Shown in pieces: positions 1-47,206 of a stretch of 47,206 nt of DNA. The notes beneath the pieces were generated by a model. That model saw only the letters and a list, made by a program, of their open reading frames with translations. It ran no database searches and was not told the DNA's origin. This DNA comes from a virus, in IMG/VR virus record IMGVR_UViG_3300030101_000969, positions 5,324 to 52,529 of that record, one strand, 5' to 3'. The translations under genes and the position numbers were made by a program. Positions within the stretch are counted from its first letter, which is position 1. Each line of letters opens with the position of its first letter.

Positions 1-424
1 TAACTCTAATGATTGTTCCAGCTATTCCGCCTTTAGTAGTACCATTTAAAGTTATAACATCATTACTAGCACCTGAGAAGAATGTTTTACCTGCTGCATC
101 GCTTTTACCCATATATAGTCCACCAACGAACTTATCTGTGCCGTCAGTTAAAATATCTAAGTCTGTAGCTGCTGTTTCAACCACAAAAGTAAAAGATGCA
201 CCTAAGTTATTAGTTTGATTTGGATCATCGTCCTGACCCGGTGCAGTAGCTATGATACTAGGCAAAGTAAATTTACCATCAGCGTCATTACAGGTAAGAA
301 TTTTACCTGCGTGTGCTGCAACTGTAAGTGTAGTGTCTGCTGTTAAACTAACTACAGAAGCATTTCCTGCTGTTATAAAACCGGCTAAAGATTGAACCGG
401 TCCTGAAAAAGTTGATTTTGACAT
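1..424 (-). CDS. Capsid-adjacent structural protein, C-terminus cut off by window edge
   Basis: The frame opens at 424 with MSKSTFSGPVQSLAGF after an AAGGAG ribosome site 8 bases upstream and stays open for 141 codons to the window edge, so the C-terminus is missing. The sequence is rich in Gly, Thr, Ala and Ser with alternating hydrophobic residues, as expected of a beta-rich virion protein. It lies directly downstream of the major capsid gene but is separated from it by a strong terminator hairpin, so it may be made at a lower level or from read-through. I recognise the general type (capsid-adjacent protein of marine phages) but cannot assign a function; decoration protein or fibre are both possible. 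Confidence 0.75.
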   Translation of the reverse strand, partial: MSKSTFSGPVQSLAGFITAGNASVVSLTADTTLTVAAHAGKILTCNDADGKFTLPSIIATAPGQDDDPNQTNNLGASFTFVVETAATDLDILTDGTDKFVGGLYMGKSDAAGKTFFSGASNDVITLNGTTKGGIAGTIIRV

Positions 425-504
425 AATTAAGTCTCCTTAATGATCTATTGTCGTGTCAAGTCTGCTAGGTCAGTCAATAGATTAAATAATCCTAGATTTA
501 GAAA

Positions 505-546
505 GAAAAAAAGGGCGATAGAATTAACTATCGCCCATTTTTTTTA
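505..546 (-). terminator. Rho-independent terminator after the capsid gene
   Basis: A perfect 9-bp stem (GGGCGATAG at 513-521 with CTATCGCCC at 528-536) with a 6-base loop is flanked by A-runs on one side and T-runs on the other, so it could work in both directions. On the minus strand it follows the capsid stop codon immediately and is followed by seven T. It probably stops most head-operon transcripts or protects the 3' end of the capsid mRNA. Confidence 0.85.
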
Positions 547-1482
547 GCTACTACCCGGTGATCCGTAGATTCCCATGTAGTCACTTACTCCGAATGAGTA
601 ACGCTCTCTAGCTTTATAACGAACATTTCCGGTGTCAAAGTCACCATCCATTGAAGTTTCTAAAGCTGTCCTTTGGAAATGTTTCAATCCATTAGGAACA
701 TCAGTAATGAGGAAGAACGCATTGTTATCTGTTAAATAGTGATTAACAAAATAACCTTCAGGTATCGACCCATTATTAACTAAAGCGTTGATGTCGTTAT
801 CAGAAGTTCCGGTTCTGCCTTGAGTTTCTAATATTCTCGTAGCAGTAAAACGTAACGCTGAAGGAACGATCAAACGTCTTGGTTTAGCTGCAACCAAAAG
901 TCCACGTTCATCTTTGAATGCTGCAATATCAATTACTGCATTTTCTAATGAAGTTTCATTGAGGTCAGTAGCTGTTACAGGACGGTTGTTATTTTTTCCG
1001 CCATCAACCAGAGGGTGTCCATCACCACCAGTTACTCCATCTCCTGATGCGGAGAATAAGTTAACTCCGTCACCAGATTGGAAAGCATTTGTAAAACCAT
1101 TGTTTAATAGATTTACGGCTTTTACCTGTTTGGTGTAAGACATTGCTCTAGCTAGTGCTTTTGTATAACGAGCAGAAAGCGAATCGTATAAATTATCCTC
1201 CATCGCTTCTTCTGTAATACTAAAGCCCATCGCTATAGTTTCGTGGTTGTAACGTGCTGTGTAAGTTTCTTGTGCTGAATCATAACTGATTGCAGAACCT
1301 TCATTCTTAACAGGAGCAGCATCAAATCCACTTAACTTCACCTCTTCCTCAAAAGAACGATCAGAGTTTTCTGTTTCGTAGATAGCTGTGTGCTCATCGT
1401 CATAAGACGTATATTCATCGCCAAAGAGTGCATTCAATCCCGGAAGCAACTCTTTTAGCATTTGTGCTCTTGAAATAGCCAT
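544..1482 (-). CDS. Major capsid protein (HK97 fold, Mu gpT-like)
   Basis: 312 residues, the usual length for a major head protein. It starts MAISRAQMLKELLPGLNALF and has the pattern of capsid proteins related to Mu gpT: an N-terminal helix, then ALARAM...TKQ around residues 110-120, a Gly/Asn-rich loop near 135-165, LIVPSALRFTATRIL near 205-220, and a C-terminal RYKARERYSFGVSDYMG strand where the chain usually ends. The ribosome site GGGAG lies 9 bases before the ATG. It is last in the packaging-portal-scaffold-capsid series and is followed by a strong terminator, as expected for the most abundant virion protein. The fold is inferred from the sequence pattern and position. Confidence 0.88.
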   Translation of the reverse strand: MAISRAQMLKELLPGLNALFGDEYTSYDDEHTAIYETENSDRSFEEEVKLSGFDAAPVKNEGSAISYDSAQETYTARYNHETIAMGFSITEEAMEDNLYDSLSARYTKALARAMSYTKQVKAVNLLNNGFTNAFQSGDGVNLFSASGDGVTGGDGHPLVDGGKNNNRPVTATDLNETSLENAVIDIAAFKDERGLLVAAKPRRLIVPSALRFTATRILETQGRTGTSDNDINALVNNGSIPEGYFVNHYLTDNNAFFLITDVPNGLKHFQRTALETSMDGDFDTGNVRYKARERYSFGVSDYMGIYGSPGSS

Positions 1483-1495
1483 TTATTTACTCCCT

Positions 1496-2077
1496 TTAAA
1501 CACCTGTGGTGTTGTCATATTGATGCCCTGCATTGAATTTAACAATAACATCTGTGAAAGCGTCACCAACTGAACTGTCAGGACCATCAACAAAGTCGAT
1601 AATTCTGAGAGGAAGCGTAGCAGTTGTAGCAGCAATAGTTGAACTATCGACAGCGTTTTTACTACGTCCAATGTCCGTTGAACCTGCGGTCTGAACAATC
1701 GCTACATTATTACCTATAGCTGTTTGAGCCAAAGAGTCATCTCCTTGCATTCTCATCAAGACATTAGGATCATCTAACACATAAGCTTTTATATCACTAG
1801 CAACCGTAGAAGCAGGATAAAACTGCGAAAATGTTAATTGTTTTGTAGTCGGATCAGTATAAGAACAACCCATAAAAACACCTGTAGGTGTTAATGAAGT
1901 AGTTCCTGTATCTTTTTCTATAGTTCCAGCAGAGACTGTTTTTACAAAGTCTCCGTAGAATATAGCGGTGCCATAGTTACTGGCTATCTTTAAGTGTCTA
2001 ACTTTTCCTGTAAAGGAACCACTAGAACTTAATGTGCCAATAGGCTCTGCACCCATAGGAGTTGCCGTTGAAGACAT
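1496..2077 (-). CDS. Head protein of unknown function upstream of capsid gene
   Basis: 193 residues, rich in Thr, Ser, Gly and Ala, without long hydrophobic or charged segments; beta strands are likely throughout. Ribosome site GGAG lies before ATG 2077. It sits between the scaffold region and the major capsid gene with only 13 bases to the latter, a place often held by head decoration or capsid-stabilising proteins. I do not recognise a named family. A second frame open at 1483-1698 is a shadow of this gene. Confidence 0.7.
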   Translation of the reverse strand: MSSTATPMGAEPIGTLSSSGSFTGKVRHLKIASNYGTAIFYGDFVKTVSAGTIEKDTGTTSLTPTGVFMGCSYTDPTTKQLTFSQFYPASTVASDIKAYVLDDPNVLMRMQGDDSLAQTAIGNNVAIVQTAGSTDIGRSKNAVDSSTIAATTATLPLRIIDFVDGPDSSVGDAFTDVIVKFNAGHQYDNTTGV

Positions 2078-2118
2078 AATTTTTTCTCCGATTAAATTAA
2101 ATAAAGCACAATTAAAAA

Positions 2119-2628
2119 TTAATTGTTGCCACCAAATTTAACCTTCGTAGTTCTTTCTGGTCTTAGTAAAGGCATACGAGGGTCATTTTCTCGTAGATAA
2201 TTTCTATCAACACCTTCCATTTGTTGCTGTGCCATGTCCTCATAGTATTTAGTTCTTTTTTGCATTGTTTCTTCAGGGGCTTTACATAGCAATAAACCAC
2301 CTATTTCAATGTTTCCTTTAGCTGCAAAATGTGATCCATAATCAGATTGTATTTTTAGTTCAGGATGTTCTTCAGCTATAACAGGTTCCCAACCTTCACG
2401 AAAACGTGTTGATACGTTTATGTTGTCGGATTCTCCTACTGTTGAAGTTCTAACCCATCTAAAAACCCAACCGTCTTGCGGTTCCGGTATCGGCAAAAGG
2501 GATTGAGGTACAAAAGCATCATTTGGACGAGTATCGTCTTTTCTTTCATCTACTTCTCTAGGTGCACGCTTATCGACTACAGACTCTTCTGTAGATTTAT
2601 CTGTGTCGTTTTCATATATATCAGACAT
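2119..2628 (-). CDS. Conserved-looking head-region protein, unknown function
   Basis: 169 residues. The first 45 are very polar (Asp, Glu, Lys, Arg), followed by a compact segment with GWVFRWVRTS and GGLLLCKAPEE and a C-terminal helix containing YYEDMAQQQMEG. An AAGGAG ribosome site precedes ATG 2628, which overlaps the stop of the scaffold-like gene as TAATG, so translation is coupled. Its place between scaffold and capsid suggests a head-assembly or minor head role. No catalytic motif is visible. Confidence 0.7.
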   Translation of the reverse strand: MSDIYENDTDKSTEESVVDKRAPREVDERKDDTRPNDAFVPQSLLPIPEPQDGWVFRWVRTSTVGESDNINVSTRFREGWEPVIAEEHPELKIQSDYGSHFAAKGNIEIGGLLLCKAPEETMQKRTKYYEDMAQQQMEGVDRNYLRENDPRMPLLRPERTTKVKFGGNN

Positions 2629-3695
2629 TAAATTTTCTCCTTTATGAGTTCTTTAGCATATCTTTCTGGACTAATCCCAAGACGCTTTGCGAGAGCGACT
2701 TGAGTTGAAGTTAACTGCACTTTGCGGGGTTTGCTACCATTATTGCGATTAGATGGTGCTACTACCGATTGTGTATTTCTGGGTGTCGCAGTTTCAGCAA
2801 CTTCGTTGCTTTCTTCAGGTGTTTCCACCCCGAAATAATCAGGGAAACGAATTCGCATACGCTTATCCACTTCCTCATAATACTTATCAGACTGTGGCGA
2901 TACACCTTCTTTAGTTACTAAAGTTTCGTGTATTCCATACGCCAACGCAGTCATTTCTTTTTGATCATCTGAACCAAACCATGAATTGTTTTTTAACCAA
3001 GCAACTGCTTTAGGGTCTATTGTTGGTGGTTGTTGTGGTATTGGTTGCTGTTGTGTAATTGGCTGTTGAGGGGCTTGTTGAGGAGCCTGTTGTGCTCTTG
3101 CCCTTTCTACTGCCAAATGATCTTCTGCAACTTTTAATTCTTGTTGAGCCTTCAACATATCATTAGTTGCATTAGTTATTTGTTCTGTATCACCTGACTC
3201 ATGTGCAGCCATGTGATTTCTCTTGGCTTGATCAAGTTGTGCTTCAGCCTTTGCTTTAACTTGTTGCATCAACGCACTTTCGCCACGTTGTACTAAAGCT
3301 GATAATCTTCTATTTTCTTCAGCTTGTTGTTTAGCAAAACTAACAGATTCTTCTCTTAGTTTTTCTGCGGCTTCTTTTGCACGTCTTTCTTCGTGAAATT
3401 CGTATTTTAATTTGTTAATACGTTTTTTTACACGTTCATCAACGCCATCTATTTCTTGTTCTATTTCAGCTTGATCTGCTTGTTTTTGTTCATCAGAACG
3501 AGGTGTTTTTCTGTCAGCCTCTGGTCTGTCATCTACAATTTCTACATCAAACTCTTCAGAAGTATCATCTGAGACTACAGTATTTTTTATGCCTAAAAAC
3601 TTCTCTTCTTGCGAATGAGGTTCTTCTTGCACTATATCTTCTACTGGTTCTACTGTTTCAAATTGCTCTTCTGCGTACTCTTCGTTTGTACTCAT
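2628..3695 (-). CDS. Scaffolding-like head assembly protein
   Basis: 355 residues, extremely charged. An acidic N-terminus (residues 1-85) is followed by a long Glu/Lys/Arg/Ala/Gln heptad-like region (about 85-205, likely coiled coil), a Gln/Pro-rich linker (about 205-230) and a C-terminal region ending in a basic helix (PRKVQLTSTQVALAKRLG). Acidic, helical, low-complexity proteins of this size between portal and capsid genes are typically scaffolds. The stop codon overlaps the next start. No protease motif is visible, so maturation would need another factor or none. The call rests on composition and position. Confidence 0.65.
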   Translation of the reverse strand: MSTNEEYAEEQFETVEPVEDIVQEEPHSQEEKFLGIKNTVVSDDTSEEFDVEIVDDRPEADRKTPRSDEQKQADQAEIEQEIDGVDERVKKRINKLKYEFHEERRAKEAAEKLREESVSFAKQQAEENRRLSALVQRGESALMQQVKAKAEAQLDQAKRNHMAAHESGDTEQITNATNDMLKAQQELKVAEDHLAVERARAQQAPQQAPQQPITQQQPIPQQPPTIDPKAVAWLKNNSWFGSDDQKEMTALAYGIHETLVTKEGVSPQSDKYYEEVDKRMRIRFPDYFGVETPEESNEVAETATPRNTQSVVAPSNRNNGSKPRKVQLTSTQVALAKRLGISPERYAKELIKEKI

Positions 3696-4081
3696 GCTTT
3701 AACCACTCCTCTTGGGTCTTCAACAACGGCTTCAACGCTGTCATCGTTTATTAATCTAAATTCTTTGCCGTGTACTAAGAATCTAGTACCGGTATAAGAA
3801 CGCATTATTATCCAATCGCCTTCTTTGCAATAAGCACCGTTAGGAAATCTTTGCTTATCTTTATAGGCATCCGGACCTAATTTCATTACAAATCCACATA
3901 TAGAGCCGAGAGATTCTCTTTCAACATAAGCAGAGGCTTTAATTATTCCTCCTTCTGTTTTCTCTTCTGCTTCGGGTAATGCAATTAATATTCGATAACC
4001 AGAGGGTTCTGGTAATTGTTTTGCTGTGGGTTCCTTTTTTTCTTCGGTTTTAGAAACCTCTATTTCTTTTGCTGCTTCCAT
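3692..4081 (-). CDS. GroES-like co-chaperonin (Cpn10)
   Basis: 129 residues. After a charged tail of about 25 residues comes a Cpn10-type core: GYRILIALPEAEEKTEGGII (compare the RVLV...EEKTAGGI pattern of GroES), a mobile-loop equivalent, KLGPDAYKD, GDWIIMRSYTGTRF and a final beta strand KEFRLINDDSV. The EKTEGGII segment and the late GD...Y strands define the family. Phages such as T4 (gp31) replace host GroES to fold their capsid protein, and GroES-like genes are known in marine phages. Placement between portal and scaffold fits a role in folding the capsid protein with host GroEL. There is no clear ribosome site; the ATG follows an AT-rich leader with a small CAGGT/ACCTG hairpin. Confidence 0.82.
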   Translation of the reverse strand: MEAAKEIEVSKTEEKKEPTAKQLPEPSGYRILIALPEAEEKTEGGIIKASAYVERESLGSICGFVMKLGPDAYKDKQRFPNGAYCKEGDWIIMRSYTGTRFLVHGKEFRLINDDSVEAVVEDPRGVVKA

Positions 4082-4126
4082 ATTTTTATTTATTGCACAG
4101 GTTAAGGACCTGCGACCTTTGCATCC

Positions 4127-4333
4127 TTATGATGTTTCTTCTGCTCTTTCTAATAGATCAAGTAAATCACGTTCAGCTAAAGCTAAACCTGCAATGATTC
4201 CAATCATATATCTGTATTCACCGTAGTCTTTACAACCTCCACCCGCCATAACATCAGTATGATTATTCATCTGCTCTCTAATCATATTACGTAAAGCATC
4301 GGGAAAGTTATCTATTATTATTTCGCTGCTCAT
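4127..4333 (-). CDS. Small protein between portal and GroES genes
   Basis: 68 residues with a helical amphipathic C-terminal half (GIIAGLALAERDLLDLLERAEE). Its start overlaps the portal stop codon (4330-4333), implying coupled translation. The sequence looks like a small head-tail connector accessory protein, but nothing in it proves this. Function unknown. Confidence 0.6.
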   Translation of the reverse strand: MSSEIIIDNFPDALRNMIREQMNNHTDVMAGGGCKDYGEYRYMIGIIAGLALAERDLLDLLERAEETS

Positions 4334-6768
4334 TTTTCTTTATTTAGAATATCAGATGCAATCTTCTCACCAATTTTTGCACCTTCTATTTTCTCTTTGC
4401 TACTTATCTCTGCTTCGTCTGTAGCAAGTCTCGCAGCTATATTAGCACTTGTTATTCTTTCTTGTGAAGCTAATCGTTCTAGTTCAGTTCCAGCAGTTAT
4501 CTTAGATTTTTGTAAATCTGCAACTATCTTCTGAGCATCTGTTTGCATTTTAGCTTTAAGTTGTGCTTCTCTAATATCTAATTCTCTGTCACGTTGTTGA
4601 ATAACAGGGTCTTTAAGTTTTTCTTGTACTTCTTTTTGCCTTTCTTCAGCTATGTCTTTATGTAAGACTCGCTGTGCCGCTTCAGATACTAACTGAGACA
4701 ATCGTAATTCGATGTCTTCTGGTAGTGGCTCATCAGGTGGTGGAAGTGGCACACCGAGTTGATCTTCTATTTCTTTTCTGTATTGGAAAGCAAGATGTTC
4801 AGTAACGTGTTCAGTAAATGCTCCTAATATTGCATTAGCATTTTTACTTTGACCAATCATTTTTCTAATCTTAGGATCATCAGCCATAGCCATGTGTACT
4901 CTTATATGTGCTTCATGGTCTTGGTACAAGAATGCTTTTACAGGTTTTTCATTTAGCATATTCATATTTTCAGATACAGGATTAGTAGGCTCTATATCTT
5001 CTTCTAGTGGAACTATACTTTCTGGATCACGTATACCTAGTGTTTCTAGCATCTGTCTATGCAGTTCTGCCATGTTATACATTTGTGGAGACTGTTGAGC
5101 AAGCTGTAAAGCTGCTTGATACTGCATTATTCTTTGTGCCGTTGTTGAAGCATTAGGGTCAGATACTGGTATTACATCTACTTCATCATCAAAATCACTT
5201 GGTAGCAGTTCTTGTCCCTCAATTTGATAAGGATATTCAGTTGGACCAAAATCTCTTATAATTCCTGAAAGAATATTCAATTCTTTCTTCATAGAAGCGT
5301 GTATTCTAGCTTGAACAGACCCCATAACCTTCATAGAACGCTCTAAAATGGCTAAAGTTGTTCCTACAGGGGCTTGATTATTCATATCAGCCACTTTCAT
5401 GTCCGCTACAGACGCAAATCTACGTCCTTCTTCAACTAAATTGTCTAATAATTGATATAAAACGCCTGAAGGCTCTTTATATGGTAAAAAAGTTATATTA
5501 TCTCGTATTGCACCACCCGGAACGTCCACATCTCTGAACTCACCCGGCATAATTGGCGTATCATCGCCTTTAATTCGCAGTCCTCTGGACTTTAAACCGC
5601 CCGGAAGGTTAGAAAGTGTGCCTGCATCTACTAATTGTCTTAATAAACTTGTTGCAGACTTTGCAATTCCACCAATTAAGTGTATTAAACCAAAACCATA
5701 GAATCCTAATCCCGGTAAATATTGGTAATGAACAAAATGTTGTCGAGACATTTTCTGTTCATCTTGTTCATACCAATTTCTCCTTATAGAAAGGATTTTT
5801 CGAGACGAAAAATCTATCGTAACTATGTAAGGTAGTGCTATTCCAGTAGGCATTCCGTCTTTTAAGTCCGGAAATTCCTCTAAATCGAGGTCAACCATCA
5901 TTTCTAACAAGGTATGTCTATTGTCATAGTCATAACTAGTGCTGTCACCAGTCAATTTATTGTACTTTTCTTGTATATCGCTTAAATCTTCTGAGGGTGT
6001 AGAGAGTTCTATGTCTCTATAGAAGCCATTTACTTGTAATTTCCTAACTTCGTTAGGAGTTTTCTTCATAATGTGCGTAGCACGTTCGCAAGTTGTTAGA
6101 TCGGAAGCACCATAACTCACTACAAAGTCTTCAGCAGGTACAAACATAGAGCATGGTCTATTCATACTAGGATCAAAATAGACTTTTCTAAAAGCAGAAC
6201 CCGCTAGAGGCAAATTAAATAGCAATTTTTCTGTCTCTGTGCGATATTCAGTCATTCTATCTGTTAAAAGATAGTTCAAATAGTCTTTAACACGGGTAGC
6301 TTGTTGCTCTTTTTCTCTTGTTATTGTGCCAACAACCTGAGTTCTGACCGGTCCTTTAGGTGGAAACACTTCAGTTATGGCTTGTGCCTGAAACCTTACT
6401 ACTGCTTCCGTCAATAATGGATGAAAAACACCACAGGCACCGTCCCAAGGGGTAGTTCTATCCTCAATTTTTAGTCCTAATTGATCTAAACCCTTTATAT
6501 ATGTTTCTTCCCAATCTGATCTTGAGTCTTTGTCACTTATATAGTTAGAAACCAAGTCAGAAGCTAACTCATCTAGGCTAGAGTCTTGCATAAACTCTGC
6601 TAAATTGTCGTTAAAATTATCTGTAAAATCTACAGCGTCAGGGTCAAAGTCTATAAGCAGACCTCCATCTTCTGTTTCTATAGCTACCTCTTCAGGATTA
6701 GTAACCAAAATTTCTAATGGAGTGCTCTCCACTATAGCTTCAGGTGTTTTTAACGGATTGTCTGCCAT
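4330..6768 (-). CDS. Portal (head-tail connector) protein
   Basis: 812 residues, in the size range of large podovirus portals. After an acidic N-terminus comes the portal-type core: DWEETYIKGLDQLGLK, a GACGVFHPLLTEAVVRFQAQ helix, then LLFNLPLAGSAFRKVYFDPS and VPAEDFVVSYGASDLTTCERATH. The C-terminal 200 residues are a long charged helix rich in Glu, Lys and Gln (about 630-800), resembling the extended barrel of P22-type portals. It lies directly downstream of terminase with one small gene between, as usual. It forms the dodecameric ring for DNA entry. Confidence 0.88.
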   Translation of the reverse strand: MADNPLKTPEAIVESTPLEILVTNPEEVAIETEDGGLLIDFDPDAVDFTDNFNDNLAEFMQDSSLDELASDLVSNYISDKDSRSDWEETYIKGLDQLGLKIEDRTTPWDGACGVFHPLLTEAVVRFQAQAITEVFPPKGPVRTQVVGTITREKEQQATRVKDYLNYLLTDRMTEYRTETEKLLFNLPLAGSAFRKVYFDPSMNRPCSMFVPAEDFVVSYGASDLTTCERATHIMKKTPNEVRKLQVNGFYRDIELSTPSEDLSDIQEKYNKLTGDSTSYDYDNRHTLLEMMVDLDLEEFPDLKDGMPTGIALPYIVTIDFSSRKILSIRRNWYEQDEQKMSRQHFVHYQYLPGLGFYGFGLIHLIGGIAKSATSLLRQLVDAGTLSNLPGGLKSRGLRIKGDDTPIMPGEFRDVDVPGGAIRDNITFLPYKEPSGVLYQLLDNLVEEGRRFASVADMKVADMNNQAPVGTTLAILERSMKVMGSVQARIHASMKKELNILSGIIRDFGPTEYPYQIEGQELLPSDFDDEVDVIPVSDPNASTTAQRIMQYQAALQLAQQSPQMYNMAELHRQMLETLGIRDPESIVPLEEDIEPTNPVSENMNMLNEKPVKAFLYQDHEAHIRVHMAMADDPKIRKMIGQSKNANAILGAFTEHVTEHLAFQYRKEIEDQLGVPLPPPDEPLPEDIELRLSQLVSEAAQRVLHKDIAEERQKEVQEKLKDPVIQQRDRELDIREAQLKAKMQTDAQKIVADLQKSKITAGTELERLASQERITSANIAARLATDEAEISSKEKIEGAKIGEKIASDILNKEK

Positions 6769-6772
6769 TTAT

Positions 6773-7060
6773 TTACCTAGATTTTTTTTTAACAACTTTG
6801 GGTTTCTTTTTTTTCTTAGGTGCTACTCCGCCTACCCAAGCTTCATTGACATCTTCAGTTGATTTATCATCAGCTATAAATTTGCCCTGTTCAGTTCTTG
6901 CTCTTGCGGGTTCTACTATTTCTACAGATTCAACAGCTTCTCTGCTTTCTTTAATTGCTTTTTCAACAGCAGCTACTTGCTCTTCTTTTTTAAGAATTTG
7001 CTCTGTTTTTTTAACTGTCTTTCCTGTAAAGAAAGATGATACTTTTGCCCAAAAACTCAT
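6773..7060 (-). CDS. Small lysine-rich protein between terminase and portal
   Basis: 95 residues: a short hydrophobic start (MSFWAKVSSFFTGK), a charged helix, and a strongly basic tail (KKKKKPKVVKKK). A good AAAGGAG ribosome site precedes ATG 7060. Position and basic tail suggest a DNA- or capsid-associated minor protein; no family is recognised. Confidence 0.6.
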   Translation of the reverse strand: MSFWAKVSSFFTGKTVKKTEQILKKEEQVAAVEKAIKESREAVESVEIVEPARARTEQGKFIADDKSTEDVNEAWVGGVAPKKKKKPKVVKKKSR

Positions 7061-7071
7061 TTTTGCTCCTT

Positions 7072-8580
7072 TTAATAATAATCTGCTCTTGTTCCTATAA
7101 ACTCTTCCTCTTCTTCGTCAGAATATAAAGGAACAAACCCACCTTGACGAAATCTCAACAACGCTTGCGTTGAAGCATCTACCAAGTCATCGTGCTCTCC
7201 ACTTGGAAAAGCAGCGAATTCTTCTATGACTTCCTCAGAGAATCTCTTCTCTGGTGCCCATACTATACCTGAAGCAAATAAATCAGCTACAGCGTTAACT
7301 CTTGCTATCTTATCATTACCCCGACTAGGGGTGTATTCTGAAACCGGTATACCCATTTGTCTTAATTCAAATATCAATGGCATCCCCGCAGCTTTACCTT
7401 CAACTATAAATGCGTCAGGTTGCCACTCTTTCCAATGATCAAATGCTTTCTTTTTTAGTTCAGGAAACTCCATACGATCCTTAAAAGCATCAAGTAATAT
7501 TACGTTGGGTTCTACAACTCCAGTTCCTTCACTTTCGTTATAAAAGACTCCCCATGTCGTACAGGCTGAATAGTCTGCACGTTGAGTCTTAAGAAAAGCT
7601 GTGTCCCAAGACTGTATTATAAATTCACATTTTGGTGGTTCATTATATTCCCAATTCTTCCACCACTCTCTTTTAACAATAGCACCCTCTTCTGAGGTAG
7701 GGTCTTGTTGATACTGAGCAGACCATTTAGCTACCGGTAGTTCTGCTCTTAACTTTTTTAATTCTTCTATGTCCCAAAACTCTTGCCACAAGCTTTTACC
7801 AGATGGAAGTATTGCCGGAAACTCTATAACCTCCCAATCATCAACACCGGCTCTGCTTTCCTGTGCCTTAAGTATTTGTCCTGTTAAATCTCTTTTGTGC
7901 CAGCGTGTCATTACAATGACTATAGACCCGCCGGGTTGTAAACGCTGTCTTGGTCCTGAAGTATAGTATTCGTATACTCTATCAAATACAGAGGGGTCGC
8001 CACTCTGTCCTTCTTGTTCTGAATGCGGGTCGTCTATAATTAGGACATCTGCACCTTTACCGGTTACCGCACCGCCAACACCTATCGCAAAGTATTCGCC
8101 ACCTTTATTTGTATTCCAACGTCCAGCAGCTTTAGAGTCAGACTGTAAAGCTACATCAGGGAATACACTCTTAAAGTCTTCCGACCCTACTAAGTTTCTG
8201 ACCTTACGACCAAAGCCTACCGCTAATTCCGCCGTGTGTGCGATCTGAATGATTTTCTTTTCTGGGTACTTACCCAAGTACCATGCCGGTAGTAAATAAG
8301 ACGCAAACTCTGATTTAGTGTGTCTAGGCGGCATATTAATAATTAGCCGTTTTAGTTCACCCCTAGCTACACGGTCAAACGCATCAGCCATCTTTGTATG
8401 ATGATATCCTTCAATAAAAGCAGACCATATATGTTTAACAAAGGGTAAGAAGTTATCGCCACACTCCTGTCTGTTCTTAGACTGTTCGTACTCTTCCAAT
8501 AAAGATAAAAACCTTTTCTGTTCACTAACAGGTAGTTGTTTGATTTTATCTAAATAAGGATTTGTCAAGTTAGCCCCCAC
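7072..8580 (-). CDS. terL: Terminase large subunit (packaging ATPase-nuclease)
   Basis: 502 residues. The N-terminal ATPase has the Walker A-like MPPRHTKS (residues 83-90) and Walker B VLIIDDPH, with the coupling motif in VIVMTRWHKRDL. The C-terminal RNase H-like nuclease shows its acidic residues in IQSWDTAF, FIVEGKAAG and HDDLVDASTQALL. This enzyme pumps DNA into the prohead through the portal and cuts the concatemer. No ATG lies near the start: GTG 8580 is taken here, but TTG 8568 after a GGGGG run is an alternative. A probable promoter (8682-8709) lies about 100 bases upstream. Confidence 0.93.
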   Translation of the reverse strand: MGANLTNPYLDKIKQLPVSEQKRFLSLLEEYEQSKNRQECGDNFLPFVKHIWSAFIEGYHHTKMADAFDRVARGELKRLIINMPPRHTKSEFASYLLPAWYLGKYPEKKIIQIAHTAELAVGFGRKVRNLVGSEDFKSVFPDVALQSDSKAAGRWNTNKGGEYFAIGVGGAVTGKGADVLIIDDPHSEQEGQSGDPSVFDRVYEYYTSGPRQRLQPGGSIVIVMTRWHKRDLTGQILKAQESRAGVDDWEVIEFPAILPSGKSLWQEFWDIEELKKLRAELPVAKWSAQYQQDPTSEEGAIVKREWWKNWEYNEPPKCEFIIQSWDTAFLKTQRADYSACTTWGVFYNESEGTGVVEPNVILLDAFKDRMEFPELKKKAFDHWKEWQPDAFIVEGKAAGMPLIFELRQMGIPVSEYTPSRGNDKIARVNAVADLFASGIVWAPEKRFSEEVIEEFAAFPSGEHDDLVDASTQALLRFRQGGFVPLYSDEEEEEFIGTRADYY

Positions 8581-8681
8581 AACGTTTATAGATTTTTACG
8601 ACTACTAGGAGAGCAATCATATTGTGGTGGTTATGAGGGCTATGGGGTTAACATTGAGCGAAGTTGCCCAAGATTTTATAC

Positions 8682-8709
8682 ATATTAAACACCTTCTCAT
8701 GTTCGTCAA
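8682..8709 (-). promoter_or_regulatory. Sigma70-type promoter before terL
   Basis: On the minus strand TTGACG (8704-8709) and TAATAT (8682-8687) are separated by 16 bases. The -35 box overlaps the stop codon of the winged-helix gene, so terL and the head genes can be transcribed independently of it. The resulting leader would be about 95 bases and contains no other gene. Confidence 0.5.
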
Positions 8710-9116
8710 GTGTTTTCTTCTAAATTTTTCATGCGGCTTCTAAAGGCATCCATGTCCCGCAGCCACTCTTTTTTCTTTTCTTCGGTGGTCATGTCCTCGC
8801 TCGAAATTTTTTTTTCCACCACTATGTCCGTCTTTTGTTCGGGCGGGGCAGTTTTATGAATGACTTTAGGCTTAACAGGTTCTGGTGTTATTTCTTTCTT
8901 AACTAAGGGAGAGTTCCTAGTAGACATCATAGTACGCCAACGTTTAGGTTGCATAGTGATCCATCCGTCCTCATGGAGCCGTTTTACGATAGCATGAATG
9001 GTAGACCTAGAGCTGACCCCAACTCGGCTCGCTATGGCTTCTAATGACGGTCCACAATGATTTTCCGCCCAATAGTCTTCTATTGATTCTAATACTAATA
9101 ATTGCCTTGGTGTCAT
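8706..9116 (-). CDS. LexA-type winged-helix DNA-binding protein without peptidase domain
   Basis: 136 residues. Residues 1-65 match the LexA N-terminal winged helix: TPRQLLVLESIEDYW, then a Pro-Ser-containing turn before EAIASRVGVSSRSTIHAIVKRL, then the wing GWITMQPKRWR. The rest is a charged Lys/Glu tail, with no LexA-type autocleavage site or Ser/Lys dyad. It is therefore a DNA-binding regulator or a packaging accessory, not a self-cleaving repressor. It lies between the small and large terminase genes and has its own promoter carrying part of the phage's repeated palindrome. I infer it may bind that palindrome and repress itself. Confidence 0.72.
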   Translation of the reverse strand: MTPRQLLVLESIEDYWAENHCGPSLEAIASRVGVSSRSTIHAIVKRLHEDGWITMQPKRWRTMMSTRNSPLVKKEITPEPVKPKVIHKTAPPEQKTDIVVEKKISSEDMTTEEKKKEWLRDMDAFRSRMKNLEENT

Positions 9117-9144
9117 AACATATATACCCCTATTCTCCGGTACC

Positions 9145-9191
9145 TTGAACGTTTTCCATACATTATACGAATATTAATAGCATATATGCAA
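9145..9191 (-). promoter_or_regulatory. Promoter of the winged-helix gene with operator half-site
   Basis: On the minus strand TTGCAT (9186-9191) and a perfect TATAAT (9162-9167) are separated by 18 bases. TTGAACGTT at 9145-9153 matches nine consecutive bases of the repeated palindrome core and would lie at about the start point of transcription. A protein bound there would block initiation. Confidence 0.6.
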
Positions 9192-9385
9192 GCCTAACGA
9201 AAAAAAGAAGGGGGGGTACTTTCAAAAATTATGAAATAAACTGAGCAAATTAGTGTATACGTGAGCCTGTCGCAAAAAAAATAAAACAGGGGGGTCGGGG
9301 AGGGTGGGGTCGCTCTGAAACCCTTATATGATAGTATTTCAGGGCATTGTATAAAATTTGATCAACAGTACGCACCCGGAATAGC

Positions 9386-9434
9386 TTAAATAGTCGTTAT
9401 GGATATGTGGCAATTAACTATTGAACGTTCAATA
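9386..9434. repeat. GGATAT hairpin plus palindrome module, copy A
   Basis: The arms AATAGT and ACTATT enclose a segment with CGTTATGGATATGTGG, followed directly by a 16-bp perfect palindrome (9419-9434, core ATTGAACGTTCAAT). The same arrangement recurs at 15.1, 16.8 and 26.8 kb. It lies just past the stop of the small terminase gene. Confidence 0.7.
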
Positions 9435-9453
9435 TTTGTTCGCTGTACCGGCA

Positions 9454-9924
9454 CTATTCAGAATGTGGCATAGGGAGGGATAGTATTTCTTCTAGCTTAG
9501 TCTCAATCTCGGTAGCTACTTCTTCCGGTGTTCTATCCTTCGTGGTTGTCTCTATCCTCTCAACGAATAATCCTACGTCTGAAGTCTTGCCCAGTAGTTC
9601 AAGTGCCCTGATTCTAGCTGATTCATTATTGCTAGGGTTCAATGCTTCCTTTTGTAGCTGTTCCAACACGAGATGCCTAAGAGAGAGCACGCTTGCCTGT
9701 GCGTACTCCTCCTTTCTCTTGAATCCTTGCTTTAACCTTTGGGCAATCTTAGGGTTTGATTTCAGCTTACTAGCTTCCACATGAATAGCACTATCTTTCA
9801 TTCCTTTGGCATTGTACGCTGTTCTATACGCATCACTTGCTGAGTTGCCTTTTAGCAACTCCGCTATAAACTTTTCCTGTTTGCCTGTTAGTGGATGTAT
9901 CTCTTTTATATTGTCTTTGCTCAT
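9454..9924 (-). CDS. terS: Terminase small subunit (Terminase_2 type)
   Basis: 156 residues from ATG 9924. The N-terminal half has the family pattern: HPLTGKQEKFIAELLKGNSASDAYRTAY, then a helix with HVEASKLKSNPKIAQRL, followed by a long helical oligomerisation region and an acidic tail. It recognises phage DNA and loads the large subunit. A longer frame opens at 10083 but has an atypical Cys/Arg-rich N-terminus and crosses a plus-strand promoter, so the shorter start is preferred. The leader carries a CTGTCC-GTA-GGACAG inverted repeat (9939-9953) that includes the weak ribosome site and could modulate translation or bind a regulator. Confidence 0.82.
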   Translation of the reverse strand: MSKDNIKEIHPLTGKQEKFIAELLKGNSASDAYRTAYNAKGMKDSAIHVEASKLKSNPKIAQRLKQGFKRKEEYAQASVLSLRHLVLEQLQKEALNPSNNESARIRALELLGKTSDVGLFVERIETTTKDRTPEEVATEIETKLEEILSLPMPHSE

Positions 9925-10015
9925 GTAACAAATTGTAGCTGTCCTACGGACAGTTTTAAATACTCCGGCATGAACAGATAGGCAACATTCACAAAATATT
10001 TTTTTTCTGTAGGGG

Positions 10016-10044
10016 TTGCACTTTGTCACACGTTTTGCTAATAT
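10016..10044 (+). promoter_or_regulatory. Strong sigma70-type promoter for the plus-strand region
   Basis: TTGCAC (10016-10021), 17-base spacer, TAATAT (10039-10044). Transcription would begin near 10051-10052, in the gap between the divergent small terminase gene and the first plus-strand gene. This is the best-spaced promoter on the plus strand and probably starts early transcription. Confidence 0.7.
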
Positions 10045-10051
10045 CCGTTTT

Positions 10052-10572
10052 GTCATTGAGAATTGATTGCCCCTTCGGGGCATAACGACCCTCTCGGGGG
10101 TGCCAATTCACCGCCTTCAATGACTCGCTTGTTAGCGACAAGTGGGACGGAAAGGTAAACGTCCGAGGAGATCGAAAGTCAAGAGGTGGCAAGGTACAAA
10201 TCGGAAGCCTTGTAAAAGTTGGTGATGCGAAGTTCCTGATACTACTGAGACTAAGTAGTGAAGATGAAAGAAGAACAGTTAACGGTTCAGAGATTCGGAG
10301 AAGGTAAAACAAGGGTCGGACATTTTGGGTCAGCAGATGAAACGCTGATTCAGTTATATGGAAAGCTTAGTATGTGAAGAGAGACACAATAGCCAACGTT
10401 GTTGGCAGTCACGGGTCCGGTGTGACGTGATACGGTTCGGAGCGAACAGACGGAAGTATGACTGATAGGTTGAGTAATCGAGGGGCAAGTTACTGCGAAG
10501 GTAGCGAGAGAGAAGACGGGCTTGTAATGGGTCCGTTTCTTTGTGGGTATTTCAACGAGTACCCACAAAGAA
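10052..10572 (+). ncRNA. Large structured RNA or leader of about 0.5 kb
   Basis: No plausible gene lies here, yet the sequence is full of stems: TGCCCC/GGGGCA (10068-10082), CTCGCTTGT/ACAAGTGGG (10124-10146, two G-U), GGACG/CGTCC (10145-10164), CAAGG/CCTTG (10190-10212), ACTACT/AGTAGT (10241-10259), TCAGC/GCTGA (10330-10348), GCCAAC/GTTGGC (10392-10406), GTCAC/GTGAC (10408-10426), GTTCG/CGAAC (10435-10447), GTTAC/GTAGC (10489-10505) and a perfect 13-bp stem (10537-10549 with 10560-10572). ACGACCC (10085-10091) can close the whole domain by pairing with 10529-10536, with one bulge. The segment is purine-rich and higher in G than neighbouring genes. No U-run follows the last stem, so it may be a leader or be processed. 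It resembles in style the large ornate phage RNAs (GOLLD, ROOL), but I cannot place it in a family. Confidence 0.65.
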
Positions 10573-10611
10573 GCGAAGTGCTTCGATTTAATTATTTAGG
10601 AGATAATCAAT

Positions 10612-11076
10612 ATGAAAAAAGAAAAAGTAGTTGTTTCAAGAATTACACAATTCGGAAAAATTTTAGAGAATAAATTCAAGGATGCTGTGTTAGCTGTTGA
10701 CGGTTCTGTTCACAGACAAGTTGCAGTTGACGAATGCAGAGCAGAGATTGCTACCTATAACAAAATGGTAAATTTACTTAAAGGTAATCCAATAAACAAA
10801 TATGACACTAGACCGGACAGTTATTTTATTTCCGCTAAGGTAGAAGATATTAAACCGATAGACGGTAATAAAATATTCTTTGATGCTATCAATGAGGAGG
10901 TCAAGGTTAGCGGAAAAGTTATTGCAGAGAGAATGAAAGGCAATATAACTATGAAGCCTTTTGCAAAAAGGGTCGCTTGTTTGGATAACGTAACAAGGGA
11001 TGATTTAGAAAAAATATTACCGGATTATGTTTCCGGTGGGCTTATAACAAAATTATTTAATGAGGGGGTGAAGTAA
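10612..11076 (+). CDS. Early protein of unknown function
   Basis: 154 residues; first gene after the early promoter and structured leader. ATG 10612 follows TAGGAGA. The protein is basic at the N-terminus (MKKEKVVVSRITQFGKIL) with mixed alpha/beta pattern and no transmembrane segment or known motif. Its last base is shared with the next ATG, so the two are coupled. A first-expressed phage gene often acts in host takeover, but nothing in the sequence shows this. Confidence 0.75.
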   Translation: MKKEKVVVSRITQFGKILENKFKDAVLAVDGSVHRQVAVDECRAEIATYNKMVNLLKGNPINKYDTRPDSYFISAKVEDIKPIDGNKIFFDAINEEVKVSGKVIAERMKGNITMKPFAKRVACLDNVTRDDLEKILPDYVSGGLITKLFNEGVK

Positions 11077-11495
11077 TGTCTACAAGATGTTTAATAGCGT
11101 ATCAGAAACCGAACGGAACAGTTGATTCTGTTTATTGTCACTTTGACGGTTATCTATCGGGTGTTGGTAAAATGCTCGTTGATAATTATGTTTCTGAAAA
11201 TAAGATACAGGAATTAATAATGGGTGGAGACTTCAGCAGTCTAGAAAAAGATATTTCTGATATTAGACGTTATGGCAATAAGCCTAGATTCTATAACAGC
11301 GAATACCAATTTGTTGATGATGCAGACCCCATGTACCACGAATATTTATATAAGTTTGTTTCGCATGATGCTAACAATAAGGCTAAAGGTCGTTGGCAAG
11401 TATCACGGGGAAAATCAATAGAAGTTGAAGGCGGATATAAAGAACTCGCTTATTACTATACTGAGTTTACTACTCTTGTGAGTGAAGGGAGTTAA
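11076..11495 (+). CDS. Conserved phage protein with STR...YCHFDGY motif
   Basis: 139 residues. The N-terminus MSTRCLIAYQ...VDSVYCHFDGYLSGVGKMLVDNY fits a small soluble family that I recall from phages and plasmids, in which STRA/STRC is followed by a YCHxDGY element and then a Gly-Val-Gly-Lys turn. Its biochemical function is not known to me. It overlaps the previous gene by one base and is followed by another small gene after two bases. Confidence 0.75.
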   Translation: MSTRCLIAYQKPNGTVDSVYCHFDGYLSGVGKMLVDNYVSENKIQELIMGGDFSSLEKDISDIRRYGNKPRFYNSEYQFVDDADPMYHEYLYKFVSHDANNKAKGRWQVSRGKSIEVEGGYKELAYYYTEFTTLVSEGS

Positions 11496-11497
11496 TC

Positions 11498-11704
11498 ATG
11501 GCAGAGTTTGAACATTTATTTGATGATATGGAACTCTTTTTTGAAGAGTTGGAAGCTTTAAGAGTTTCCGGAATTATGAATATGTACGGTGCTCCCACAT
11601 GGCTTGAGGAAAATTATGATCTTAGCCGGAAGGAAGCTGTCTATGTATTCACAGCTTGGAAAGAACACAAAGAAGAGGAACAAAAAAAACTACTGATGTG
11701 CTAG
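11498..11704 (+). CDS. Small acidic early protein
   Basis: 68 residues, acidic N-terminal half (FEHLFDDMELFFEELEAL) and charged C-terminal helix (TAWKEHKEEEQKK). A GAAGGGAG ribosome site precedes ATG 11498 at the end of the upstream gene. No family recognised; last gene of the first plus-strand group. Confidence 0.65.
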   Translation: MAEFEHLFDDMELFFEELEALRVSGIMNMYGAPTWLEENYDLSRKEAVYVFTAWKEHKEEEQKKLLMC

Positions 11705-11822
11705 TGAGATTCTAGCGAAACAGATTAAATAGATTCATAGTCTAGCCCGAAAGGGTTCTGTCTAGTTGTTGGACGTTTGTATATTGAACGTTCAATATTT
11801 GTTTTAATATAGGAGAGCAATT
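11705..11822 (+). promoter_or_regulatory. Gap with small hairpins and an 18-bp palindrome before the MoxR gene
   Basis: The gap contains a GCTAG/CTAGC hairpin right after the stop, an AGCCC-GAAA-GGGTT stem-loop, and a perfect 18-bp palindrome at 11781-11798 (core ATTGAACGTTCAAT) 24 bases before the next ATG. TAGTTGTT upstream resembles the start of the GGATAT hairpin seen at other copies but the rest is not conserved. A regulator bound at the palindrome would control the MoxR-VWA genes. Confidence 0.65.
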
Positions 11823-12833
11823 ATGCAAACATATATCAAGCCTTCAGAGTTGAAAGGCAAATTAGAAACGTTGATAGCTTTACAGAAGCCAACGTTTATT
11901 TGGGGGGCTTCCGGTATCGGTAAGTCAGAGATTATAGCGAAGGTAGCGGAGAAGCTAGACTACAATTTAATTGATGTCAGAGTTTCTTTGTTAGACCCCG
12001 TAGATTTGAGGGGTGTACCTAGTGTTGAGAACGGTGTTACCAAATGGAACCCTCCGGTATTCTTACCACGAGAAAACGACAAGCAATCAATCTTGTTCTT
12101 GGACGAATTACCGCATGGTAGTCCTAGTGTGCAGAATGCTTTGTTTCAGTTGATCAGAGACAGGCAGATAGGCGAGTACAAGTTACCTGATTCGACAATC
12201 ATTTTATCCGCCGGTAACAGAGTATCGGACAGAGTAGGTGCCAACAAGATCAACGGTGCACTTGCTAACAGGTTCGTACACTTGTCACTAGAAGCTGATG
12301 TGAATGATTGGGTTAGTTGGGGTCAGTCTGAAGGCAACATAGACCCTAACGTTATTGCCTTTATCAGATACAGACCGGAGTTGTTGTTTGACTTCAACAA
12401 AGACTCGGTTGCTTGGGCTAGTCCTAGATCGTGGGAGTCTGTTTCGGATATTGTCAAGGCAGACAGTAACGGTATGGTTGTTAACGCTCAAGACCAATCA
12501 CTTATTGGTGGTACGGTTGGCGAGTCAGTTGCGGTTGAGTTTTGTGCATTCATGGGAATGGTCAACAGTCTTCCGGATGTTTCAGAGATTATCAAAAATC
12601 CTGAGACTTACGAAGTTTCAGAAGACCCTTCTGTTTTGTACGCTTTAACCGGTGCATTGGCTTCAAGGGCAGATGCTAGTAACTTTGATGCAATCATTAC
12701 CTACATGACTAGAGAGGAAATGAGCAACGAGTTTGCGGTTCTTTGTGTCAAGGATGCAATCACTAGAAGCCCTAAGTTAACGAAGACTAAAACGTACGTT
12801 GATTTTCTTAACAAGTATCAACACATAATGTAA
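11823..12833 (+). CDS. MoxR-type AAA+ ATPase
   Basis: 336 residues. Walker A GASGIGKS at 28-35, Walker B SILFLDELPH near 90-98, sensor-1 like ILSAGNR, and an arginine-containing INGALANRF element where the finger is expected. VDLRGVP after strand 2 is typical of MoxR and dynein-related AAA proteins. These ATPases act with VWA-domain partners to remodel target proteins or insert metal. The two genes downstream (unknown protein, then metallopeptidase-VWA protein) complete such a module. A ribosome site AGGAG precedes ATG 11823. Confidence 0.85.
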   Translation: MQTYIKPSELKGKLETLIALQKPTFIWGASGIGKSEIIAKVAEKLDYNLIDVRVSLLDPVDLRGVPSVENGVTKWNPPVFLPRENDKQSILFLDELPHGSPSVQNALFQLIRDRQIGEYKLPDSTIILSAGNRVSDRVGANKINGALANRFVHLSLEADVNDWVSWGQSEGNIDPNVIAFIRYRPELLFDFNKDSVAWASPRSWESVSDIVKADSNGMVVNAQDQSLIGGTVGESVAVEFCAFMGMVNSLPDVSEIIKNPETYEVSEDPSVLYALTGALASRADASNFDAIITYMTREEMSNEFAVLCVKDAITRSPKLTKTKTYVDFLNKYQHIM

Positions 12834-12842
12834 GGAGTAGAT

Positions 12843-13730
12843 ATGCTATTAAATGAAAAGGCTCTCTTGGTTAGCCCAATAATCAAGAAATGGAATCCAC
12901 GTAAAGTTGATAAGGCTTTACGTGATGCTGTCGCTAGTCAGTACGGTGTTGATTCTAAGATGTTAAGTACATCTAAGAAATTGGTTGCTCTCAATGAGGG
13001 TGTTTTCAAAAGGATAGAGACAGTAGACAAGAAGATTAGAAATCATTGCTTCTACTCTATCGGTCAAGGGTGCACCGGTTTTTGTGTGCCCTATGACTAC
13101 AAAGGGAAACATCTTTTACCTACGGAGTTGGCAGATTCTTTCAAGGCAAGATTCAATGAGTATGCAGACGAGAGAGAGAGACTTGTTAAACAAGTTGTCG
13201 ATTCTTGGGATGCTATTGTTGAAGGTGCAAAGGACGAGTTGAAAGATTTGTTTGATGCTGAAGACTATCCCACAAAAGAAGAGATAGCGAGTAAGTACGA
13301 ATGCAGATATATTCAAGAGTCATTACCGGCACAGGCTTACGTGTCTGAAGTTGAAGACCCTAGACATGGTGTTTCAGAATCGGATGTAGTCGAGGTTCAA
13401 AGCAGAACTAAGTCTGATGTTGAACTTGCTACTGAGACAGCTACGAGAAACATTAGTGTTCTGTTGACACACTTAACTGACTGTCTCAAGAATGATAAAA
13501 CTTTCAGAGATAATTCTTTCGACAAAGTTAAGAATGCTATCGAGACTTTTAGTGCTTGGAACTTCAACAACAATCCGGAACTTGCAGAGGTGAGCAACAT
13601 TCTCACTGATGCAGTTTCTTCTATTGATAACGCAGATGTGCTTAGAAAAGATTCTACAAAGGTTGATGAATTTGTAGAAGCTTCAGACAAGGCTTCTGAT
13701 ATTTTAAATAACTTGGACGGTGTAATATGA
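12843..13730 (+). CDS. Partner protein of the MoxR-VWA module (possibly DUF3150-like)
   Basis: 295 residues, mostly helical and charged. It has a Cys-containing segment (GCTGFCVPYDY near residue 78) and long helices between 110-150 and 180-290. It lies between MoxR ATPase and VWA-metallopeptidase genes, overlapping the latter by four bases (ATGA), so the three are probably co-translated and work together. Phages with a MoxR/VWA pair often carry a middle gene annotated DUF3150, and this could be one, but I cannot confirm that from sequence alone. Confidence 0.7.
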   Translation: MLLNEKALLVSPIIKKWNPRKVDKALRDAVASQYGVDSKMLSTSKKLVALNEGVFKRIETVDKKIRNHCFYSIGQGCTGFCVPYDYKGKHLLPTELADSFKARFNEYADERERLVKQVVDSWDAIVEGAKDELKDLFDAEDYPTKEEIASKYECRYIQESLPAQAYVSEVEDPRHGVSESDVVEVQSRTKSDVELATETATRNISVLLTHLTDCLKNDKTFRDNSFDKVKNAIETFSAWNFNNNPELAEVSNILTDAVSSIDNADVLRKDSTKVDEFVEASDKASDILNNLDGVI

Positions 13731-15031
13731 AAACAGCAGAGCAGTTAATGACACAGGCTAGAATAAGGTTGATTGATAAACATCCTTTCTTTGGCAACAC
13801 AGCTATGAAGCTTAAGTTGATTGAAGACTCTAGCATTTCAACAATGTGCACAGATGGGAAGGTTATTAAATACAATCCTGAGTTTGTAGAGGAAAACATC
13901 ATGGCTCACAATGTCGGTGTTCTTGCTCACGAAGTTATGCACGTAACCAACGGGCATCCCTTAAGAAAAGGTAAGAGAGATCACAAGCTATTCAACGTAG
14001 CTTGTGATTATGCTATCAATCCTATTCTTATTGACGGTGGGTTCCTTCTACCGGACGGTGCATTACTAGATGATGCTTACCACGGTATGAGTGCTGAAGA
14101 GATATACTCATCCTTACTTGATGAATATGATCAAGACGAGGGAGACTCCGGCGGTGACGGCGAAGGTGAAGGCGAGACTTCAGACGACACAGGTAACGGT
14201 GACGGTGACGGTGACGGTGACGGTGATTCGGGTGAGTCCGGTGAGTCCGGTGAGTCCGGTGAGTCCGGTGATTCGTTAGCTGATTGGGTTCAAGACAAAT
14301 TCGGTGATCAAGCCGGAGAGTTTGAGGAGCAAAAGAACGAGGACGGTTCTAGCCTTTCAGAGTCAGAGGTCAGAGAGAAGTTAGAAGACTTGACTGTTTC
14401 TAATGCACAATCAGAAATGAGATCAAAGTCTCAAGGCAAAGGCGGTAGCGGTTTTGGTTCTGAATTGAAAGGTGCGACAGCTAGTGCTGTAGCATGGGAT
14501 GATGTGCTGTTACCTCTATGTCAAGATGCTTTATCGGACGAGCAGACCTACAACAGACCTAACAGAAGATTTATTGCAGAGGATATGTATATGCCTAGCT
14601 ATGATAAATCAGACATCAAGTGTGCTGTTGTTGGGCTTGATACTTCCGGTTCGGTAGATGATAAGTATCTGAGACTATTCAAAGGTGGGCTTACTAGAAT
14701 CTTTGAAGAAGTCGGGTTCGATACAATCTACGTTGTAGATTTTACTGATACGGTTGAGCGAGTCACAGAGTACAACAGGGGTGACGAGTTTGAAATGTCG
14801 GACAGGTTTTGGGGCGGTACGCATTTCGCTTCTGTTACTGATTGGATAGAAGATGAAGGTATCAATCCTTCTATGCTTATCTATATGACAGACGGGTTAG
14901 GTCGTGCACCTCTTGAGCCTGACTATCCGGTTGTATGGTGTCTTCCTGAAGAGGATGCACAGAACGAATACACGCTTAGATATAGCGGTATAGATCAATA
15001 CGGTACTTTGATTCCAATGATAACTGCTTAG
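13727..15031 (+). CDS. Putative metallopeptidase with C-terminal VWA-like domain
   Basis: 434 residues in three parts. Residues 1-125 hold a zinc-binding HEVMHVTNGH (68-77) like the metallopeptidase half of DUF2201-type proteins. Residues about 130-250 are an acidic Gly/Asp/Ser/Glu linker with tandem repeats. Residues about 300-430 form a VWA-like domain with the MIDAS motif LDTSGS, followed by WGGTHF and MTDG, the usual second and third metal-site positions. It is the expected partner of the MoxR ATPase two genes upstream. Role in infection unknown; control of a host protein complex or metal-centre remodelling are possible. Confidence 0.8.
   Translation: MKTAEQLMTQARIRLIDKHPFFGNTAMKLKLIEDSSISTMCTDGKVIKYNPEFVEENIMAHNVGVLAHEVMHVTNGHPLRKGKRDHKLFNVACDYAINPILIDGGFLLPDGALLDDAYHGMSAEEIYSSLLDEYDQDEGDSGGDGEGEGETSDDTGNGDGDGDGDGDSGESGESGESGESGDSLADWVQDKFGDQAGEFEEQKNEDGSSLSESEVREKLEDLTVSNAQSEMRSKSQGKGGSGFGSELKGATASAVAWDDVLLPLCQDALSDEQTYNRPNRRFIAEDMYMPSYDKSDIKCAVVGLDTSGSVDDKYLRLFKGGLTRIFEEVGFDTIYVVDFTDTVERVTEYNRGDEFEMSDRFWGGTHFASVTDWIEDEGINPSMLIYMTDGLGRAPLEPDYPVVWCLPEEDAQNEYTLRYSGIDQYGTLIPMITA
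14192..14275 (+). repeat. In-frame tandem repeats in VWA protein linker
   Basis: GGTGAC-type 6-base units (five and a partial) are followed by four exact GGTGAGTCC 9-base units bracketed by GGTGATTCG. They encode Gly-Asp and Gly-Glu-Ser repeats. The near identity of units at the DNA level shows recent slippage, so linker length probably varies between related phages. Confidence 0.85.
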
Positions 15032-15067
15032 AAAATCTAAGTTGGTGTTGGGAAACGTGGGCATCCA

Positions 15068-15136
15068 TATTTATTTACCTAGTCGTTGCGGATATGTGAC
15101 GAACTAGGTAGATAAATATTGAACGTTCAATATTTA
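15068..15136. repeat. GGATAT hairpin plus palindrome module, copy C
   Basis: A 14-bp stem with one mismatch (15068-15081 with 15102-15115), extended inward by CGT/ACG, encloses a loop with TGCGGATATGTG. It is followed by a perfect 24-bp palindrome (15113-15136, core ATTGAACGTTCAAT). The module fills the gap between the VWA gene and a 44-residue gene. A GTAGT/ACTAC hairpin follows before the next ribosome site. Confidence 0.75.
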
Positions 15137-15185
15137 ATTAATGATAGTAGTTGATGAGACTACACAAAAAAAACCAAGGATAGAT

Positions 15186-15320
15186 ATGAAAAAATTTAGT
15201 CATAGAGGTGGTGTTGTAGGTAGAAGGACAAGAGCCTTAGAGAGATTGAAAAAGGTCAAAAAACCTAACAATAGAGAACTCAAAGAAATTGAAATTTTAG
15301 AAAAAAGAATTAAGGAGTAA
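15186..15320 (+). CDS. 44-residue basic protein
   Basis: ATG 15186 follows an AAGGAT ribosome site. The product is strongly basic in its first half (KKFSHRGGVVGRRTRAL) and ends in a charged helix (KEIEILEKRIKE). It is flanked on both sides by structured non-coding DNA. A small nucleic-acid-binding protein is plausible from composition only. Confidence 0.6.
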   Translation: MKKFSHRGGVVGRRTRALERLKKVKKPNNRELKEIEILEKRIKE

Positions 15321-15327
15321 AAAGGGT

Positions 15328-15482
15328 AGAGCAGTTTAAGTGCCTGACATTTTGGAGTGGAGACTCTATTTAGCACCTCAGAATTTACGAGTTGATGACG
15401 ATTAACTCACAAAGCTAGGTGGTGCATAGCTTTATTAAGGAGTAAATATAAACTTGACACTTAAACTGTTTCTGCTTTTTTT
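15328..15482 (+). ncRNA. Compact multi-branched RNA ending in a U-run
   Basis: An 11-bp outer stem (CAGTTTAAGTG 15332-15342 with 15458-15468), extended by AGA/TCT, encloses a GAGT-GGAG-ACTC hairpin (15355-15366) and a second stem (ATTTAC 15383-15388 with GTAAAT 15442-15447). The second stem in turn holds two hairpins: an 8-bp stem with GACG loop (15389-15408) and AAAGCTA/TAGCTTT (15411-15433). Seven T (15476-15482) follow the outer stem, as in a terminator. The result reads as a discrete small RNA rather than a random gap. A conserved-looking ACTCACAAAGCTA at the junction recurs in other gaps. Confidence 0.6.
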
Positions 15483-15496
15483 AATACAGGAAAATT

Positions 15497-16114
15497 ATGA
15501 ATAAAATTGATAAATTAAAAAACTACATACAGAAGGGTTGTTTATCCGGTTGGAACTATGACTTTGCAACAAGTGTTGTTTCACAATACAAAAGCAAAGG
15601 TGACTTATCAGAAAAACAATGGGCTTGTGTTGATAAAATTATTGCTAGACAAGAGAATCCGGAAGCTAGTAAACCTGACTTTTTAAAGAACTCTAAACAG
15701 GTAGGAACTATGGGTAGGGTTGTATCTTTCCTTAACAGGAAAAAGGGTTTCCCTAAACTATGGTTTAAGCTTCCAAATAACAGCGATATTTGCATTTATA
15801 AAGCTACTGAAAGGTCGAAGTATGCCGGACAGTTTCAGCTAACAGGGGGCGGTTATGGCAGTCCCTATTACGGTAGGATAACTGAGAAGGGTGAATTGTT
15901 TGTTTATCCTGACGGTAAAAAAGTAGAAGATGATTTAACTGATTTACTGACTAGATTAGGTCAAGACCCTTCGGGTGTCGCTTCAGAATATGGCAAGCTT
16001 ACCGGTAGATGCAGTTTTTGTGCAAGAAGACTAACTGATGCTAGGAGTATATCAGTTGGTTATGGTGCTACTTGTGCTAAGAATTACGACCTTGAGTGGG
16101 GTAAGGTTGCATAA
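15497..16114 (+). CDS. DUF6011-like zinc-ribbon phage protein
   Basis: 205 residues. The C-terminus GRCSFCARRLTDARSISVGYGATCAKNY has the Cys-x2-Cys ... Gly-x-Gly-x-x-Cys arrangement of DUF6011 (CGRxLTDPxSxxxGxGPxC), probably a small metal site. The first 110 residues are basic and helical, followed by a beta-rich middle with Gly/Tyr-rich turns (TGGGYGSPYYG). Such proteins are common in phages and plasmids; function unknown. A CAGGAAA ribosome site lies directly after the structured RNA described upstream. Confidence 0.72.
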   Translation: MNKIDKLKNYIQKGCLSGWNYDFATSVVSQYKSKGDLSEKQWACVDKIIARQENPEASKPDFLKNSKQVGTMGRVVSFLNRKKGFPKLWFKLPNNSDICIYKATERSKYAGQFQLTGGGYGSPYYGRITEKGELFVYPDGKKVEDDLTDLLTRLGQDPSGVASEYGKLTGRCSFCARRLTDARSISVGYGATCAKNYDLEWGKVA

Positions 16115-16121
16115 ACATAGA

Positions 16122-16217
16122 AGCCTCCACCTCCTAGTGCTTGATGAACAGACAGGCATACACAAAGCTAAACAATATGGGGGCTAAGATATTGGTATTG
16201 TTTAGCATCTGTTCATT
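16122..16217 (+). ncRNA. Hairpin RNA with probable pseudoknot and anti-SD-like segment
   Basis: GATGAACAGA (16143-16152) pairs with 16208-16217, and an inner 11-bp stem GCTAAACAATA (16167-16177) pairs with 16196-16206. The 18-base loop contains GGGGGCT (16179-16185), which can pair with AGCCTCC (16122-16128) upstream, giving a pseudoknot of seven pairs with one G-U. CACCTCCT (16128-16135) next to it equals the 3' end of bacterial 16S rRNA and could mask ribosome sites. CACAAAGCTA at the inner stem base is shared with the other structured gaps. Confidence 0.55.
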
Positions 16218-16243
16218 CTATTAACTAATAACTAAAGAAAAAT

Positions 16244-16495
16244 ATGAAACCTAAATATATATACAACGTAACAGAGCAGACTGTAGATGTTAGAAACTTC
16301 ACTATTGAAACTGATAAACCATTACAGGATGATTGCTACGATGATATTGTAAATGCAATTTGTATGGTTAGTATTACCAAAGAAGGTGATACTGAAACAG
16401 GTACAACAGATGACGGAGTTAATTACAAAGTCACTTATGTTGATACAGATTATGGTGATGATGGTCAAATAAATTGGGATATGTCTACTCTATAG
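16244..16495 (+). CDS. Small acidic protein
   Basis: 83 residues, strongly acidic, with many Asp and Thr (DDCYDDIVNAICMV, YVDTDYGDDGQINWD). No clear Shine-Dalgarno precedes ATG 16244, only an A-rich stretch. It is an isolated gene between two structured non-coding gaps. Small acidic phage proteins sometimes mimic DNA or bind basic host proteins, but there is no direct evidence for this here. Confidence 0.6.
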   Translation: MKPKYIYNVTEQTVDVRNFTIETDKPLQDDCYDDIVNAICMVSITKEGDTETGTTDDGVNYKVTYVDTDYGDDGQINWDMSTL

Positions 16496-16501
16496 ATGTT
16501 G

Positions 16502-16755
16502 GCACTTATTTATAGAATGACTTTAAAGTTGCATAGTGCTCACATTGACTATAACTCTAAGTAATAACTGTTTGAGTTATACAATGTAAAGGCGGACAGA
16601 CTTTGCAAGTAATTTAAGCTGTCGGTAAACAAATCAAACTTGTAGGCTATGGGTAATCTTTCAGCTACCCAATTCACAAAGGCTAGTCTTCTTTGAGCCG
16701 AAATAGATAGTGTCGGGCGGTCAACTCACAAAACTAACCGTCCGGCATGACACTC
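16502..16755 (+). ncRNA. Structured gap with four or more hairpins
   Basis: No gene is visible in 16496-16863. Stems: GCACT/AGTGC (16502-16539), a compound stem ACATTG plus ATAACTC pairing with GAGTTAT plus CAATGT (16542-16587), TGGGTA/TACCCA (16650-16671), and a strong 13-bp stem with one bulge (AGTGTC plus GGGCGGT, 16709-16721, with ACCGTCC and GACACT, 16737-16754) followed by seven A. TTCACAAAGGCTA and ACTCACAAAACTA repeat the motif seen in neighbouring RNAs, the second one in the loop of the last hairpin. Confidence 0.5.
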
Positions 16756-16783
16756 AAAAAAACCAAGGATCGCAGGTTGTTCT

Positions 16784-16838
16784 GCTTAGTAGTTACGGAT
16801 ATATCGTCTGTAACGCACTAAGTATTGAACGTTCAATA
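16784..16838. repeat. GGATAT hairpin plus palindrome module, copy D
   Basis: CTTAGT and GTTAC pair with GTAAC and ACTAAG around a loop beginning GGATATATCG. The 16-bp palindrome with core ATTGAACGTTCAAT follows at 16823-16838, 25 bases before the next ATG. The arms differ in sequence from copy C while pairing is kept, which supports a real hairpin. Confidence 0.7.
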
Positions 16839-16863
16839 TTTAAAATTTATCTACAGGAGAACT

Positions 16864-17877
16864 ATGACAGACGAATTAGATAATAAATTATTACAAAAAA
16901 TTATTCACGCTCCGTCTTTATGGGACAAGGATTATCCTAAGTTTGAAAAAACTTTTAATATTCCTGACGGGTGGATAGACAGAGATAGATTTGCTAAAGA
17001 TATAGGAGATATTGCACACACTAACGCTCTTCATTATAAATATAAAAAAGAATTATTAGACATTTCTGTAGGAGTACAACAGTCGGCTAAGTTTAAATTT
17101 AACAATGCAGTTACTGAAAGTATAGAAGCTAAAGATTTTGGAACTGTTTTATCTTCGGTAGATACTTATCTACCTTTTGAAAAAGTTTACTTAGAAGTAA
17201 GGGATGATGATGCAAATTTAACTACATCCTATTTGATAGAAGATATTACTAATACTGCTACCTTTGATTTGAAAAGACCAAAAAAGAATTTTTTAGGTAG
17301 AACAAAATATGTCTCTTTTGTACCTACAGACGACACTATATTTGTTAAGGTCAGTTGTTACTTTGTTGCAGATGAAAGACCTGATTGCGTTGCTGTTGTA
17401 CCTACTCCCATAATTATGCCGGTTAGCAATACAACAGATTACAATTCATATCATTCTGATGTGGATTGTTTATTTGGTGCATACTTAAATGGCAACACAA
17501 AACAGCTTAATGATATAGGTGGTTTAATAGTAAGCAACATAAGGTGGTTACAAGTTTTACTAAGCTATCCTAGTCTTGCAAACACTAATTCGGTTTCGGG
17601 ACGGAAGCCTATTGCCTACAGCAAGTTAGGTAAGTTTAAAAATTCCTCTATGTATTCATTACCTAAATGGGAACACAAAGTATTAGAGGTAGATATGTAC
17701 TCTAACGGCTCAAGTGGTGTTGGTAATGGTTCGGCTAGGGGTAAACGTTTTCATGCTGTTAGAAAGCATTTAAGAAGGCTTGCTAGTGGTAAATCAGTTT
17801 TTGTTAAGCCTCACTTTAGAGGGGATAAAAAATTAGGTGTTATAGATAAAGATTATTTAATAAAAGGAGATAAATAA
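16864..17877 (+). CDS. Uncharacterised protein of 337 residues
   Basis: ATG 16864 is chosen because CAGGAGA lies just before it; an open frame begins at TTG 16825 but would run through the palindrome. The protein starts MTDELDNKLLQKIIHAPSLW, is mixed alpha/beta, and ends with a basic region (SARGKRFHAVRKHLRRLASGKSVFVKPHFRGDK) likely to bind nucleic acid. No catalytic motif is recognised. The stop is followed at once by the next ATG. Confidence 0.75.
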   Translation: MTDELDNKLLQKIIHAPSLWDKDYPKFEKTFNIPDGWIDRDRFAKDIGDIAHTNALHYKYKKELLDISVGVQQSAKFKFNNAVTESIEAKDFGTVLSSVDTYLPFEKVYLEVRDDDANLTTSYLIEDITNTATFDLKRPKKNFLGRTKYVSFVPTDDTIFVKVSCYFVADERPDCVAVVPTPIIMPVSNTTDYNSYHSDVDCLFGAYLNGNTKQLNDIGGLIVSNIRWLQVLLSYPSLANTNSVSGRKPIAYSKLGKFKNSSMYSLPKWEHKVLEVDMYSNGSSGVGNGSARGKRFHAVRKHLRRLASGKSVFVKPHFRGDKKLGVIDKDYLIKGDK

Positions 17878-18078
17878 ATGTTAAATTTATTTGTATTAGT
17901 GGCAACAGCTATGGGAATTGTTGCATTTGGTGGTTTGGGTTATCTCTATGGTATTCACGTTGCTTATGATGTCGGAGGATTGGATGTATATATCTTATTT
18001 GCTTCCGGTGTCGGTGTCGGTGTTTGTGCTATAGGTTTATGGAACGCTATCATAGACGAATTGATTTATAGGAGATAA
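17878..18078 (+). CDS. Small two-helix membrane protein
   Basis: 66 residues with two hydrophobic segments (about 3-25 and 34-57, Gly/Val-rich) and a short charged C-terminus (DELIYRR). AAAGGAG at the end of the previous gene is the ribosome site. Location in the early operon argues against a main holin; it could be a superinfection-exclusion or membrane-altering protein. Function unknown. Confidence 0.65.
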   Translation: MLNLFVLVATAMGIVAFGGLGYLYGIHVAYDVGGLDVYILFASGVGVGVCAIGLWNAIIDELIYRR

Positions 18079-18080
18079 AA

Positions 18081-18227
18081 ATGAATCTAAAAGAAGCCGA
18101 GAAAAAATGGCGAGAAAGTTGCCCTGACGAAGTAGACGGTTATCGTATGAGCAAAAAAAGAAAAAAGGTTTATGACAAGATCGTAAAAAGTGCCCTGAAT
18201 AGAAAAAAACTTAAGGAGCAGAAATGA
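18081..18227 (+). CDS. 48-residue basic protein
   Basis: ATG 18081 follows AGGAGAT at good spacing. The product is Lys-rich and helical (MNLKEAEKKWRESCP..., KKRKKVYDKIVKSALNRKKLKEQK). The stop overlaps the next start as ATGA. It belongs to a chain of tiny overlapping genes between 17878 and 18946. Confidence 0.6.
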   Translation: MNLKEAEKKWRESCPDEVDGYRMSKKRKKVYDKIVKSALNRKKLKEQK

Positions 18228-18415
18228 ATATAGAAGTTTGTTTTAAAAATTCGTATGGTAGAGATTTATGTTATCCGGTATGTGACAATGCAAGAAACTT
18301 TTGCAAGTTAACCGGCACAAAAACTTTATCTAACTATAACTTGAAGATCATCAAAGACATGGGTTATGAAATTAAACCCGTTGCTTTTATTCCTTCCAAC
18401 ATGGAGATTGCATAA
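18224..18415 (+). CDS. 63-residue protein of unknown function
   Basis: Starts by ATGA overlap with the previous gene and an AAGGAG ribosome site. It has three Cys in its first 27 residues (EVCFKNSYGRDLCYPVCDN, then NFCKL), so a small metal or disulfide site is possible. Ends by TAATG overlap with the next gene. Confidence 0.6.
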   Translation: MNIEVCFKNSYGRDLCYPVCDNARNFCKLTGTKTLSNYNLKIIKDMGYEIKPVAFIPSNMEIA

Positions 18416-18540
18416 TGGAAAAATTTATTATTACTTTCCGCACTTGCGAGGTATGTGAAAATCCTCATGTTGAATATGTTAATGGTGAGACTGCCGGTTG
18501 TGAATATTGCTACGAATATGAAATGAATAAGGAGGTATAA
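18415..18540 (+). CDS. 41-residue protein with two CxxC pairs
   Basis: MEKFIITFRTCEVCENPHVEY... with CEVC near residue 11 and CEYC near residue 32, a classic zinc-ribbon knuckle arrangement. Coupled to the previous gene by TAATG. The final codons contain GGAGG, the ribosome site of the next gene. Confidence 0.6.
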   Translation: MEKFIITFRTCEVCENPHVEYVNGETAGCEYCYEYEMNKEV

Positions 18541-18542
18541 CA

Positions 18543-18746
18543 ATTAGTGACTTTACTTTAGAGGGTGGTGGTACTTTGTATGTGCTACGTCCTCATACTA
18601 TGGAAGCTTACTTATGGCTAAACACTAACTTAGATATCAACGCATGGGATATCGGGTACGGTGTAATGATAAGTGGTGAATGTATCGTTGAGATATGTTC
18701 AGAAATCAACAATGATGAATTAAATTTTACAGGAGATATACATTGA
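18543..18746 (+). CDS. 67-residue phage protein apparently started at ATT
   Basis: The frame from ATT 18543 encodes (M)SDFTLEGGGTLYVLRPHT and MEAYLWLN, like a small phage family of the type ITDFTL...G...YLLxPxTxxAxxWL. There is no ATG, GTG or TTG before this conserved part: a stop lies at 18528, and a GGAGG ribosome site at 18531-18535 is 7 bases from the ATT. The next in-frame TTG (18573) would remove the conserved start. The gene ends by overlap with the TTG start of the following gene, so it fills exactly the space between neighbours. ATT is a rare but known start codon (E. coli infC). Confidence 0.65.
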   Translation: MSDFTLEGGGTLYVLRPHTMEAYLWLNTNLDINAWDIGYGVMISGECIVEICSEINNDELNFTGDIH

Positions 18747-18946
18747 AAGAAGAATACATTTCTATAAGGTGCACGAAACAGGTAAAAGACTACCTCAATA
18801 ACTTAGCAGATCAACAAGACAGAAGCCTTTCTAGTCAGATTATTAATATGCTTAAGAAGAATGATTCACAGCTTGCAAAGCTAGTGAAGCCGGAGGTTGA
18901 TGTGAAAGACCAAAGTAAATCTGTATCGCATCAAGACCACGCTTGA
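18743..18946 (+). CDS. Ribbon-helix-helix DNA-binding protein (Arc/CopG-like)
   Basis: 67 residues from TTG 18743 after AGGAGAT. A short strand EYISIRCTKQVKDYL, then helix NNLADQQDRSLSSQIINMLKK is the Arc-type beta-helix-helix pattern. Such proteins bind operators as dimers and often regulate phage genes; this is a second candidate reader of the genome's palindrome. The last 95 bases overlap the 3' end of a minus-strand gene, so the two transcripts are antisense to each other there. Confidence 0.7.
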   Translation: MKEEYISIRCTKQVKDYLNNLADQQDRSLSSQIINMLKKNDSQLAKLVKPEVDVKDQSKSVSHQDHA

Positions 18947-19355
18947 CAGCTTGAAGCTGTTCTTCTGTCTTGACTGTTCTGTTATAGACAACAACATCAA
19001 AAACATAATTAGATTGCTCCCCTAACTCTTCATCTAGGAGTTTTGTGATTCTTGATATTTTCAAAGATCGCAAGGCAAAATTAGATGTTGACGAAGGGGA
19101 GCGATTTTTTTGTATCTGATCTTCATAGCTTGTTGGGTTCAAAAAGAATCCGCTTTTCACAGCTAAATCCAACAGGTGTTCACCGGCGGAGTGTTGGTGA
19201 TCACTAATCAAATCCAAAATGTGTAGCAAATCAAATGTAGTTTGATTTCTAACTTTTGATCTAAGTAATTTATCCCCTTCCCCTAATCTTTCCAATCGCA
19301 TAAGAAAATGCTTATGCAAGTAAGGGCTTCCTAAATCTACTAAATCAGATTTCAT
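18852..19355 (-). CDS. Protein downstream of the primase-helicase, unknown function
   Basis: 167 residues from ATG 19355, which overlaps the last codons of the primase-helicase; an in-frame ATG at 19385 would add ten residues. Mixed charge, mostly helical, no known motif. The C-terminal end overlaps the ribbon-helix-helix gene on the other strand by 95 bases, so one or both 3' ends may be non-essential. Being next to the helicase suggests a replication accessory (loader or modifier) but this is only positional. Confidence 0.6.
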   Translation of the reverse strand: MKSDLVDLGSPYLHKHFLMRLERLGEGDKLLRSKVRNQTTFDLLHILDLISDHQHSAGEHLLDLAVKSGFFLNPTSYEDQIQKNRSPSSTSNFALRSLKISRITKLLDEELGEQSNYVFDVVVYNRTVKTEEQLQAVKRGLDAIQIYFGLSHQPPASLALQAVNHSS

Positions 19356-21147
19356 TGAGCCAACTGTCGTCTTCCTCTTCATCATCTATTGAATGTTCAA
19401 TATTTGTTTGCATTACATCATACATCCCAAAAGTAGAATTTTCTAGGTATCTTCCTGTTTTTTCGTCAAAGCCTAACTTGATCATTCCTTGTTCGCCTAA
19501 CCACCTGAATCTACATTTCCAACTGACTATTGTAACTCCGTCCCCGTCCGCTCTATCAACGGTCAATCCGTGATCGGTTTTTGCGAACCATGAAGCACTT
19601 CCTGATATCTGATGTCCCGTAGGGATCGGAGTTTGTCCTGAAGAATCCGGATACATTTTATGCGGATGAGCACAGAACAATACGTGAATGTCAGAACTCT
19701 TAGCAAACAACTGTAACTCTGTAAGCATCTTGCTTATCTGATTTGTTTCGCTTGTTTCACCTTTCGGTAACGAAACAAAATTAAACGGGTCAATTAGTAA
19801 TCCCCTGATGCCTTTGCGTAAGCAACTAGACTGTGCCAACTCTATAATTGATGTCATATCTGTTGAAGCACCTCCCATGTGATCTACAAAAACAAAATGA
19901 TCATCTATAAATTCTAAAGCTTGTCGTCTTTCATCTTCGCTCATTCTATCTTCGCCTTCAAAAAAACTTTTGCCTACGTACATTTCAGACATTGTGGCGA
20001 TCAAAACTTCAACGGGGTTTTCAAAACTACATACACACCATTTCCAACCTTCGTTGATTGCTGTATTCAACATTAGCTGTGAACAGAACTGTGACTTACC
20101 GCTTGAAGGTATTCCGGTTACTGTCGTCAGCATCCCCGTAGACATGGTATAAAGCCTGTCTAAAGACTCAAATCCTGTTGATATACCTCTGAACTGTCCA
20201 CCTTTGTATAAGTCCGTTAATCTTTCATTATAGAAGTTTGCATCATTCAAGCCTGTAATCGGGCAAGCCTTCGCACTCTCTACCAAATCTTTTAATTTTT
20301 CAACACCATGCTGTTGCAAAACATCATTTGCGTCCTTGCATCCGTCCGGATATTCAACATTAAATATCTTTGCTTTACCTATTCTTCGTGATAACTCCTC
20401 CCGCAAAACATCACCGGCAGAGTCGTTGTCAACGGCGAGAACAACCTTTTTACAGTTATGCAGAATCTCTTGGGCGTTCCAAAGATAAGCGAACTTTTTA
20501 TCTTCGGACGGGTCAACACGATTGTTAGATACTTTCATGGGTGCTCCGTTTGGCACACTCACGGCGTTGTCCACTCCGGCTTCTGTCATAGCAACCACAT
20601 CAAATTCACCTTCGCAAATAACTATTGAACCTTCAATATTTGCTTTGTCTAAATTAAAAAAAGTATTAGCAGAACCGTCCTGAGTAAAACTTTTGCCCTC
20701 CACACTTCGCCATTTTACCGCATACACCTCTCCGTCTTTCCTATATGGAAAGCCTATCGCTTGTCCTATGCCCGAACCATTAAAACCTTTAGTCGCACTT
20801 GTCACTCCCAAATCACTACAGACCTCCCAACTCAAACCACGCTTACTAACAAAATCCTTTACAACCTTCGGTGTTTTATTATCAAGCTTTTCTTCCCAAT
20901 TATCCGAAATGACAGGAGTTTTTTTAACTGCTGGGAAAATTTTTGTCGGTTCGTTCATGCCAACACTACCTGATATACCACAATGCCAACAGTTGTATAA
21001 ATACTTGTTGTCTTTCAATGTGACTGACATTGTTCTTTCTGTTTTCTTTTTTCTTGTGTGTGAACATTCGGGACATTTAATTCTTGTCGCTTCCTCTACT
21101 GATACGTTTGTTTGTCTAACGACATTTTCTAAATTAGTTGAAATCAT
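19345..21147 (-). CDS. Primase-helicase (T7 gp4 / Twinkle type)
   Basis: 600 residues. Zinc-binding primase start CPEC (25-28) and CWHC (53-56); TOPRIM core VICEGEFDVVAM near 175-190 and VVLAVDNDSAGD near 240; RecA-like helicase with Walker A GIPSSGKSQ near 345 and Walker B GLLIDPFNF near 445; then CAHPHK, the usual His after motif 3. It makes primers and unwinds DNA at the fork. It is encoded against the surrounding early genes, with its own AT-rich repeat-filled leader and a promoter further upstream. No DNA polymerase gene is in the window, so the phage relies on the host or on a gene outside. Confidence 0.9.
   Translation of the reverse strand: MISTNLENVVRQTNVSVEEATRIKCPECSHTRKKKTERTMSVTLKDNKYLYNCWHCGISGSVGMNEPTKIFPAVKKTPVISDNWEEKLDNKTPKVVKDFVSKRGLSWEVCSDLGVTSATKGFNGSGIGQAIGFPYRKDGEVYAVKWRSVEGKSFTQDGSANTFFNLDKANIEGSIVICEGEFDVVAMTEAGVDNAVSVPNGAPMKVSNNRVDPSEDKKFAYLWNAQEILHNCKKVVLAVDNDSAGDVLREELSRRIGKAKIFNVEYPDGCKDANDVLQQHGVEKLKDLVESAKACPITGLNDANFYNERLTDLYKGGQFRGISTGFESLDRLYTMSTGMLTTVTGIPSSGKSQFCSQLMLNTAINEGWKWCVCSFENPVEVLIATMSEMYVGKSFFEGEDRMSEDERRQALEFIDDHFVFVDHMGGASTDMTSIIELAQSSCLRKGIRGLLIDPFNFVSLPKGETSETNQISKMLTELQLFAKSSDIHVLFCAHPHKMYPDSSGQTPIPTGHQISGSASWFAKTDHGLTVDRADGDGVTIVSWKCRFRWLGEQGMIKLGFDEKTGRYLENSTFGMYDVMQTNIEHSIDDEEEDDSWLNEI
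19387..19402. promoter_or_regulatory. Near-perfect copy of the palindrome inside the helicase gene
   Basis: TATTGAATGTTCAATA differs from the core palindrome by one central base. It lies in the last codons of the primase-helicase, about 35 bases before the start of the downstream gene, so it could act on that gene or simply be shaped by coding. Confidence 0.45.
20623..20638. promoter_or_regulatory. Palindrome-like site inside the primase-helicase gene
   Basis: TATTGAACCTTCAATA matches the repeated palindrome at 15 of 16 positions. It encodes part of the TOPRIM segment preceding VICEGEFD, so coding constraint could explain it; a roadblock or regulatory role is possible. Confidence 0.35.
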
Positions 21148-21258
21148 TACTTGCTCTCTTACTATATTAATACTATATTTATACTATCTAGTTTATAACT
21201 AGCTAGTTATATACTAGAACCCACTAACAAAACTCATTAACTTAATGAGTTTTTTTTT
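21148..21258. repeat. AT-rich repeats and hairpins upstream of the primase-helicase
   Basis: Three direct repeats of a TACTATATTAA-like unit (about 21160-21190) adjoin a 30-bp palindrome with one mismatch (21188-21217, core TATAACTAGCTAGTTATA). Next comes a 12-bp stem AAAACTCATTAA/TTAATGAGTTTT (21229-21253) followed on the plus strand by T to 21258. That stem includes the stop codon of the upstream minus-strand gene and may terminate in both directions. Direct repeats plus palindrome before a primase gene is what an origin or operator region looks like. Confidence 0.6.
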
Positions 21259-21529
21259 GCCAAAAAGAAGCCCTTAAACTAGATATAGTATCTTCTGCAT
21301 TCTTTTTTAGTGTGGCACTAGGAGTCGTCACCAATGAAAGCATAGACTCTCTAAGAGTATACACATCCAAACCAATCTCTTCACAGAAATCAGTAAAATC
21401 GTCTGATGTAAACCAATCAATAGCCCTTTTCTGAGTTTTATAATCTACAGAAACACAATCTCTAATAGCCTGTATCAATACCGCTAGTTGCAATTCGTGT
21501 TCGGCACTTTGAATAATTTCGTCTTTAAT
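21242..21529 (-). CDS. Small phage protein, start probably ATT
   Basis: 95 residues when read from ATT 21529, which lies 6 bases after AGGAGAG; the first conventional codon is TTG 21493 and has no ribosome site. The longer form IKDEIIQSAEHELQLAVLIQAIRDCVS...AIDWFTSDDFTDFCEEIGLDVYTLRE fits a family of small phage proteins with an A-x-x-W-(F/L)-x-S-x-D-F-x-x-(V/F)-C pattern that normally has these N-terminal residues. An in-frame stop lies just upstream, so no other start is possible. Function unknown. It precedes the primase-helicase in the same direction. Confidence 0.65.
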   Translation of the reverse strand: MKDEIIQSAEHELQLAVLIQAIRDCVSVDYKTQKRAIDWFTSDDFTDFCEEIGLDVYTLRESMLSLVTTPSATLKKNAEDTISSLRASFWQKKTH

Positions 21530-21578
21530 TTTTTGCTCTCCTGAAATAATTATGTCGCCTTATGCGAAAATTATTATG

Positions 21579-21612
21579 TTGACAATATAATCCTATCTGC
21601 AATAAAATTCAA
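21579..21612. promoter_or_regulatory. Overlapping divergent promoters
   Basis: Plus strand: perfect TTGACA (21579-21584), 18 bases, TAAAAT (21603-21608), leading to the small genes from 21640. Minus strand: TTGAAT (21607-21612), 17 bases, TATATT (21584-21589), leading to the 95-residue gene and primase-helicase. The two overlap almost entirely, so RNA polymerase can serve only one side at a time, a simple switch between replication and recombination genes. Confidence 0.6.
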
Positions 21613-21639
21613 GAATAGATTTTTACGGTAACACAATTA

Positions 21640-21792
21640 ATGGCTAATTTAGTACAAGACGAAGTACCTTACTTGATATGTTGGGTATGCGGAGAAGACT
21701 TTAAAGATACAAAAGATACACACTACTCCTGTAAGTCTAGTGCTCAATGGCAAAAAGAAACCTTAGAGGACAAATGGATATATTCAAAATAG
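21640..21792 (+). CDS. 50-residue protein with CWVCGEDF metal motif
   Basis: MANLVQDEVPYLICWVCGEDF...HYSCKSS: a Cys-x2-Cys knuckle with a later His and Cys suggests a single zinc site. It is the first gene after the plus-strand promoter and overlaps the next gene by 19-46 bases depending on the start chosen there. There is no strong ribosome site. Confidence 0.5.
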   Translation: MANLVQDEVPYLICWVCGEDFKDTKDTHYSCKSSAQWQKETLEDKWIYSK

Positions 21793-22037
21793 AAAATGTA
21801 CCTATGCCCGAAGAAACTAGAGGTAGACCCAAAGGGAAGATCAGGGCTACTTTAGAAGCCACAGACATAGGAAAAAGCTTTCTTATACCTAATAAATTTC
21901 TTGATACAGATACTTCAAGACAGCAAGTATATCGCTGTGTTCAAGCCCTTAATAAATTCAATGACGAGGAACTTTATGCAGTAAAAACTTTTGTTGAAGA
22001 TAAAGGCTTGAGAGTATTTAGGGTTGAGGAACGTTAG
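21774..22037 (+). CDS. Small conserved-looking phage protein (RGRPKGK...IGKSFLIP)
   Basis: 87 residues from ATG 21774 after AGAGGA; an upstream ATG at 21747 has no ribosome site. The pattern MDIFKIENVPMPEETRGRPKGK...DIGKSFLIP resembles a phage family with xGIPxPxxRGRPxKYPFxxMxxGDSF. The Arg/Gly/Arg/Pro segment is AT-hook-like and may touch DNA. Function unknown. Confidence 0.65.
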   Translation: MDIFKIENVPMPEETRGRPKGKIRATLEATDIGKSFLIPNKFLDTDTSRQQVYRCVQALNKFNDEELYAVKTFVEDKGLRVFRVEER

Positions 22038-22039
22038 TC

Positions 22040-22210
22040 ATGGCACAAGATATTAGAAAGCTAGTTGAAGAAGCAGATGCTAATTGTCAGGAAATGGTAA
22101 GACTACTAAAAGAATGTGTAGCAATTTTAGACCGTATGGAAAAAATGCTTGATGATGCACTTAAAGAAAATTTAGAACAACAAAAAAGAATTGATAAGGG
22201 GATATTATGA
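22040..22210 (+). CDS. 56-residue coiled-coil protein
   Basis: Almost entirely one amphipathic helix with hydrophobic heptads (IRKLVEEADANCQEMVRLL, then ILDRMEKMLDDAL). Starts after GAGGAACG and overlaps the exonuclease start as ATGA. Could be a small oligomeric adaptor of the nuclease encoded next. Confidence 0.6.
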   Translation: MAQDIRKLVEEADANCQEMVRLLKECVAILDRMEKMLDDALKENLEQQKRIDKGIL

Positions 22211-23013
22211 CAGACAAACATACTTCCGAATCAGGGCATTGGTACACGCAAGAAGGTGAACCCATGTATACGATTACGGGTGCTAACGGTAAAGAGAGGA
22301 ACACTACATTAGCTGATGCTAGAAAACTTGGACTTGTTCCGTCAGTTACAGGAATTATAGGTGTATCTGCTAAACCGGCATTAGAAAGGTGGAAGATAAC
22401 CGAAGCTATAAAATCAACAATGGTTTTAAACATAGAGTCAGATGAAACCATAGACGAATATGTTAGTAGATGCAGAGAGCATTCTAAATTAGTAGGCACT
22501 AAGTCAGCAGAGAGAGGAAGTGAGATTCATTATGAGATAGAGCAAGGATTTATGTCAGGTGTAAAGACAGAGCCTTATTTAGCGATTATGGATTGGCTAG
22601 ACGATAACTATCCCCTAGAAACATGGATAGCAGAAGATGCTTTTTGTGCCAAAGAGGGATATGGGGGCAAGATAGATTTGTATTCTAAGAGGGGTATATT
22701 TGTAGACTTTAAGACTAAGGATGATCTGAAAGGCAAAGACCCTAAAAGATTAGTGTATGACGAACATGGTATGCAGTTATCCGCTTACGCTCAAGGGTGC
22801 GGATATGAGAAGGCGGAAAGAGTATCTATATTCATAGATAGGGAGAACACAAGTCTAATTGCTTGTCATATTTGGGATGATACCCATGAAAAACATAAAG
22901 ATATGTTTAACTGTCTTTTAAAGTTTTGGAAGCTGAATAAAAACTATGACCCTGTAGAACATTGGTCAAAGATTGAATCTTCAATAGATAAAGAGGAAGC
23001 AAATGTTTCTTGA
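22207..23013 (+). CDS. PD-(D/E)XK exonuclease (RecB/Cas4-like)
   Basis: 268 residues. The nuclease core reads GYGGKIDLYSKRGIFVDFKT, giving the Asp and the Asp-x-Lys of the fold, followed by HGMQLSAYAQ (motif QxxxYA). An upstream SAERGSEIHYEIEQ helix supplies the conserved His and Glu. The N-terminal segment PSVTGIIGVSAKPALERWKI is typical of phage RecB-like proteins. It probably resects DNA ends for the annealing protein encoded two genes downstream. Confidence 0.82.
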   Translation: MTDKHTSESGHWYTQEGEPMYTITGANGKERNTTLADARKLGLVPSVTGIIGVSAKPALERWKITEAIKSTMVLNIESDETIDEYVSRCREHSKLVGTKSAERGSEIHYEIEQGFMSGVKTEPYLAIMDWLDDNYPLETWIAEDAFCAKEGYGGKIDLYSKRGIFVDFKTKDDLKGKDPKRLVYDEHGMQLSAYAQGCGYEKAERVSIFIDRENTSLIACHIWDDTHEKHKDMFNCLLKFWKLNKNYDPVEHWSKIESSIDKEEANVS

Positions 23014-23239
23014 TTACGAAGAACAGGACACTTACGAGAGGGCAGTAATCGGATTTATACAAGTTTCATCACGTAGGGGATTAAATCCAAAACTAACAGA
23101 AATAGATGATAAGTTGGTCATTAGTTTTAGATATAAGGGTTTAAACATAGAGCATACAACAAAGAAAAAAGATTTTGTCAAAACAGACAAGATTGCACTA
23201 CTAGATTTATTAACCAATAAAGGAGCAGATAATGAGTAA
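23003..23239 (+). CDS. 78-residue protein between exonuclease and annealing protein
   Basis: Starts MFLDYEEQDTYERAVIGF with an 11-base overlap with the exonuclease and an 8-base overlap with the next gene, so all three are translated together. Mixed alpha/beta, basic C-terminal half. No family recognised; a recombination accessory is likely from context only. Confidence 0.6.
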   Translation: MFLDYEEQDTYERAVIGFIQVSSRRGLNPKLTEIDDKLVISFRYKGLNIEHTTKKKDFVKTDKIALLDLLTNKGADNE

Positions 23240-23957
23240 ACAAAGTGTATGGAGTAAATTAAACTCCGTTACGGTTGAAAAGGAAAAGAAAGGTAAGTTT
23301 GACTACATAAGTTGGACTGATATGTGGCAAGAAATAAATACACATTATCCGGATATACAATACGAATTTAAAACTTTTGATCATCCTACTCACGGAATTA
23401 TGGACTGCATGGTTTATCCTGACGGTACAGCTTCCGTACATAGTACGGTGACTATAGAAGGATTGACTCATTCCATGTGGTTAGCTGTTACAGATCACAA
23501 CAATCAAGCCAAAAAAAATTGGGGTGTTGTTGATATTGCTAACACTAAAATGAGGTGTTTAACAAAAAATATTTCTATGTTTGGATTAGGCAGTCATGTT
23601 TACAGGGGTGAAGATATTGCCGACAGAGCAGAACCAAAAGCACAAACAAAACCTAAATCGGCTCCCAAAAAACAAGAAGCAGTTGCGGTTGAGGATATAC
23701 CACAAGAAGAACCTATTTTGTTTGAAGGTGAACCATTTGAACCGCAATACTTTATTACTAAGTTTTTAGATACTCTCAAAGAGTTTCCGGTAGAAACTAA
23801 AACTGAATTAGAAGTTATGTATAACAAGCACAAAAATCAATTCAAGTTGGTGCAACAACACGCTCCAAAGTTATATGACGAAACTGTAGAGTTTTTTAAG
23901 GCACTCAAACAACAATTACCCGAAAAACAACAGAAGGAGAAGAAAAATGAAGGATAA
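23232..23957 (+). CDS. Sak3-type single-strand annealing protein (DUF1071)
   Basis: 241 residues. The N-terminal half shows the DUF1071 pattern: FDYISWTDMWQEINTHYP, strand VHSTVTIEG, and NTKMRCLTKNISMFGLGSHVYRGED, where the RCLTK...GLG...Y.GED string is diagnostic. A Pro/Lys/Gln linker follows, then a helical charged C-terminus. It pairs complementary single strands during phage recombination, together with the upstream exonuclease and downstream SSB-like protein. Confidence 0.8.
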   Translation: MSKQSVWSKLNSVTVEKEKKGKFDYISWTDMWQEINTHYPDIQYEFKTFDHPTHGIMDCMVYPDGTASVHSTVTIEGLTHSMWLAVTDHNNQAKKNWGVVDIANTKMRCLTKNISMFGLGSHVYRGEDIADRAEPKAQTKPKSAPKKQEAVAVEDIPQEEPILFEGEPFEPQYFITKFLDTLKEFPVETKTELEVMYNKHKNQFKLVQQHAPKLYDETVEFFKALKQQLPEKQQKEKKNEG

Positions 23958-24282
23958 GAAATTTATATCCGGAGAAGGAGCAATCTTTACAAACAAATAT
24001 AAAAAGCTAGACGGACATCCCGATAACAAAGGAAGTTTGCTAGTGCCTAAATCTTTGCTAAAAAAAATGGCAGAAGCCTTTCAGAACGGTGAAACGGAAA
24101 TGAATACCAAAGAACCGCCGGAGGAATGTATCAAAATGGATTTAGCTACATGGGACAGGGTATCTAAAAAAGGCACAGGTTATTCATACGCAAAGTTAGA
24201 AATGCCTTATAAAAAGGAAGAACCTGAACCGGTGACGCAAGAAGCAGTTGCAGAGGTTACAGACGAGGATATACCTTTTTGA
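23947..24282 (+). CDS. SSB-like protein with DEDIPF tail
   Basis: 111 residues. The last residues TDEDIPF equal the acidic tip through which bacterial SSB recruits replication and repair proteins. The N-terminal GEGAIFTNKYKKLDGHPDNKGS resembles the GALFKNxKKxxxHPDYKG opening of small DUF736/SSB-like phage proteins, though the OB fold cannot be seen directly. Coding starts within the annealing-protein gene. Likely the phage's single-strand binding partner in recombination. Confidence 0.65.
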   Translation: MKDKKFISGEGAIFTNKYKKLDGHPDNKGSLLVPKSLLKKMAEAFQNGETEMNTKEPPEECIKMDLATWDRVSKKGTGYSYAKLEMPYKKEEPEPVTQEAVAEVTDEDIPF

Positions 24283-24557
24283 TGAAGTTTAGGAGTAAAG
24301 CCTACTTAGAACACATTAGAACTCATGCTTGTTTAGTATGTGGCAGAGAGGGTGAGCACGCTCATCACCTTAGACACGCTGAACAAAGAGGGTGGGGAAT
24401 AAAAAATTCAGATGAATATGCAGTCAGTCTTTGTGCGAATTGCCACATGGAATGCCATACAAAGGGAGACGAAAGTTTATGGTGGGCTTTGAAGGGAATA
24501 GATGCTTTAGCATGGGCGAAAAAAACCTTTGCTGAGTATAACGGTAATAAACATTGA
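24282..24557 (+). CDS. HNH-type DUF968 nuclease (Rap-like)
   Basis: 91 residues from ATG 24282, overlapping the previous stop as TGATG. RSKAYLEHIRTHACLVCG, then HAHHLRHAEQ, then KNSDEYAVSLCANCHMECH and DESLWW: this order of CxxC, AHH, SDxyaVxLC and HxxxH is the DUF968 pattern, a treble-clef HNH fold related to Rap/NinG recombination endonucleases. It likely cuts branched recombination intermediates. It ends the recombination cluster and is followed by a palindrome. Confidence 0.8.
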   Translation: MKFRSKAYLEHIRTHACLVCGREGEHAHHLRHAEQRGWGIKNSDEYAVSLCANCHMECHTKGDESLWWALKGIDALAWAKKTFAEYNGNKH

Positions 24558-24571
24558 ATGTTCAATGTTTA
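24548..24571. promoter_or_regulatory. Palindrome copy G after the HNH gene
   Basis: 24-bp inverted repeat with only the central pair mismatched (core ATTGAATGTTCAAT). It starts within the last codons of the HNH gene and directly precedes a structured RNA. Confidence 0.65.
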
Positions 24572-24700
24572 GTGTAGCTAGGAGTGAGCCTTTATAAAAT
24601 CCTGAAGTCTGAACTACTAAGATTATATCTGTTTGTAGGGTGACGAAGTAGGTTGAGGATGAAAGTAAATAAGTGCTAAACCACCATGCACTAGCTACAC
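24572..24700 (+). ncRNA. Multi-branched RNA closed by a 10-bp stem
   Basis: GTGTAGCTAG (24572-24581) pairs perfectly with CTAGCTACAC (24691-24700). Inside are ATCCT/AGGAT (24599-24660), CTACT/AGTAG (24614-24651) with an AGAT-TAT-ATCT hairpin nested in it, and a GTGC/GCAC hairpin near 24673-24691. The 171-base gap up to the next gene has no open frame with a ribosome site. It resembles in size and layout the RNA at 15.33-15.48 kb but lacks a U-run. Confidence 0.55.
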
Positions 24701-24728
24701 ACTTACTGATGATAGTAATAGGAGAAAA

Positions 24729-24959
24729 ATGAAAACATACAATTTAAGAGTTACTACAAAACAAGTCAAATACTGTAGTGTCACTACAAAGTCATTAAAA
24801 GAGGCAATAGCACAAGCTGAATATCAAATGCTCGTTAATCCGCCTACAGAAATTGATGGGACTATAAAAGAAATCAAATCTTATGAACTGATAGATTTAC
24901 CTGATGAACCAATGGTCATTGAACCGTATAACGAATTTACAGATAAGGAGCAAAGCTAA
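24729..24959 (+). CDS. Small protein of unknown function
   Basis: 76 residues, MKTYNLRVTTKQVKYCSVTTKSLKEAIAQAEYQM then an acidic tail. Begins with a strand-helix pattern like a small ferredoxin-like fold. Ribosome site AGGAG before ATG 24729. One-base overlap with the next gene. Confidence 0.6.
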   Translation: MKTYNLRVTTKQVKYCSVTTKSLKEAIAQAEYQMLVNPPTEIDGTIKEIKSYELIDLPDEPMVIEPYNEFTDKEQS

Positions 24960-25159
24960 TGGGTAGACCAAAAAAACAAATTAGAAAAAGAGACAGAGTA
25001 TTTAAGCTTGTGGATAGAGCCATAGACTTAGTTAAATATAAATGGAAAACAGTTATAAAAACTACCATAGCTTTAGCAATAGCATCTTTGTTTATTTATG
25101 TGGTGTTCTTTTGGATTGATACAGTCGCAGAAATAAAGTTTGAAATAATATACATCTAG
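24959..25159 (+). CDS. Small single-span membrane protein
   Basis: 66 residues: a basic N-terminus (GRPKKQIRKRDR), then one long hydrophobic segment at about 35-57 (TIALAIASLFIYVVFFWI). Positive-inside rule predicts the N-terminus in the cytoplasm. Function unknown; early membrane proteins of phages can act in exclusion of other phages. Confidence 0.6.
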   Translation: MGRPKKQIRKRDRVFKLVDRAIDLVKYKWKTVIKTTIALAIASLFIYVVFFWIDTVAEIKFEIIYI

Positions 25160-25169
25160 GAGTGCAACA

Positions 25170-25577
25170 ATGAGTGTAAGAGACATGGCAATGACGTTTG
25201 AAGCTATACAGAGTTATATGCGAAAAGACGTAAAAGGAATCAATTTGACTTTGGTTATACATCCTGACGATCTACCTGAAGATTTATTCAGGCAACCTAC
25301 AGGGTCAAGGTATCAAGTGGCTATGGTTTTAATGAATGATCAAGAAGAACCGGTAATGCCTACAATAAAAGCTGAAGGTAAAAAGGCAGTAGCACAAGCC
25401 GGACTGTTGTGTAGAGAAAAAAGTTTTTGGGCTTTTCTAGGAGTATTCACAGAAGAAGATGCAGTTAGAGAACTTAAAGAAAGAATTAACATACAAAGCA
25501 GATCAGAACTAGCAGATAACAAAATAGCAAGAGAGGACTTTAGGGAGTTAGTGAATGAATTTAACAAAAGTTACTGA
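25170..25577 (+). CDS. Unknown early protein
   Basis: 135 residues after an AGGAGTG ribosome site. The middle has a strand-rich region (INLTLVIHPDDLP, RYQVAMVLMND) and the C-terminus a charged helix (AVRELKERINIQSRSELADNK). No motif is recognised. It overlaps the next gene by 23 bases. Confidence 0.65.
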   Translation: MSVRDMAMTFEAIQSYMRKDVKGINLTLVIHPDDLPEDLFRQPTGSRYQVAMVLMNDQEEPVMPTIKAEGKKAVAQAGLLCREKSFWAFLGVFTEEDAVRELKERINIQSRSELADNKIAREDFRELVNEFNKSY

Positions 25578-25926
25578 ATCAAAGAAGCAAAAATGGTGGA
25601 AATGGCACAAAAAAAATCCTAAAGTATGGGAGTTATTTCAAAGATTTACCTTTGAAGCTATACGAGCCGGCAAGAAAAATTATAGCCATTGGGCGATAAT
25701 GCAACGCATAAGGTGGGAGACAGATATAGTAACGAAAGGTAATACTTTTAAAATATCGAATGATTGGATAGCTTATTATGCTAGATTCTTTCATCACACA
25801 TATCCTGAGTACAAGGGATTCTTCACCACAAAACCATTGAAACACGAAAGGGGGAGTCAATATGGCATTATTCAAGAGAAAGAAGAAGAAAACCGTCTTA
25901 GAGCAGAACAAAGATACAACAGTTAG
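25555..25926 (+). CDS. Conserved-looking phage protein (WWKWHKKNPKVWELF)
   Basis: 123 residues. KWHKKNPKVWELFQRFTFEAIRAG..HWAIMQRIRWETDI..TFKISNDWIAYYARFF fits a small basic family I recall from phages with WHxxNPxVWxxF, RIRWE and FKIxNxxxxYYxR elements. Rich in aromatic and basic residues, so probably nucleic-acid-binding; the biochemical role is not known to me. The previous gene overlaps its start and a tiny gene overlaps its end. Confidence 0.72.
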   Translation: MNLTKVTESKKQKWWKWHKKNPKVWELFQRFTFEAIRAGKKNYSHWAIMQRIRWETDIVTKGNTFKISNDWIAYYARFFHHTYPEYKGFFTTKPLKHERGSQYGIIQEKEEENRLRAEQRYNS

Positions 25927-25987
25927 TTTACCCGTTGGACTAGAAAAAAAGAGTGTTGAGCAGAAACACAAAAAAGAACGAGATTAG
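25862..25987 (+). CDS. 41-residue basic protein in overlap region
   Basis: ATG 25862 follows AAGGGGGAG at ideal distance, the best ribosome site in this stretch. The product is Lys-rich (MALFKRKKKKTVLEQNKD, then EKKSVEQKHKKERD). It overlaps the previous gene by 65 bases and the GIY-YIG gene by 35 bases in other frames. The strong ribosome site is the main reason to accept it; it may also serve to bring ribosomes to the weakly started GIY-YIG gene. Confidence 0.5.
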   Translation: MALFKRKKKKTVLEQNKDTTVSLPVGLEKKSVEQKHKKERD

Positions 25988-26654
25988 AATTGTAGATTCA
26001 GGTGTCTATGTTTTGATACTTGACGGAATTGTTGTCTACGTGGGCGAGAGTAAAAGTGTTTACTCTAGGATAGGTGCTCACGTAAAAGATTCTAAGAAAA
26101 AATTCGATTCTGTAAGAATATTGCCTTGTCAGGAGCATAGACGTAAGTATTGGGAAGCGGTACTAATAGATAGGTATCAACCATTATTTAACTCAAAGGG
26201 CAAGGATAAAGCTACTAATCAAAGGCATATATTTGAACTAGGAAAAATAAACAAGAGACAATACCAACGAGTTGTAAAGTGCGAAAACTGTAAAAATAGA
26301 GACAAAAAAATCTTTTTAGGTCTTTCTAATTATAGCACTTTTGCACCTTTAGAGGCAGGCACAGGCACTACAGCTTTTCCTTATTCTGTAACTAATGCCA
26401 CTACGAGTGCCGGTTCTATTTTTTTAGAAGCAATATCTTCACTAGATGATGAATACATTCGTCTTGCACATATAGAAGAAGCAGAAAAAGAAAGAATAAA
26501 AAAAAAAGAAGCTTGGGATGATACTGTAGGATATACAGAGAAGTTACATCACTCTTTAGACGTAGGATTTAAAAAATCTAATCCTTTTTCCCACGAAGTA
26601 TCAACATCAATTACTGACCCTGAAGACTACGAAAGATTAATCAAAGAAACTTAA
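25953..26654 (+). CDS. GIY-YIG nuclease domain protein
   Basis: 233 residues from GTG 25953 (TTG 25956 also possible); no ribosome site is visible, so it likely depends on ribosomes leaving the overlapping 41-residue frame. Residues 17-95 form a GIY-YIG domain: GVYVLILDGIVVYVGES, then SRIGAHV, and the catalytic Glu in YWEAVLIDRYQPLFN. The C-terminal 135 residues, with a CENC pair and Thr/Ser-rich stretch, are of unknown function and not a usual homing-endonuclease tail. It is the last plus-strand gene. Confidence 0.75.
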   Translation: MLSRNTKKNEIRIVDSGVYVLILDGIVVYVGESKSVYSRIGAHVKDSKKKFDSVRILPCQEHRRKYWEAVLIDRYQPLFNSKGKDKATNQRHIFELGKINKRQYQRVVKCENCKNRDKKIFLGLSNYSTFAPLEAGTGTTAFPYSVTNATTSAGSIFLEAISSLDDEYIRLAHIEEAEKERIKKKEAWDDTVGYTEKLHHSLDVGFKKSNPFSHEVSTSITDPEDYERLIKET

Positions 26655-26846
26655 CCTATTGCTACATTTCCCGAACCGTTCGTAATTACCCACGTAATTT
26701 TTAGCTAGTCGTTTCGGATATATAGCCTCAAACCCGCATAAATTGACCTAAAAAGTCACCAGTTTCTCGCTGCTATCTGGCTTTCTCGCTGCGTGGTTTC
26801 GGATATATTGCTTGAAAGCCTTTAAATATTGAACGTTCAATATTTA
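26655..26846. repeat. Convergent gap with two GGATAT elements and a 24-bp palindrome
   Basis: The gap separates the end of the early region from the 3' end of the late operon. GTTTCGGATATAT occurs twice (26711-26723 and 26796-26808), the first between short GCTA/TAGC arms, the second inside GGCTTTC/GAAAGCC arms. TTTCTCGCTGC is directly repeated between them. A perfect 24-bp palindrome (26823-26846, identical to that at 15113) follows and includes the stop codon of the giant late gene. No U-rich terminator is evident. Confidence 0.7.
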
Positions 26847-29800
26847 TTGATTAGCTCTTATTGTTTCAAACAAACCTTCTTCGAGTTCTACTCTTTTATC
26901 TCCCATACCTCTGAGTATGAAGTTCCTTGTTGCTTGTTGTTCCTGTAAAGCTTTTGCTTTTTCGTCAGGATCAAGGTCTGTGCTGTTTAGTATTCTTGTT
27001 TCTTCATCTCTAGTTTGAGAAATTAAATCATCTATATTATTTAACTCTTCTGTAAGGCTCTCTAGCACACTCATATACTCAAATTTATATTCATTACTTA
27101 AATTAAAGGCAAATCTATCTCTATCTAGTATCTTATCTTCTGCATCTTTTATGCTAGATAAAAGTAAGTCTGTGCTTTCTTTCAGTAGATAAAACTCGTT
27201 TTCTAATCCTCTACCCTCTGAAGGTATAAGTAGAGAACCAACTGCGGGTAACTCGTCAAATCTGAAAGCTTGTCTGTCAGGCATACCAAAAAGTTCTCTA
27301 CTAGCTGAATCTGTAGAGTTAGCTACCCACATACCTATAGTTCCTGTGTAACCTCTCCACAAGTTCTCAATGTATAAAGGTGATACATTTATCTCTTCGC
27401 CTATTTCTTTCCATAAATTATTTGTACTAGGTCTATATTGTAATTGTGGGTCAAGGCTTTGCATTCTAGGAGGCACAATATCTCTACCCGTATAGAAATC
27501 ATATCCCATCGTATTCTCTAAAGGAGCGTTAAGGAAAGTAGCTTGTCTAGGGTCTATAGCAAGAGATTGTCCTATTCTTCTGAATATACCCTTAAACATT
27601 TCTTTAAACGTTTCATCATTGTTGAAGTACCTTAAAATTCTTAGAGGAATCGTGAAAGTAAATAAACCGACTTCAAAAGGTATAGGAAAGCCGAGTATTC
27701 CTGTGTTCTCTCCAAACAAATCTTTACTCTTAGGTATTATGTAATAATTGTCTCTTATTTCTTCCGGTGCTTCTTTGTATTCATCAGAATCAGAAACTAA
27801 GAAGTAATAAAGAGGAGTTAAAGAAGCCAACATACCCATTCTAAGTCCAAAAGCCCTTCTTCTAGCTTGTTTAGAGGTTTGAGGTTGTCCGTATGCCCCT
27901 GTTGCACCTCTGTAAAATACATCTACACCTTGTAGTCTAGGATTCATAAAAGGTATAACAGTTGCAAAGTATTGCATTAAAGGATTTTTAGCCCTTCTAG
28001 TAAAATTTAAAACCTCCATAGCCTGAAAGGTTGCTTCAGCTTCATTACCGGTTTTAGCCAAAATATCCTCGTAGACGGCTAATCTTGTAGCTGCGTCAGA
28101 AGAAATGGTGCCTTCTCCTATAATATTCCATATACCTAAAAAGGCATCAAAGGGTGCCTTATATATTTGTTCTAGGGTGCCTCTATTATTTATACCGGCT
28201 TTTTTATAAGCGGCTTTGATAAGCTTTTGTGAATTGTCTATTTCTCTAGCCACAGTATCATAACCGGATATAACACCGGCACGCCTCAATTTAGTAACAC
28301 CTTCAGGTATTAAGTCCTCTTTTACGAATGGCAATCTCTTTGCAATCATTCCACTCCACACTCTGCTCCAATTACGCAAGCTTGTCGCCAAAGGTATAAA
28401 GTTACCACCTAATATAGTTTGTGCTGATATGGAGTCTCTTAGCACCTGTCTAATCCAAAAGTCCGGTGTTCTTGTAATAAGAGCACTCAAAGCTTCTTTT
28501 GGCGTTGCGGTTAATCTTGAAAAGAAACCACCAAAGTTTAAGGCTCCGCCTTCAAAGTTTTGAAAGGCTTCAAACAAAGGCTTATCTTCCACAGCAAAAG
28601 CTTTATTTTTACCACCTACTCTTATAGTAATTATATTTTTTCCTTTTCTGTTTAAAGGAACCTGTTGTGCAAATCCAGCGTCTACCATGTCTCTCACAAC
28701 ACGATTTGCAGCTACATTTTTCATACCCAATGTTATAGCTGCTCTAAGGTTGTCACCTATAGCAACTACACCATCCACAATATCTTTGTCTTTACTTCCT
28801 TTAGCTTTTACAAAAATATTTCTTTTTATAGACATACCTTTGAATATTTGCGGACCCTTTGACTCTACTTCTCCGGTTACAGGGTCTTGACCCATCATTC
28901 TATAAAAAGGAAAGTAATCTGAATGCTTTGTCCATTCAATAGCAGTTGCCTCATCTAAAACACCAGTATCTACTAAAAATTTTACTACGTGCTCATCCCA
29001 CCTATCATAAGCATCAGACATTTCTTGCAACTCAGGATATTTTTTTAAGGCATCTGCTGCTAGTTTCCTGTCTTGTGCTGTTGTTTTGACCGGTTTTCCT
29101 TCTGCATCAAAACGTTCTTCACGTTTACTTACACGCACAGTTTGAAAAGCTGCTAATGTGTCACCTGTTTTATCTGCCCAAGCTGGTGCTAAAAACTCCA
29201 TTGGAGGTATTACAGGTTTACCGTCAATAGGAGATATTGTTTCTACCCTAACAAATCCTTTTGCTTGATCATAAACCATAATTCCTTCCATGAAGGCTGC
29301 TCTCCATATCTCACCGGCTCTATCTGACATCATAAGAGCACTAACAGCAGATATGTCTGCTGTCATGGCATTTTCATTTTGACCTCTTGCCCTAGCTGCT
29401 GTCATCTCTAAAGTTTTAAATCTGGCGTATCTATCTACTAATTGTTCCCTGATAGCGTCTTCAGTCATATAACCTTTAGCAGTTTCTAAGATTTGCCTTC
29501 CCATACTAGGTGCATCTTCTACTTTGTCTCGAATAGTTACTTTACTTATTAACTCTTGAAACTTATCGTCAAATCTAGGATTGCGTTCTTTTAAAGAGTA
29601 TTTAGGAGTTAATTTATCTTTCGGTATAAAAGATAGAGGGTCTTTTAATTCTTGGATGTACGCTGTTCTAATGGCTTCAGGAGAGGCATTTAAATTAAAC
29701 TTAGGAGAACGATTTGCTCTTACAAGTCTTTCGTTGATGCCTTTAGCACCTTCTATAGCTTCTTGTAAGTCTACTACTTCTGAGGAAACAGTTTCTGGTG

Positions 29801-32800
29801 CATTAATTTCGCTGCTTTCTCTGAGTATTCGTCTGACTTGAGATTGTCTTGCTCCGTAAATAGAGGAAGGGAGAATCCCAGAGTCTTGTCTGATGACTTG
29901 TTGATTTTGTTCGCCATTATTATCTATCCATGCGTAACCGTCAGTTACATATTTTACCCTATGAAATGTATCTATAGGAGTGTTTTTTGTTTCTTCTAAA
30001 TATATAGGAGGTACAAGTCTACCTGTTTTAGCAAAACGTTCATACATTCTACCTAATGCAGTCTTGTAATCTACATCTACTAATACAGTTTTAACGCTGT
30101 AGCCATTTTCCTGTAAATCTCTAATTGTATTCTGTATTGCTTTACGTTTAGCTAAACCACCTATTCTTGGTAAAAGAATATTTTTACCTTCCGCCATAAA
30201 GTTTTCACGAACAGTATTTGCTAGTAAAGATGCCTCTGTATGTGTTGCATTAGCACCAACCCCACCTTTATATTCAGGCATAATCTTTTTAACATCATCA
30301 CTATCTACTATTGCTAAATCATAGTTTCTAGCTATTTCCTCTGCAAAGAATGATTTACCTGATGCTGGCGGTCCCAATACTATATAAGCTTGTCGGTTGT
30401 TAGGCACAGGGTTGCTAGAATAACTTTCAGCTTTTTCTCGCAAAGATACAATAGCTTTTCTGACACCCGTTACTTTTTTGCCGTCAATAATAAACTTACG
30501 TGTATTCAAATAAGAATTATTGTTAAACCATTCTTCACCTAAACTGTTTAAATATTGATCAGCAGTTGTTTGTAACTCTGACATTCTACTCATGCCCTCT
30601 AAAGTAGCTGGATGTATACTTAGTTCAAGCATATCAGCACCTTCATTAATCATACTCAACAGGTCTTTTTTAGCATTTTCAAATGCTATGTCATCTAAAG
30701 GCTCTGAAAGTTTGAGTTTTTTACTTAATCTTCTTTGTGCAAGTGTAGCCTGTCCTTCCATTTCTAAAGGTCTACCATACACCCGTAAGTTGTCTTTTAT
30801 TTGTTTACCTCTAGTGCCTTTTGATGATAAAAACTCTATACCGGACATCTTGTATTTAGGTTTTAACGGTCCTAAATTTAATTTTCTTTTTACTTTACCT
30901 TGCGGCGGTGTTTCGGCTTGATAGCTAATTTCTTGTTTAGGTGCTACGGCTAGAGCAGTAGAGCCAATTAATAAATAATCTGTAGCCGGTAAAGAAGGTT
31001 GTGCAAAAGCCGGTGGCTTCAAACCAAACATAATATCTTTATCCAACATTACTTTTTGTCTATCTATTGTGTACTCAGTTATTAGTTTGTCATTACCTAA
31101 TATTTGGAAAGGTGCACCAACAAATTCGTTTGCTATTTTTATCGCTTCTTCTAAATTATTTGTAGCAACTGTTGAGTTTGTTTTTCTATTTAAATCTCCT
31201 ACTACATAAACAGAAAAACTATCGGGATAATTTTTCTTTATAAGCGTTCTCTGCGTCATTTCATAAAGTTGTGCTTGTGTTTCGCCTACTTCCGCATTTT
31301 CTAATGTTCTTCCCAATCTTCTGACAACATTATTATTATTGACAATTCCTCTACCAAATATAGTTTGACCTATTTCATTTATGTCATTTCCATATTCTTC
31401 ATTTATAGCACCCCTCATAAACTCTATGGTTAAAGTAGTAGGTCTTTGCTGTACGTTAGAAAGTTTATATTTAAGATTTGGAGAATCTTGTAAAGGTCTT
31501 TTGAAGTCAGGTGAGGCTCTATCAGCAGCATCAGGAAAGTATTCATTGCCTATGCTAATTTCGGTAATCCTTAAAAGATCAGCAAACTCAGTAGCTAATA
31601 TTCTATTTGTTCTTACTACAGGAGTTTGTACTTCATAATTTCTAGTTGGTGCTCCAAATTCGTCTACTCCAATGACTTCAACAGATTGATTAGTATCACC
31701 ATATCTTTCTCTAGTCCCTATTTCTCCACCTACAAGCTTATCAAAAACATCTTCGTAGGTTTGATACCCTAATTCATTTAAGCCATTATTTATACTGGTA
31801 AAAAACTTTTTAATTCTTTCCATTAAACTTCTAGGCTTACCTGATAATTTTTTGTTTTCTATATAATCTTCAAACAATAAAGCATTAGCTTCTTCTAATA
31901 AATCTACTGAGTTTAAATTTTGATTATCTATGGTGTTGTATCTAAATTCTACAGCTTCAAGATATGTGGGCATTCTGCCCAAATCTTCTTTAAGCACGTT
32001 TAATTGCTCTTTGCCTAAAACTTCTGTTGCTGTTTTATTGTTTAATTCATTGTTTCTTACATAGTTATCTAAATTTGCTCTCTCTTGAGGAGAAAACAAA
32101 TCTAAAAATACAGCAGCATGAAATAACTCATGTCCCATAGTTTTAGACAGCTTATCTAAAACCTCTTGTTCTGTTGTTGTGCCCTCTTTTGCTTTAGCTA
32201 CACTTAAAAATACTTCTGACCATACAGGATCAAATTGACCCTCTGCTTCAGGATTAGCTTGTCCTACTCTAGTTTGTATAGCTTTATCTAATCTCAAAGC
32301 CACTTCAGGCAAGTTCATTCTCTCTAAAGCAGTAGACAATAAATTACGAAATTTTTGTATATCTTTAATTTCTTGTTTAGCTTGAGGATCGTTTTGTATT
32401 TTAGATTGCTCTACACTATTAAGTGTCCACTCACCATTAGCATTAAATTTATATTTACTACCTTTTTGATCAACTATACCGGCAGAAACAAGGTCTTGAC
32501 GTAACCTAGTGGCTACACGTTTATCTGCTAAGTTGTTGGGATTTAGACCTAAAGCCTTGACTATATTAGGTATGGTAGGTGCAGAACCTGTATTTAAAAC
32601 TTCTACAACTTGATTGTATTCATTTAATGTGTAAGGACGTGGTGAAAAGTCAGGCAAGGTAATAACATTACCTTCATGTGCAGGAAGGGTGCTTAGAAAA
32701 GAATATATTAATCTTTTTTGTTGACCGTTGAGTTTGTTGAAATTTGGTTGACCTGTTAAACGTAATGATAAAGATTTAAATCCATTAGATTTAGTGTCTA

Positions 32801-34874
32801 TATTTACATTTAATTTTTTGCCAAGATTTTCTATCATCTTGACCGTAACGTTGGTAGGTAAGTTTTTAGTAAATCCGGCTTCTTCGTAGAGTCTTTTTGC
32901 TTTTATGTCTAATAATCTATTTATATCTGCTTGAGGCAATACACCTTGCAAAGATAATATATCTACACCTGTTGCTTCTCTGCCTACTGCATTGATTAAT
33001 CTTTCATAAGCAGCAGAATTTACATTTGGAGATGCTTCTATATCTCGTATATCTATTTTTCCAAAGTAAGGATTTAAAACAGCATTTCCTAATTTATTTA
33101 CAAAAGGATTTGTTTCAGAGTCTGCATTAAGACCCTGCATAATGGCAAAATTATTTTTTAACTCATTTGAGTAATTAGCACCACTTATTAAATTTAATAC
33201 ACCTGATACACCTGCGGCTTCTGCTTCTGTATTAAATGTATTTCCTATAACTTGTTGATGAGTATCTGTAATTACAAATTTGCCTTGTGCGTCTTTTTGA
33301 AAAGAAAATTGATTAGGTGCTATAACATCACTATCTGTGTCTGCAAATATATTTATTTTTTCTTGATTTTCTTGATAAATTTTAAAAGCATCATTAAAAA
33401 ATGGAATTCCTGAATCAATAATTTTTTTACCATCTGCTACTACTATACTACCTGCTATATCTTCTAAACCTAATTGCCTCCCTTGTTCTTTAGTTATTTG
33501 GAGTTCTTCTACTACTCTATTAAAAAGTTCATCTTTTGCAGCAGTTATTCCAGCTACCTCTCGGTTAGCACTTATACCTCCTAAAATAGCATCAGCAGGT
33601 ACAAATACAGATTCACCTAAAGCTTCTGCAAGAACTTCACCATAAGATATTCTTTCGCCATCTTCTAAAGTTGCTAACTGAGCAAAGTATTCTGCACCAC
33701 CCGGCAAGCCCATTTGTAAAGGTGTTTGAGCAAGCAGATTGTAACTTTGTCTTACATAAGGATTTACAGCAGTACCAGTTGAACCCTTAACAAAAGGCAT
33801 TACAGAACGATTAGCACTTGTTATAACAGAAGGAGCAATAATTCTAGTTGCTATACCGCCAGTAACACCATCTACAAGACCTATAATTCCACCTCTTTTT
33901 AAAGCATAATCATGTGCTTCTTCTATAATTTGATCATTAGACATGATAGCTTTAATGGATTCAGGATCAGTCATGTCTAATCCGTTAGCACGTAAGTATT
34001 CGTGCATAGAGTGACTATATTCAATAGAACCTGACATACCACCAGTACCCACTACTTGACCGGCTATCTGTGGAATTGCACCAAAACTTCTTAAAATACC
34101 ACCTATACCTAAACTTGTTCCTGCAATTTGTAATGACGCTGATCCGGAACGACCAACTATGTCTCCTAAAAAGTCAAATTTTTGGCTTAAATCTAAATCA
34201 TTCCAAAATGCACCTAATGCTCTAGGGTTTTCACCATGTCCCTCTTGCATAACCCACTTAAAAGCATCACTAACTTCTACCTCTTCTATGGATTTTTGTA
34301 ATGTATTAAATGTATTAAGAGTATCTTGATTAAACTGTATAAGTCCTTTTTCTGCCTTTTCATCAGTTTCGTACATTTGTGCAGAAATAGGCTGCCCCGG
34401 AAACATTTCCTGAATCTGTCCGGATTTTCCGGTCCCATACAGCATAATATGGAGGTCTTGTTTTCTTTTTATCTCATCAGGAGAAAGACTTTGATTTTTT
34501 TCTTTGTCTAAAAGTGTGTTGTATTCATTAGTAACTTGTTCTTCTTCTAATAAAGACTCATATACTTTTTGTTTATCTATATTAGCTAAAGCTTCTTGTT
34601 CAGAACCAGCTACAAATTGTTGTGTTAAAACATCGCCCTCATCATAAAACTCAGGTGGACGTAAATTAGGTGCTATAGCATCATAAGGATTTTCTATAGT
34701 TAGAGGAGGTTCTTCTATGGTTTCTGTAACAACAGGTGTGGTCGCTACAGTTTCTTCTTGAACTGTAGGAGTTATGAATTTTGTTTCAAAACTTTGTATT
34801 CGTTCTTGTATTTCTTCTTCAGTTAAATCATCTGGCAAAGATAAAAACGATCCGTCAGACAGCAAATAGTCCAT
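26844..34874 (-). CDS. Giant polyvalent virion protein with zeta-toxin-like kinase domain
   Basis: 2676 residues. The N-terminus has Gly-rich hydrophobic stretches (about 245-290 and 330-350). A metallopeptidase-like HELFHAA lies near residue 914. Around residues 1495-1640 is a zeta-toxin-like kinase: strand IVLGPPASGKS (P-loop near 1500), AIVDSDDVKKIMPEY, and HTEASLLANTVRENFMAEGKNILLP, the zeta-type substrate and lid region. Near 2125-2320 RTPDFWIRQVLRDSISAQT and DAATRLAVYEDIL with NPLMQYFATVIPFMNPRLQG match the large polyvalent protein domain LPD38. Such multi-domain proteins are packaged and injected with DNA to counter host defence or remodel the cell. It is last in the late operon, after the internal virion genes. 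Confidence 0.82.
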   Translation of the reverse strand: MDYLLSDGSFLSLPDDLTEEEIQERIQSFETKFITPTVQEETVATTPVVTETIEEPPLTIENPYDAIAPNLRPPEFYDEGDVLTQQFVAGSEQEALANIDKQKVYESLLEEEQVTNEYNTLLDKEKNQSLSPDEIKRKQDLHIMLYGTGKSGQIQEMFPGQPISAQMYETDEKAEKGLIQFNQDTLNTFNTLQKSIEEVEVSDAFKWVMQEGHGENPRALGAFWNDLDLSQKFDFLGDIVGRSGSASLQIAGTSLGIGGILRSFGAIPQIAGQVVGTGGMSGSIEYSHSMHEYLRANGLDMTDPESIKAIMSNDQIIEEAHDYALKRGGIIGLVDGVTGGIATRIIAPSVITSANRSVMPFVKGSTGTAVNPYVRQSYNLLAQTPLQMGLPGGAEYFAQLATLEDGERISYGEVLAEALGESVFVPADAILGGISANREVAGITAAKDELFNRVVEELQITKEQGRQLGLEDIAGSIVVADGKKIIDSGIPFFNDAFKIYQENQEKINIFADTDSDVIAPNQFSFQKDAQGKFVITDTHQQVIGNTFNTEAEAAGVSGVLNLISGANYSNELKNNFAIMQGLNADSETNPFVNKLGNAVLNPYFGKIDIRDIEASPNVNSAAYERLINAVGREATGVDILSLQGVLPQADINRLLDIKAKRLYEEAGFTKNLPTNVTVKMIENLGKKLNVNIDTKSNGFKSLSLRLTGQPNFNKLNGQQKRLIYSFLSTLPAHEGNVITLPDFSPRPYTLNEYNQVVEVLNTGSAPTIPNIVKALGLNPNNLADKRVATRLRQDLVSAGIVDQKGSKYKFNANGEWTLNSVEQSKIQNDPQAKQEIKDIQKFRNLLSTALERMNLPEVALRLDKAIQTRVGQANPEAEGQFDPVWSEVFLSVAKAKEGTTTEQEVLDKLSKTMGHELFHAAVFLDLFSPQERANLDNYVRNNELNNKTATEVLGKEQLNVLKEDLGRMPTYLEAVEFRYNTIDNQNLNSVDLLEEANALLFEDYIENKKLSGKPRSLMERIKKFFTSINNGLNELGYQTYEDVFDKLVGGEIGTRERYGDTNQSVEVIGVDEFGAPTRNYEVQTPVVRTNRILATEFADLLRITEISIGNEYFPDAADRASPDFKRPLQDSPNLKYKLSNVQQRPTTLTIEFMRGAINEEYGNDINEIGQTIFGRGIVNNNNVVRRLGRTLENAEVGETQAQLYEMTQRTLIKKNYPDSFSVYVVGDLNRKTNSTVATNNLEEAIKIANEFVGAPFQILGNDKLITEYTIDRQKVMLDKDIMFGLKPPAFAQPSLPATDYLLIGSTALAVAPKQEISYQAETPPQGKVKRKLNLGPLKPKYKMSGIEFLSSKGTRGKQIKDNLRVYGRPLEMEGQATLAQRRLSKKLKLSEPLDDIAFENAKKDLLSMINEGADMLELSIHPATLEGMSRMSELQTTADQYLNSLGEEWFNNNSYLNTRKFIIDGKKVTGVRKAIVSLREKAESYSSNPVPNNRQAYIVLGPPASGKSFFAEEIARNYDLAIVDSDDVKKIMPEYKGGVGANATHTEASLLANTVRENFMAEGKNILLPRIGGLAKRKAIQNTIRDLQENGYSVKTVLVDVDYKTALGRMYERFAKTGRLVPPIYLEETKNTPIDTFHRVKYVTDGYAWIDNNGEQNQQVIRQDSGILPSSIYGARQSQVRRILRESSEINAPETVSSEVVDLQEAIEGAKGINERLVRANRSPKFNLNASPEAIRTAYIQELKDPLSFIPKDKLTPKYSLKERNPRFDDKFQELISKVTIRDKVEDAPSMGRQILETAKGYMTEDAIREQLVDRYARFKTLEMTAARARGQNENAMTADISAVSALMMSDRAGEIWRAAFMEGIMVYDQAKGFVRVETISPIDGKPVIPPMEFLAPAWADKTGDTLAAFQTVRVSKREERFDAEGKPVKTTAQDRKLAADALKKYPELQEMSDAYDRWDEHVVKFLVDTGVLDEATAIEWTKHSDYFPFYRMMGQDPVTGEVESKGPQIFKGMSIKRNIFVKAKGSKDKDIVDGVVAIGDNLRAAITLGMKNVAANRVVRDMVDAGFAQQVPLNRKGKNIITIRVGGKNKAFAVEDKPLFEAFQNFEGGALNFGGFFSRLTATPKEALSALITRTPDFWIRQVLRDSISAQTILGGNFIPLATSLRNWSRVWSGMIAKRLPFVKEDLIPEGVTKLRRAGVISGYDTVAREIDNSQKLIKAAYKKAGINNRGTLEQIYKAPFDAFLGIWNIIGEGTISSDAATRLAVYEDILAKTGNEAEATFQAMEVLNFTRRAKNPLMQYFATVIPFMNPRLQGVDVFYRGATGAYGQPQTSKQARRRAFGLRMGMLASLTPLYYFLVSDSDEYKEAPEEIRDNYYIIPKSKDLFGENTGILGFPIPFEVGLFTFTIPLRILRYFNNDETFKEMFKGIFRRIGQSLAIDPRQATFLNAPLENTMGYDFYTGRDIVPPRMQSLDPQLQYRPSTNNLWKEIGEEINVSPLYIENLWRGYTGTIGMWVANSTDSASRELFGMPDRQAFRFDELPAVGSLLIPSEGRGLENEFYLLKESTDLLLSSIKDAEDKILDRDRFAFNLSNEYKFEYMSVLESLTEELNNIDDLISQTRDEETRILNSTDLDPDEKAKALQEQQATRNFILRGMGDKRVELEEGLFETIRANQ

Positions 34875-34875
34875 T

Positions 34876-36195
34876 TTAGAACCTACTGCTCATATCAATC
34901 ATAGGCGGGTCTTCAGGTAAAGCAGGTATTTGTCCTCCACCATATTGCATAGAAATACCTAATTTTTTAGCTTCTTCTGCTATATATTCTGCTCTCTTTT
35001 TCTCTCTTATTTGTGTTTCATTTAAACCTTCATATCCGGGTTCTTGTCCTTTCATTGCCCTATCTACAAATCTTTCATGTTCAGTAGTATTTATTCGTCC
35101 TGTTACTGCTTCGTTTAACTCTTCTTTTAAGTCAACGTCCCTAGACAGTTCACCTCTAGTTATAGTGCCGTAGCCTATAAGTTCACCAGATTTATTATAT
35201 GCAGCTTGATTAGGTTTATAGCCTGTTATAGCCCCCTTTTCATTTCTTATAGGAGTTCCATACATATCAGGTATATCTCTAGCTAAAGCTTGTGCTAATG
35301 CTTCATTAGCTTGAGGTTTAGAACCCATTCTTTCGTAATAATCACCTAACTTTTTTGCTTGCTCTGATTTATATGCAAGTTCAGCTATTTTAGTCTCTCT
35401 TGCTCTGTCTGTTTTAGCTATATCTGCTTCAAGTTTAGCTTGTGTCAAAGCATCTCTATCAGCAGCAGCTATAGTCTTGGCAGCACTTTCAATGACAGGA
35501 TTTAAATTTTGTTGTAATTGTTGTGGTGTTGCAGATGTTCCTACAGCTAATCCTGCTCTTACTAAATCAAGTCCTTGTGCTGTACGTCTTCTTTTTTCTT
35601 GTTCTTCTGGATCAAAATAAGACCTCATTAAATTTTGATAATCTAATTCTGCTTGTGTAGGTTGCATTCTTTCTGAATAGAAGTCATAAAACTCTCCCAC
35701 CCCTATAGGATTGTAAATGTTAAAAGGTACTTGTGTTCCTGTTTGCATACCTACTATACCGCCTTCGCTATAGCCCATTTTTTCTACTACTTCAGGTGCT
35801 ACTTCAGCTAACGCTTCTAAGCCTTTATTTGGTAGTTCTTTACCTTCTTTCATACCTACCATGTTACTAGGCATCATTTGCCCTATACCCTGATTGCCTA
35901 CAGGCATTGCAGGTGTGTTTTGTGGCATACCTTGCATACTAACCATTGCAGGAGGAGCCATACCACCAAGACCTTCATTCATCATACTCATACTAGCTTC
36001 GTTCATAATCTTGTCAGCTACAGTATTGTCTTTGTTATAAGAAGCCATACGTCCCGCATAATCTTTTCTCATGTCTTTACGGCGTTTTAACTCAGATATA
36101 ACTAAATACTGTGGATAAGCACCTGTTTGCATAGATTGCATCAAAGCTGAGTCTGGTAATGATTTAATATCGTCTTCTATTTGTAGTATATTCAT
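34876..36195 (-). CDS. Probable internal virion protein
   Basis: 439 residues, Met/Gln/Gly-rich in the first third (SMMNEGLGGMAPPAMVSM), with GYSEGGIVGMQTG, a short element I associate with phage internal or tail proteins encoded next to polyvalent genes. The middle (about 200-290) is a charged helical region, the C-terminus ends in a Pro-rich tail. ATG 36195 follows AAAGG, and a palindrome copy lies just upstream. No enzyme motif is seen. Confidence 0.65.
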   Translation of the reverse strand: MNILQIEDDIKSLPDSALMQSMQTGAYPQYLVISELKRRKDMRKDYAGRMASYNKDNTVADKIMNEASMSMMNEGLGGMAPPAMVSMQGMPQNTPAMPVGNQGIGQMMPSNMVGMKEGKELPNKGLEALAEVAPEVVEKMGYSEGGIVGMQTGTQVPFNIYNPIGVGEFYDFYSERMQPTQAELDYQNLMRSYFDPEEQEKRRRTAQGLDLVRAGLAVGTSATPQQLQQNLNPVIESAAKTIAAADRDALTQAKLEADIAKTDRARETKIAELAYKSEQAKKLGDYYERMGSKPQANEALAQALARDIPDMYGTPIRNEKGAITGYKPNQAAYNKSGELIGYGTITRGELSRDVDLKEELNEAVTGRINTTEHERFVDRAMKGQEPGYEGLNETQIREKKRAEYIAEEAKKLGISMQYGGGQIPALPEDPPMIDMSSRF

Positions 36196-36206
36196 TTGTT
36201 ACCTTT

Positions 36207-36230
36207 TAAATATTGAACGTTCAATGTTTA
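36207..36230. promoter_or_regulatory. Palindrome copy I in the late operon
   Basis: 24-bp inverted repeat with one mismatched pair, core ATTGAACGTTCAAT, exactly filling the short gap between two late genes. It is the only copy within the late region and could control the last two late genes (internal virion and giant protein) separately. Confidence 0.65.
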
Positions 36231-37250
36231 ACGCATTCCTCCTAAAGCCTGATAAATGCCTAGTCCACCTAACCCTAATCCTAGCATTGTAGATGCGGCA
36301 GATGGAGTAGGTTGATAACTCGAAACTTGCTGTCCCGGAGTTATAGGCATACCTCTTAAAGCCTGTTGGTAGAACGATATGTTTTGTCTAGGATAAGCAA
36401 GTTGATCTTGGAACTCTTGATAACCCATGTCGTATATTTGTTGTTGCATAGCTTGTCTAGCTGTTCCTGCCTGTCCTAATTGGTCTAGTCTGTCTATTTC
36501 TGCTCTTTGTCTAGCAAAACCTAAGTCAGCTAATGCACCAGCAGCACCTAGTTGTTGACCTCTGGTAGCTTGATCTATACCTATTCCACTAAACCTTGCT
36601 GCTCTATCTCTATCAAAAGCCGCTTGTGCTTGTGCATAATTCTCAGCAGACCCAGCTAGTTGTATATCGCCTATTTGTTTAGCTAAAGCATTTTCTCTTT
36701 CAGATTGCATAATAGCTTCTCTATAACCACCTAAACCGCCTGATGCAGCAGCATCTTGGGCTATTAAATTACTGGCTTTTAACGACTGTTCTCTAGCAGC
36801 TTCTTTAGCCATATCTATAACTGCTTGTTGATAGGGATTCATATAAGACTGAACATTGCCGTAAACAGGATTACCTGCTGAATCAACTCCTGTTATTTGA
36901 TTAAAACGACTAGCACCTACTGCTTGTCCTGAACCTATAGCTGGAACCATAGTTCCTTCAGGTGTCATCATCTGATTCATAGCTAAATCTTGCATAACAC
37001 TACTTGCTGGTGCTATTTGTGTAGGATCACCTGCAACAGCTAATCCAGCTTTACCTGTCATAGCTAGTTCTTGTTCTGGACTAAATGTAGCTAATCTTTG
37101 CCCTTCATAAGTAGTATAAGGAGCAAGAGATTCAGTCTCTGCTCTTTGCATAAGCCTAGTTATATATGGCTCTGCATACTCAGGTAAGTTAGTTTGTGTT
37201 ACTGTTGATGTGGTTTCTTGAACACCACCTCCGCCACCGCCTTTACTCAT
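36228..37250 (-). CDS. Probable internal virion or tail-associated protein
   Basis: 340 residues from ATG 37250 (GAGG 7 bases upstream; an earlier in-frame start at 37268 lies inside the preceding gene). It begins MSKGGGGGG, continues with a Thr/Pro segment (TSTVTQTNLPEYAEPYI), and has a long Ala/Gln/Arg-rich helical core (about 140-290). Ejection-core proteins of podoviruses have such Ala/Gln helices. The stop codon lies in the palindrome. Function inferred from composition and context. Confidence 0.65.
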   Translation of the reverse strand: MSKGGGGGGVQETTSTVTQTNLPEYAEPYITRLMQRAETESLAPYTTYEGQRLATFSPEQELAMTGKAGLAVAGDPTQIAPASSVMQDLAMNQMMTPEGTMVPAIGSGQAVGASRFNQITGVDSAGNPVYGNVQSYMNPYQQAVIDMAKEAAREQSLKASNLIAQDAAASGGLGGYREAIMQSERENALAKQIGDIQLAGSAENYAQAQAAFDRDRAARFSGIGIDQATRGQQLGAAGALADLGFARQRAEIDRLDQLGQAGTARQAMQQQIYDMGYQEFQDQLAYPRQNISFYQQALRGMPITPGQQVSSYQPTPSAASTMLGLGLGGLGIYQALGGMR

Positions 37251-37740
37251 TGTCAAACCTCTTTTCAAATACCGTATAAGCTTTCTTCCAATTAGACCTG
37301 CTTAACCATTTCCAAAATCCGAACCTAGCTGTACCCTCTATTCCATCACAACCCGAATCTTTTGCCCAAGCTTCAAGTTTCATACAGAGCAACCAAGCCC
37401 ACTCTTTAAACTGATCTCCACCTATGTACTGTATCGCACACATCAAACTAGCCGGATATCTAATAAATTGTGTAGTAGCTACACCTAATACCTTATTGTC
37501 TTTATCTAAAGTTACCCATAGCTGCTGTTCATCATTCATTAAAGCTTCGTAAACGTAATCTATAGTCCATCTACCGCCAGAACGTCTTACTGCCTTTTCT
37601 AAATGTGGTTTTGCATCATCCCAAACCGTATACAATAAATTTATAGGAATCAAACTTATTATGTAATCAGGATATTCTTCTTTTATTTCTACGTAATTAG
37701 TATCTGATTCATCAAATTTTTCAACTTCAAACATATTCAT
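37243..37740 (-). CDS. GNAT-like phage protein (T7 gp13-type context)
   Basis: 165 residues. LWVTLDKDNKVLGVATTQFIRYP resembles the central beta hairpin of GNAT acetyltransferases, followed by CAIQYIGG and a helix (WAWLLCMKLEAWAKDSGC) and a late strand (GIEGTARFGFW). An acetyl-CoA P-loop (R/QxxGxG/A) is not obvious. Comparable acetyltransferase-like proteins such as T7 gp13 occur among internal virion genes, so a virion assembly role is more likely than catalysis. It overlaps the next gene slightly. Confidence 0.6.
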   Translation of the reverse strand: MNMFEVEKFDESDTNYVEIKEEYPDYIISLIPINLLYTVWDDAKPHLEKAVRRSGGRWTIDYVYEALMNDEQQLWVTLDKDNKVLGVATTQFIRYPASLMCAIQYIGGDQFKEWAWLLCMKLEAWAKDSGCDGIEGTARFGFWKWLSRSNWKKAYTVFEKRFDNE

Positions 37741-37741
37741 A

Positions 37742-40702
37742 TTAACCTGCCATTACCTTTTTATCGTTTAGTGGAGCAGCTTGTTTAGTAGTTCCTGTTT
37801 TTTCTGTCCTAACTCGATCTAGCATATTATCAAGCTTGTCGGAACCTTCATTAGAATTTCCATCTCCTAACATAGATACTACATCTGCTGGTATTATGTA
37901 CTCTCCGGGCGATACAGCTACTCCTTGCTGATTACCAATCATACCTATAATGTTATCTTCCATTCCTCCTCCCATGCCCATAATCAAACCTTGAGTTTGT
38001 GCATTAGGTACTTGTTGTCTAAGGATTGAATCTCTAGCTTGTAAAAAAGCATCTACTCCAAACTGCTCTATATATGCTTGTATAACTTTATCAGGATTAG
38101 GATGATTTCCTAAAACAGCCTCTCTTATTTCCTGTTGTAATGATATTTCACGACTCATATCAGGAACTTGCATACCCTGTTGCATTGACTCTATGCCTAC
38201 ACCAGTAGTATAAAGAGGATCATCTTCATCTTTATCGTCCTTTACATATTCTTTATCTTCTTCTGTTTCTTCTACTTCTTCTTCTTTTTCTTCTTCTTTT
38301 TCTTTTGCTTCTTCAGCTTCTTTAGCTTCTAAATAAGCTAAATAATCTTCATAAGTTTGTTTTTTTAACTTTTCATAATCTGCAGAAGGTATATCACCTC
38401 TAGCTAAAGCATCAGCTAAAGCTTGTTGATATGCAGTTCTTTTATCTGCTTGTTCTGTTCTGCTAAGTGTTTTGTAAATATTTCCTGCATGAACAACAGC
38501 AGGGTCTCTTTCGTATGCTCCACCATAAGAAGGATCATCAGCGTACATACCCACACCTGAATAACGTATGTCACCTACTTCCGGAACATTTAATACTGTA
38601 TAACCATTGTTAAGTTCGATCACACTACCATCCATAGGATTTTTAAATGTAGTTAAATCATCTATTTGTGTTCTTGTTCCATCAGGGCTTATCAAAATTC
38701 CTGTAGTTGCTACACGTCTTTCACCGGGATAAAGATTTTCAGTAGAATCTGCAACATAACCAAGTTCAGGATTTGTGTTTGTATAAACAAACGTACCGTC
38801 TTCTAATGAACCTTGTTTACCGTAACCTGTTGGTCCTACAATAATGCTTGATTCATCTTCTTCAGTGTCAGGATTATCTTTAACAATATTAGAAACAGCA
38901 CTAGGATCAGTGCCTATAACTATTTTACTTGCTGGTATACCTGCTGCTATAGCAGCATCATAAGATTCTTGTACTCCTGCTGCAACTGCCGCTTCTCGTA
39001 AAGTTGCTCTATTAGCTTCTACCTGTGTCATAGTAGTAGCTGAATCACCAGCATAAGGATTTTGACCTTGAGGACCACCACCTGAACCATACCCGTAAAC
39101 AGATTCTGTATACTCATCACTATTAGGATCAACATATCCGGGATCACCCGGTTGTAATTCTACTACTTGTGTATTTCCATCTGCATCTGTAGTTACTGTA
39201 GTATTACTTGTTACAGTTACATTTTCAGTATATGGTTCATTTGCTACTGTGGTAGTTGTTCCATCCTCATAAATAACTGTAGATGTACCATCATTATTAT
39301 CTATGACTGTGCTGCCCGGATTATTAGTAAGATCGCTATCGGTTATGTTGGTTTGCCCAGAGCCAGTATCATATACAGTATCTGTATTTACATACGTATC
39401 AGCACCTGTTTGCACTTTATTAGCATTTGCCCCTGTTACATCAGAACCGTATGCGGTAAAAGTACGTCCTGCTCCTGCTACAGCACCTTCTAATCCTACA
39501 TTACGAAAAGGACTTAATAACTGTGTAGTTGTTGGTAATCCAGCATTATAAGCATCTTGTACTCTTCCTAATACACTACCTACAGGTACAGCATCATAGT
39601 CATAATCAGGTAATACCATAGGTTGATAAGTAGTAGGCAAAATAGGAGGAGGTGTAAATTCTTGAGTTTCTCCGGCTGCTGCTTGTGCTGCACTAATTGC
39701 AGATGCAGGTATTACTCTATTAGGAAAAAAATTAAACTCTGGATCAATTCCGGGCATATAAGTATTAGAAGGTCTAAATTGTCCTTCGTTACCAACACCA
39801 TATACAACTTCCCCGCCCTCTTGATATGAAGGCACTTCTCCACCTTCAGCAGAAAAATATCTCAAATAAGGATTTCTTGAATGTATTACTTCAGGATATT
39901 TAGCATACATTTCTTTTTTTCTTTTTTCTCTTTCTGCTCTTAGCATATCCATATCTTGTAGATATCTATCCTGTGCATTCTGTGCAGCTAATGAACCACC
40001 ACCTAAAGCTATAGGTAGATAGTTATCAGCAACTGCTCCTACAGTATCAGACGATACTAAATTTTTTCCTAACTCAGTCATTCTTTCTGTAGGTGTCATA
40101 TTTGTATATGCAAAATCTAAAGAATCTGCTGTTTTAGCTGCTACGTCTTTTAATTGAACACCAGTTAGTCCTTGGTTTGCAGCTTGTTGTCTTGCTGTTT
40201 CAGCTATACGAGCAGATAATTCAGGGTCTAATGTGCTACCTGCAACATTTGCTGCTACTTCTGCTTGCTGTACGGCTTGCTGTGCAGCTAAATTCATATT
40301 TTCATTTAAAGCTTGTTGTGCATAACCTTGTGAAATCATTTCTTCACCACCTGCTGTAGAAATATTACCCATAATATCTCCCACTCCATATCCTAATACA
40401 GCAGATGCAATACCTTTTTCTAAATCACCTGTTTCTAAATATGTGCCTAGTCCTGAACCAAAAGCTGCACCACCGGCTGCTCCTACAAGACCTGCACCTA
40501 ATAAGTTAGGAAATATGGTACCGCCTAATAAACTGCCTAATATAGCCCCTACAAAGGCTTCAGGCTGTCCTGTTTGTGGATTTATAGTTATAGGCATAAT
40601 AGAGGCTAATCCAGCTACTTCTTGTGGATTGACGTGCATTAGCATAGTGTCGCCATAGCGACCCATTTTTGCTAATTCTTCTGCTTGTTTTCTAGCATCC
40701 AT
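37742..40702 (-). CDS. Large internal virion/tail protein
   Basis: 986 residues from ATG 40702 (AGAGGA upstream; a frame start at 40732 lies inside the previous gene). MDARKQAEELAKMGRYGDTMLMHVNPQEV is followed by a long Gly/Ala hydrophobic region (about 50-110) that could insert in the cell envelope, an Asn/Thr/Gly-rich beta region (about 430-560), a Lys/Glu low-complexity segment near 830, and a conserved-type end VSPGEYIIPADVVSMLGDG. That last motif is one I associate with podovirus internal or tail proteins of this type. No lytic transglycosylase motif was recognised. Confidence 0.7.
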   Translation of the reverse strand: MDARKQAEELAKMGRYGDTMLMHVNPQEVAGLASIMPITINPQTGQPEAFVGAILGSLLGGTIFPNLLGAGLVGAAGGAAFGSGLGTYLETGDLEKGIASAVLGYGVGDIMGNISTAGGEEMISQGYAQQALNENMNLAAQQAVQQAEVAANVAGSTLDPELSARIAETARQQAANQGLTGVQLKDVAAKTADSLDFAYTNMTPTERMTELGKNLVSSDTVGAVADNYLPIALGGGSLAAQNAQDRYLQDMDMLRAEREKRKKEMYAKYPEVIHSRNPYLRYFSAEGGEVPSYQEGGEVVYGVGNEGQFRPSNTYMPGIDPEFNFFPNRVIPASAISAAQAAAGETQEFTPPPILPTTYQPMVLPDYDYDAVPVGSVLGRVQDAYNAGLPTTTQLLSPFRNVGLEGAVAGAGRTFTAYGSDVTGANANKVQTGADTYVNTDTVYDTGSGQTNITDSDLTNNPGSTVIDNNDGTSTVIYEDGTTTTVANEPYTENVTVTSNTTVTTDADGNTQVVELQPGDPGYVDPNSDEYTESVYGYGSGGGPQGQNPYAGDSATTMTQVEANRATLREAAVAAGVQESYDAAIAAGIPASKIVIGTDPSAVSNIVKDNPDTEEDESSIIVGPTGYGKQGSLEDGTFVYTNTNPELGYVADSTENLYPGERRVATTGILISPDGTRTQIDDLTTFKNPMDGSVIELNNGYTVLNVPEVGDIRYSGVGMYADDPSYGGAYERDPAVVHAGNIYKTLSRTEQADKRTAYQQALADALARGDIPSADYEKLKKQTYEDYLAYLEAKEAEEAKEKEEEKEEEVEETEEDKEYVKDDKDEDDPLYTTGVGIESMQQGMQVPDMSREISLQQEIREAVLGNHPNPDKVIQAYIEQFGVDAFLQARDSILRQQVPNAQTQGLIMGMGGGMEDNIIGMIGNQQGVAVSPGEYIIPADVVSMLGDGNSNEGSDKLDNMLDRVRTEKTGTTKQAAPLNDKKVMAG

Positions 40703-40703
40703 A

Positions 40704-41042
40704 TTATCTTTCCTCTTTTGTTTCACAGCCAAATATATTAAAACTCATATCTACTGCACTCGTATATACTTTGATAACATCAGTTTGATTTAATGTTATG
40801 CCTATCACTATAGAAAACGAGTCATTGGCTGCTACAGATTTATCGTAAAATAAAAATTGTTTATCGTCAGCAGTCGCACCTCCTACGTGCACACTCAACC
40901 TAAAAGTTATAGCTGAACCTGTTCTATTTGCAGCAACTATCGAACTAACTGTTGTCTGAGTCATATCAGGTACAGTATATAAAGTGGTAGTTGTTGTAGC
41001 TGCGGGGTCAACCTGTCCTAATACTTTTAAAATATCAGCCAT
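40704..41042 (-). CDS. Small tail-region protein
   Basis: 112 residues from ATG 41042, overlapping the previous gene. MADILKVLGQVDPAATTTTTLYTVP and SSIVAANRTGSAITFRLSVHVGG form an all-beta pattern with strands of 5-7 residues, typical of small phage tail or fibre-associated proteins. Function unknown. Confidence 0.65.
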   Translation of the reverse strand: MADILKVLGQVDPAATTTTTLYTVPDMTQTTVSSIVAANRTGSAITFRLSVHVGGATADDKQFLFYDKSVAANDSFSIVIGITLNQTDVIKVYTSAVDMSFNIFGCETKEER

Positions 41043-41238
41043 GTTTTGCACCCATTAATAAAAATTGATGTCGTTTTATTGATTTACTAGGTATGCTTTC
41101 TTGCATTCTTTTTAATAAAAAAACCTCTCTTTCTAATAATTGTATTGCCTTCACCAACTGATCTCTAGTTAATTCTTCATTAACATAATCATATACAGGT
41201 GATGCTACTGGTAAGGTTGTAGGTGTTCTTTGACTCAT
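41035..41238 (-). CDS. 67-residue helical protein
   Basis: Contains one long charged helix (LTRDQLVKAIQLLEREVFLL) after a Pro/Thr-rich start; possible coiled-coil chaperone or adaptor of the neighbouring tail proteins. Coupled to both neighbours by short overlaps. Confidence 0.6.
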   Translation of the reverse strand: MSQRTPTTLPVASPVYDYVNEELTRDQLVKAIQLLEREVFLLKRMQESIPSKSIKRHQFLLMGAKHG

Positions 41239-43100
41239 TATTTTTTACCGTCCTGTCTCATTTCTAATCTAAAAGAACCTAAACGCCATCCATATCCTAA
41301 ACCTGTGCTTTCAAATCTTAATATAGCCTGTCTTGTCCTAGCCCTAATGAAAGCCTGTTGCGTTGTAGAATCTATTGGACTGGTGGTTAAAGTTGTTGGA
41401 GTATCTAAAGGAAAATCTACTCCTTTTACAGATACATTTAATGTATTAGCTGTTCCTGTTTGCCCTCTAAATTTTAAATCAGGTATTATTTTAGAGACAA
41501 ACATAAAGTGTTCACCATCAGGTTCTAAATCAAAATCAGAGGTTTCTATAAAAGCTGTCATGGCTGTACCATCTGCATCATTACCTACTTCGTGATTATA
41601 TAAAAAATTATCATCACTTCCGCTTGTTTTACCTGCTGCTACAGGAAAATCTAAAGAGTTTGCTTCTATCCAAGCTGTTCTAACAAAGTCATCGTTAGTT
41701 GTGCCTATACTCCAAGTATTTTCTAAGTAATTAAATATTACATATCTATTTAATTCACTAGAATCAGCAGAAGGATAAAACCACATTATTTCATTATGAT
41801 CTACATTTGAAAGACCATATATTTTAAAACTTTGTTCTAAGTTTATATCTGAAAATATATAATCTTGAACTGCACAAGGTAAAGTTTGTACGCTACCTGC
41901 ATAAACATAAAAACTACCTCTATCCATAAAAAACACTTTGTTGTCAGCATTAATAGCAGCTTTTGGAGAAATCATAGAAGGACCCTGCATAATTTCACTA
42001 AAACTAAATATAAATGGTGCTCCTGAATATTGCATAGAATGCAAACCATTATCTGTCCAAATAAGTATTTCTTGTCTAGTTCTTAATGCTCCTATAATAG
42101 TTGAACCGCTAGACAATCTAGTTCCTCCCGCCGTGTTAGTAGAAGTTGGTGTCCAATCTATTGCATTTTCTTGATCTGACCATCTTACAAACAACGGGTC
42201 TATAGTTGATGAACCTATAGGATTAGCCCCAAAACAAATTATATGCCGATCAATGTCGGATACCATTATCTGTAAAGCACTTGTCGGTGGATTACTTGCA
42301 CCAGCTAAATCAGAAAAGGCTACTGCTCTAACTGTTGCTCCTGAACTTTCGTCCCAATAAAAGATGCCACCGCCTCTAATGCAAGATATTAAATCATCAC
42401 CGAAATTATCTTGTGACCATAACCTTAACTGACTAGAAGCCGATATAGAACTTACTGATCCCCAAGTTCCGGCACCCCAAGTACCAGCACCCCATCCTGT
42501 TCCTTTTACAAAATTATCTAAACCTATATTAATTTCATAAGAACCGTCAACACCAGAGCCACCATTACCTGTATCGCTTGCATTAGCTGTAACAGTAGAA
42601 CCCGAAGTGTCTTTAGCAATTATGTTATATGTATTAGCTGTTAATACAGCATTAATTGTATATTCTTGATTTAATACGTCAGCAGTTATATTTCCTCCTA
42701 ACGATACTGCTTGTGCAAACGTAACTGTATCTCCTAATACTGCACCATGAGAAGAATCTGTTACTACTATTGTTGATGAACCATTTGTAGCTGCAAAAGT
42801 AATTGAATTAGTAGAAGTTTTTCTAATAGGTGTTATGTTATTGAAATTGGTACCCTGTTTTACAAATAATTTTAAATGTGTTCCTACGCCTATGTAATCT
42901 GTTTGTCCTTGATCTCTATAAGAATGTAAGCTTCTACAAGTACCCTCAAAACTACTAAGAGTATTTTTTTCCCATCCACCTATTTTTTCAGGTCTACCAC
43001 TTCTAAATCTAACTTTATCTGCATCAAAAAATCCGCCTTCTTCTGAATAAGAAGTTCCTTCTCTAACTATTCCGGGTCTAAAATCGTATTTTTTTAACAT
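41238..43100 (-). CDS. Tail / DNA-stabilisation protein (P22 gp10-like)
   Basis: 620 residues. The N-terminal DFRPGIVREGTSYSEEGGFFDADKVRFRSGRPEKIGGW is a string I associate with podovirus tail-plug proteins. The rest is repeated beta blades (IGVGTHLKLFVKQ, ILIWTDNGLHSMQYSG, VFFMDRGSFYVYAG) like the beta-propeller of P22 gp10, ending in a beta sandwich region. A WGAGTWGAGTWG triple repeat lies near residue 205. It probably closes the portal after packaging. It overlaps the lysozyme gene by seven bases. Confidence 0.72.
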   Translation of the reverse strand: MLKKYDFRPGIVREGTSYSEEGGFFDADKVRFRSGRPEKIGGWEKNTLSSFEGTCRSLHSYRDQGQTDYIGVGTHLKLFVKQGTNFNNITPIRKTSTNSITFAATNGSSTIVVTDSSHGAVLGDTVTFAQAVSLGGNITADVLNQEYTINAVLTANTYNIIAKDTSGSTVTANASDTGNGGSGVDGSYEINIGLDNFVKGTGWGAGTWGAGTWGSVSSISASSQLRLWSQDNFGDDLISCIRGGGIFYWDESSGATVRAVAFSDLAGASNPPTSALQIMVSDIDRHIICFGANPIGSSTIDPLFVRWSDQENAIDWTPTSTNTAGGTRLSSGSTIIGALRTRQEILIWTDNGLHSMQYSGAPFIFSFSEIMQGPSMISPKAAINADNKVFFMDRGSFYVYAGSVQTLPCAVQDYIFSDINLEQSFKIYGLSNVDHNEIMWFYPSADSSELNRYVIFNYLENTWSIGTTNDDFVRTAWIEANSLDFPVAAGKTSGSDDNFLYNHEVGNDADGTAMTAFIETSDFDLEPDGEHFMFVSKIIPDLKFRGQTGTANTLNVSVKGVDFPLDTPTTLTTSPIDSTTQQAFIRARTRQAILRFESTGLGYGWRLGSFRLEMRQDGKK

Positions 43101-43540
43101 GATTCTTCTAAAACTCTATCTCTTAATCTTTTGGCTCTATCTCCAACTTGTGTAGCCCATTTACTATCCATCATCTCAACAGCAGCAGTTTTGTAATCAC
43201 CTGTTTGCATTGCTGTTAAAAACTTAACAAATTTACTTAATCTTGGATAACCTAAATTAAAACACATATTAACCATAACTCTTTGTTTGTTATCGTCTAA
43301 ATCTTTCCACCACCAAAGATTTCTATCTAAATCTTCACATACTGAATTTATATCAGATTCTAAACACTCTAATATCCTTTGCTCAGATACTGGAGTACCC
43401 ACATCTTGTCCATGTTCTTCGTCAGTCTCTAATATTAAATGCCCTACTCCTAAAGTTGGATAACCAAGATGGTCTAAATATATTTCGTACTTATAACCTT
43501 CATCTAATATTAATTCTTTGATTAATTTATCTTTATTCAT
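43094..43540 (-). CDS. Endolysin, T4-lysozyme type (GH24)
   Basis: 148 residues. E14 in LDEGYKYEIYLDHLGYPTLGVG, D23 and T29 reproduce the Glu-x8-Asp-x5-Thr spacing of the T4 lysozyme triad (E11, D20, T26), and GVGHLI follows as in the family. It cuts the peptidoglycan sugar chain. There is no signal peptide, so it needs the holin encoded just upstream. Its ribosome site is partly within a hairpin (see 43541-43604), which could delay synthesis. Confidence 0.9.
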   Translation of the reverse strand: MNKDKLIKELILDEGYKYEIYLDHLGYPTLGVGHLILETDEEHGQDVGTPVSEQRILECLESDINSVCEDLDRNLWWWKDLDDNKQRVMVNMCFNLGYPRLSKFVKFLTAMQTGDYKTAAVEMMDSKWATQVGDRAKRLRDRVLEESC

Positions 43541-43604
43541 ATTTAAAACCTTCCCCTATCAAAAAAGAACAGGAGCAGACTTGCTCTAAATTAATAGGGG
43601 TCGG
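43541..43604 (-). promoter_or_regulatory. Hairpin over the lysozyme ribosome site
   Basis: Between holin and lysozyme, CCCCTAT pairs with ATAGGGG over 7 bp with an inner GAGCA/TGCTC hairpin. On the minus strand the 3' arm ATAGGGG runs straight into GGGGAAGG, the lysozyme ribosome site, so folding hides about half of it. There is no U-run for termination. This may tune lysozyme translation relative to holin. Confidence 0.55.
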
Positions 43605-44075
43605 CTAATCCTGTTTTTGCGAAGCACCAAAATAAAAACTTATAACAGCACTTGCTAAACCACCTAGATATCCAAGCACCAAATTAATCAAAGCCTCTGA
43701 GTTCTGTTCGGGCGGCTGTATAGTTACTAAAAATATATACGCTAAAAATCCACCTACCGTAGCTATACCCATTAATCTAGCAGTCCAATCCTTTCCAAAT
43801 TTACCTCTAGCATCTTGTTTATCAGCAGTTTCTAACTTAAATACATCTACTTCTAATTCTTTCATTTGAAGTTCAAAGGCTTGCTCTGCTTTTTTTAACT
43901 CTAGCATTTGTTCTGGTGTTGCTGATTCTATAGCTTTCTCTATGGCTTTAGGTTCATTTTTACATCCTAAAACCTCTGAAATCATATTAGCAGCCATACC
44001 ACCCATAGGACCGCCTAAAGCAGTTCCTAATGTTGGTGCTACAGCACCTACGACACTTTTTAATAAATCTTTCAT
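43605..44075 (-). CDS. Holin-like membrane protein
   Basis: 156 residues from ATG 44075, with GGGAG five bases upstream; a frame start at 44087 would lie inside the cyclase gene. A Gly/Ala-rich hydrophobic N-terminus (VGAVAPTLGTALGGPMGGMAANMI), a charged coiled middle (about 40-95), then two transmembrane helices (ARLMGIATVGGFLAYIFLV and LINLVLGYLGGLASAVISFY) and a short polar tail. Resembles three-span holins of the GTA/phage type. Position directly before the endolysin supports the call. Confidence 0.75.
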   Translation of the reverse strand: MKDLLKSVVGAVAPTLGTALGGPMGGMAANMISEVLGCKNEPKAIEKAIESATPEQMLELKKAEQAFELQMKELEVDVFKLETADKQDARGKFGKDWTARLMGIATVGGFLAYIFLVTIQPPEQNSEALINLVLGYLGGLASAVISFYFGASQKQD

Positions 44076-44077
44076 TT

Positions 44078-45844
44078 CTACTCCCATGTGTAAACTTGTA
44101 AGGGTTCTGCTTTACCTTTTACCTCTATAGGTTCAAGTAGCTTCAAACCAAAATTACTATATTTAGCAGTCTCCTCACCTATTAAAACTCCGACACCCGC
44201 AACCTTAGTGCTTGATTCTAATCTAGCAGCTACATTACAAGGATCGCCTATTAAACTAAATGCAAATCTATCTGTAGCACCAAAATTGCCAGCAATACAT
44301 ATACCGCTATTAACACCTATACCTATAGCTACTTTGGGTATACCTTCTTCTACAAATTTTATATTTAGTAAATCTATATTTTTTTGTATTTCTTTAGCTG
44401 CACTCAATGCTAAATTATGATGATCTTCTTGAGGTATTATAGTGTTCCAATGAAACATACCGGCATCACCTATAAATTTATCAGTACAACCAAAATATTT
44501 ATTAGCTGCTTGCACCTGAACATCTAATACAGAGTTCATAATATATGTCACCATTTCAGGCTCTACAGATTCTGACAAGCTAGTAAAGCCTCTTAAATCT
44601 GTAAATATAATAGAACAATCAACTCTTTTACCATTTACCTGACAAAGTTCAGGATTATCTTGTAGTTTTTTTACCATTCTAGGATCAAGATATTTACCAA
44701 ACTGTCCTTTTATTTGTTGACGTAATTTATACTGCTCTCTAAATCGTAAATAAAATGCTGTTGATCCGCTTATAAACTGAGATATTAAAGACCATACTAC
44801 ATCTATTAAAATACCTTGTTGTATTAAATAATATCCCCCTATTGCTGTGCTTATAAAAATAATACTTGTTGTAGATATTCCTAAAGTTATCCCAAAAATA
44901 TTAATTAAAGTTATAACTAAACATATTGATATAAATGTAATTAACAGTTCTACAAACAATGCGTAATCAGGTATGTAAGGACTATCTTGTATAAGTATGG
45001 ATTCTGCTAATGCTGCTTGTATTTTGTGAGGTTCTAACAGCCCAACTGGTGTTGCAAGTTGAGGCATAATACCTTTTGCAGTAAAACCAACAAAAACAAA
45101 TTTGTTTTCTACATCCATCTCTGCTAACGATGTTTCATGTGGAACAACCCAAGAAATCCATTTTCTGCCTAGACTATCTGTTTTAACAGGGGATAATCCT
45201 TTTACTCTTATTTCTTCTATGCCATTAGTATTTGTTTTAATAACATAAGTATCTGCACCAGTTAATATTTTTAATACTTCTGTACCATAAGCCGAAACCC
45301 ATCCATCCGGTGTTTTTAATAATAAAGGTAATCTTCTTACTAGGTTGTCAACATCTGTTCTAGCTACAGCTATACCTTGATTAGCATTTTGTTTTAGTAT
45401 GTTAATATTTTCTATAACACCTTCAGCCGGAATACCACTTACATCATTGCCTAGTATTACTGTTCCTACAGTTGATGGATAAATACCATTGTTATTTTCA
45501 AACATCGCTAAAATACTGGGTGCATAAGATAAAGCTTGTCCAAAATCTTTATCTCCACCAAAGCGGTCTTTTTGTGGAAAGGCAACTACCCAACCGACTC
45601 CTATTGCTCCTCTTTCTAATAACTCTATTTGTATTTCAGCGAGCCTTTGTCTACTCAGAGGGTAGCCACCCTCTTTAGTTATATCATCTTCTGTTATATT
45701 AAGTACAGAAAAATAACCAGAGGATTCTTGTTGTTTTACAAAATTATCAAAAGTTTTTAACTTTATAATCTCATAAAATTTAAAATTATTAATAGGTATA
45801 AAACATAAAATTATAAGTAAACCTATGTATATATATCTATTCAC
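44078..45844 (-). CDS. CHASE2-domain class III adenylate/guanylate cyclase
   Basis: 588 residues. One N-terminal transmembrane helix (about 4-20), an extracytoplasmic CHASE2-type sensor (about 25-290, with YPLSRQRLAEIQIELLERGA and FVGFTAKG typical of the domain), three closely spaced membrane helices (about 300-370) and a class III cyclase (about 395-585). The cyclase has both metal aspartates (IIFTDLRGFT near 416, KFIGDAG near 460), the substrate Lys before the second, and NVAARLES with the transition-state Asn and Arg; Ser in FSLIGD takes the base-recognition place. All key residues are present, so activity is likely. It starts at GTG within the FecR stop (GTGA) and ends three bases before the holin start. 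A cyclase in a lysis operon is very unusual for a phage. Confidence 0.88.
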   Translation of the reverse strand: MNRYIYIGLLIILCFIPINNFKFYEIIKLKTFDNFVKQQESSGYFSVLNITEDDITKEGGYPLSRQRLAEIQIELLERGAIGVGWVVAFPQKDRFGGDKDFGQALSYAPSILAMFENNNGIYPSTVGTVILGNDVSGIPAEGVIENINILKQNANQGIAVARTDVDNLVRRLPLLLKTPDGWVSAYGTEVLKILTGADTYVIKTNTNGIEEIRVKGLSPVKTDSLGRKWISWVVPHETSLAEMDVENKFVFVGFTAKGIMPQLATPVGLLEPHKIQAALAESILIQDSPYIPDYALFVELLITFISICLVITLINIFGITLGISTTSIIFISTAIGGYYLIQQGILIDVVWSLISQFISGSTAFYLRFREQYKLRQQIKGQFGKYLDPRMVKKLQDNPELCQVNGKRVDCSIIFTDLRGFTSLSESVEPEMVTYIMNSVLDVQVQAANKYFGCTDKFIGDAGMFHWNTIIPQEDHHNLALSAAKEIQKNIDLLNIKFVEEGIPKVAIGIGVNSGICIAGNFGATDRFAFSLIGDPCNVAARLESSTKVAGVGVLIGEETAKYSNFGLKLLEPIEVKGKAEPLQVYTWE

Positions 45845-46953
45845 GATCCTTGAGTTATTTTTATTGTTGTTGATGAGCCTCCGTTAATTTTTACTACGTT
45901 AGATACACCATCTTGTACCAATATAACTGTATAGCTACCAGAGCCATCAAGATTCAATTTAGCACTTTGATTAACTGTTCTAGTAAGACTAATATTTTGT
46001 CCTGTTATTATTGTAGTTATCTGTGTATCTTTATCTTGACCAATTTCTGTACCTGTTATTCTAATTCCCACACCACCTTGTTTAAGTGCGTCTTCTTCTT
46101 TTTCTATAGCTAGTGCGTCTAAAACATTTAACAAATCTTCTAAAAAATTAACATCTAAATAATTAACATCTAACTCTGTAAACTCAAGTTCCTCCTCTGC
46201 ATCCAAAAAATCTTCGTTAAGATAATCTATGTCTAAATCATCAAACTCCAAATAATCTACTGAAGTTTTTGATTGAGTTTCTTCTGTTTGTTGTTCAGCC
46301 TCTTTTGGTGGATTAACAATCAACATATTATCAATCAAATCTAGTGATATATCTAAAGTCACAGGTTTAGTTGGATTATTTTCATAAACAGCTACTGTTG
46401 TAGCTTGATATGGTTTATTCAAAGTTACGCTACCGGTTGCTGTCGAAACCAAAATCTCACCGCTAGATATGCCATTTTCATCAGGCAATAGTATTACTAG
46501 CGATCTTCCAAGTTCATCTACTGTGCAGGTAAAATCTGTACCACGAATCGCAATTTGGGCTGTCGGTGTACGTATTGATATATTGCTTTTATTGTTAAAT
46601 TTACCTGTAACAAACCTTGCTGTACCACTGGCAAACTTAAGTGCCATCTTAGATTTTGATGGGTCAGGGTCATAGATATATTCATCTATAACTAACTTAG
46701 AATGTTCAGTTAATTTAACTGTAGAATCATCCTCAAAAGTAATGGCAACTCTGCCCGCTTCTGTGCGGACATCATCCATTTGTTGTATGTTGAACTCTAG
46801 TTCAGCACCATAAGGTTTATCTCTTAGAACTTGTGCGTTGCCTCTCAGTTCAGATATAGAACCTATATCAACAGACGAATGAATTACCTGAGTCTGACTG
46901 AGTAACGCAAACAGTGCCGTTAGAGCCAGCAGATGTAATCTTGAGCCAGTCAT
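45841..46953 (-). CDS. Secreted FecR-domain protein
   Basis: 370 residues. Signal peptide MTGSRLHLLALTALFALLSQ; FecR domain about 30-180 with GSISELRGNAQVLR, VRTEAGRVAITFEDDSTVKLTEHSKLVID, and IRTPTAQIAIRGTDF, the family's signature end. The second half is acidic (Asp/Glu/Leu/Tyr repeats, about 225-275) and beta-rich toward the C-terminus. FecR proteins in bacteria are often encoded next to CHASE2-cyclases, and here the stop overlaps the cyclase start, so they are made together and probably act as periplasmic partner and sensor. Its first 86 bases overlap the upstream gene in another frame. Confidence 0.85.
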   Translation of the reverse strand: MTGSRLHLLALTALFALLSQTQVIHSSVDIGSISELRGNAQVLRDKPYGAELEFNIQQMDDVRTEAGRVAITFEDDSTVKLTEHSKLVIDEYIYDPDPSKSKMALKFASGTARFVTGKFNNKSNISIRTPTAQIAIRGTDFTCTVDELGRSLVILLPDENGISSGEILVSTATGSVTLNKPYQATTVAVYENNPTKPVTLDISLDLIDNMLIVNPPKEAEQQTEETQSKTSVDYLEFDDLDIDYLNEDFLDAEEELEFTELDVNYLDVNFLEDLLNVLDALAIEKEEDALKQGGVGIRITGTEIGQDKDTQITTIITGQNISLTRTVNQSAKLNLDGSGSYTVILVQDGVSNVVKINGGSSTTIKITQGS

Positions 46954-47206
46954 TATCAGATGTAGATTCCTGATCTATATTAAAAGTCCTGTCGTTACCA
47001 GTGTGATCTAGGTAAAAATAACCACCTGCATATCCATCACCATCATAAGTTACAGTGTTATCGTCACCATCTATATCCATGTAGTTAGTTGCACCATCTA
47101 CATCTATAGCTGCTGTGATACTGTTGCCTCCCCCTTGTATTATCCAATCTAAATCTAGGTTTGCTGCTAATGCTGTCATAGCATGATTGAGGGTCATAGT
47201 GTTTGT
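46868..47206 (-). CDS. Curlin-like repeat protein, N-terminus outside the window
   Basis: At least 113 codons, open to the window edge. Repeats with Gly/Asn/Asp and alternating hydrophobic residues: GGGNSITAAIDVDGATNYMDI, DGDDNTVTYDGDGYAGGYFYLDHTGNDRTFNID. The N-(S/T)-(I/V)-T spacing about every 20-25 residues resembles curli subunits (beta-helix rungs), though the Gln and Asn ladder is weaker. The C-terminus has two cysteines (VCVTQSDSGNSFVC). It is directly before FecR and CHASE2-cyclase, suggesting a surface-located partner. It could also be a phage fibre. Confidence 0.6.
   Translation of the reverse strand, partial: TNTMTLNHAMTALAANLDLDWIIQGGGNSITAAIDVDGATNYMDIDGDDNTVTYDGDGYAGGYFYLDHTGNDRTFNIDQESTSDNDWLKITSAGSNGTVCVTQSDSGNSFVC

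Follow-up and report, generated by a model that had tools for sequence, protein, structure and literature searches.

A large structured RNA, very probably outside the described RNA families, at the predicted head of the early operon in a group of tailed phages

The stretch of DNA analyzed here (the window; 47,206 nucleotides) belongs to an IMG/VR virus record of 52.5 kb (IMGVR_UViG_3300030101_000969). Leftward of the locus lie the genes for the terminase small subunit (9454 to 9924, - strand; phrog_51, E 3e-13), the terminase large subunit, the portal and capsid-type proteins, and an early-type operon runs rightward from 10612. A promoter-like sequence was read directly on the + strand at 10016 to 10044, with a -35 box TTGCAC (10016 to 10021), a 17-base spacer and a -10 box TAATAT (10039 to 10044), exactly as the first-pass annotation had placed it. 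This sigma-70-like promoter box is kept in 9 of 9 homologues, and transcription would start at about 10051. Approximately 560 bases without a convincing gene separate the promoter from 10612. They hold what we call the family A RNA (10051 to 10590, + strand), which is approximately 540 nt long, extends into the ribosome-binding site of the first early gene and has a G+C content of 0.48 compared to 0.37 for the window. The ribosome-binding site (TTTAGGAG) and the start of the first gene were read directly at 10595 to 10614 (+ strand). That gene (10612 to 11076, + strand) encodes a 154-aa protein of no family, and an unrelated gene stands in its place in homologues L016, L018, L021 and L023; depending on the member, the RNA is followed by a first gene of a 154-aa type or a 112-aa type.

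Other features of the window were recorded in passing. At 11823 to 15031, the early operon has genes for a DUF2201 metallopeptidase/VWA protein (13727 to 15031), which PHROGs labels "HNH endonuclease," and for a MoxR-like AAA ATPase. A palindrome close to TATTGAACGTTCAATATTT occurs in nine copies, mostly intergenic (9420, 11783, 15118, 16824, 19388, 20624, 24553, 26828 and 36212). A LexA-type DNA-binding protein (Pfam LexA_DNA_bind) is encoded at 8706 to 9116 on the - strand, and the palindromes are possibly its operator.

Searches with the flanking proteins, with the terminase small subunit as bait, recovered eight IMG/VR contigs (L016, L018, L020, L021, L022, L023, L024 and L025) that carry the RNA in the same slot and on the same strand, which together with the window make nine distinct viral contigs. 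In all nine, the RNA is divergent from the terminase small subunit and lies at the head of the early operon. A further contig, L003, has most of the family A RNA and was left out of the analysis. A blastn search of isolate phages returned nothing similar to the RNA, no isolate with family A was present in the collections searched, and a 20-base exact pattern had no match in IMG/VR. A conserved 16-base pattern recovered the known members and three chance matches in unrelated DNA (L115, L117 and L119), and a covariance model of the 3' module, run on 64 loci of relatives, matched family A alone. The nearest cultured relatives by terminase include HTVC027P and HTVC023P, and phages of Pelagibacter, an abundant ocean bacterium, are among the nearest isolates. 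A scan of GTDB genomes for TerL found no relatives, and thus no host was assigned. Searches of the open-licence literature turned up no description of the family A RNA.

Folding of the region was more stable than that of shuffled sequence (z = -3.65), and in the strand comparison the + strand scored -3.71 and the - strand -1.84. However, several true homologues have z values near 0 (L024, -0.06) and so fold no better than shuffles; the folding score is therefore not decisive alone, and we dropped it as proof. It is covariation that shows the structure. We found approximately 15 helices, including two pseudoknots, with 95 to 100% of cells paired across the homologues and nearly all helices covarying, in agreement with the at least eleven local stems that had been proposed from the window. 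Two-sided changes were seen at 13, 10 and 10 pairs in the alignments of the three domains, a few P7/P8 pairs being counted twice. The covariation scores were reached by 0 of 500 shuffles, a count that is not a formal probability given that the sequences are few and mutually related. For that reason, the argument for structure rests on the slide controls, in which structures slid along the alignment fall to approximately 28 to 50% paired, and on the many independent helix types. The first-pass annotation had held that a lack of compensatory changes among homologous phages would tell against the RNA; many such changes were found instead. Collectively, these data indicate that the locus almost certainly encodes a conserved structured RNA.

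As far as these sequences show, its three domains follow one another in a chain, the pseudoknots being local, and all of the elements described below are on the + strand. The 5' domain (10045 to 10188) contains the helices P1 (10052-10059/10117-10124), P2 (10060-10065/10104-10109), P3 (10068-10073/10077-10082), P4 (10088-10091/10098-10101) and P7 (10170-10172/10178-10180). Its 37 pairs were paired in 95.3% of cells, with 10 pairs changed on both sides among seven sequences, L023 and L024 having been omitted from this alignment because the aligner misplaced them. Pseudoknot P5 crosses P1 and joins 10111-10115 (CCGCC/CUACC) to 10185-10189 (GGUGG/GGUAG); all five pairs are kept in 9 of 9 homologues through changes from U-A to C-G and from A-U to G-U. 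The middle domain (10189 to 10317), which appears to be exchanged between phages as allele blocks, contains P8 (10189-10194/10208-10213) and P9 (10241-10246/10254-10259). None of its 19 pairs is broken in any of the nine sequences, and 10 of them have two-sided changes. An unguided scan of column pairs found a second pseudoknot here, PK2, between the P8 loop (10203-10206) and 10233-10236, which is 100% paired in the nine homologues as GGAA/UUCC, GCCA/UGGC or GUCA/UGAC.

The 3' domain (10318 to 10586) comprises 48 pairs in eight helices, with 98.2% of cells paired, 13 pairs changed on both sides and 0 of 500 shuffles reaching its score. The helices include H11 (10330-10334/10344-10348), H12 (10392-10397/10401-10406), H13 (10408-10412/10422-10426), H14 (10435-10438/10444-10447), H16 (10489-10493/10501-10505, where GUUAC/GUAGC changes to GUUUG/CAAGC), H17 (10515-10522/10530-10537, with a G-U pair at its base in every sequence) and H19 (10571-10574/10580-10583). 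The long terminal stem described previously is real and corresponds to H18 (10539-10549/10560-10570). Its base can be extended to 18 bp at the cost of H17 and H19, and this alternative may represent a switch. Of the segments to which no pair was assigned, the most conserved is GAAGAGAGACACAATAG (10376 to 10392), which is invariant in the 3'-domain alignment and is a candidate binding site for a protein or an RNA. One proposed element did not hold up, namely the 7-bp pairing of 10085-10091 with 10529-10536 that was thought to close the domain. Its letters, ACGACCC and GGGTCCGT, can pair only if a C is bulged out, its 5' partner varies without compensation in the homologues (ACGAGCC, ACGAGGA and ACGAGTT), and its 3' partner is part of the covarying H17, with which it clashes.

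The domains do not share one pattern of relatedness. The middle domain is 97 to 100% identical among the window, L016, L018, L021 and L022 and 96 to 98% identical among L020, L023 and L024, and between these two groups identity falls to approximately 52%. In the 3' domain, identity between the window and L020 is 91%, and the 5' domains give yet another grouping. This mosaic points to the exchange of whole domains between phages, and the exchange of the middle domain could reflect selection for specificity. In L016, L018 and L021, we also observed that a 27-base hairpin unit (GTTGGCAGTCACGGTTTGGTGTGACGT) is duplicated in tandem inside the RNA, between the equivalents of window positions 10397 and 10401.

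A second RNA of approximately 480 nt, family B, occupies the same slot in sister phages whose terminase small subunit is approximately 50 to 60% identical (L006, L008, L026 to L031, L135, L137, L139 and L141). The two families share the slot, a similar length, the absence of any matching Rfam family and extensive covariation, which in family B comprises two-sided changes in 46 of 108 predicted pairs. However, they have no detectable sequence similarity, and family B is often followed by a hammerhead-like element. An apparent covarying long-range pairing was also seen in family B (ACUGG/CCAGU, ACUAGG/CCUAGU and ACAGAA/UUCUGU). A three-way hammerhead-like element lies directly 5' of the first ribosome-binding site in L026 to L028, L030 and L031; its layout is GUC, stem, CUGA(N)NGAG, stem, GAAAC, with extra bases in the core. 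The element of L028 (approximately 2240 to 2335, - strand) has an AAUUAA stem-I loop as well as extra core bases, and insertion after core position A6 is a natural hammerhead variant with low activity (PMC3088659). Rfam called none of the hammerhead-like elements of the relatives.

Elements with the AAUUAA loop were likewise noted in L026, L027, L030 and L031, and at L042:3113, L045:1639, L061:706 and L008:2915, again in sister phages and just 5' of early-gene ribosome-binding sites. By eye, flanking CUCC/GGAG in L042, L045 and L061 could hide the ribosome-binding site until cleavage, an arrangement that folding reproduces in part. Canonical-looking hammerhead cores (CUGANGAG ... CGAAAC) occur in the early regions at L006:2890-2965 (+), L041:2968 (-) and L042:1455 (-), and the last of these is the only one that matches Hammerhead_1, below threshold (E 0.04). 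Among more distant terminase relatives, long noncoding stretches of other sequence fill the same slot, upstream of the terminase small subunit (L048, L057, L061, L074, L099, L108/L110 and L114). Several of them fold more stably than shuffled sequence; z values were -4.25 for L048, -3.65 for L108 and -3.18 for L114, each from one or two sequences, and we consider these stretches leads to further structured RNAs. In the Pelagibacter phage HTVC027P (L123), the intergenic region at 3189 to 3737 is G+C-rich, has a + strand z of -6.3 and ends in a terminator-like hairpin. The - strand of 3271 to 3391 in the same phage matches the Rfam Flavobacterium-1 RNA (E 7e-16), which is unexpected in a pelagiphage.

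Several explanations other than a new functional RNA were considered for the locus. That the region codes for a small protein, with incidental structure, is scarcely credible. Short open reading frames are present (for example, 10458 to 10673, + strand), but those in 10045 to 10611 vary in place and length between homologues, the indels of the RNA alignment are not divisible by three, and the sequence changes preserve pairs, which bears out the earlier description of some 520 gene-free bases. An element acting as DNA, with palindromes that mimic RNA stems, such as a replication origin or a packaging site adjacent to terminase, would suit a position adjoining the terminase small-subunit gene; we regard it as very improbable given that G-U changes on the + strand stay paired where the opposite strand would have A-C mismatches, that pseudoknots P5 and PK2 covary, and that a conserved promoter stands in front. 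The G-U exchanges indicate that selection acts on the RNA of the + strand and not on a DNA palindrome. Just as improbable is a divergent member of GOLLD, ROOL, OLE, HEARO, RNase P or the group I or II introns, even though the size, the phage origin and the conserved 3' and variable 5' parts recall GOLLD (PMC12286853). None of these classes matched at up to E = 10 in 751 bases of the window on both strands, nor did they match in the homologues; ARAGORN found no tRNA genes and no tmRNA in the window, and no gene is interrupted. The Rfam search that the first-pass annotation had proposed covered 4227 families, and none matched the window or its relatives at gathering or relaxed thresholds. Thus, the RNA is very probably absent from the described families, and the suggestion of a large phage RNA of a possibly new class is strengthened. 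Finally, the "HNH endonuclease" label on the product of 13727 to 15031 raised the option that the RNA serves an RNA-guided nuclease encoded in the early operon as its guide or scaffold. We rejected this link because Pfam assigns the protein DUF2201 metallopeptidase and VWA domains, with a MoxR-like AAA ATPase as its neighbor, and does not identify it as a nuclease; PADLOC gave no match for six early proteins, and a guide role is most improbable.

How such an RNA would act is less clear-cut. Neither a strong terminator nor a second promoter was found between the RNA and the first gene, so the RNA is, as far as sequence tells, the 5' leader of the early transcript; this is the unusually complex leader that had been offered as the alternative to a new class. 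Our results support both descriptions holding at once, that is, a class new by sequence that is also an early-transcript leader, and its position and promoter suggest that it is made early in infection. Our leading reading, held at somewhat short of an even chance, is that this RNA is made as the leader, cut free and then acts as an RNA. On infection, host RNA polymerase would transcribe it first, continuous with the early mRNA, and it would be cut off near the H17-H18-H19 hairpins, just 5' of the ribosome-binding site. The cut would perhaps be RNase III-like and within H18 in family A, and made by the hammerhead-like element in the sister phages. The freed RNA would then bind a host or phage protein or complex, most likely via conserved purine-rich segments, with the exchangeable middle domain carrying the specificity for target or partner. 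Alternatively, the RNA may act in cis, either by loading onto RNA polymerase against termination, as put does, or by protecting early mRNA or tuning its translation, and we give this a substantial but smaller probability. In its favor, the RNA opens the operon, the first gene follows without an intervening strong terminator or promoter, and the placement of the RNA relative to the ribosome-binding site is kept in all members. Its unbroken run into that site is equally expected of a cis-acting leader, and HK022 put RNA provides a precedent (PMC9378689). However, family A is far larger than put, and a simple leader would not readily account for a middle domain that is exchanged as a block. The early region has 11 terminator-like sites compared to 9.9 in shuffled sequence, giving no sign of terminators to overcome. 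The first gene is not constant among members, and thus the RNA is unlikely to control one particular neighbor, while domain exchange suggests a molecule with its own function. The hammerhead-like elements of the sister phages suggest separation of leader from mRNA, which modestly favors the freed RNA over the cis-acting leader; some of them precede other early genes and may merely trim mRNA 5' ends, and a motif scan found no hammerhead in the window.

In a broader reading, the space that separates terminase from the early operon in these marine phages would hold fast-diversifying large RNAs (families A, B and others) that are made first and freed, in some cases by built-in ribozymes, with the middle domain of family A setting specificity toward the host or rival phages; we consider this doubtful as a whole. 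Still, it is rare to find large structured RNAs whose function is not known, and the presence of an unrelated second RNA in the slot of sister phages suggests that big RNAs have a general role early in infection by this phage group. The function of the family A RNA is made testable by its constant place in the genome, a predicted 5' end, the natural swapping of domains and two pseudoknots that covary.

In summary, family A appears to be a large RNA of terminase-encoding tailed phages that lies outside every described Rfam family. Among known RNAs, it comes closest to GOLLD and ROOL, the large ornate RNAs of phages whose structures were solved only recently; it is the same sort of object. Like GOLLD, it is a large structured phage RNA whose 3' part is more conserved than its 5' part (PMC12286853). 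GOLLD is often longer than 800 nt, compared to approximately 540 nt here, and is typically, though not universally, near tRNA genes, whereas family A heads an early operon beside terminase. ROOL, too, is a large RNA of phages that has several pseudoknots and no known function (PMC12286853). Family A differs in lying elsewhere in the genome and in no tRNA island, and it is not classed as a member of either group because it matches neither covariance model. The put RNA is much smaller, at approximately 70 nt. In phage HK022, put is a leader RNA at the head of early transcripts that suppresses termination of early genes (PMC9378689). Family A shares this placement at the predicted very start of the early transcript, in the order conserved promoter, RNA and first gene, and differs from put in having no structural match to it. 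The packaging RNA (pRNA) of phi29 is a phage RNA whose fold outlives its sequence. Whereas family A accompanies an ordinary TerS/TerL pair, is of another size and has no Rfam match, it resembles pRNA both in a fold that outlasts sequence and in adjoining the packaging genes.
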